A DNA stretch of 34,647 nucleotides from contig JADHVP010000024.1 in assembly GCA_016783945.1 (NCBI GenBank), forward strand, positions 1 through 34,647, written 5' to 3'. The notes below the pieces were generated by a model, which saw only the letters and a program-made list of their open reading frames with translations, had not been told where the DNA came from and did not search any database. Made by a program: the position numbers and the translations under genes. Origin of the DNA: Ignavibacteria bacterium. GTDB lineage: Bacteria; Bacteroidota; Ignavibacteria; Tepidaquicellales; Tepidaquicellaceae. Positions 1-34,647 of this stretch are shown piece by piece (position 1 is the stretch's first letter; the number at the start of each line of letters is the position of its first letter).

Positions 1-650
1 TATTAGTCGATAATCCTGCTTTGATGCCGGACACCAGTGTGTTGAATTACATTGAAGAACCGTACATTACAGCACAAATTATTACTCCAACTGAATATAT
101 CGGGAACATCATGAGCCTGGCAAAAGACAAACGCGGAATTTATAAAACAACTAATTATCTCGATCCCAAGAGAGTCGATCTCTTATTCGAATTTCCATTA
201 GCGGAAATCATTTTCGATTTTTACGATAAACTAAAATCAACTACAAGAGGTTATGCTTCATTTGACTATGATTTCAAAGATTACAGACAAACTGATCTGG
301 TTAAGCTCGATATTTTACTTAATAGTGAATCCGTAGACGCTTTGTCTACAATCGTGCACCGGGATAAAGCTTTTACATGGGGTAAAAAATTATGCACTAA
401 ACTGCGAACTCTCATCCCAAGACAAATGTTTGAAGTAGCAATACAGGCTGCTATCGGTTCAAAAATCATATCAAGAGAAACCGTAACAGCAACAAGAAAG
501 AATGTTCTTGCGAAATGTTACGGCGGTGACATAACAAGAAAAAGAAAACTGTTGGAAAAACAAAAAGAGGGTAAGAAACGTATGAAACAAGTAGGCTCGG
601 TTGAGATACCGCAGGAAGCATTTTTAGCAGTTCTTTCATTGGATAAATAG
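1..650 (+). CDS. lepA: Elongation factor 4 (LepA), C-terminal part; 5' end outside window
   Basis: LepA is a ribosome-associated GTPase that acts on stalled or mistranslocated ribosomes in the cytoplasm. Only about the last 215 residues are present. The frame is open to the left edge and reads L-V-D-N-P-A before the first in-frame start-like codon at 21, so that codon is not the true start. The part seen covers the EF-G domain V-like region ([10 protein letters not shown], then the [12 protein letters not shown] segment) and the LepA-specific C-terminal domain, with the conserved [20 protein letters not shown] and [19 protein letters not shown] stretches and the basic GKKRMKQVG tail. The GTPase domain lies outside the window. 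The gene is intact to its stop and sits 30 bases before lepB, the familiar lepA-lepB order. Assignment is firm. Confidence 0.97.
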
Positions 651-680
651 AATATTATATAAATATAAAATATTAAAGCA

Positions 681-1595
681 TTGTTTAAAAAGAAATCATC
701 TGTCTCAACAAAAGGAAAAGACGACAAAAAGATAAAAAAGTCAAAACCACGGGAGTATTTTGATGCTCTGCTGTATGCAGCAATAGTTGCGTTTATCATA
801 AAGATTTTACTATTCGAAGCATACAGAATTCCAACAGGTTCGATGGAAAATACACTGCTTGTTGGAGATTTTCTACTGGTTACCAAATTTACTTACGGAG
901 CTACATCTCCAAGAAATATACCATTCACCGATGTTAGGCTTCCCTATTTTCAATTGCCCGGTTTTAAAGACCCAAAAGTAGGAGATATAATAGTTTTTGA
1001 TTTTCCGGGAAACCGTGATGAATTAATATCACCTGAGGTATTGAATTATATTAAGAGATGTGTGGCATTACCCGGTGATACAATACTTATCGTTAATAGA
1101 ACACTTTATAATAATGGTAAAATTGTTCCTAATCCACCCGAATCAAAATTTCTCGGTAGTCCTCGCTCAGACAACATTGCAAATCCACGGATATTTCCCG
1201 AAGGTTCAGGCTGGAATGAAGACAACTACGGACCGCTGATCATACCTAAGATTGGTAACAAGATAAAAATTGATTCCTCAAATTTTCAGGCGTGGGAAAT
1301 GTTTGTGAAGCGTGAAGGTCATACAATAAGTATGAGACTGGATAATAAAGTCCTTGTCGATGACAAAGAGTTAGTCAATGGTGAATACACAGTAGAAAGG
1401 GATTACCTATTTATGATGGGTGATAACAGGAACAATTCTCTTGACAGCAGGTTCTGGGGATTCATGCCAATGGAGAACGTTGTCGGTGAAGCATTTATGC
1501 TGTACTGGTCCTGGGATGCAAACATTCCGTTTTCTCAATTTTTCGATCTGATAGGTTCGATAAGATGGAACCGCGTTGGAAAGTTAATTGACTAA
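681..1595 (+). CDS. lepB: Signal peptidase I
   Basis: This inner-membrane serine/lysine protease removes signal peptides from exported proteins. The 304-residue protein has a basic N-terminus, one clear membrane segment (about 28-45), then the catalytic boxes: PTGSMENTL with nucleophile Ser54, YIKRCVALPGD with general-base Lys125, and MGDNRNNSLDSR (246-257). A long insert between the lysine box and the last box (about 140-235) makes it larger than minimal Gram-positive enzymes and closer to Gram-negative ones. The start is a TTG at 681; no ATG upstream fits and no good Shine-Dalgarno sequence is seen. It follows lepA by 30 bases, suggesting one operon. Many secreted proteins in this window carry signal peptides it would process. 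Confidence 0.96.
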   Translation: MFKKKSSVSTKGKDDKKIKKSKPREYFDALLYAAIVAFIIKILLFEAYRIPTGSMENTLLVGDFLLVTKFTYGATSPRNIPFTDVRLPYFQLPGFKDPKVGDIIVFDFPGNRDELISPEVLNYIKRCVALPGDTILIVNRTLYNNGKIVPNPPESKFLGSPRSDNIANPRIFPEGSGWNEDNYGPLIIPKIGNKIKIDSSNFQAWEMFVKREGHTISMRLDNKVLVDDKELVNGEYTVERDYLFMMGDNRNNSLDSRFWGFMPMENVVGEAFMLYWSWDANIPFSQFFDLIGSIRWNRVGKLID

Positions 1596-1596
1596 A

Positions 1597-1649
1597 AAAG
1601 AAAATGTATCATTCTGAGGAGTCCGCTCTACCTGCTCAGAATGATACAT
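1597..1649 (-). terminator. Rho-independent terminator of the citrate operon, between convergent genes
   Basis: A perfect 15-base inverted repeat (1604-1618 with 1635-1649) encloses a 16-base loop. Read on the minus strand, the hairpin is followed directly by a T-rich tract (complement of 1593-1603), just after the citF stop codon. The T-tract overlaps the end of lepB, which converges on it, so the hairpin may also stop lepB transcripts, although no T-run follows on that strand. The loop is larger than in most terminators. Confidence 0.75.
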
Positions 1650-1662
1650 ATAATTGCTGTAA

Positions 1663-3219
1663 TTATTTACTCACAACCTGGAATACACTGTCCAATACAG
1701 TCCCGTCGACCCATTTAATTATTGCCACAACCTTATTCTTATTCACTTTGGGTTTCTGCGGTTCACCGCAAATCTTGTATACTTCTTCTTGAATATCTTT
1801 AATCGATTTAATTGGAAGTCCGGAATTTTTGACAGCGTGAATTAAATCTTTTCTTTTGGGATTAATAGCTATTCCCCTCTCTGTAATTATAACATCGATT
1901 AACTCACCGGGTCCGCAAAGAGTTGTTACTTCCTTTACAATCACAGGAATACGGTCTCTGAATGAAGGAACTGCGAGAATTGTGCACTTAGAAAATAAAC
2001 AATTTTGCCATCCACCTATTCCATGAAGCAAATAACCATCCGAATGTGTAACAACATTAGCATTAAAATTAATGTCAACTTCTGTCGCTCCTAAAACTGC
2101 CGTATCAACCATCGTTGAAAAATTTCCTTTACCGTGATAGTTATAACTTGTAAAAGGACTCGTATTAATGTGGTTTGGGTTATCTCTCATCGAACGCACA
2201 CCCTCTAAATCGAAAGTCTGACCATCTAAAATGTAATCAGCATAACCCTCTTCCAACATATCAACTAAATATTTTGTACTACCTCCTCTTATAAACCTTG
2301 CTTTTATGTTTTTCTCTTTCATCCTTTCATGTAAATACACAGCGAAAGCAAGATTAGTACCTCCGGCACCTGCCTGCATAGAAAATCCTTCTTTCATAAT
2401 CCCGGCTTCTTCGATGAATCGTGCAACGTATTCAGCGATTAGAAGCCTGTCCGGACTTTTGGTAACCTGCGTTGTTCCTGAAACAATCTTTGTCGGATCC
2501 CCTATCGAATCTATTTTAACGACAAAATCAACATTGTTTCCCTGAATTTGCCATGGGACACATGGAAACGGAATTAAATTATCTGTAACTGCTATCACTC
2601 TATCTGCATATTCAGAATCCCCCAATGCAAATCCAAGTAACCCGCAGGCAGCAGGTCCCGTCACACCGTTCGCATTACCAAATGGATCAGCAGTGGGTGC
2701 AGAAATTACAGCAATATCTATATGAACTTCACCATCCTGAACTGATTGGTATCTTCCGCCATGAGACCTTAAAACACCTACACCTTTCATTTTTCCTAAC
2801 GATGTGAACCTTCCCAATGGTCCATTCATGCTTCCTTCTATATGATGAATTGTTCCGTCTTCAAGATATTTTATTAAATGTTTATGACATGGAAATGAAG
2901 CGCTCGGAAACCAGCGTATGTTTCTTATTCCCATCGATTTGATCGTATCGAATAAAAGATTTGTCATTGCATCACCGTCCCGCAAATGGTGGTGAGTTGA
3001 TATTGTCATTCCATTCTTAATTCCGCATCTTTTCAATGCCTCTCGAAGATTTTTCACAACTTTGTTTCCATCTGCCGGGTAATCAGTACAACTTCGTATT
3101 GGAGGTTTTGCTTTGAATCCTTTAGGTTTATATTTTCCAACTCCTTTGTATGGAATTTGCTTTAGCCCGTTTACAGTAGTAGGAATCAATCGACCTGCAG
3201 CATTTTTTACTAATTTCAT
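1663..3219 (-). CDS. citF: Citrate lyase alpha subunit (citrate:acetyl-ACP transferase)
   Basis: CitF moves citrate onto the acyl-carrier subunit in exchange for acetate, producing citryl-ACP for CitE to cleave. The 518 residues match the family's usual length and run collinear with enterobacterial CitF: an N-terminal STHHHLRDGD region, a GNANGVTGPAACG segment, the MKEGFSMQAGAGGTNLAF motif, MRDNPNHINTS, and the terminal DGTVLDSVFQV. It belongs to the CoA-transferase superfamily. It is the last gene of the operon, 58 bases after the CitD-CitE fusion, and is followed by a strong hairpin terminator. No ATP-grasp or succinyl-CoA-synthetase-like domain is present, so this is the ATP-independent citrate lyase, not ATP-citrate lyase. 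No Shine-Dalgarno sequence is evident. Assignment is firm; physiological direction is inferred. Confidence 0.94.
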   Translation of the reverse strand: MKLVKNAAGRLIPTTVNGLKQIPYKGVGKYKPKGFKAKPPIRSCTDYPADGNKVVKNLREALKRCGIKNGMTISTHHHLRDGDAMTNLLFDTIKSMGIRNIRWFPSASFPCHKHLIKYLEDGTIHHIEGSMNGPLGRFTSLGKMKGVGVLRSHGGRYQSVQDGEVHIDIAVISAPTADPFGNANGVTGPAACGLLGFALGDSEYADRVIAVTDNLIPFPCVPWQIQGNNVDFVVKIDSIGDPTKIVSGTTQVTKSPDRLLIAEYVARFIEEAGIMKEGFSMQAGAGGTNLAFAVYLHERMKEKNIKARFIRGGSTKYLVDMLEEGYADYILDGQTFDLEGVRSMRDNPNHINTSPFTSYNYHGKGNFSTMVDTAVLGATEVDINFNANVVTHSDGYLLHGIGGWQNCLFSKCTILAVPSFRDRIPVIVKEVTTLCGPGELIDVIITERGIAINPKRKDLIHAVKNSGLPIKSIKDIQEEVYKICGEPQKPKVNKNKVVAIIKWVDGTVLDSVFQVVSK

Positions 3220-3277
3220 AATTCTAAAAATAAAATTTGAATGATTTAAATTAAATTAGTCAACATTAATCCTTGTC

Positions 3278-4492
3278 TTAAAGAATTTCTTTTCTCCAAT
3301 TTCCTTTTATAAGATTATTTAATAACGCAAGATGTATAACCCTCTGTGCTCTTTTTACAACGGGTGCATCGATCATCTTACTTCCCAGCGATACAACACC
3401 AAGACCTTTCGCCTCAGCTTTCTCAAATGCGACAACAATTCTTTGAGCTTTCTCAATTTCTTTTTCAGTAGGAGCAAAAGAATCATTAATTACTTTAATT
3501 TGTCTTGGATGAATACAACCCTTCCCTTCAAATCCAAGACCTTTTGCTTCGATTACACTTTCTCTTAATCCTTCCATATCGCTTACATCAGAAAAGACTG
3601 TGTCAATAGGTTGAATACCAGCCGCTTTAGCTGCATTAACTACCAAACTCCTTGCAACATAACTCTCCCTGCCTTCTAACGTCCTTTCAACTCCGATATC
3701 TGCCGTATAATCTTCCAAACCGACTGCTAATGCACAATTCATTTTAGAAGCTGTAGCAATCTCGTAAGATTTAATAACTCCCAGAGCACTTTCAATAATT
3801 GGCATGAAATAAATATCATTCCTAATCTGATTTTCGAATTTTAATTGTTCCATTTCCAATTCTACCTGTATAACCTGCTCTGCGGATTCACATTTAGGAA
3901 TTAGTATCACATGAACGTTATGAGGGATGATATATTTCAAATCATCGAGACCTCTTGGAAGTTGATTAATACGTACCATTCTTTCAGCACCGTAGAAATT
4001 TACGCTTCTCAATGCATTTCGAACTATTAATTGAGCAGCATCTTTCTCCGAATGTGATACACTATCTTCCAAATCAAGAATGATGCCGTCCGGGTTATGC
4101 AATCCGGCATTTATAAAATATTTCGACTCATTACCGGGAAGATATAAACGGCTTCTCCTTAATTTGTCTTTTGTTGTCTTGTAATTGTTAGCATTAATAA
4201 ACTCCGATAAATATTCTTTTGTAACATCGGGAAACAATCTTTTCACAGTTAATTCGAAACGAGCCTGAATCGTAAACGGTAATGCACCTCCATCTTCGAA
4301 TATAATATGCGCATTCTTTAAATCAAAAAATCTACACATCTCTAATAATAATTCTCTGGTGCTTGAACCAAACATGGACTCAACTCTGCTAACCGTTTCC
4401 AACTTTATTCCACCGGATGTTTTCGGAATAATCTCAACAAGACAATCCGACCTAACATCGAAGTTTTCTTTTTTATTAATAGGTTTTCCCAT
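3278..4492 (-). CDS. Fused citrate lyase gamma (acyl carrier) and beta (citryl-ACP lyase) subunits
   Basis: This 404-residue protein joins two subunits that are usually separate. Residues about 10-88 match CitD, the acyl carrier: an RSDCLVEI segment in which Ser15 aligns with the serine that carries the phosphoribosyl-dephospho-CoA group, then VESMFGSSTRE and FEDGGALPFTIQAR. Residues about 111-395 match CitE, which splits citryl-ACP into oxaloacetate and acetyl-ACP: RSRLYLPGNESKY, DGIILDLEDSV, MVRINQLPRG, PIIESALGVI, VGLEDYTADIGVERT, and a GKGCIHPRQIKVIN segment. The linker is about 20 residues. No frame break or internal stop separates the halves, so this is a genuine fusion in the sequence as given. 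It lies 58 bases before citF and 35 bases after the MmgE/PrpD gene. Genes for the ligase CitC and for prosthetic-group synthesis and attachment (CitG, CitX) are absent from this window. Confidence 0.92.
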   Translation of the reverse strand: MGKPINKKENFDVRSDCLVEIIPKTSGGIKLETVSRVESMFGSSTRELLLEMCRFFDLKNAHIIFEDGGALPFTIQARFELTVKRLFPDVTKEYLSEFINANNYKTTKDKLRRSRLYLPGNESKYFINAGLHNPDGIILDLEDSVSHSEKDAAQLIVRNALRSVNFYGAERMVRINQLPRGLDDLKYIIPHNVHVILIPKCESAEQVIQVELEMEQLKFENQIRNDIYFMPIIESALGVIKSYEIATASKMNCALAVGLEDYTADIGVERTLEGRESYVARSLVVNAAKAAGIQPIDTVFSDVSDMEGLRESVIEAKGLGFEGKGCIHPRQIKVINDSFAPTEKEIEKAQRIVVAFEKAEAKGLGVVSLGSKMIDAPVVKRAQRVIHLALLNNLIKGNWRKEIL

Positions 4493-4527
4493 TATTGTAA
4501 ATATTTATTGATGAATTATTTATACAA

Positions 4528-5895
4528 TTAGACTATTAACTCTGTCATAAAATCTCTTGTCTTCAAATCATCGCAGTTAAATATCACATCTTTAATACTT
4601 TTCTGTTTCTCTTCATTTAACAATGAACTCGATAATGCCTTAAACTTATTCTCTATATCGTCCGTTGTCATTGGTTCACGTGGATCCCCTTTTGGATATT
4701 CTAAATATTCGGAAAATTCTTTTCCGTCTTTTGTTTTGATTACAACTTTCGAGGGCTGTTTTGCCGGAAACATCTTTTCGAATTCCTCCGAAGCTTCTCC
4801 TTTAATCTTATCGATCACATCCCAGATTCTTGGGTCTTTCATTTTTTCATCTGAAAATGTATTCGTTGTAATCTTGTGATCGACCAAAGCTGCTGCAACA
4901 CAATAAGGCAAAGAATGGTCTGCTGTTTCTCTCGATTCAGGTCTGTATTTATGAGAATCGAAAAGTATATCGCATGCTCGTGCAATCGTTGTTATTGTAA
5001 CAGATTCAATTTGATCATAACTGATATTATTATTAACTACAACCTTCAAAGCTGCTGTAATATGTGTATGCGTCAATGCTTCTGTTGGAAATGCTTTCAT
5101 ACTGCATTCAAGAATTTTAAATTTATCTCCCAACCCCCCTAACAGTTTTTCCAGATTCCAATCAGGTCCAAAGACATCCATTAATCCTTCCTTTCCTTCA
5201 AAGACCTGTTCTGTCCCTGAATAACCCTTTTGAGCCATGAGTGCTGCAAACACTCCTTCCTGCACTGCCATCGGATCAACGGTATTTTTCATCATCGTTA
5301 ACTTTCCAGCGGTTGGACAGCCAATTGTATGGTTATGTGATCCGTTAATTCCAATTGCATTGACCATTTGATCTTCGTTCAATCCCAATAATTTCCCCGC
5401 AACAATAGGTGAAACGAATTGTGTAATCGTTGCGTGATGCCATTTACGCTCACGAACTCCCGGTACGGCAAATTCACACATCCGCTGCTCAAATTCATAA
5501 GCTAATACTATTGCTACAATTACATTTTTCATAGACAGGTTTGCCAACTCACCAACAGATAACGCAGCAGGAATCAGGTCAGAAGGATGAGACGGGTCCT
5601 CTTTCCAGTAAATATCATTAAAATCCAGTGCTCTTACCATCAACGAATTTACAAGTGTCGCATTAACTGCCGGTATCTTATCACCAAATCCAATTAATGT
5701 TGCTTCTTCTTTTCCGCCCATCGTCATGTAAATATCTCTTAATATGTTAACGTCCTTTGTGTGATACCCTCCGTATGCGCAGCCAATTGAATCATAAAGA
5801 TATCTTTTCACTTCATTAACAACCTCAGCTGGTAAGTCTTCATATTTGAGTTTTAACGCAAACTCACTTATTTGACGTGATATTGATTTTTCCAT
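4528..5895 (-). CDS. MmgE/PrpD-family dehydratase (2-methylcitrate/citrate dehydratase-like)
   Basis: Members of this family dehydrate 2-methylcitrate, and several also act on citrate or cis-aconitate; a branch decarboxylates cis-aconitate to itaconate. The 455-residue protein has the family's all-helical N-terminal domain (about 1-245, with YLYDSIGCAYGG, the ALDFNDIYW motif, HPSDLIPAALSVGE, and a GINGSHNHTIG stretch) and the smaller C-terminal domain (about 265-430, with KAFPTEALTHTHITAAL and DHSLPYCVAAALVD). Its place between aconitase and citrate lyase genes (gaps of 42 and 35 bases) argues for a substrate in the citrate/aconitate group. No prpB or prpC is in the window, so a methylcitrate cycle is not supported here. 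Family is certain; the exact substrate cannot be read from sequence. Confidence 0.88.
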   Translation of the reverse strand: MEKSISRQISEFALKLKYEDLPAEVVNEVKRYLYDSIGCAYGGYHTKDVNILRDIYMTMGGKEEATLIGFGDKIPAVNATLVNSLMVRALDFNDIYWKEDPSHPSDLIPAALSVGELANLSMKNVIVAIVLAYEFEQRMCEFAVPGVRERKWHHATITQFVSPIVAGKLLGLNEDQMVNAIGINGSHNHTIGCPTAGKLTMMKNTVDPMAVQEGVFAALMAQKGYSGTEQVFEGKEGLMDVFGPDWNLEKLLGGLGDKFKILECSMKAFPTEALTHTHITAALKVVVNNNISYDQIESVTITTIARACDILFDSHKYRPESRETADHSLPYCVAAALVDHKITTNTFSDEKMKDPRIWDVIDKIKGEASEEFEKMFPAKQPSKVVIKTKDGKEFSEYLEYPKGDPREPMTTDDIENKFKALSSSLLNEEKQKSIKDVIFNCDDLKTRDFMTELIV

Positions 5896-5937
5896 ATTAT
5901 AAAAACTTAAATTTAAAATTTACTTAAAATTTTTCGA

Positions 5938-7911
5938 TTATAAATTTTCCTTCACCCAGTTTTCAAGTCCACCGGTTATGATTAACTCTTGAGCAGCCGT
6001 ACCAACAGGACTGAACGAATACTCATCACCATTTACAGTTATTTTGGAGTTCTTGAAATCCAGCTTCGCTTTCAATCCTGTCAAAACAGTATGACTCTCA
6101 GTACCAAAGTCTTTTTTTAATTTATCAATGAGTTCGGGTATTTCTATTACCAAATAACCGTTATTCAAAGCGTTTCTTAAATAGGTTGCACTAAAAGACC
6201 CTGCAATAACTAATTGAATGCCTTTATATTTTAAAGCCGTTGCTGCCTGTTCCCTTGAACTTCCTGAACCAAAGTTATATCCGCCAACTAAAATATCACC
6301 TTTCTTAACCATTTCCTTAAATTTGGGATCATAATTTTCCATCACTACTCCAGCCTGGTCTTCAGGGGTGAACTCATCTATGTATGTGTACTTTCCGGGA
6401 TATATTCCGTCTGTATTCAAATTATCCTGATGACAAAAAACTAAATCACCTTCTGCGATTTCAGGAAATCCATCTAAAATTTTCACTTCTTCTTCCTTGC
6501 TCACTTCTTTCTTTTTTATCTGAATCGATGCAGTAATATCCGATGCCTCTCCTTCCCAGGCATAATCAATTTTTCCTGATACAGCGGAAGATGCAACAAC
6601 GAAAGGTGAAGCAAGATATGCCTTCGCCGAAGGTGAACCCATCCTCCCCTTGAAATTTCTATTAGTCGCTGAAATTCCGACTTCATTGTCCCCGAGCAGT
6701 CCTGCTCCTAAACCAATACAGGGACCACATCCCGGGGGGAGAGGAATTGCTCCTGCATCCAACAGGGCTTTCCAGTCACCGTTTTGTTTACTTTTTTTCT
6801 GAACTTCATTCGAAGCTGCTGCTATATAAAATTCAATACCGTCAGCAACCTTCTTTCCTTTTATAACTTTCGCTGCTTCTGCGATATCGTCTACCCTGCT
6901 GTTCACACACGAAACGAGGTATGCCTTATTGATTTTTACATTCTGCTTTTTAATATCAAATATAGATGTCATATCTTTAACAGTATTTGGACCTGATACA
7001 TAAGGAACAACTGTTGCTAAATTCAATGTTAAAACTTTCGAATAAAAAGCATCGTCATCCGGTGTAAGAGTATCCAACTCTTTTTCTAATTTCATAATAT
7101 TTTCATCATTAATTCTCGGATGAACACCTTTACCGTCAGCATCGGACGGAACGCCTGCTAGTCCCCTCTTTTTGATAAAATCAGCTCTTTCTTTTAACCA
7201 ATCAATTGTTATATCATCCATAGGAAATACTCCAGCTAATGCACCCCATTCTGTCGTCATGTTTGCAATGGTAATTCTCTGGTCGATACCGATTTGAGAT
7301 AAACCGTCACCTGAAAATTCAATTGCATAGTTTAACACTTCATCTTTATTGAAGAATCCACAAAGTGCAATTATGACGTCCTTTCCCGTAACTCCCGGTT
7401 TCAATTTCCCGTTAAGCTCAACCTTTGCAATTGGTGGAATCTGCCACCATGTCCTTCCTGTTGCCCAAATCGCTGCTGCATCGGTTCTTACAATAGGTGT
7501 TCCGAGAACTCCTAACCCACCGTACATATTCGAATGACTGTCCGATGCAACAACCAAAGTTCCGGGCCAGGCATATCCTTCTTCACACATTATCTGATGT
7601 CCGATTCCCCGACCGGCTGGATAAAAATCAGCTCCTATCGAATTTGAGAATTCTTCTATACTTTTGTACTTAGCTAAATTCTTCTCGCTTGTATCCTGAA
7701 TGTTATGATCTAATGTATGAACCACCTGACGTGGATTAGCTAATTTGTGAGCACCGATGCTTTTGAACTTCGGAATAACAGCACCGGTATTGTCATGCGT
7801 CATTACGTACGCAGGACGAATTGATATAAAATCACCGCTCTTAACCTTTTGATCCTTTTCAATTCCAACAGCATACTTTTGAGCAATTTTTTCTATGATA
7901 TTCTGAGCCAT
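5938..7911 (-). CDS. Aconitate hydratase, homoaconitase-like single-chain form
   Basis: This [4Fe-4S] hydro-lyase would interconvert citrate, cis-aconitate and isocitrate in the cytoplasm. The 657 residues carry the N-terminal catalytic domains with HTLDHN, FYPAGRGIGHQ, SDSHSNMYGGLGVLGTP and RTDAAAIWATG, the three cluster cysteines (C335 in VSCVNSR, C395 and C398 in PPGCGPCIG), NRNFKGRMG, and the C-terminal swivel domain with GGYNFGSGSSREQAA. The length and many local stretches (for example ATGxTWWQIPP and ANMTTEWGALAG) recall fungal homoaconitase Lys4 more than AcnA or AcnB; this comparison is from memory. Homocitrate synthase is absent here and citrate lyase is next door, so aconitase is the better functional call. 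Start ATG has an AAGGGAA stretch a few bases upstream. It lies 29 bases after the HD-domain gene. Confidence 0.9.
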   Translation of the reverse strand: MAQNIIEKIAQKYAVGIEKDQKVKSGDFISIRPAYVMTHDNTGAVIPKFKSIGAHKLANPRQVVHTLDHNIQDTSEKNLAKYKSIEEFSNSIGADFYPAGRGIGHQIMCEEGYAWPGTLVVASDSHSNMYGGLGVLGTPIVRTDAAAIWATGRTWWQIPPIAKVELNGKLKPGVTGKDVIIALCGFFNKDEVLNYAIEFSGDGLSQIGIDQRITIANMTTEWGALAGVFPMDDITIDWLKERADFIKKRGLAGVPSDADGKGVHPRINDENIMKLEKELDTLTPDDDAFYSKVLTLNLATVVPYVSGPNTVKDMTSIFDIKKQNVKINKAYLVSCVNSRVDDIAEAAKVIKGKKVADGIEFYIAAASNEVQKKSKQNGDWKALLDAGAIPLPPGCGPCIGLGAGLLGDNEVGISATNRNFKGRMGSPSAKAYLASPFVVASSAVSGKIDYAWEGEASDITASIQIKKKEVSKEEEVKILDGFPEIAEGDLVFCHQDNLNTDGIYPGKYTYIDEFTPEDQAGVVMENYDPKFKEMVKKGDILVGGYNFGSGSSREQAATALKYKGIQLVIAGSFSATYLRNALNNGYLVIEIPELIDKLKKDFGTESHTVLTGLKAKLDFKNSKITVNGDEYSFSPVGTAAQELIITGGLENWVKENL

Positions 7912-7940
7912 GGAAATTCCCTTATGAAATAATTTATAAA

Positions 7941-8486
7941 TTATATTGTTACTTCAGGTCTGAACGGATCGAAACTTACAAAATCAGCATGATTCACGAC
8001 AATGGATTCAACAGTTCTCTTGCCAAGATCGCCTTCCTTCGAGTGAGTCCCTACAATATGCTGTATCTCCGGTGAGAGATCAAATTTAGCAGCAATAGCA
8101 AGACCGCTAAATGGATGTCTCACTAATTTACCCGCAGAACTCGTAGTCAATTTTCCATCGACAATTTCGTATTCAAGCAGCTTACCGATGTCTATAAGTA
8201 TTGCTCCGGCTATCAGTGTATCCATGTCAATTTTAATTTCATCACCGAAATTCTTCTTCATTATGTTCGCCATTTCTACCGCGAGTTGAACGCAAGTTCG
8301 CTTATGATTCATGAATGAGATTTTACAATCTTTAATCAAAAGTGAAAATGGAATTTTCTCGAGGTCTTCGGCTGTGAGAACACTGTTTTCAATTGCATAG
8401 ATCCATGAGTTGGTTACCTTCTCTCTTAGTTCATCATCTTTGATCCAATTTATTTCAGGCCAGATTTCTAATATTTTTTCTTTCAT
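7941..8486 (-). CDS. HD-domain protein with an altered HD pair
   Basis: The 181-residue protein resembles HD-superfamily metal-dependent phosphohydrolases: His61 in NHKRTC, an AGAILIDIGKLLEYE segment where HD normally occurs, His124 in RHPFSGLA, His148 in GTHSKEGD, and NHADF (His166, Asp168). In the central motif the histidine of 'HDIGK' is isoleucine (Ile98-Asp99), confirmed by reading the codons on the minus strand. The other metal-ligand positions look kept. It sits between isocitrate dehydrogenase and aconitase in the same direction, 29 bases before aconitase, so co-expression with the citrate module is likely. The role is unknown: it may be an active hydrolase with an atypical site, or a non-catalytic sensor. 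No recognised gene name fits. Confidence 0.7.
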   Translation of the reverse strand: MKEKILEIWPEINWIKDDELREKVTNSWIYAIENSVLTAEDLEKIPFSLLIKDCKISFMNHKRTCVQLAVEMANIMKKNFGDEIKIDMDTLIAGAILIDIGKLLEYEIVDGKLTTSSAGKLVRHPFSGLAIAAKFDLSPEIQHIVGTHSKEGDLGKRTVESIVVNHADFVSFDPFRPEVTI

Positions 8487-8609
8487 GTTATTCTTAATTA
8501 AATTTTTAAGAAATTTTCAGCACTAAATAAAATATTTTAAGGAGAGATTAATAAAGTTTTCTATCTCAAAAAATAGTTTTGAAAATTTATATCTGAATGT
8601 TTTACACAA

Positions 8610-9728
8610 TTATATTTTTGAAGCTACAGCCTCAGCCATGTCGAGTGATGTATTGTCACCACCCATATCATACGTTCTTACTTCCCCCTCTTTAATAACA
8701 TCTGCAACTGCGGATTCAAGTATATCACCTTTGTCTTTTTCTCCTAACCAATCGAGCATCATTTTAACTGCGAGTATAGTAGCAATAGGATTTACTTTAT
8801 ACAGACCGGCATATTTCGGGGCGGAGCCATGCGAAGGTTCGAATACTGCAAGATCTTTTCCAATATTACCGGAACATCCAAAACCAAGACCCCCGACTAA
8901 TTGTGCTGAAAGGTCGGATATTATATCACCGTATAAATTCGGAGCGACCAACACATCATAGCTCAAAGGATTTTTTAACAACCACATTGTCATCGCATCG
9001 ATGTTTGCATCATCTAACTCAATACCAGGATATTCCTTCGCAACATCCTTAGCTATTTCCAAAAATAAACCATCTGTTGCCCGAACTACGTTCGCCTTAT
9101 GTACAACAGTTACCTTTTTACGATTGAATTTCTTAGCATAATCAAATGCAGCCCTTATAATTCTTTCTGAACCATGATGTGTGTTTATTTTACAGGAGAT
9201 CGCATACTGGTCATTCGGAACATCCTTAAACTTAGCAAATGGTTTTGACAACTCCGTTAATACATCTGATAACTTTTCAGGGACAGGATTAAACTCAACC
9301 CCGGAATATAAATCCTCAGTGTTTTCACGAAAGATAACAAGGTCTATTGTATCCTTAAAATTAAGAGGATTTCCCGGATACGCTTTACATGGACGAAGAC
9401 AAATATAAAGATCGAATAATTGTCTCATCCTGACGATCGGTGATCTGTAAAGCAGGTTTTGATTTTGAAGTTCGGGAATTAATTCTGCTGCTGCTTCTTT
9501 GACAGGTTTGGAAGTAATTGCTCCGAATAAAGCTGCGTCTACATTCTTTAATAACTCAACGGTTCTTTCGGGAAATGCCTCACCTTCTTTACACCAGAAT
9601 TCCCAACCGATATCACCATGAATATATTCTGCATCGAGACCTATTTTATCGAGAACAATTTTGGCTGCATCTAAAACATCGATTCCGCATCCATCGCCCG
9701 GTAACCAGGCTATTTTATACTTTGCCAT
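8610..9728 (-). CDS. Isocitrate dehydrogenase-family beta-decarboxylating dehydrogenase, probably NADP-type
   Basis: The enzyme would oxidise isocitrate to 2-oxoglutarate and CO2, or carboxylate in reverse. I place the start at 9728 ([13 protein letters not shown], 372 residues) because AAGGAG lies five bases upstream; a longer frame to 9767 adds 13 unsupported residues. Fold landmarks are [33 protein letters not shown] and [11 protein letters not shown]. The substrate loop reads S-P-I-V-R-M-R: the isocitrate-binding Ser (Ser96) and arginines (Arg102, Arg112) are present, but the Asn two residues after the Ser in E. coli Icd is Ile98. Lys305-Tyr306 in SAPKYAG match the NADP-binding pair of E. 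coli Icd rather than the Asp-Ile pair of NAD enzymes. It is first in the citrate operon. Isopropylmalate or homoisocitrate as substrate is less likely but not excluded. Confidence 0.88.
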
Positions 9729-9945
9729 ACATACTCCTTGATTTTTTAAAGTTTTGAATGAATACAAAAGTACTCAAACGTTATATATCTCTCAATGAAT
9801 ATATTTTTATTTCATACGATTTTATAGCAATATTTCTTTTCAATTTATACATATAATATTGTAAACTTGAGATTTTAAACCCTCTCGAAAATCATTTTTT
9901 ATTTTGGTATTTTGTGTGATTCTTAAAACCTAAAAATCTATTCTT
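9729..9945. promoter_or_regulatory. Divergent promoter region between the citrate operon and rocD
   Basis: About 215 bases, very AT-rich, separate the start of the isocitrate dehydrogenase gene (minus) from rocD (plus). Both genes must be transcribed from here, because nothing upstream could read into either. I see A/T-rich TATAAT-like words but no pair of promoter boxes I would defend, and no clear operator palindrome. The only confident site is the AAGGAG ribosome binding site for the minus-strand gene at about 9734-9739. Confidence 0.4.
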
Positions 9946-11148
9946 ATGAATACACAAGACTATATAAAGATCGAAGAGCAATACGGAGCTCATAATTATC
10001 ATCCATTAGATGTAGTAATAAATAAAGCCGAAGGAGTTTGGGTATGGGATGTCAATGGGAACAAGTACCTGGATTGCCTCGCAGCATACTCCGCCGTTAA
10101 CCAGGGACACTGCCACCCGCGAATTATAAAAGCAATGAAAGAGCAAGCAGATAAAGTAACACTCACATCCCGTGCTTTCAGGAATGACCAGCTACCTCTC
10201 TTATGCAAAGAGTTATGTGAGCTCACAGGATATGAAATGATGCTCCCCATGAACTCAGGTGCCGAAGCTGTCGAGACAGCGATTAAAGCTTCCCGTAAAT
10301 GGGGATACAAAGTAAAAGGTGTTCAGGAAAACTCAGCTGAAATCATCGCATGTGAAAACAATTTTGCAGGAAGAACCATTACTGTGATTAGTTTTTCAAC
10401 TGAAGAACAATACAAAGATGGATTCGGACCATTGACACCGGGTTTCAAGACTATTCCTTACAATGATGCAGAAGCTTTAGGAAAAGCAATAACACCTAAT
10501 ACCGTTGCTTTCATTGTAGAGCCAATCCAGGGAGAAGGCGGCGTTATAATTCCATCGGAAGGATACTTAAAAAAGGTATACGACATTTGCAAAAAAAATA
10601 ACGTACTATTTATCGCCGATGAGATACAATCCGGACTGGGAAGAAGCGGAAAGTTATTCGCTTTCGAATACGCTGGTATTAAACCAGATATAGTAACGAT
10701 CGGAAAGGCGCTTTCGGGAGGATGTTATCCTGTGTCTGTTGTACTATCGAGTAAAGAAGTACTCGGTGTTTTTAATCCGGGGGATCATGGTTCTACATTC
10801 GGCGGTAATCCGCTCGGTGCAGCAATCGCAAGAGAAAGTATCAAGGTTTTAATTGAAGAAAATTTGATAGAGAATTCGTACAGGCTTGGTAAATATTTTA
10901 TGGAAAGGTTGCACGAAATAAAATCTCCTCATATACATGAAATAAGAGGAAAAGGTCTATTCATCGGAATTGAATTGAATGATAATGCTAACGGTGCAAG
11001 AAGGTTTTGCGAAGCATTGATGAATAAAGGAATACTTAGTAAAGAGACACATGTAAATGTAATTCGCTTTGCACCACCGCTTGTTATTACAAAGGAAGAA
11101 ATTGACTGGGCACTGGAAAGAATAAAAGAAGTTTTAATGATGGATTGA
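9946..11148 (+). CDS. rocD: Ornithine--oxo-acid aminotransferase
   Basis: This PLP enzyme transfers the delta-amino group of ornithine to 2-oxoglutarate, giving glutamate semialdehyde and glutamate, and links arginine/ornithine breakdown to proline and glutamate. The 400 residues are class III (fold type I) aminotransferase throughout: YLDCLAAYSAVNQGHCHPRI near the N-terminus, MNSGAEAVETAIK for phosphate binding, ADEIQSGLGRSGKLFAFEY with the cofactor Asp, and TIGKALSGGCYPVS with Schiff-base Lys254. The EYGAHNYHP-like start (EQYGAHNYHPLDVV) is characteristic of ornithine aminotransferase rather than acetylornithine or GABA enzymes. It is transcribed away from the citrate operon, which consumes or makes the co-substrate 2-oxoglutarate. 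A clear hairpin terminator follows, so it is probably monocistronic. Confidence 0.94.
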   Translation: MNTQDYIKIEEQYGAHNYHPLDVVINKAEGVWVWDVNGNKYLDCLAAYSAVNQGHCHPRIIKAMKEQADKVTLTSRAFRNDQLPLLCKELCELTGYEMMLPMNSGAEAVETAIKASRKWGYKVKGVQENSAEIIACENNFAGRTITVISFSTEEQYKDGFGPLTPGFKTIPYNDAEALGKAITPNTVAFIVEPIQGEGGVIIPSEGYLKKVYDICKKNNVLFIADEIQSGLGRSGKLFAFEYAGIKPDIVTIGKALSGGCYPVSVVLSSKEVLGVFNPGDHGSTFGGNPLGAAIARESIKVLIEENLIENSYRLGKYFMERLHEIKSPHIHEIRGKGLFIGIELNDNANGARRFCEALMNKGILSKETHVNVIRFAPPLVITKEEIDWALERIKEVLMMD

Positions 11149-11193
11149 ATTTTGTTTTAGATTGAAAGATAGTAACAGAATTAGTTAAATTAA

Positions 11194-11225
11194 TCGTGTC
11201 AGATATTTTATGACACGATTTTTTT
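11194..11225 (+). terminator. Rho-independent terminator after rocD
   Basis: A perfect 8-base inverted repeat, TCGTGTCA (11194-11201) with TGACACGA (11211-11218), surrounds a 9-base loop and is followed immediately by seven T residues on the plus strand. It lies 45 bases beyond the rocD stop and just before hemW, so hemW most likely has its own promoter or depends on readthrough. Confidence 0.88.
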
Positions 11226-11236
11226 AATAGAATTAT

Positions 11237-12361
11237 ATGAACAAAGCCGGAATTTATATACATATCCCCTTTTGTCAAAGGAGATGCATATATTGTGATT
11301 TTTATTTTACGACTAACCTAAAATTACTTGATGGTTACATCGAAAGCTTAACGAAAGAAATCACTTTAGCTTCTCCCAATTATAATAACGTGGAATTTGA
11401 CACGATATTTTTCGGAGGAGGAACACCATCTTTACTTTCAACAAAACAAATTGAAAGTATTCTAAACACCGTATACAAAGAATATAATATCAGTTCCAAA
11501 AGTGAGATAAGTATAGAATGCAATCCCGAGGATCTCGATAACTATAATCTAAAAGAATTAAAGCAAGTCGGGATTAACAGGTTGAGCATTGGTATTCAGT
11601 CTTTCGTCGATTCGGAACTTAAATTTCTCACAAGAGAACATTCAGCTAAGCAAGCAGAAAACGTCATCCTAAAAGCAAATGACAACTTTAAAAACATCAG
11701 TGTGGATTTCATTTATTCTCTTCCGAAACAAACTAAGGATGAAGTAGAGTATTCTTTAGATAAATTAATAGAGTTTAACATTCCACACATCTCTGCCTAC
11801 ACATTAATTTTTGAAGAGAAAACGCTGTTGTATAAACAATTTATGAAAAAAATTGTTACACCGAACCGTGATGAACATGAATCAGAACTTTATGAATTTG
11901 TATCAAATAAACTCATTACCGAAGGTTACCAGCATTATGAAATCTCTAATTTTGCAAAAGAGGGATACGAATCAAAACATAATTTGAAATACTGGGAGTA
12001 CGATAACTACCTGGGCTTTGGTCCTTCATCGCATTCATACTTTGAAAATAAAAGATGGGAAAATTTCAGAAGTATACAGAAATACAAAGAAAGCTTAGAA
12101 AATAATCAACTGCCAATCGCTAAAAAAGAGATACTTAACAAAAATGAAATGAGAATAGAGTACATTATGCTTGCACTGAGAAGTAAAGGAATAAACCTTA
12201 AGAAATATAAAAAAATATTCGAAGAAGATTTTCATGCGAAATATGAAAAAGCAATTAAAGAGCTAATGCTTAACGATTATGCTGTAATGAATGCAGGTGA
12301 ATTTAAATTGAATGAGAAAGGTTATGCAATTGCTGATGAGATTATTGCAAAGTATTTTTGA
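11237..12361 (+). CDS. hemW: HemW-type radical SAM heme chaperone
   Basis: HemW is a radical-SAM-fold protein that binds heme and is thought to deliver it to membrane haemoproteins; it is often mis-annotated as oxygen-independent coproporphyrinogen oxidase. The 374-residue protein starts YIHIPFCQRRCIYCDF: three cluster cysteines in C-x3-C-x2-C spacing, followed by D-F. The fourth cysteine of true HemN (CxC) is replaced by phenylalanine, the usual HemW distinction. FFGGGTPSLL, ECNPEDLD, NRLSIGIQSF and the later YEISNFAKEGYESKHN and GFGPSSHSY stretches fit the family. The gene starts 12 bases after the rocD terminator without an obvious Shine-Dalgarno sequence. The DinB-fold gene follows 41 bases downstream. 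Confidence 0.92.
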   Translation: MNKAGIYIHIPFCQRRCIYCDFYFTTNLKLLDGYIESLTKEITLASPNYNNVEFDTIFFGGGTPSLLSTKQIESILNTVYKEYNISSKSEISIECNPEDLDNYNLKELKQVGINRLSIGIQSFVDSELKFLTREHSAKQAENVILKANDNFKNISVDFIYSLPKQTKDEVEYSLDKLIEFNIPHISAYTLIFEEKTLLYKQFMKKIVTPNRDEHESELYEFVSNKLITEGYQHYEISNFAKEGYESKHNLKYWEYDNYLGFGPSSHSYFENKRWENFRSIQKYKESLENNQLPIAKKEILNKNEMRIEYIMLALRSKGINLKKYKKIFEEDFHAKYEKAIKELMLNDYAVMNAGEFKLNEKGYAIADEIIAKYF

Positions 12362-12402
12362 TTTTTATAAAGTAGTTAAATGAAATTTAAAAAAACCTAA
12401 TA

Positions 12403-12852
12403 ATGAAAGAACTAACAAAATTTTCAATTGAAGTCAGGGAATCAACATTAAAAAGATTAAGAGCAGTTCCTATAGGTTCTGAAGATTGGAGAGTAGATAA
12501 GGATTCGATGAGCTTCGCTGATATTGCACAGCACATTATAGATTGTGACCTTGCTTTGATAGAATCATTCCACACTAAAAATATTGGTTCAAATCTTGGA
12601 AAAGCACATTCGGCATTGACAGACAAATATAATGCATTAAAAGATTTAATCGAAAAATTAGAAGAGACCAAGAACAAACGAGCTGTTTTCATCGAAGGGT
12701 TGAATCAGAATGATCTCTCAGAAATTGTTTCAACCGATAGAAAAGAGGGAGAACAACAATTGACAATGGAATTGCTAATCCTCACAATGCTCGACCATGA
12801 AACACATCATCGTGGACAGTTATCTGTTTATCTCAAAATGATTGGTAAATAA
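12403..12852 (+). CDS. DinB-fold (YfiT/DinB superfamily) putative metal-dependent protein
   Basis: The 149 residues form a short helical protein with the three-histidine arrangement of the DinB/YfiT fold: AQHIIDCD (first His) and LDHETHHRGQLSVYL near the C-terminus (second and third His). Family members are four-helix-bundle, usually zinc- or nickel-binding proteins, some of them thiol-dependent transferases, many uncharacterised. It is unrelated to DNA polymerase IV, also called DinB, which lies at 31.8 kb in this window. It is co-directional with hemW and converges on the DUF368 gene with only 15 bases between stop codons. Function cannot be specified. Confidence 0.8.
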   Translation: MKELTKFSIEVRESTLKRLRAVPIGSEDWRVDKDSMSFADIAQHIIDCDLALIESFHTKNIGSNLGKAHSALTDKYNALKDLIEKLEETKNKRAVFIEGLNQNDLSEIVSTDRKEGEQQLTMELLILTMLDHETHHRGQLSVYLKMIGK

Positions 12853-12867
12853 TATAGATTTTATAAA

Positions 12868-13860
12868 TTATATTTTACTTTTCTTTGGAGAAATGTTTGA
12901 CGCTTTTTCAATTACATAAACAACAACAAATCCAATCACTATAAAACCTATTATATAGAAAAACATCTGATTTACTTCTAATGGAAAAATATTTTCCTGA
13001 ATCTTTTGTTGGACACCATGAGGATCGATGAAAGTACCAACGGTTTTTTTCCAGGGCCAGATAATATTTAGTGAACCGAACATAAAACCTGCAAGGACAG
13101 TTATAGTAGCATCATGAAACTTCTTAAACAACCAGTTTAGTAATTTTGAAAACACCACCAATCCCAATACACAACCTACTACAAAAATCGCAGCAAGTCC
13201 AAACTCAGATGCGGGAAATAGAGAGAGGACATTAGAAAAATTACCTTTGAGTATTCCAGCGAGAGCATCTTTGAAATAGCTCGTCATGCTCGAAACCAGA
13301 CCAATTGCAAATTTGTACTTCCCTATTATTAAAAGAATATACGAACCGGATATTCCGGGAAGTATCATGGCTATAATAGCAATAAAACCAGAAAGAAATA
13401 TGTATAAAGGTGTGTGAGGAGTATCGATGGATTTCGTTGATGTTATAAGATATGCGGCAACAGTACCAATGATAAACCAAAATATAATAAACAAATTCCA
13501 CTTTTTTATTCTCTTCATCACTACTAAAATCGAAGCCAAAATCAATCCAAAGAAAAAAGACCAGAGCAAAGTCTCATGGTATTCAAGTAAATACTTCATC
13601 AATTTGGCAAGTGTGAATGTTGAAACAACAACACCAAGAAGCAGGGCAGTTAAAAAGCCTCCATCAACCTTATCAAAAAGTTTCTTAAATTTAAACTTGA
13701 AAAATAATTTAACCGCAACATAATCAATGTTATGAAGAGCTGCTATTAATCTCTCATAGATACCCGTGATTAATGCAATCGTACCTCCCGAAACACCAGG
13801 AATTATGTTTGCAGCTCCCATTCCGAAACCTTTTAAGAACAATAATATTTTTTCTTTCAT
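12868..13860 (-). CDS. DUF368 polyprenyl-phosphate transporter (PopT-like)
   Basis: DUF368 proteins are membrane transporters reported to flip undecaprenyl phosphate back across the cytoplasmic membrane, recycling the carrier used for peptidoglycan and surface polysaccharides. The 330 residues contain the family hallmark repeated in both halves: GAANIIPGVSGGTIALITGIYE near the N-terminus (about 15-36) and MILPGISGSYILLIIGKY in the middle, consistent with an inverted-repeat fold with re-entrant loops. About eight hydrophobic segments are visible, and the C-terminal tail is basic (KKSKI). It is last in a run with UDP-glucose dehydrogenase (30 bases upstream) and a flippase-like protein, a context that fits envelope polysaccharide synthesis. 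Family assignment is firm; transport role is taken from homologues. Confidence 0.88.
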   Translation of the reverse strand: MKEKILLFLKGFGMGAANIIPGVSGGTIALITGIYERLIAALHNIDYVAVKLFFKFKFKKLFDKVDGGFLTALLLGVVVSTFTLAKLMKYLLEYHETLLWSFFFGLILASILVVMKRIKKWNLFIIFWFIIGTVAAYLITSTKSIDTPHTPLYIFLSGFIAIIAMILPGISGSYILLIIGKYKFAIGLVSSMTSYFKDALAGILKGNFSNVLSLFPASEFGLAAIFVVGCVLGLVVFSKLLNWLFKKFHDATITVLAGFMFGSLNIIWPWKKTVGTFIDPHGVQQKIQENIFPLEVNQMFFYIIGFIVIGFVVVYVIEKASNISPKKSKI

Positions 13861-13890
13861 ATACGATTATTATACAAAATAATTTTTGAA

Positions 13891-15198
13891 TTACTTCCCA
13901 ATCCCGTAATATATAAAACCTTGCCTTTTTAAATGATCAGGGTTGTAAATATTTCTTCCGTCAAATATTACGGGTGTCTTCATTAATGATTTCATCCTGT
14001 TAAAATCTGGTCTTCTGAATTCATTCCACTCGGTTACAAGTATCATTGCATCTGTATCTTTTAGTGAATCATAATTAATTTCGAAGAATTTTACTTTATC
14101 GAGCTTGTCTTTAAAATAAACCTTACCTCTCTCAATTGCAGCAGGATCGCATACATTAACATACCCGCCTTCATCCAATATCATTTCTATCAAAGTTATT
14201 GCTGGAGCCTCTCTGATATCGTCTGTTCGCGGCTTATAAGATAGACCCCATACAGCAAACGTCTTTCCTTTAAGATTAGATTCAAAATGCTTTTTAATCT
14301 TGTTAAAAATTAACTGCCTTTGATTTATATTAATCTCTTCAACAGCCTTTAGAATTTTAAAATCTACATTACATTCTTCACCTGTTTTTATCAAAGCTTT
14401 CACATCTTTTGGAAAACAACTCCCACCGTATCCGATACCTGCAAACAAAAATTTATCGCCTATTCTTGAGTCCGTACTCATTCCCAACCTAACACTGTCT
14501 ATATCAGCATTTACTTTTTCACATAATAACGCTATATCATTCATGAAAGAGATCCTGGTTGCAAGCATTGAATTAGCTGCATATTTCGTAATCTCAGAAC
14601 TTCTCTCATCCATTACGATAAACCTGTCTGATGTTCTCATGAAAGCCGAATATAATTCCTCCATAGCTTCAATAGCTGTTTCTGATTTGGAGCCTACGAC
14701 GACTCTATCGGGTGACATAAAATCATTTACTGCTGCACCTTCTTTTAGAAACTCGGGATTAAAAGCGTAATTAATTTCATGCTTTGAATATTTTTTAAAA
14801 ATATCTTTAATCTTATCACTCGTTCCAACGGGAACTGTACTCTTAGCAACAATAATTTTTCTTTCCTTCAATAGTTTTGCAATATTTTCCGAAACATTTA
14901 GCACATGTGTGAGATCGGCAGAACCGTCTTCATTAGGTGGAGTAGGTAAACATAAAAATATAATTTGAGTTTTTTCCACAGTTTCTTCCAAACTGTTAGT
15001 AAAAAGCAAACGATTTTCTTTTATATTTTTTTGAATAAGCTCTTCTAACTGTGGTTCATAAATAGTGCTGATTCCTTTTTTTAAGGTTTCAACAACTTTC
15101 GGATTATTATCCATGCAGTAGACATCATTTCCACTTTCAGCAAAACAAGTTCCTGTAACAAGTCCGACGTAACCTGTTCCAATAATTCCAATTTTCAT
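13891..15198 (-). CDS. ugd: UDP-glucose 6-dehydrogenase
   Basis: The enzyme oxidises UDP-glucose twice with NAD to UDP-glucuronate, a precursor for surface polysaccharides and modified lipids. The 435 residues show an N-terminal Rossmann domain (GIIGTGYVGLVTG at 4-16), LCLPTPPNEDGSADL, STVPVGTSDKI, FNPEFLKEGAAVNDF, the central dimerisation helix, catalytic Cys261 in GYGGSCFPKD, and the C-terminal UDP-binding domain (AVWGLSYKPRTDDIREAP, then ILVTEWNEFR). Length and motif order are standard. Closely related GDP-mannose or UDP-ManNAc dehydrogenases share the fold, but the overall motif pattern fits UDP-glucose best. It lies 7 bases after the flippase-like gene and 30 before DUF368, so the three probably form one transcript. 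Confidence 0.92.
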   Translation of the reverse strand: MKIGIIGTGYVGLVTGTCFAESGNDVYCMDNNPKVVETLKKGISTIYEPQLEELIQKNIKENRLLFTNSLEETVEKTQIIFLCLPTPPNEDGSADLTHVLNVSENIAKLLKERKIIVAKSTVPVGTSDKIKDIFKKYSKHEINYAFNPEFLKEGAAVNDFMSPDRVVVGSKSETAIEAMEELYSAFMRTSDRFIVMDERSSEITKYAANSMLATRISFMNDIALLCEKVNADIDSVRLGMSTDSRIGDKFLFAGIGYGGSCFPKDVKALIKTGEECNVDFKILKAVEEININQRQLIFNKIKKHFESNLKGKTFAVWGLSYKPRTDDIREAPAITLIEMILDEGGYVNVCDPAAIERGKVYFKDKLDKVKFFEINYDSLKDTDAMILVTEWNEFRRPDFNRMKSLMKTPVIFDGRNIYNPDHLKRQGFIYYGIGK

Positions 15199-15205
15199 AT
15201 ATGAT

Positions 15206-16219
15206 TTATTGGTTTAGTTTTTGATTTAACTTTATATTTTCTTTCATTGAGTAGTAAAAACCTATTATAAGTAAAGAGATGAGTCCTAATAAATGAAGAA
15301 CACTTACATATCCTATAGCTAATTCCGGGTCAATTCCGAAAACACTTACTAATACAGTTTTACCAAAGAAATGGAATGAACCGGCTGAGTTACCCGGAAG
15401 AGGTATCATCATAGCAAATGCCATCATTGTTTGAACAAGATTAGCATCTAAGAAACTCAAATCTATCTTGAATGCAAACATAGTAACATAAGCTGAGAGT
15501 ACATAAGAACCCCATATTAAAACCGACAATACGAAAATCTTTAGATACTCTTTTGGGTATTTTATAAATAAAAAACCATTTATTAATGAAATAAAAATAT
15601 CGTGTATCTTTTCATTATACTTCTTTGGTAAGAACTTCTTTGTTAATTTTCCAATAAGTACTTCGGTTTTTTCAAGATTAAGAATCATGAGTATCATTAC
15701 CACAACTACAATTAATATTGCAATTGATGCATATAAAGCTATACTTATTATATCATACTCTCCGAATGCTTCGGAGATTTTTTCTCTGTATAAAAATAAA
15801 CAAAATCCAAACATAATTAGCATTGTTAAAACATCAATAATCCTTTCAACAACTATTGTTCCGAAGGTTGCTGCACGTGATATATCTTCCTTCTTAGCCA
15901 ATAATAATGGTCTCGATACTTCTCCCGAACGAGGAATAAGTGCATTCATCATATAGCCTACCATAATTGCTGAAAATAAATTTTTGATATGTATACCCTT
16001 TTTTAACGGATCGAGAAAATACTTCCAACGCAACGCCCTGAAATAACTGCCGATGAAAATACCTATTAATGAACCCCCTATAGCGTAAAGATAATTTGTC
16101 TTTTTCAACTCTTCAAAAAGTTTATCGAAATCAATTCCTTTAAACGCAAGGTACATAAAGAATACCAGCAATGCGGATAATATGATGAATCTCAGGACAT
16201 GTTTAAGTTTGGTCGACAA
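15206..16219 (-). CDS. Flippase-like membrane protein, lysylphosphatidylglycerol synthase TM-region family
   Basis: The 337 residues form an integral membrane protein of the family typified by the membrane half of MprF and by AglD-like proteins. The hallmark is the cytosolic-side motif NALIPRSGEVSRPLLLAKK (92-110) followed by TIVVERIIDV (121-130). About seven or eight hydrophobic segments are visible, ending in a short basic tail. The soluble transferase domain of MprF is absent, so aminoacyl-lipid synthesis is not predicted; homologues are thought to move or modify lipid-linked sugars or phospholipids. It begins the flippase-ugd-DUF368 run and is separated from lolA by a strong terminator. 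The exact substrate is not readable from sequence. Confidence 0.8.
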   Translation of the reverse strand: MSTKLKHVLRFIILSALLVFFMYLAFKGIDFDKLFEELKKTNYLYAIGGSLIGIFIGSYFRALRWKYFLDPLKKGIHIKNLFSAIMVGYMMNALIPRSGEVSRPLLLAKKEDISRAATFGTIVVERIIDVLTMLIMFGFCLFLYREKISEAFGEYDIISIALYASIAILIVVVVMILMILNLEKTEVLIGKLTKKFLPKKYNEKIHDIFISLINGFLFIKYPKEYLKIFVLSVLIWGSYVLSAYVTMFAFKIDLSFLDANLVQTMMAFAMMIPLPGNSAGSFHFFGKTVLVSVFGIDPELAIGYVSVLHLLGLISLLIIGFYYSMKENIKLNQKLNQ

Positions 16220-16237
16220 TATACCTGTAGTTTTTGA

Positions 16238-16273
16238 AATAAAAAAAGTTAAGTATTCAAATACCTAACTTTT
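16238..16273 (-). terminator. Rho-independent terminator after lolA
   Basis: On the minus strand, a 13-base stem (16273-16261 with 16256-16244, one G-T wobble) closes a 4-base loop and is followed by a run of T residues (complement of the A-run at 16241-16247). It lies just beyond the lolA stop at 16301 and immediately upstream of the flippase-like gene, separating the lolA transcript from the flippase-ugd-DUF368 unit. Confidence 0.85.
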
Positions 16274-16300
16274 AAAACTTATCAAATATAAAAAATCAAT

Positions 16301-16930
16301 TTAACGAAGGTCAATAATATCAGCTCCGCTTGGTGGTGAAAAAGTAAACTTCGATGAACTTATTCCAGCATCAAGTGTAACACTCTTAAGCGTATACGTA
16401 TTTGTTGAACCTTTTGATACAATTCTTATTTTTCTAATAATATCATCATCTTTACCAATCCATATCTTAGCAGATTTAACAGAACCTTTTCTTCGTGGGG
16501 TTAATTTCAAAACATAGCATACATTCCCTGATATAGTTTCTTCGCCTTCAAGATCCGAATAAAAATTAACAGGGTAATCGAACAAGTATTTATTCGGAGA
16601 GAAAGAGTTTGCATTGTCTTTATAATTATCGATTACAACCTGGTCTTTTGAAGTATTATATGTCCATGATGTTACTCCATCAGTCACAACTATCTGACCC
16701 TTCGTCTCTATTCTATACTTGTTTTTTTTCTTTATGTAAATTGTACCCGAAGCAGTCGTGGAACTTCCTGATGATGGCTTATATGTTTGTGTAAATGTAG
16801 CTTTACCATCGGAGATGCTGCTGTATTTATCTTGCACAGCTTTAATAATATCCTGCGCATCCGGTTGTGCATTCAAAATATTCGCACAGAAAAACAATAC
16901 AAAAATGGAAATATACTTTATACTTTTCAT
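16301..16930 (-). CDS. lolA: Outer-membrane lipoprotein carrier protein LolA
   Basis: LolA shuttles lipoproteins across the periplasm from the inner membrane to the outer membrane. The 209-residue precursor has a signal peptide (basic MKSIKY, hydrophobic core, cleavage probably near LNA-Q at 20-22). The mature part shows the LolA beta-barrel pattern: an early helix (DAQDIIKAVQDKYSSI), DGKATFTQTYK, TASGTIYIKKKNKYRIE, VTDGVTSWTYN, and the late ISSSKFTFSPPSGADIIDL ending. It is about the usual size. It implies an outer membrane with lipoproteins, in line with the secretion-system evidence. It sits downstream of the DUF3108 gene (70 bases) and ends in a strong terminator. Assignment is firm. Confidence 0.9.
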   Translation of the reverse strand: MKSIKYISIFVLFFCANILNAQPDAQDIIKAVQDKYSSISDGKATFTQTYKPSSGSSTTASGTIYIKKKNKYRIETKGQIVVTDGVTSWTYNTSKDQVVIDNYKDNANSFSPNKYLFDYPVNFYSDLEGEETISGNVCYVLKLTPRRKGSVKSAKIWIGKDDDIIRKIRIVSKGSTNTYTLKSVTLDAGISSSKFTFSPPSGADIIDLR

Positions 16931-17000
16931 CTAAAGATTTAAATTTTGAATAAACTTAGCAATTAAAAGATTTCTGTTCAATTACAAAATTAAAAGCAAT

Positions 17001-17795
17001 TTACTTTTCAAATTTTGGTGGTTTCCAGTTTTTCTTTTTGTAAGAAGACAACTCAAGTAATATACTCCCTATCTTCACGTTAAATTGAGCTTTTATGGGA
17101 ATCCGGGAATCGTCATCAGAGAACCAGCCAACAAACTCTCCTGTTAATCCAAAAATACCAACAAAATCCGCAACACCAGCGATTTTTATAACAGACATAT
17201 CATAATCAGTCAAATCACTTGAAACAACATCTTTATTAATATTAAAAGAGTACCTAACTGAGGATTCACGTTCGTTTATATAAACGGGAGTAATATAATT
17301 CTTATTTGAAAACGATTGTAATCTTGCATGATAAAAAATCGAAAGTCCATCCTGGAACCTTGTATTCTCATCGATTACAATCTTCTTTTCATTTTCAACA
17401 TTGCCATCTGTCTCTTTTTTAACAGTGATAACTTTATCGTTATATCTAAATTTATACTCAATCCTTGTTAAAGATTTATCCTCTTTAAATTCGGTCGAAT
17501 AGAATTTCTGTGAAAACAATCCATCTATTTCCCTCTCCATTGTTGTCTCAAAAATAAAGTTGACGTACACTAACGGTATCCCTTCATAACTTTTGATCGT
17601 AGCCGTTGCATTATAAATATCCTTATCATCTTCCGTATAACTGCTCGTAATCCTGAATTTTACTTCGCCTAATTTAATAAATCCGAAGTAAGCTTTATAA
17701 TTTAGCTCTTCGCCAACATCCAAAATCTTCGAAGATGAGTATCCATTAATCGAAAAAAGTAAGATTACTATCGATATGTAACAGTATATTTTCAA
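17001..17795 (-). CDS. DUF3108 exported protein
   Basis: The 264 residues begin with a signal peptide (MKIYCYISIVILLFSINGYS) lacking a lipobox, followed by a beta-rich domain. The opening DVGEELNYKAYFGFIKLGEV and the later IDENTRFQDGLSIFYHARL and the GEFVGWFSDDDSRIPI segment match the DUF3108 pattern, in which a periplasmic all-beta protein of unknown role ends with the strand pair 'DD..RiPl'. The neighbours are lolA downstream and a periplasmic processing protease upstream, so a role in outer-membrane or periplasmic maintenance is plausible by context only. No active-site residues can be proposed. Confidence 0.75.
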   Translation of the reverse strand: MKIYCYISIVILLFSINGYSSSKILDVGEELNYKAYFGFIKLGEVKFRITSSYTEDDKDIYNATATIKSYEGIPLVYVNFIFETTMEREIDGLFSQKFYSTEFKEDKSLTRIEYKFRYNDKVITVKKETDGNVENEKKIVIDENTRFQDGLSIFYHARLQSFSNKNYITPVYINERESSVRYSFNINKDVVSSDLTDYDMSVIKIAGVADFVGIFGLTGEFVGWFSDDDSRIPIKAQFNVKIGSILLELSSYKKKNWKPPKFEK

Positions 17796-17821
17796 CTCAA
17801 ATTATCACCACTTAAATTTAA

Positions 17822-17862
17822 ATTGGTTTATCCGCCTTAGATAATACGACAAATAAACCAAT
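17822..17862. repeat. Inverted repeat between the DUF3108 and S41 protease genes
   Basis: A perfect 10-base inverted repeat (ATTGGTTTAT at 17822-17831, ATAAACCAAT at 17853-17862) spans a 21-base loop. It lies about 30 bases upstream of the DUF3108 start and just after the protease stop. No T-run follows on the minus strand, so it is a poor terminator. It could be a regulator site or an RNA hairpin in the leader; neither is proven. Confidence 0.45.
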
Positions 17863-17884
17863 CATAATCATACATTGTTTTATA

Positions 17885-19480
17885 TTATTTATTCAGTTCT
17901 GATAACTGAATTGCTTCATCAAATAATGTTATCGCTTTTAGAAACTGCTCGTCAAAATTCACAAAAACAGCATAGCTCCCTTCATTACCCCAAAGGTCTC
18001 TTGCAATCTGCGATTTAATTGCAATCTCAAGATAAGCGAGATCCTTTTGATAAGCATCATAGTTAAACACAATATCTTTATTGATTGCCAGATCTCTTAA
18101 ACCGCTCACCATACTTTCATCCACCACAAAATTATCCCTGAAATTTTTATAAGTCTTATATTCATTTTCAATTCTTTTTCGATTGTCTTTCATATATGTT
18201 TCCACATATTGATAGATGAGATTCAAACGTCTTATCTGCACTGTGTAAGATGTCAATGTATCGAGTTTATATATGAAATCGGGTGTTATTCCACCTCCGC
18301 CAAAGACCGTTCTTCCTCCGAAAGTTTTATGTTCCGGTCGTGTTGTATCCTTAGCATCATTTTGATGTTCGAAATTCTCTCCATTTACTTCTTCATTATC
18401 TGTATCGTTATATTTTCCTCCGACGTAGGGCTTTTGAATTAATCTTCCGGCAGGTGTATAATATCTTGCAGTCGTAACTCTGAACGCTGAACCATCAGAA
18501 AGGTCGAATTGTCTTTGAACCAGCCCTTTACCAAAAGTTGTTTCACCGACTATCAACCCCCTATCCCAATCCTGAATAGCACCGGCTACAATCTCACTCG
18601 CCGAAGCAGAACCTGAATTCACAAGAAGCACTAATGGAACGTCCGTATACTGTCCGCCCTGTGATTTGTATTCATCATCAAACTCTTTTAAACGACCTTT
18701 TGTATAAACAATCTTTCTGCCTTCAGGAATAAAAAGACTTGCCATTTTGAAAGCCTGGTCTAAATACCCGCCGGGATTTCCGCGGAGATCGAGAACCAGT
18801 TTCTTCATCCCCTGACCTTTTAATTTATTCAATGCTTCTACGAACTCATCATAAGTAGTTGCAGAAAACCTCGATACCTTTATGTATCCAATTTCATTAT
18901 CATGCATAAAAGAAGCATCGACACTGTACAACGGAATTTTATCTCTCGTTATTTCAAATTCTAAAAGATCAGGCACTCCGCTTCTAAAAATAGTTACATT
19001 AACTTTTGTTCCTTTAGGACCCTTTAGTTTTTTGGGAACATCTTCTCTTGAAATCTTAATACATGACTTACCGTCAATCTTTACGATTTTATCACCCGCG
19101 AGTATTCCCAACTTTTCAGAAGGTCCACCGCTTATCGGGGAAACAACTGTTAATGTGTCATTCACAACGTCAAACTCTACTCCAATGCCTTCAAAACTTC
19201 CCTGGAAATCTTCATTGACTCTTTTCAATTGCTCTTCCGTAATATATACCGAATGAGGATCGAGTTCAGCAAGAAGACCTCTTATGGCAGCTTCTGTTAA
19301 TTTCTGTGTATCAACATCATCAACGTAATACCTTGAAGTTACATCGAGGACATCTTTATACTTTCTTACCTGCTCTGAAACTTTATCATCAGATACAGCA
19401 TCCTGAATCTTCATCCCGATAAAAACACCTACTATTATGAGTATTATCGAAATGGGAATAAAAAACTTTTTGTTAAACAT
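17885..19480 (-). CDS. C-terminal processing peptidase, S41 family with PDZ domain
   Basis: This periplasmic serine protease of the CtpA/Prc type trims or degrades exported proteins. The 531 residues start with an uncleaved signal anchor (about 6-23), then a helical segment with DPHSVYIT, a PDZ domain (about 96-180, with GSFEGIGVEF and GDKIVKIDG), and the S41 catalytic core: LRGNPGGYLDQA, then NSGSASASEIVAGAI with nucleophile Ser293 and TFGKGLVQ with Lys318, spaced 25 residues as in E. coli Prc. An acidic, low-complexity insert at about 350-385 and a helical C-terminal extension follow. It is the first gene of the run toward DUF3108 and lolA. Assignment to the family is firm; the substrate is unknown. 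Confidence 0.92.
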   Translation of the reverse strand: MFNKKFFIPISIILIIVGVFIGMKIQDAVSDDKVSEQVRKYKDVLDVTSRYYVDDVDTQKLTEAAIRGLLAELDPHSVYITEEQLKRVNEDFQGSFEGIGVEFDVVNDTLTVVSPISGGPSEKLGILAGDKIVKIDGKSCIKISREDVPKKLKGPKGTKVNVTIFRSGVPDLLEFEITRDKIPLYSVDASFMHDNEIGYIKVSRFSATTYDEFVEALNKLKGQGMKKLVLDLRGNPGGYLDQAFKMASLFIPEGRKIVYTKGRLKEFDDEYKSQGGQYTDVPLVLLVNSGSASASEIVAGAIQDWDRGLIVGETTFGKGLVQRQFDLSDGSAFRVTTARYYTPAGRLIQKPYVGGKYNDTDNEEVNGENFEHQNDAKDTTRPEHKTFGGRTVFGGGGITPDFIYKLDTLTSYTVQIRRLNLIYQYVETYMKDNRKRIENEYKTYKNFRDNFVVDESMVSGLRDLAINKDIVFNYDAYQKDLAYLEIAIKSQIARDLWGNEGSYAVFVNFDEQFLKAITLFDEAIQLSELNK

Positions 19481-19687
19481 TTGTTATACTTTTTTATTTA
19501 TTAATACAATTTAAACCTTTATAAGTTCCTCATTTTAGAACAATATATTTAATCAGAGAGTAATCTATCAAACAATAAGTATACATTAAATATTTGTAAA
19601 ATAATATCAAATAAATATATAAAAAAAACAATCTATTCTTTGATAGAGTTAAGAACTGATGAATTCATTATGAATACTCTTATTAAC

Positions 19688-20962
19688 TTATTTCAATAGC
19701 ATCATCTTTTTCACTTCAAAAAACTCTTCCGTAACCAATTTATAAAAGTAAACTCCGCTTGAATATTTATCTGCATACCACTTTGTTTCATAAATCCCGG
19801 GATATAATCGCTCATTTACTAATACATCTATCTCTCTCCCAAGATTATCATACACAATCAATCTCACCTGTGACGACTTTGGCAAATCAAACCTAATGTT
19901 TGTCATCGGATTAAACGGGTTTGGATAATTTTGCTCAAGGGAATATCCATCAGGAATCACATTACCAATCGGCTTTATTCCGACAGGTTCACCACCAGTT
20001 GTAGTTTTCAAAATTACTCCTACATACGTTGGAGGACTTGCGATGTAATATCCACCTGGTATATAACCGGTGCTGTCATTTACAAACTGAATGCTTCCTA
20101 AAAAATATGAATTTCCACTCGATTGTGAATACCAGTTCTCCCCACCGTTCGTAGTTTTCTGTATAACATTGCCACCTCCTGAATAATAATTTCCTATTGC
20201 CCAGCCGGTATTCTGATTAACGAATGTAACTTCTTTTAATGTGAATGATTGCAGAAACTGTTTGTTTACCCAATCCTCCCCACCGTTTGTTGTCTTCATA
20301 ATTCTTCCTTCCTGTCCGACTGTCCAACCTGTGTTATCATCAATAAAGAATATGGAGAACAATTTTACCGTTGTGCCCGAAACTTGGCTGATCCAGTTTT
20401 CACCGCCATTTGTAGATTTTATTATGCGGGCTTGATCTCCAACAACCCAGCCGGTGTTTTGATTTACAAAGTAAATCGATGAGAAACTAAATATACTGCT
20501 TGAATATACGGTATACCAGTTCTCTCCCGAATTCGTTGTCTTTATAATTGTCAAATCCTCCCCGGTAGCCCAGCCTGTGTTTGAATTGACAAACTGCACT
20601 GATGCCAACCATTTATTCGGATGACCACTTTGTATAAACCAGTTGTCACCTCCGTTTGTTGTTTTAATAATCTTATCTCCCTGCTCACCAACCGCCCAGC
20701 CTGTGTTTTCATTGACAAACCAGATTGAATGCAGGAATGTTGTAACTCCTGTCGTTTGCGGAATCCAATTGTTTCCGCCGTCAGTAGTTTTTACCATTAC
20801 ACCCTGGTAACCGCCAACCCAGCCAGTGTTTTCATTAAGAAAATATACGGATGCAAAATATCTTGCCGAATCGTTATACGAAACAAACCATCCGCTTTGC
20901 GGATAAGCTTTCATAACTAACAATGATGATATGATGAACGAAAGAAGTAATACTTTTTTCAT
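19688..20962 (-). CDS. Secreted seven-repeat beta-propeller protein with T9SS type A sorting domain
   Basis: The 424 residues begin with a signal peptide (MKKVLLLSFIISSLLVMKAYP). Seven tandem repeats of about 45 residues follow, each with an 'NTGW..G' turn and then a 'KTTNGGxNW' Asp-box, the pattern of YCF48/photosystem II assembly factor-like propellers; seven copies suggest a closed seven-bladed propeller. The last about 85 residues are a type A sorting domain, with EQNYPNPFNPMTNIRFDLP, a VYDNLGREI turn, SGVYFYKL and a basic KKMMLLK end. Such domains direct export through the type IX system and anchoring or release at the cell surface. It resembles the gene at 29.8-31.0 kb. Ligand or partner is unknown. 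The PSII name describes the repeat only; nothing here indicates photosynthesis. Confidence 0.85.
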   Translation of the reverse strand: MKKVLLLSFIISSLLVMKAYPQSGWFVSYNDSARYFASVYFLNENTGWVGGYQGVMVKTTDGGNNWIPQTTGVTTFLHSIWFVNENTGWAVGEQGDKIIKTTNGGDNWFIQSGHPNKWLASVQFVNSNTGWATGEDLTIIKTTNSGENWYTVYSSSIFSFSSIYFVNQNTGWVVGDQARIIKSTNGGENWISQVSGTTVKLFSIFFIDDNTGWTVGQEGRIMKTTNGGEDWVNKQFLQSFTLKEVTFVNQNTGWAIGNYYSGGGNVIQKTTNGGENWYSQSSGNSYFLGSIQFVNDSTGYIPGGYYIASPPTYVGVILKTTTGGEPVGIKPIGNVIPDGYSLEQNYPNPFNPMTNIRFDLPKSSQVRLIVYDNLGREIDVLVNERLYPGIYETKWYADKYSSGVYFYKLVTEEFFEVKKMMLLK

Positions 20963-21120
20963 AATACACTCGCATTTAATGTTTTAAGGAAAATCTTATG
21001 TATTAAGAATTGATATGTGAAATATGGAAACATTGATGAATCCTTCCCGATATTTGAAAAAATTTAAGAATAAGTTTTGATAATAACAATGAAGTATTTA
21101 AGAGATTCAATGTTTATTTT

Positions 21121-21150
21121 TTGTGGTTGCGTCTGTAGTGCTGTCTGCCC
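21121..21150. repeat. Dispersed repeat, copy 1
   Basis: About 28 bases here (GTGGTTGCGTCTGTAGTGCT and eight more) recur at 25031-25058 with two substitutions, in the same orientation. The copy lies between two surface-protein genes; no gene covers it. The rest of the 220-base gap (20963-21182) is AT-rich and otherwise shows nothing I can name. Confidence 0.6.
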
Positions 21151-21182
21151 TGATTTGATGAGAACTTCTAACGACACTATTG

Positions 21183-24179
21183 TTATTTAATAAGTGTCAT
21201 CCTTTTTGTTTCCGAAAAATCGCCCGCAGTTATTCTGTAAAAATATATTCCGCTTGCAAGTTTGCTTCCGTCTAATTCTGCTTCGTAGTAACCCTCCTTT
21301 TTAATCTCATTATTTATTAATCTTATTACTTCCCTTCCCGTTATATCAAAAATTATTAAATTTACTTTGCTTTCGTAAGGTATTGCGAAACTGATTCTTG
21401 TTCTAGGATTAAACGGGTTGGGATAGTTCTGAGAAAGACTGAATTCAGCAGGTATTCCAACTTCAACCTGTCCGCTTAGATTATGATATTTTATGTTTCC
21501 GTTATAATCAATTTGTTTGAGTCTGTATTGATATTTTCCTGTTTGTAAGTTTCTATCTACAAAAGAATAGTTAGATGGAGTAGTAACCGTTCCCTTCCCT
21601 TGTATAAAACCAATCTTTATAAAGTTACCAGTAACTATTTTTCTTTCAATATCAAATCCGTAATTATTTTGCTCAGATGCAGTAACCCAGTCTATTTTAA
21701 CATTTCGTCCAATCACAGTTGATATAAAAGACGAAAGCACAACCGGTAAAGCTGCTTCTATATCGGTTTCCCATAATCCACGCCCGAATGTTCCGGCTCT
21801 TAGTTTATCAGTAACCCCCCCATAAAATATTTCTAACTCTGTAACTACAACATTCGGTAAACCGGCATTGTAAGATGTCCAGACATCAGTTCCATCTTTT
21901 ACGTAAACACCGACATCTGTTCCGACAAATAAAACATTTCTATCTGTAGCGCGTTTATTATAAACTATACACATTACAGGAAGATTAGGCAGACCTGTAG
22001 AAATATTAGTCCAGCTTGTACCTCCATTAGTTGATTCATAAACTTTTAAACCGTTCGTATACCCGCCAAAAGTTATCCAGAGAGTGTTAGGGTCAGTATC
22101 TTTTACAGCAATGTAAGTCAAATAATCAGACGTTACAGGTAGCGTAATAGAAGTCCAGTTTGTTGCACCGCCATTAGTAGTCTTCCACATATTAGTTTGA
22201 TCTGCAGCGTAAAGCACATTTGTATTGGATGGGGCAATTGCAAGCGAACGCAATTTAGCACTTGAACTTAACACTTGAGATGCACTTGTCCAGCTATTAC
22301 CTCTGTTTACAGTTTTCCAGACTCTATCATATCCCGCAAAAAGAATGGCGGCATCAGTTGGGTCCATTATGTAAGGTGTAACCCAGAAGCCCGTCGGCTG
22401 ACCACCGGGAATATTAGCGCTAATTGTGGTTCTTGATGTAGTAGTAAATCCATTAGTGTTTCTGTAAATTGTACCATTAACATAAGTTGCATACATATAA
22501 GAAGTAGCATTATTGAAATCTATTATACATTCCATCCCATCACCGCCTGTTGCATCAAACCACGTATTCAATGCACCGCGATATTTTTTTGAGCCGTTAT
22601 CTTGCAAGCCGGTTAATACTACGTCGGCATCGGTCTGCGAAACTCCAATCCTGTATATTTGACTAATAACAATTCCATTTGTCAAATCCGTCCAGGTAGT
22701 TCCTCCGTTTATTGTTTTATATATTCCGCCGTCGTTTCCCTCAAAAAGTGTTGTACCATTTTGAAAAGCGAAAACATGCTTATCGGCATGTGCAACAGGT
22801 GCACCAACAAAATTATAAGTTCCGGAACTAGTCCACATGTTATTAATAGTCCATGCAACACCTCCATTAATGGATTTCCAGGTATTAATGCCACCGAGAA
22901 AAACCGTATTTGCGTCTGTAGGTGAGGCGGCAATACATAAGTCATATGTCCCTTGTCCGACGTTAGCGCCGGAACCATCACTATAATAATATAACATACT
23001 TTTAGCAGGGCTATCCACCCGTGAAAAACTTGCTCCGCTATTTGTTGATTTATAAACACCATTTAATCCACCGGAAATGTTTGAGCTAAGCATATAGACT
23101 ACAGTTGCATCATCAGGAGTTACAGCTAATTCATTACGATATCCACCCGATGCAACTATAAAATACGACCAGTTTTCGCCATTGTTAGTAGAACGATTAA
23201 TATATGAGGAACCGTATCCAACACTTGATGCACAAATAATATTGGGATCGGCAGGGTTAAATTCCATATCAATCCATTGATTAATTGTTTTAAGAGTCCA
23301 GTTTGTTCCTCCGTTTGTTGTTTTATAAATACCATCTGAAGTTGAAGCTAAAAGAATAGAGTTATCAGTAGGATGAATTAAAAGTTTATAAACCAATTTA
23401 CCATCACTTGTCGAATATGAAAGTTCTGTTAAATTCCACGTTGCTCCGCCGTCTGTTGATTTCAATACTCCAATGCTGTTGTTATCATTATACTGCCCAC
23501 CTCCAAGAGACCACATACTCCCGCCGTCGCGGTCCCCTGTTGCTATGTATATAGTGTTTGATGTTGCGTAATCACTCGACACAATAATATCACTAACACC
23601 AAGAACGGATAGATTATCATTTAGTATCGTCCAGTTTGTTCCGCCATTCGTCGTTTTCCATATACCACCCGATGGACTGCCAACCCAAACCGTGTTATTA
23701 TCTGTAGGATGGAACGCAACACAGTTTATTCTCCCCAGTCCTGCATAACCGCCACTCGACGTATTTGTCCCGAGGTTAACCCAGTTTTCGGAATAATCGG
23801 ATTCGTCTGTAAAATTGTTCGGCTTCTTTCTATAATTGTCATATTCGATGATAGAATTAGTCCTGGGAAATTCTCCCGTTGTCTGATTTACCCTTTGTTC
23901 CCAGTAATACTCCCAGCGTTTATATATTTTCCAGTTAGGGACTTTGGTTTCTTCACCGTTCTTTATTGTATAACCATCTTTTACGTTTTGTGATGACCAA
24001 TATTCGTTCATCGCTCTTTGTATTTCAAAAAAATTGTTTGTACTTTTGAGATGATATGGATTTATGTCAGATAGTTGTATGATTTGTGCATTTAAAGAAT
24101 TGCTAAAAACTAAAAAAGAAATCATAATGAATAATTTCTTTATAGTATAAATCATAAGATTTGTCTTCTTTTTTTTCAT
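21183..24179 (-). CDS. Large secreted Asp-box (BNR/sortilin-like) repeat protein with T9SS type A sorting domain
   Basis: The 998-residue protein has a signal peptide; the first Met gives a long basic leader, and a start nine codons in (MIYTIKKLFIM) is equally possible. After a propeptide-like region (about 35-140) come many Asp-box turns such as GGIWKTTNGGTNW, ADQTNMWKTTNGG and YESTNGGTSW, spaced as in ten-bladed sortilin/VPS10-type or sialidase-like propellers, to about residue 830. An immunoglobulin-like linker follows (LPVVLSSFISTVIG, then the EQNNYGFDIER segment), common in type IX cargo, and finally the sorting domain (SQNYPNPFNPRTRISFAIP, SGIYFYRI, KRMTLIK). No sialidase catalytic residues are evident. 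It is probably a surface or released adhesin or glycan-binding protein; that role is inferred. Confidence 0.83.
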   Translation of the reverse strand: MKKKKTNLMIYTIKKLFIMISFLVFSNSLNAQIIQLSDINPYHLKSTNNFFEIQRAMNEYWSSQNVKDGYTIKNGEETKVPNWKIYKRWEYYWEQRVNQTTGEFPRTNSIIEYDNYRKKPNNFTDESDYSENWVNLGTNTSSGGYAGLGRINCVAFHPTDNNTVWVGSPSGGIWKTTNGGTNWTILNDNLSVLGVSDIIVSSDYATSNTIYIATGDRDGGSMWSLGGGQYNDNNSIGVLKSTDGGATWNLTELSYSTSDGKLVYKLLIHPTDNSILLASTSDGIYKTTNGGTNWTLKTINQWIDMEFNPADPNIICASSVGYGSSYINRSTNNGENWSYFIVASGGYRNELAVTPDDATVVYMLSSNISGGLNGVYKSTNSGASFSRVDSPAKSMLYYYSDGSGANVGQGTYDLCIAASPTDANTVFLGGINTWKSINGGVAWTINNMWTSSGTYNFVGAPVAHADKHVFAFQNGTTLFEGNDGGIYKTINGGTTWTDLTNGIVISQIYRIGVSQTDADVVLTGLQDNGSKKYRGALNTWFDATGGDGMECIIDFNNATSYMYATYVNGTIYRNTNGFTTTSRTTISANIPGGQPTGFWVTPYIMDPTDAAILFAGYDRVWKTVNRGNSWTSASQVLSSSAKLRSLAIAPSNTNVLYAADQTNMWKTTNGGATNWTSITLPVTSDYLTYIAVKDTDPNTLWITFGGYTNGLKVYESTNGGTSWTNISTGLPNLPVMCIVYNKRATDRNVLFVGTDVGVYVKDGTDVWTSYNAGLPNVVVTELEIFYGGVTDKLRAGTFGRGLWETDIEAALPVVLSSFISTVIGRNVKIDWVTASEQNNYGFDIERKIVTGNFIKIGFIQGKGTVTTPSNYSFVDRNLQTGKYQYRLKQIDYNGNIKYHNLSGQVEVGIPAEFSLSQNYPNPFNPRTRISFAIPYESKVNLIIFDITGREVIRLINNEIKKEGYYEAELDGSKLASGIYFYRITAGDFSETKRMTLIK

Positions 24180-24277
24180 TAAATATTCATCGAAATTAAG
24201 AGACTATCATTATTGTACAGTTTTTTTAGAATAAAAAAAATGACAATATTATCTTTTCTCCTCGTTCCAACGTTTAT

Positions 24278-24323
24278 CCTGTGAAATGCGAAGCAATCTG
24301 CCGCAGGCGGATTATTTCACAGG
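24278..24323. repeat. Nested palindromic element
   Basis: An outer 10-base perfect inverted repeat (CCTGTGAAAT at 24278-24287, ATTTCACAGG at 24314-24323) encloses an inner 8-base stem (24295-24302 with 24306-24313, one G-T pair) with a 3-base loop. It is GC-richer than its surroundings and lies five bases beyond the stop of a broken minus-strand gene. It is not followed by a T-run, so it looks more like a dispersed REP-like or MITE-like element than a terminator. Confidence 0.55.
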
Positions 24324-24328
24324 GTTCA

Positions 24329-25011
24329 TTAAACCTCCGGCTTCTCATCCCCGTAACCTATCCTGTACTGCGTCTTTGTCTCAACGTCCTTTTCAAACTC
24401 CTTCAAAACCATATCATATTCATAGTTCACCTTAAACTCCGCAAGCACTGCCTCCACCGCCTGCTTCGGGTCGAAGCCCGTCCCGTTGCAGTAATGCATA
24501 AAGACCTGGCACCCGACTCCTACTCTTGAGTCAATTATCCTCTGCTCTTCCCTGTCAAAACTGAAGTCCACATGATTTTCATCTCTCGGTGTTATTATAT
24601 CATCCCCCTTGCTTACCATATCACCCGTTACTGTTAAAAGTCTCGCTTCCCATTTGTGCAAAAAAAAAAGCTAAATGGTATACCCTCACCGATACGGTAA
24701 AGCCACTTCTGAATTTTTTTATCCGCTTGCCATTCACCTTCGGCGTATGTTAACTCGCTGTCTGCAATTTTAATGAAGCTGAACTCTACTGAGAAAAGCA
24801 GAAGCTCTATCCATTTCCTGTTATGCTCTGCAACCCCTATCAATTCTCCCCACATCGTGTTATCTTTCGAGTCTGCAACCTCTGGCGGAATACTGATCAT
24901 AAGATTCTTACCCTTTGCACTCTCTACCGTTTCGAAAACGCCTTTATACCTTTCCATAAGAGACGGAAACTTCTTATGCTCCTTTGGTATTAAATAATTT
25001 GTCTTTTGCAT
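24329..25011 (-). pseudogene. Frameshifted hypothetical gene of the 'NYLIPK' type
   Basis: Two overlapping minus-strand frames join into one protein of about 225 residues. The first part starts at 25011 (MQKTNYLIPKEHKKF) and reads to a run of ten T residues (complement of 24660-24669), where it slips out of frame and ends about ten codons later at 24634. Adding one base to the run continues directly into the second frame (HKWEARLLTVTGDMV to YGDEKPEV at 24329). The joined protein is mostly helical with conserved-looking tryptophans, and I do not recognise it. Its N-terminus matches the broken gene at 29.3-29.7 kb. It lies immediately downstream of the three-gene cassette. A real mutation, a sequencing error in the homopolymer, or slippage during expression would all look the same here. 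Confidence 0.6.
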
Positions 25012-25030
25012 TTGTACATAAAATTTTTGT

Positions 25031-25077
25031 GTGGTTACGTCTGTAGTGCTGCCTGCCCGCCAAAGTTTTTTGGCGGG
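25031..25077. repeat. Dispersed repeat copy 2 with adjoining hairpin
   Basis: Bases 25031-25058 repeat 21123-21150 with two substitutions. Overlapping its end is a perfect 9-base inverted repeat (CCCGCCAAA at 25056-25064, TTTGGCGGG at 25069-25077) with a 4-base loop. The unit lies directly upstream of the broken gene that starts at 25011 on the minus strand. The remaining 150 bases up to the AAA ATPase gene contain a short plus-strand open frame ending at 25216, with no recognisable product or start signal, which I do not call. Confidence 0.55.
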
Positions 25078-25229
25078 TCGTAACCTGTTTCTGCTTCCCG
25101 TGCACGGTACAAACCTGTGGCGTGTTATGCCTAACATTGTAAAAGATAATTCACTTTTCAAAAGATTCTACGGGCAGGAAGAACATACAGGTAGTCTAGG
25201 AGTAGCCTTTTTGTAAAATACAATTTTTG

Positions 25230-26483
25230 CTATCTCTCAATTAACTTTTCACCATCTTTAATATTTTCTTTAACCTTAATTTCTAGTTCAGCTGCTGTAT
25301 AATAATCTTCTGGTAAGGTAACAAGGGCGAAATGGTCTTTAATTTTCTTTTTAAAAATAGGATCTTTTTTACTATAAATTTTTGTTTCTGAATTCTTTTT
25401 TTCTAATTTGTAAATTAATCCTAATGAAGGTTTTGAAAAAACTGATGAATGTGATGATAAAATAATTTGCTGTAGTGAATCGTTTGAAAGTAAATTATTC
25501 AAAGCACGAAATGCATAATATTGCATATCTGGAGAAAGGTTTTGCTCTAATTCCTCTATGCAAACTATTTTACTTTTAGTATAAATAATAGCGGAAATAA
25601 TAAATAAAATTTGCAAAACACCGGAGCCAAGATATTTAATAGGTAATCTTTCATTATTCTCTTTAACCATTATTTCTAATTCTTCATCCTCTTTTGAGAA
25701 TGATATTTTTCCAAAATTGAAACGATCACTATTAAATAAGTCAGATATTTTTTCAAACATTTCGTGATTATCTACACTTAAATACAAAGAATACAAAAAC
25801 TCTTTAAAATTTCTTGAATTTATTTCAGTTAGTTTATCATTTACTTTTGCTTCTTCAAATTTAATATTTAACATATCTCTTGCACTTGGAATTAAAAACA
25901 CACAATCATTAAACGGTTCTATCAACTTTTCAAAAATCGGTACCATTATATTTGCTGACAATTTCTTAGGATCTAAAGTTGGGAAATAGTGAATTTCATC
26001 TGAATACGAATAAATAATCACTTTATTTAAAATTACTCGCTCTAACTTTTGCAAACCAGAATCATCTTTTTTATTATTACGATTTATTTTACCTGAAAAT
26101 TCTATATTATAAGTATTATCATTTAATGCTTTTTTAAGAATTCTTTTAGCATAAGTTTTATCTAATAATAATTCATTTTTATTAATTTCCATTACAACGT
26201 TATACTTGATTTCATTACAAGAATTATTATAAAAGTCATGCTTGATATTTTCAACAATCCCGCTATAAAAATTTTTAACTTCAACTTTAGGTGGTGGTGT
26301 ACCTAGTAAACCTTTATCTTCGGTAAATTCTTTTTTCCTTTTAAAAATCAGATTTAAGGCATTCAAAATATTAGATTTTCCAGCATTATTTAACCCGTAA
26401 AAAATTGTAGTAGTATCAAAATCATCAATCTTAATATCATTGAGACTTCTATAATTATGTATTGAAAACTTTTTAATTTTCAT
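25230..26483 (-). CDS. AAA/SMC-like ATPase of the RecF/OLD type without TOPRIM; third gene of putative defence cassette
   Basis: The 417-residue protein has the layout of RecF/OLD-type ABC ATPases: an opening FSIHNYRSLNDIKI, Walker A GLNNAGKSN (30-38), a variable middle region (about 60-270), an ABC-signature-like YLGSGVLQ (284-291), Walker B IVCIEELEQNLSP (306-318) with the catalytic glutamate, and an H-switch SSHSSVF (343-349). No TOPRIM nuclease domain follows; the C-terminus (360-417) is a short lysine-rich tail. It starts 11 bases after the GHKL ATPase gene and is clearly co-transcribed with it and with the methyltransferase. Such ATPases commonly act as sensors or motors in phage-defence systems. 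The gene is visibly more AT-rich than the metabolic genes to the left, suggesting transfer. Biochemical role not established. Confidence 0.85.
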   Translation of the reverse strand: MKIKKFSIHNYRSLNDIKIDDFDTTTIFYGLNNAGKSNILNALNLIFKRKKEFTEDKGLLGTPPPKVEVKNFYSGIVENIKHDFYNNSCNEIKYNVVMEINKNELLLDKTYAKRILKKALNDNTYNIEFSGKINRNNKKDDSGLQKLERVILNKVIIYSYSDEIHYFPTLDPKKLSANIMVPIFEKLIEPFNDCVFLIPSARDMLNIKFEEAKVNDKLTEINSRNFKEFLYSLYLSVDNHEMFEKISDLFNSDRFNFGKISFSKEDEELEIMVKENNERLPIKYLGSGVLQILFIISAIIYTKSKIVCIEELEQNLSPDMQYYAFRALNNLLSNDSLQQIILSSHSSVFSKPSLGLIYKLEKKNSETKIYSKKDPIFKKKIKDHFALVTLPEDYYTAAELEIKVKENIKDGEKLIER

Positions 26484-26494
26484 AATTTATTTTA

Positions 26495-28084
26495 TTAAGT
26501 TTTATAATCTTCAAATTCATTTAAAAAATTATTGATTATCTTACTATACATATCTTCAGATGTTTTTGAAGAGGTTTTGGATATGAGTAATAACAAATGA
26601 ATTTTCTTGAATAAATTCCCATACTGTCTGGATTTGAATAATGGATAATCTTCGTTTATTTCGATTTTATTATCGTTCGTGAGAATAACTGGGGCTTTAT
26701 TTTTTTTAATATCCCACTTTTTATAAACAACATTAAATTTCCTTTCTAATATTATTTCTTCATCATTTTCAAAATGTTCTGAATTAATTATAGTTATTGT
26801 TTTTTTTGATTTATCAATTATAATAGGAGGAAAAATATCCTCTCCTGATTCTTTCACAATTTTTTTAAAAGAATCACTAGCTTCTTTTATTTTAAATCCT
26901 TTTTCTTTTAATTTTGTTAATTTTGATTCAATAATGTCTTTCTTTGATTTCACATCAGAGACGGTTTTATATGAAGATAAAGCATTTTCTATTCCTTTTT
27001 CTGCTTCAGCAATAGTTTCAATTAAGTTCGCTTGCTGACGTAATAAAATACTTACTGCTTCATATAAATCTTTTATCGTTGATTCATTCAGTAAAGAATC
27101 ACGATTGATACTAAGAAATTTCTTAATATTGCTAGATAGCATTATTTCTCCATTCAACCAATGAAGTCTTGAAAATCCTCTATCTCTTTTTAATCCGAAA
27201 TCTGTTCTTTCACCTATCCCAACATTATTAATTCTTAATTTTATACCTCTCAATTCAAGTGGATGAATAGAAACATAATTTGTAGATATTAATATTTTAT
27301 AATTGATATCTTCAACTTTTCCCGCAACATTTAATAAAATATTACTACAAGGTTCGTGCCTATATACAGGTTTTTTATTCAAAAAAACTTTTATCCCAAT
27401 CGGTTCTTCATATTTTAGGATATTGTTAAATTTAGAATCCGGTTTATAGGAAATCGGTAAATCTTCTTCTAACTCCCATTCAAATTTATCAAATGGATCA
27501 TAGTTTCTTATAGTAGCTCGCTTTTTAGTGTCTTCTTTAGAAAAATACTGTTTTAAATAATAAGTGGGATTAATGAGCCTTAACAGAGTATAGTGTTGTG
27601 TTTTTATTGAATCATTATAAGTGATCTCAACAGGAAATCCTATATCTTGAATATCTATCGCATCATCATCGATGAAATATTGATTTGTTGGAATTGTTGC
27701 TTTTAAAACTTCATTGGAATTTTCAACCGTAGATATAATTTCTAATATTTCGCAAAAGGGGAATATAGAAAGAAACCCAATTCCAAATTGACCTATTCGT
27801 CTTCTTTTGAATTTTCGAGAAAAATTTATATCTCTTTTTTGTCCTGCGATTGTACAAAAATATTTAAACTCCTCATGAGACATTCCATTTCCATCGTCCT
27901 CAATAATAATTCTTTTTAAATTTTTATCAATACTAATTTTAACTGAAAGAGCATCTGCGTCGTATGCATTACTGACCATTTCTCTAATAGCATTTGCAAA
28001 ATTTTTGATATAAGTTGATTTACTCAATAATGAGATGATTTTTTTATCAACTTTTAAATACTCAATATGTTGCTCGGTTTTCAT
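26495..28084 (-). CDS. GHKL (Hsp90/MORC-like) ATPase; second gene of putative defence cassette
   Basis: The N-terminal about 200 residues carry the Bergerat ATP-binding fold: N-box REMVSNAYDADA (34-45, with Glu35 and Asn39), G1 box IEDDGNGMS (61-69), and G2 box GQFGIGFLS (98-106). A second-domain-like region (about 230-340) and a coiled-coil-prone lysine/glutamate-rich stretch (about 345-400) follow; the C-terminal part (about 415-529) has no motif I can name. There is no histidine-kinase phospho-acceptor domain and no MutL endonuclease motif. The layout resembles prokaryotic MORC/Hsp90-like ATPases, which have been reported in restriction-modification neighbourhoods. It begins 6 bases after the methyltransferase stop and ends 11 bases before the AAA gene, so translation of all three is likely coupled. 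Strongly AT-rich. Confidence 0.85.
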   Translation of the reverse strand: MKTEQHIEYLKVDKKIISLLSKSTYIKNFANAIREMVSNAYDADALSVKISIDKNLKRIIIEDDGNGMSHEEFKYFCTIAGQKRDINFSRKFKRRRIGQFGIGFLSIFPFCEILEIISTVENSNEVLKATIPTNQYFIDDDAIDIQDIGFPVEITYNDSIKTQHYTLLRLINPTYYLKQYFSKEDTKKRATIRNYDPFDKFEWELEEDLPISYKPDSKFNNILKYEEPIGIKVFLNKKPVYRHEPCSNILLNVAGKVEDINYKILISTNYVSIHPLELRGIKLRINNVGIGERTDFGLKRDRGFSRLHWLNGEIMLSSNIKKFLSINRDSLLNESTIKDLYEAVSILLRQQANLIETIAEAEKGIENALSSYKTVSDVKSKKDIIESKLTKLKEKGFKIKEASDSFKKIVKESGEDIFPPIIIDKSKKTITIINSEHFENDEEIILERKFNVVYKKWDIKKNKAPVILTNDNKIEINEDYPLFKSRQYGNLFKKIHLLLLISKTSSKTSEDMYSKIINNFLNEFEDYKT

Positions 28085-28090
28085 TTTAAA

Positions 28091-29191
28091 TTAATAACCT
28101 ATAATTAAAACTTCACGATTATTTTTTGCATTACCATTTTGCTTATTTAATGCATAGTTATATTCAATGGATTTAGTATATACTTTTCTTTTTATCTTTT
28201 TTAGTTTTTTTACTATTGTTTCAATAGAAGGAACCCCACCCTTTTTATAAGATAATACAATAATGCTTTTTTTGAACATATCGAATATGTTTTCAAAACT
28301 ATTTTTAATGTTGTTAAAATTGAAATCATCTTCTATGTAAAAATTCTTAAATCTCAAATTAATTGTATTGTAATCAATTAATTTATTCCAATCTAAATAA
28401 TTAGATATGCCCTCAAGAAAATGATAACATTTTAAATAGTCACTTGTTTCATTCGAACTGTTTTTTCTTATGTAAGGAGGATCTAAATAAACTAATTCGA
28501 AGCCATAAGGATCAATATTAAAGATAGATTGATTAGTTGAATAACAGTTTTTCTCATTATTGATAATCAAAGAATTTAATTCGTTAATAAAACAGAGGAA
28601 ACTTTCTTTAAAATCTTTCTCCCAAGTCTTTTTATTGCCAAAATTTCTATGGATATCCTTATTTCTTAAATATAGATTTTTCCTGTGGAATAAATTAAAC
28701 GGGCGTTTCTGTAAAGATGATTGAAATAATGCGTTAAAAGCAATTGCTTTTTTATATTTTAATACATTAGTATCATAGGTATTCAAAGAACAAATATTAT
28801 TTGTTATGAGGTCTATAAATTTATTTTCTTTTTTTGAGTAATAGATATTTTTAAAATTGTCTTCAGTAAACTTTGAATAGACAATCTCATTATGTTTGTT
28901 TACTAGGTATAATAAATCTGATTCATTAATTTTAACAGCAGGGTTTTCAATTAAAGATAAACCAATTAAATAATTAAATTTAAGAATATCGTTGTAAGTT
29001 ACACTTTTATTCATTTTTTTAAATAAATAACTAACCACACCAGTTCCTCCAAATCCATCCAAACATGTTTCGAATTTCAAGTCTTTTACTCCTTCATAAA
29101 TCCATGCAATAATTTTTCGTTTACTTCCTTGAAATCTTGTTGAAGGGAATTTTGTTAAAAAAGCATTATTTTGTGTTTTATTTGAAATCAT
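28091..29191 (-). CDS. Dam-type (D12 class) adenine-N6 DNA methyltransferase; first gene of putative defence cassette
   Basis: The 366-residue protein would transfer a methyl group from S-adenosylmethionine to adenine in DNA. Motif order is that of alpha-class enzymes: motif X-like FQGSKRKII (20-28), motif I DGFGGTG (45-51) for cofactor binding, then catalytic motif IV DPPY (240-243), followed by a C-terminal GGVPSIETI segment. A large middle insert (about 90-225) would hold target recognition. The recognition sequence cannot be predicted. It leads the three-gene unit, with its start at 29191 and an AT-rich leader upstream. No restriction endonuclease is recognisable beside it, so it is either an orphan methylase or the self-marking component of a defence system. 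Base composition is very low in GC compared with genes at 1-12 kb. Confidence 0.88.
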   Translation of the reverse strand: MISNKTQNNAFLTKFPSTRFQGSKRKIIAWIYEGVKDLKFETCLDGFGGTGVVSYLFKKMNKSVTYNDILKFNYLIGLSLIENPAVKINESDLLYLVNKHNEIVYSKFTEDNFKNIYYSKKENKFIDLITNNICSLNTYDTNVLKYKKAIAFNALFQSSLQKRPFNLFHRKNLYLRNKDIHRNFGNKKTWEKDFKESFLCFINELNSLIINNEKNCYSTNQSIFNIDPYGFELVYLDPPYIRKNSSNETSDYLKCYHFLEGISNYLDWNKLIDYNTINLRFKNFYIEDDFNFNNIKNSFENIFDMFKKSIIVLSYKKGGVPSIETIVKKLKKIKRKVYTKSIEYNYALNKQNGNAKNNREVLIIGY

Positions 29192-29306
29192 TTACTTATG
29201 TGAACCAATTACTCTTTTCTCCCATTAATTTACTCATATTTTTATTTTCTTTCACTACAAAAGAATAAAACAAAAAACCCTCCAAAATCCCTTTACTCTA
29301 ATTCAT

Positions 29307-29707
29307 CTAATCCCCAAACTCATCCTCTATTCGCTTAACTATATCAGGAAATTCATGTTTCATATCTTCATAAATTACTCTTGCTTCTTCATTGCCTTCC
29401 TCAGCAAGTTTCTTCCAATGAAGAAATAATTGAAAAGATTTGCTCTCCAACCTTACATCAATAAAGTCCATTATAATTTTCATATAATTCCGTAGCTTTT
29501 TAAATATGTTCATAAATTCCACCATCTCCATAGTGTATTGCCTCAATACGTCTTGAGTTTTCATCTGTGCATATTCTTTGGGAATCTTCTCACTTACTTT
29601 TTTACATAAATCAGCTATCATTTCTTTTTCATCAGGCTGGAATGATGTTTCATCAAGTTTTCAAAATCCGGATCTGTCTTCGGTATTAAATAATTTTCTT
29701 TTGTCAT
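29307..29707 (-). pseudogene. Second frameshifted hypothetical gene with 'NYLIPK' start
   Basis: An ATG at 29707 opens MTKENYLIPKTDPDFEN, close in both protein and DNA to the start of the broken gene at 25011. This frame stops after about 29 codons. A second frame, open from just upstream and running to 29307, reads LDETSFQPDEKEMIADL and continues for about 115 residues of charged, helical protein (VLRQYTMEMVEFMNIFKKL, then an acidic C-terminus). One extra A in the short A-run of the Asp-Phe-Glu-Asn codons would join them into about 133 residues. After the first about 17 residues it shares little with the other copy. It lies upstream of the methyltransferase, so the two broken genes bracket the cassette. 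Function unknown. Confidence 0.55.
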
Positions 29708-29768
29708 AATCTTATAGTTTAAATTTATTAATTTCCCTCTAATAATGAAAACCCAAAGGCTGAACATA

Positions 29769-31034
29769 TCATTTTAATAATAACATTTTCTTAACCGCAA
29801 CAAAGTTTTCCGTTTCTCCGTAGGAGTCCTTTACGACTATACTGTAGAAATAAACACCGCTTACATTATGCGTCCCGTCCCAATCAACGGTATAGCTTCC
29901 TGCATTCAAATTCTCATTCACAAGAACGGCTACCTCTTTTCCGAGTATATCATAAATTGTCAGCTTAACGTTCGAAGCCTTTGGAATATCAAATATAATA
30001 GTAGTAGTTGGATTAAAAGGGTTTGGGTAGTTTTGCTTAAGTAAATATTCAGTTGGGATTTCTGTATTTACTTTTTTAAAGGAAGTTACTCCCCCCGTCG
30101 TAGTATGTAATATTGTACCATACGAACCTGCTGCCCAACCGTATAATGTAGTAGCAAAGAATACTGAGTTTAAATTATTGGTTATACTACTCACCTGTAA
30201 TTTCCAGGTTAATCCCCCGTCTGTGGTTTGCAATATTTTACCACCGTCTCCAACTACCCATCCTTCATTAGTATTTTTAAAATCAACAGACGAGAGTTTA
30301 GAATTCGTACCGCTGTTTTGAAACGCCCAGTTAAGTCCCCCATTCGTCGATTTTATAATCGTACCGGTATCCCCAACAGCCCAACCTTGATGCATATCAG
30401 GGAAACTAACTCCATACAGGTTTTTATTTATTGCACAAGGAATTAATGTCCAGTTTGCGCCAGCATTTATTGTTTTTAATATAATACTTAATTGCATACC
30501 ACCTCCTACTGCGTATCCAGTAAACGAAGTACCCGAATAAGGAAAGAACACTGAATATAATGTGCCAGGCATGGTTTGAACCTGCACTTCCCAGTTATTT
30601 CCACCGTCTGTTGTTCGCATCCTTAGTCGTGAATCTCCAACAATGTATCCTCTATTAATATCCGTGAACATAACTGAATACAAATCAAAAGTAACACCAC
30701 TTGTTAACGCAAACCAATTGACACCACTGTTTGTTGTCTTTTTAACAGTACCTCCCTCTCCGACAATCCATCCGGTATTCAAATCAATGAAAAACACCGA
30801 ATGCAAGTCCCCTGTTGCCCCTGCGTTTTGTTCAACCCAGTTTGCCCCTCCATCTGCTGTGTGAAGAACGGTATTGTTATCACCAACTGCCCAACCAACA
30901 TTAAGACATGTAAAATATATCGAGTTCAGATCATTATTCATGCCACTGTTTTGCGTATACCAACCTGATTGTGCAAGAAGGTATTTACTATTCAACAATA
31001 TTAGTACAATTAAAATATTTTTTAAAGCTTTCAT
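29769..31034 (-). CDS. Second secreted seven-repeat beta-propeller protein with T9SS type A sorting domain
   Basis: I start this at 31034 (MKALKNILIVLILL, a clear signal peptide ending near LLAQ); a longer frame to 31064 adds ten residues that come from a duplicated piece of the polymerase gene. Seven repeats of about 43 residues follow, each with a 'GW.VG' turn and an Asp-box such as TTDGGANW, giving a seven-bladed YCF48-like propeller as in the gene at 19.7 kb. The C-terminus is a type A sorting domain (KQNYPNPFNPTTTIIFDIP, IYDILGKEV, SGVYFYSI, KKMLLLK). The promoter and leader region are now made of the left copy of the 61-bp duplication plus the transposase element, so expression may have been altered by that insertion. 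Confidence 0.85.
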   Translation of the reverse strand: MKALKNILIVLILLNSKYLLAQSGWYTQNSGMNNDLNSIYFTCLNVGWAVGDNNTVLHTADGGANWVEQNAGATGDLHSVFFIDLNTGWIVGEGGTVKKTTNSGVNWFALTSGVTFDLYSVMFTDINRGYIVGDSRLRMRTTDGGNNWEVQVQTMPGTLYSVFFPYSGTSFTGYAVGGGMQLSIILKTINAGANWTLIPCAINKNLYGVSFPDMHQGWAVGDTGTIIKSTNGGLNWAFQNSGTNSKLSSVDFKNTNEGWVVGDGGKILQTTDGGLTWKLQVSSITNNLNSVFFATTLYGWAAGSYGTILHTTTGGVTSFKKVNTEIPTEYLLKQNYPNPFNPTTTIIFDIPKASNVKLTIYDILGKEVAVLVNENLNAGSYTVDWDGTHNVSGVYFYSIVVKDSYGETENFVAVKKMLLLK

Positions 31035-31084
31035 AATTTTATTTTCGTCAAAAGTTCTTACCAAATTTTATTATATTAAAATTA
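31024..31084. repeat. 61-bp direct repeat, left copy (derived from polymerase IV gene 3' end)
   Basis: These 61 bases match 31757-31817 in the same orientation with about seven differences. On the minus strand this copy still encodes IIKFGKNF, the end of DNA polymerase IV, but a substitution turns the next Arg codon into a stop. It also holds the start codon of the downstream surface-protein gene. The transposase element lies exactly between the two copies. Confidence 0.85.
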
Positions 31085-31091
31085 AGTTATC

Positions 31092-31138
31092 GTTCCCAAA
31101 TTCCATTTGGGAACTCCATTGCATAGAAGCTTTGCTTC
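31092..31138. repeat. Left-end double hairpin of the transposase element
   Basis: Two palindromes lie side by side: GTTCCCAAA (31092-31100) with TTTGGGAAC (31106-31114), and GAAGC (31126-31130) with GCTTC (31134-31138) around TTT. The inner one is almost adjacent to the transposase stop codon. The same pair occurs in mirror order at the other end, as expected for the recognition hairpins of REP-associated or IS200/IS605-type transposases. Confidence 0.75.
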
Positions 31139-31141
31139 CAT

Positions 31142-31675
31142 TCAAAGGATCCTGTCTATTTTAATTATCGAATGGTTATCAATAATATAATTTCTTGCTG
31201 ACGAGTATAACCAATATTCCGGATGCGTAACAAATCCACGTTTTACCGGATTATAATGAATATACTCAATTTTTTGTTTAAGCATTTTCTCATTCTGTAT
31301 TTGATCTGGATGAAATCCTTCCTGCCAGATTTGGAAATCACTATCTGTCTTATATTTTTTCTTGAAATAAGCTAATTGATTAAGCAACCATTCTTTATTA
31401 TCTTTCTTTAATAAATTAATGATTTGTTTCGCAGAGTGCCTTTTTATAGATTGAATAACTTTAGATAATTCGGGTGCTTTTGCAATTAAATGAAAATGAT
31501 TATCTAAAATAACATATGCATATAATTCGAGGTCTTTATTTGTCTGGCAATATTTAAGTGATTCTATGATAGCTAAAAAATATTCTGTATTTATGAAAAT
31601 AGGTATCCATTCAATTATTGTATTGGTAATGAAATAGATTTTTTCCTTATCAATAATTTTGTAGCGTGTTCTCAT
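31142..31675 (-). CDS. REP-associated tyrosine transposase (Y1/HUH, IS200-like superfamily)
   Basis: The 177-residue protein is a single-domain HUH endonuclease that nicks single-stranded DNA near hairpins. It shows an opening strand pair (KIYFITNTI), the HUH motif His60-Phe61-His62 in YVILDNHFHLIAK, a central helix (VIQSIKRHSAKQIINLL), FQIWQEGFHPDQI, the catalytic-tyrosine helix KIEYIHYNPVKRGFV (Tyr138) and the closing WLYSSARNY. The YIHxNPV and WxYSSxRxY signatures are characteristic of the RAYT/Y1_Tnp group rather than classical IS200 TnpA. All key residues are present, so it may be active. It is bounded by mirrored hairpins and by a 61-bp direct repeat, and it separates the polymerase IV gene from a surface-protein gene that apparently once abutted it. 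Confidence 0.9.
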   Translation of the reverse strand: MRTRYKIIDKEKIYFITNTIIEWIPIFINTEYFLAIIESLKYCQTNKDLELYAYVILDNHFHLIAKAPELSKVIQSIKRHSAKQIINLLKKDNKEWLLNQLAYFKKKYKTDSDFQIWQEGFHPDQIQNEKMLKQKIEYIHYNPVKRGFVTHPEYWLYSSARNYIIDNHSIIKIDRIL

Positions 31676-31694
31676 TGCTATATAATAAGGTAAT

Positions 31695-31743
31695 AGAAGT
31701 AAAACTTCTTCAGTAATTGTGTCCCCAAGTGCAACTTGGGAAC
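31695..31743. repeat. Right-end double hairpin of the transposase element
   Basis: AGAAGT (31695-31700) pairs with ACTTCT (31704-31709) around AAA, and CCCAAGT (31724-31730) pairs with ACTTGGG (31734-31740) around GCA. These are the counterparts, in mirror order, of the two hairpins at 31092-31138, with related but not identical stems. Confidence 0.72.
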
Positions 31744-31756
31744 AAGTTAATTAAAA

Positions 31757-31817
31757 AAAACTTTCATAATTTTATTTTCCTCTAAAGTTCTTGCCGAATT
31801 TTATTATATCAAAATTA
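31757..31817. repeat. 61-bp direct repeat, right copy (intact polymerase IV 3' end)
   Basis: Right partner of 31024-31084. It contains the last codons and stop of the polymerase IV gene, and six bases further on the minus strand it keeps an ATG-AAA-G start like that of the surface-protein gene, now followed after a few codons by a stop. This is the sequence expected if the surface-protein gene originally began directly after the polymerase gene. Confidence 0.85.
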
Positions 31818-32944
31818 TACTTCTGTCTTATCTCATCCATTTTTTCCGATACAATTTCAAACCTGTCATCATCGAAGAATATACTTTCCTGTATAGAGCT
31901 GTCAACCTTGAGTTCAGAAAATTTTACTCCGAGCAATCTTATCTTCTTTCCATTTGCCAAGAGTTTGTTCAATAAAATATGAGCATCATCATAAAAATCC
32001 TGCTCTAAGCAGGAATACTTTTTTCTTGTAAAAGCTGTTTGATTCACTTTAAAATCATAATACTTTACCTTAACCGTCAAGGTCTTCCCTTTCAGCTTAT
32101 GCCTTCTTAACCTGGTACAAGCTCTCTCTAACAGCGAGTACAACTCCTTTTCAAGAAAATCCATATCGTTAGTATCTTCATAAAAAGTATGCTCATGCGA
32201 TAAAGATTTCCTCTCATCCCCATCTGAATGTACTTCCCTGTCGTCTTCACCATTAGCAACTCTCATTAAATAATCCGTGTGCATATGAATTTCCTTATCA
32301 TAAAAAGACCTGTCAAACTTGAGAATATCCTCGATTAAATTTATACCATATTTTTTTAAAACCTTTTGTGTGGATTTGCCCACACCCGGAATTACTTCTA
32401 TCGGGAGTTTACCAAGAAAATCTTTTTCTTTTCCGAACGGGACTAATGTAACACCATCCGGCTTATTCAATTCAGATGCGATCTTAGCACATACTTTATT
32501 TGATGCAATTCCAATCGAACAGGTTATACGCAATGTTTTCTTAACATCGTTCTTTATTTTCAAAGCTAAATTTTTATAATCTCCTTTATAATCATAAAGA
32601 ACATCCGAAACGTCGAGATAAGCTTCGTCTATGCTGACCTGCTGTATTAAAGGTGAGTATTTTTGAAGGACTTTCAAAACCCTTTTTGAAAAATCGGAAT
32701 ATAAACCTCTTGTGCCTCTTATGAAATTAGCTTCTGGGACAAGCTGAAGAGCTTTTGAGAGCGGCATTGCAGTTCGAACACCTTTAGCCCTTGCAAGATA
32801 ATTAGGACAGGAAACAATTCCTCGTTTGTCATTTTTAGTACCGCCAACAACAAGAGGTTTTCCTTTTAAGGAGGGATTTAATGCTTCTTCACAGGACGCA
32901 AAGAATGCATCCATATCCACGTGAAATATGATGCGTTCTTTCAT
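31772..32944 (-). CDS. dinB: DNA polymerase IV (Y-family translesion polymerase)
   Basis: This Y-family polymerase copies past damaged bases. The 390 residues show the standard order: HVDMDAFFASCEEALNPSL with the first metal-binding aspartate, SCPNYLARAKGVRTAMPL, YSPLIQQVSIDEAYLDVSD with the catalytic Asp-Glu, SIGIASNKVCAKIASELNKP, the helix-hairpin-helix IEVIPGVGKSTQKVLKKYG, and a little-finger domain (about 235-350) ending IRLLGVKFSEL. A canonical C-terminal clamp-binding peptide is not obvious; the end reads IIKFGKNFRGK. The start at 32944 is supported by GGAGG nine bases upstream. The 3' end is duplicated on the far side of the transposase element. The preceding gene is a membrane ferredoxin 56 bases upstream. 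Confidence 0.95.
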   Translation of the reverse strand: MKERIIFHVDMDAFFASCEEALNPSLKGKPLVVGGTKNDKRGIVSCPNYLARAKGVRTAMPLSKALQLVPEANFIRGTRGLYSDFSKRVLKVLQKYSPLIQQVSIDEAYLDVSDVLYDYKGDYKNLALKIKNDVKKTLRITCSIGIASNKVCAKIASELNKPDGVTLVPFGKEKDFLGKLPIEVIPGVGKSTQKVLKKYGINLIEDILKFDRSFYDKEIHMHTDYLMRVANGEDDREVHSDGDERKSLSHEHTFYEDTNDMDFLEKELYSLLERACTRLRRHKLKGKTLTVKVKYYDFKVNQTAFTRKKYSCLEQDFYDDAHILLNKLLANGKKIRLLGVKFSELKVDSSIQESIFFDDDRFEIVSEKMDEIRQKYNFDIIKFGKNFRGK

Positions 32945-33000
32945 AAATTTTTACCTCCACATTTGTTCCTGTGAGAAGTTGCATAAAATTAATTAAAGAT

Positions 33001-33936
33001 TCACTGGCTTTTCTTCAATCCAAAATAGAAAGCATCTTCAGGGCAATCTTCCAAACAAGAACCGCAAATATGACAATCAGAAATAATCTTTTTGCCATCG
33101 ACAAGGTCGCTTACAGCATTACATGGAGATAGCGTTTTGCAAATATCACAATGAGTGCACTTGTTCATATCCAATCTTATCTTTAAAATCGGAAGCCGTT
33201 CAAAAATCCAGGTAACCAGACCAATCGGGCAAATAAAATAACAAAATGGTCTGTACGAGAAAAAGCTTGCTATGAGTATTGCCCCGATGACAACTGCAAA
33301 AAGAATTAAATCAATCAATGGTATATCAAAATACCACTGAAAAAGCTCGAAGAAATTTAGATAACCATAAATGTTGAATCCAATTGTAAAAACTAATATG
33401 AAGAATAAGACAAAAATAAAAATCCTGATTGTGTTAGATATTACAAACGGAACCTTCTTTCTTTTGATTTTCTTAAATGCAGGGACCTTATAAAATAATT
33501 CCTGTAATGCTCCGGCAGGACATATGGTTCCGCAAAAACCTTTAGCACTAATTAACGAGAGAACCCCGATAAAAATAATTGCAGCTAAGAATGGAGTCCT
33601 TAAACCGAATATAAATGGTTTAGTTATTGCACAGACCGGAGATGGATGTAAACCGAACCCTGCTGCGAACGGCATCAATTCTTGAAACAATGCAAATACA
33701 GCAAATAGAAAGAATGCAATTATTAAAAAGGTAATACGCATTGTGTTATCCAGTTTCTTTGCCCAAATCAAACCTATACCGATTAAAGCTATGATAAAAC
33801 CTACCATGTATTTAGAGCTAAGGAGCAGGTCAAAAACTGTTTTTGCTCTTTTCATATTCTGACCATCATCTGCAAAAACCAGTAATGGAAGAAGTAATAT
33901 AATTAAGGACAGAAAAATCTTTTTCTTATTACTCAT
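33001..33936 (-). CDS. NapH/CcoG-like membrane polyferredoxin (4Fe-4S)
   Basis: The 311-residue membrane protein has an N-terminal signal-like segment (MSNKKKIFLSLIILLLPLLVFA) and about five further membrane helices. Two cytoplasmic-loop motifs of the NapH/NosR family are present, GFCGTICPAGALQEL and YRPFCYFICPIGLVTW, each C-x3-CP. The C-terminal domain (about 255-305) is a ferredoxin with two four-cysteine motifs; the second is regular (CHICGSCLEDCP) but the first is C-x2-C-x2-C-x5-C (CTHCDICKTLSPC). Family members pass electrons between quinols or periplasmic reductases and soluble partners, or support metal-centre assembly. No nap, nos or cytochrome oxidase genes are adjacent, so the partner is unknown. 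Confidence 0.82.
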   Translation of the reverse strand: MSNKKKIFLSLIILLLPLLVFADDGQNMKRAKTVFDLLLSSKYMVGFIIALIGIGLIWAKKLDNTMRITFLIIAFFLFAVFALFQELMPFAAGFGLHPSPVCAITKPFIFGLRTPFLAAIIFIGVLSLISAKGFCGTICPAGALQELFYKVPAFKKIKRKKVPFVISNTIRIFIFVLFFILVFTIGFNIYGYLNFFELFQWYFDIPLIDLILFAVVIGAILIASFFSYRPFCYFICPIGLVTWIFERLPILKIRLDMNKCTHCDICKTLSPCNAVSDLVDGKKIISDCHICGSCLEDCPEDAFYFGLKKSQ

Positions 33937-34045
33937 ACTTTTTATGAAATCATTAAATTTAATATATACAAAACTATTATGAAGGGGGGATTAAAACAAT
34001 TTAGAAAGATATAATAATTTAAAATGTCTTTTTAATCTCAAAACA

Positions 34046-34080
34046 AATAAAAAAAGGAATGAATATTTTTCACTCCTTTA
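34046..34080 (-). terminator. Rho-independent terminator after the gamma-glutamyltranspeptidase gene
   Basis: On the minus strand an 11-base stem with one G-T wobble (34079-34069 with 34063-34053) closes a 5-base loop and is followed by a T-run (complement of the A-run at 34046-34052). It lies about 25 bases beyond the stop codon at 34104. Confidence 0.85.
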
Positions 34081-34103
34081 CCAAAATAGATATTTATACT
34101 ATT

Positions 34104-34647
34104 TCAAAAACTTAACGCTTTGCCGTCACCTCTCTTATCCGAATGTCCTACTACTTTACCATCTTCTAAAAACATAATTCCATCTACTCTGCCAAAATCT
34201 TCTATATATCGAATATTATAACCCATATTCTTAAGTCTTTCTTCGGAAATATCATTTAATAATGTATTTTCAACCTGTATTTCATCGGGATACCATTGGT
34301 GATGAAATCTGGGCATATCGATAGCAGTTTTTAAATCCATATCAAAGTCTATTATGTTTACAATCGTTTGTAAAACAGTGGTAATAATCCTTCCCCCACC
34401 CGGAGAACCAACAATTAGAAAAGGTTTTTTATTTTTCAGAACAATAGTTGGCGTCATAGAACTAAGCATTCTCTTTTTTGGTTCGATTGAATTTACTTCA
34501 CTGCCAAGAAGTCCATAAATATTTGGAACACCCGGTTTTGAAACAAAATCATCCATCTCGTTATTAAGAAAGAATCCCGTTCCGTCTATAATTACTTTGC
34601 TTCCAAAACTTGAATTCAAGGTTGTTGTAACCGATACAACATTACCA
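34104..34647 (-). CDS. ggt: Gamma-glutamyltranspeptidase, C-terminal part; 5' end outside window
   Basis: The enzyme hydrolyses or transfers the gamma-glutamyl group of glutathione and related compounds, usually in the periplasm. About 181 C-terminal residues are present; the frame is open to the right edge and reads GNVVSVTTTLNSSFGSKV, so the TTG at 34619 is not the start. The part seen is the small subunit: NNEMDDF, the MLSSMTPTIVLK stretch, SPGGGRIITTVLQTIVNIIDF with the Gly-Gly oxyanion region, AIDMPRFHHQW, and the ending VDGIMFLEDGKVVGHSDKRGDGKALSF in two blocks. The autocatalytic threonine at the start of the small subunit lies just outside the window, so activity cannot be judged. A clear terminator follows. 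Confidence 0.93.
   Translation of the reverse strand, partial: GNVVSVTTTLNSSFGSKVIIDGTGFFLNNEMDDFVSKPGVPNIYGLLGSEVNSIEPKKRMLSSMTPTIVLKNKKPFLIVGSPGGGRIITTVLQTIVNIIDFDMDLKTAIDMPRFHHQWYPDEIQVENTLLNDISEERLKNMGYNIRYIEDFGRVDGIMFLEDGKVVGHSDKRGDGKALSF

Follow-up and report, generated by a model that had tools for sequence, protein, structure and literature searches.

What role a DNA methyltransferase might serve when it is packed together with two ATPases, and with no recognizable nuclease, is the question raised by a three-gene cassette in DNA from an Ignavibacteria bacterium (GCA_016783945.1, contig JADHVP010000024.1; the whole stretch of 34,647 nucleotides analysed is referred to here as the window). 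The genes, designated M, G and A and collectively the trio, and the sequences bordering them are as follows.

28091-29191, minus strand: M, D12-class N6-adenine DNA methyltransferase, 366 residues (Pfam MethyltransfD12, PADLOC MTase_II)
26495-28084, minus strand: G, GHKL (Bergerat-fold) ATPase, 529 residues (Pfam HATPase_c_3)
25230-26483, minus strand: A, OLD/RecF/Rad50-type ABC ATPase head, 417 residues (Pfam AAA_15)
24329-25161, minus strand: downstream flank, a frame-shifted gene copy with no function assigned; the cassette edge, outside the system
29307-29707, minus strand: upstream flank, a 5' gene remnant and then a 104-residue orphan ORF; outside the system

The initial annotation of this DNA described three packed minus-strand genes, more AT-rich than the housekeeping genes and bracketed by two decayed genes. 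The ORF coordinates agree with the packing (order M-G-A, gaps of 6 and 11 bases), and the composition is as claimed, the trio having 25.0% GC against 35.5% for the remaining window, where every other stretch of this size has at least 31.6%. As to the decayed genes, the downstream flank is a copy (774 nt, 91.5% identity, one gap) of a 227-residue gene whose intact form lies on the genome's contig C5, and a 64-nt upstream remnant corresponds to the start of the gene preceding it in the C5 pair (86% identity to L095 599-662); the downstream frame shift could be a sequencing error in a T-run. For the 104-residue ORF (29307-29621), neither a paralogue elsewhere in the genome nor a matching family was detected.

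The enzyme classes first assigned to the three products all stand. M is a D12-class adenine methyltransferase by Pfam (E=1.7e-12) and by PADLOC (PDLC03261, E=6e-47), with a motif I of DGFGGTG and a catalytic DPPY at residues 237-240, which a trivial slip had placed at 240-243; a PDB sequence search with M gave no match. G matches HATPase_c_3 (E=4.9e-19) and comprises a GHKL ATPase, a transducer and a C-terminal alpha/beta region, in the manner of MutL, Hsp90 and MORC, with E35, N39, D63xG and G98..G103 invariant in the alignment of trio homologues. Foldseek matches its AF2 model, which is of moderate confidence (pLDDT 74.6), to Hsp90/TRAP1 and MORC2. A is a compact RecF/OLD-like protein (AAA_15, E=5.7e-29) possessing neither the TOPRIM domain nor a long coiled coil; its Walker A (with lysine K36 in the window protein), signature, Walker B, D-loop and His switch are invariant, and its AF2 model (pLDDT 80.6) matches Rad50, SMC, OLD, PtuA and GajA.

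The three genes recur as a unit, more often than chance would allow. The initial annotation had proposed a search for the trio elsewhere, and the same order is found in nine further genomes, so that ten non-redundant genomes carry it, with intergenic distances between -23 and +34 nt. They come from four bacterial phyla: Bacteroidota (among them the cultured Pedobacter alluvionis DSM 19624), Kryptoniota, Chloroflexota and Thermodesulfobacteriota. Because eight of these loci belong to the set reached through M, the sample is tilted towards complete trios. When G alone was used to search 391 genomes of the class, all four full-length matches carried M and A, and four of five matches to A alone carried M and G, the remaining one being cut by a contig end; the two ATPases stay together. 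Furthermore, the distance matrices of G and A are correlated at r=0.86 (P=0.0002), with values of 0.22-0.28 for M against either; G and A co-evolve tightly, and M much less so. In all ten loci the trio exceeds the flanking DNA in AT content. The flanks vary by genome, hold no conserved neighbours and, where sampled, consist mostly of housekeeping genes with no defence island. Single-sequence searches with G of genome contigs and viral contigs returned no kin, and profiles of two to nine sequences detected no trio in viral contigs, where the matches were confined to distant GHKL or ABC domains. Plasmids yielded no relative of A and matched G by the GHKL domain only, and phages yielded a single ParaMORC3 GHKL domain.

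The strongest clue, which the initial annotation overlooked, lies in the relatives of M. By neighbouring genes and by tree, these include methylases partnered with the EcoRV and AlwI endonucleases, and M belongs to this restriction-modification (R-M) family. Among 40 relatives of M in GTDB genomes, 12 adjoin an EcoRV-type endonuclease and eight adjoin G+A, and relatives on plasmids adjoin AlwI-type endonucleases; G+A therefore holds the slot of the restriction enzyme. The methylase tree intermixes trio, EcoRV and other neighbourhoods, so the link between M and G+A must have arisen or been lost repeatedly. Residues 150-195 of M, at 70% identity between trio and EcoRV-linked methylases (42% overall), form a putative target-recognition stretch common to the EcoRV-linked kin, by analogy with which M probably acts at GATC/GATATC-like sites. 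The trio contains a site-specific methylase of the EcoRV-type family; no cognate endonuclease occurs in the window or in the other trio loci, and neither PF09233 nor any other nuclease family matches the trio.

We infer that the trio is an R-M-like defence cassette that moves laterally, with M marking self DNA and G+A replacing the endonuclease in acting upon unmarked DNA, and we would place the probability of this reading at roughly 55%. Weighing against it are the mostly housekeeping flanks of the sampled loci, the mixed neighbourhoods of the methylase tree, the bias from sampling through M and the moderate confidence of the G model. By its enzyme class, M would methylate adenine in short sites and so mark self DNA, with G and A presumably forming a complex, one functional unit that stands in for the restriction endonuclease. 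The A protein, as a dimer of ABC ATPase heads, would engage or sense DNA, and G, as an ATP-driven dimeric clamp like those of MutL and MORC, would close on DNA that is unmarked. Such DNA might then be locked or looped, preventing its replication or transcription, or might be handed to a nuclease encoded elsewhere, the latter being proposed because the trio itself shows none. In its logic the cassette resembles Dam (methylase), MutL (GHKL) and MutS (ABC ATPase). We advance more tentatively, at odds well short of even, the proposal that this is a minimal restriction system carrying no nuclease of its own, the GHKL and ABC ATPases reading the missing methyl mark and immobilizing, looping or compacting foreign DNA in the fashion of MutS-MutL-Dam or of MORC-like silencing.

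It is conceivable, if on balance doubtful, that the trio is instead an ordinary R-M system with a hidden nuclease, in which the C-terminal alpha/beta region of G, or A, holds a divergent catalytic site and G-A constitutes an ATP-dependent restriction endonuclease. A GHKL protein that ends in a restriction-enzyme fold has precedents in paraMORC3 (PMC2292703) and VcSduA (PMC12137116), and G itself resembles the N-terminus of the BbrUII/HgiDII enzymes (NF050001; 79 bits against a cut-off of 550, over about 100 N-terminal residues only) and keeps N477, Y480, K494 and H496 conserved or nearly so. However, neither Pfam, PADLOC, NCBIfam, PDB sequence nor Foldseek searches revealed a nuclease domain in the trio, and no conserved catalytic-looking site emerged in the C-terminal part of G or outside the ATPase motifs of A: residues 384-529 of G contain no acidic column kept in 9 of 10 homologues, the G of L061 is missing about 40 residues of this region, and every invariant acidic residue of A except E270 belongs to an ATPase motif. 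(Column conservation was used here in place of PD-(D/E)xK regular expressions, whose matches in the C-terminus of G were scattered and non-aligned.) The suggestion in the initial annotation that this part of G is the effector is unsupported, given the absence of such acidic residues after position 383 and of any nuclease fold or motif. The structural check that it called for brought no nuclease fold to light in G or A, but since the model of G is only moderately confident, a divergent nuclease fold may lie within residues 395-529.

In a further view, which we regard as rather improbable, G+A works independently as an abortive-infection or anti-plasmid module of the PARIS, Septu or SMC-like kind, and M is an attached orphan giving protection from unrelated R-M systems. 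The tight co-evolution of G with A and its weakness with M, the fluid neighbourhoods of the methylase and the role of OLD-like ATPases as sensors in PARIS and other defence systems would all accord with such a module; against it, M lies immediately upstream of every whole G+A pair found, and a divergent GHKL relative in ANME archaea likewise shares an operon with a methylase of M's family. Last, a methyl-directed DNA repair or chromosome maintenance function is very improbable, for while the enzyme classes equal those of mismatch repair and a repair role has been suggested for some GHKL proteins outside R-M systems (PMC2292703), the rarity of the trio (some 1% of the genomes in its class), its patchiness across phyla, its AT-richness in all ten loci and its varied insertion sites are the mark of mobile defence genes rather than housekeeping repair.

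The R-M-like reading may also be set against systems already described. The claim that no described system has exactly these three parts holds in PADLOC, the defence-system classifier used, in NCBIfam and in the literature, where the ABC ATPase classification of Krishnan et al. 2020 might mention the trio. Shedu with a GHKL domain (VcSduA) and paraMORC3 are improbable matches, G showing no Pfam hit to a C-terminal nuclease and no conserved acidic columns after position 383 in a region modelled with moderate confidence; G was rejected as a BbrUII/HgiDII enzyme on the score given above, and MADS and MZA fail by profile (MAD3, 27 bits against a cut-off of 420; MzaB, 18 against 850) and by content, the trio having only three genes, with the other mad genes and the Z1, DUF and AIPR partners missing. 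Gabija, PARIS and Septu/retron PtuAB share the ABC ATPase head fold with A, but the partners of A are a GHKL ATPase and a methylase. By Pfam, model and neighbours, A stops after its ATPase domain, with no TOPRIM as in OLD nucleases and no GajB helicase; the AriA profile matches its ATPase part, but no TOPRIM gene (AriB) recurs near the trio; and the PtuA model scores 22 bits against a cut-off of 500, with no recurrent HNH (PtuB) neighbour. Methyl-directed mismatch repair has the same D12 adenine methylase, GHKL clamp and ABC ATPase classes, but it is a core gene set rather than a mobile AT-rich cassette, A is no MutS relative by domain match, and the trio has no MutH.

GHKL proteins have been known in R-M operons since 2008 (Iyer, Abhiman and Aravind 2008, PMC2292703), and MORC and paraMORC1-5 share with the trio an N-terminal GHKL and transducer, a methylase neighbour and lateral mobility. 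G fits paraMORC in the broad sense, as an N-terminal GHKL with an S5-like transducer in an R-M context, but all ten G proteins lack the GhXhhpXXRhl motif of the S5-like domain that defines MORC proper (PMC2292703), and G lacks the ExxxH of the C-terminal S5 part of paraMORC2. The trio has no helicase, nuclease or TIR, and its fixed OLD-like ABC ATPase partner is unreported in the text of PMC2292703. That work predicted that prokaryotic MORC-like ATPases act in restriction by moving DNA, a prediction little examined since. BREX, with methylase-marked self DNA, ATPase(s) and exclusion without a classical restriction endonuclease, resembles the proposed mode of the trio, which differs in having just three genes and no PglX-type methylase, PglZ or BrxC (PglZ and BrxC being missing also from the sampled neighbours). 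Should the pair restrict without cutting, it would offer a minimal setting in which to study how DNA is excluded uncleaved, an open question for BREX, and how eukaryotic MORC proteins silence DNA, and the cultured Pedobacter carrier makes the system testable. The Type II systems EcoRV and AlwI have in common with the trio the D12-family methylase, the putative target-recognition stretch and the gene slot, and differ in that the trio has two ATPase genes in place of the endonuclease; related methylases paired with a plain endonuclease in some genomes and with a GHKL and ABC ATPase pair in others afford a natural comparison.

The cassette formed by a D12-class N6-adenine DNA methyltransferase (M), a GHKL (Bergerat-fold) ATPase (G) and a compact OLD/RecF/Rad50-type ABC ATPase lacking TOPRIM (A) is real and recurrent. 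In the window its genes, separated by 6 and 11 nt, occupy exactly the coordinates of the three minus-strand reading frames reported in the initial annotation, and the DPPY motif of M lies at residues 237-240:

29191-28091, minus strand, M, 366 aa, Pfam MethyltransfD12
28084-26495, minus strand, G, 529 aa, Pfam HATPase_c_3
26483-25230, minus strand, A, 417 aa, Pfam AAA_15/AAA_21

A search with G alone across 297 genomes of the phylum returned one full-length homologue (49%, genome G260), flanked upstream by M and downstream by A. In 391 genomes of the class, a two-row profile found four full-length matches including the window, every one within a whole trio. Seeding with A in the same 391 genomes recovered these four together with genome G379, where an A-family gene lies at a contig end (C79, 57-1172; locus L151) and neither M nor G occurs elsewhere in the assembly, reflecting either a broken assembly or a lone remnant. 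When GTDB genomes were scanned with M, 40 loci were obtained, eight with the trio. Removal of duplicates left ten trio loci (the window, L003, L051, L052, L053, L055, L056, L059, L061 and L073) from Bacteroidota, Kryptoniota, Chloroflexota and Thermodesulfobacteriota. The order M-G-A noted initially in the window is kept in all ten, with intergenic gaps of -23 to +34 nt, and each trio is more AT-rich than its flanks (GC in the window is 25.0%, against at least 31.6% for any other stretch of equal length). The genes alongside are unrelated, most of them with housekeeping functions (DNA ligase, carboxyltransferase, FUSC transporter), and the unit is therefore the three genes.

Within this unit, pairwise distances among the ten loci correlate strongly between G and A (r=0.86, Mantel P=0.0002), as opposed to 0.28 for M-G and 0.22 for M-A, and M is far more conserved (mean identity 51% versus 37% and 29% for the ATPases). 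The G+A pair behaves like a complex, and M like an exchangeable marker. Among the other 32 methylase loci, 12 carry a protein of one family adjoining M or one gene removed; both members scanned with Pfam are EcoRV endonucleases (E 4e-72 and 3e-107), the remainder being assigned by BLAST clustering with these two. Plasmid relatives of M adjoin AlwI-family endonucleases, and G+A is found in the M-linked slot that a restriction enzyme fills beside these relatives. Trio members cluster on the methylase tree (5 changes versus 9.0 in shuffles), yet do not form one clade. Residues 150-195 of M are 70% identical between trio and EcoRV-linked methylases (65% once seven search-pattern residues are left out), compared with 42% overall. 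By position this stretch resembles the DNA-reading hairpin of Dam, and we therefore infer a GATC/GATATC-like target.

The initial annotation recognised no nuclease in the cassette, and both conservation and structural models make a hidden one in G or A less likely. G retains the GHKL motifs, and its AlphaFold2 model (pLDDT 74.6) is similar to Hsp90/TRAP1 and MORC2; apart from N477, Y480 and F483, all its invariant residues belong to the ATPase and transducer regions. Past position 330, the acidic residues kept in at least nine of ten sequences are E342, E356 and D383, all in helices, with none after D383 by the same criterion. A is modelled as a compact ABC head (pLDDT 80.6) similar to Rad50, SMC, OLD and PtuA, with invariant residues in the Walker A, signature, Walker B, D-loop and His switch, and a few others including N153, R202, K227 and E270.

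Downstream of the cassette, 24329-25161 is a frame-shifted copy (774 nt at 91.5%, with one gap) of a gene whose intact form is found on contig C5 of this genome, and upstream, 29644-29707 preserves 64 nt from the 5' end of the gene preceding that homologue on C5; the cassette thus seems to sit within a disturbed copy of this two-gene array. On C5 (L095, 604-2184) the array consists of two paralogous genes in tandem, of 226-227 aa and with no family assigned. Further genes nearby are:

31142-31675, minus strand, IS200-like (Y1) transposase, some 2 kb from the cassette on its upstream side and adjoining a Y-family DNA polymerase gene
19688-20962, 21183-24179 and 29769-31064, minus strand, secreted proteins with BNR/YCF48-type repeats and C-terminal sorting tails, flanking the cassette to either side

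Two other gene runs are linked to the family of M:

L054 7643-10900, L058 7615-10872 and L144 (Rhizobium plasmid NZ_CP050093) 6056-9341, M-family methylase and a three-gene run, 30-47% identical between loci
L083 2904-7029 and L078 1-3314, four-gene operon of ANME-related archaea, including a divergent, full-length G relative (profile E 4e-88)

The former, in which at most one short gene separates the methylase from the downstream conserved run, is possibly another undescribed methylase-linked system. Its three genes encode a protein of about 235 aa without assigned function, a GHMP/beta-RFAP-synthase-like protein and a Ham1-NTPase/AAA fusion; in L054 an MmeI-type R-M enzyme lies immediately upstream. 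The archaeal operon runs from the kin of G through 205-aa and 263-aa proteins without family to the methylase, and the RCALEH (RX4H) motif of the 263-aa protein may hint at HEPN.

GHKL proteins within R-M operons (PMC2292703), Shedu with a GHKL-nuclease (PMC12137116), HEPN-paraMORC fusions (PMC3710099) and defence roles of OLD-type ATPases (PMC10568477, PMC12839542) are already known. No description of the M-G-A trio was found in the open-licence literature, and, as regards the initial proposal of an undescribed defence system, PADLOC and NCBIfam contain no model for the G+A pair; the trio is apparently undescribed so far, a variant among GHKL-containing R-M-like systems. We infer a role in defence, in which M would mark self DNA while A and G would jointly act on DNA without that mark, whether by clamping, looping or hand-over to another nuclease. 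For GHKL proteins of R-M operons, Iyer and colleagues proposed DNA looping, and remarked on the analogy to MutL and methyl marks (PMC2292703). M, G and A match Dam, MutL and MutS in enzyme class.
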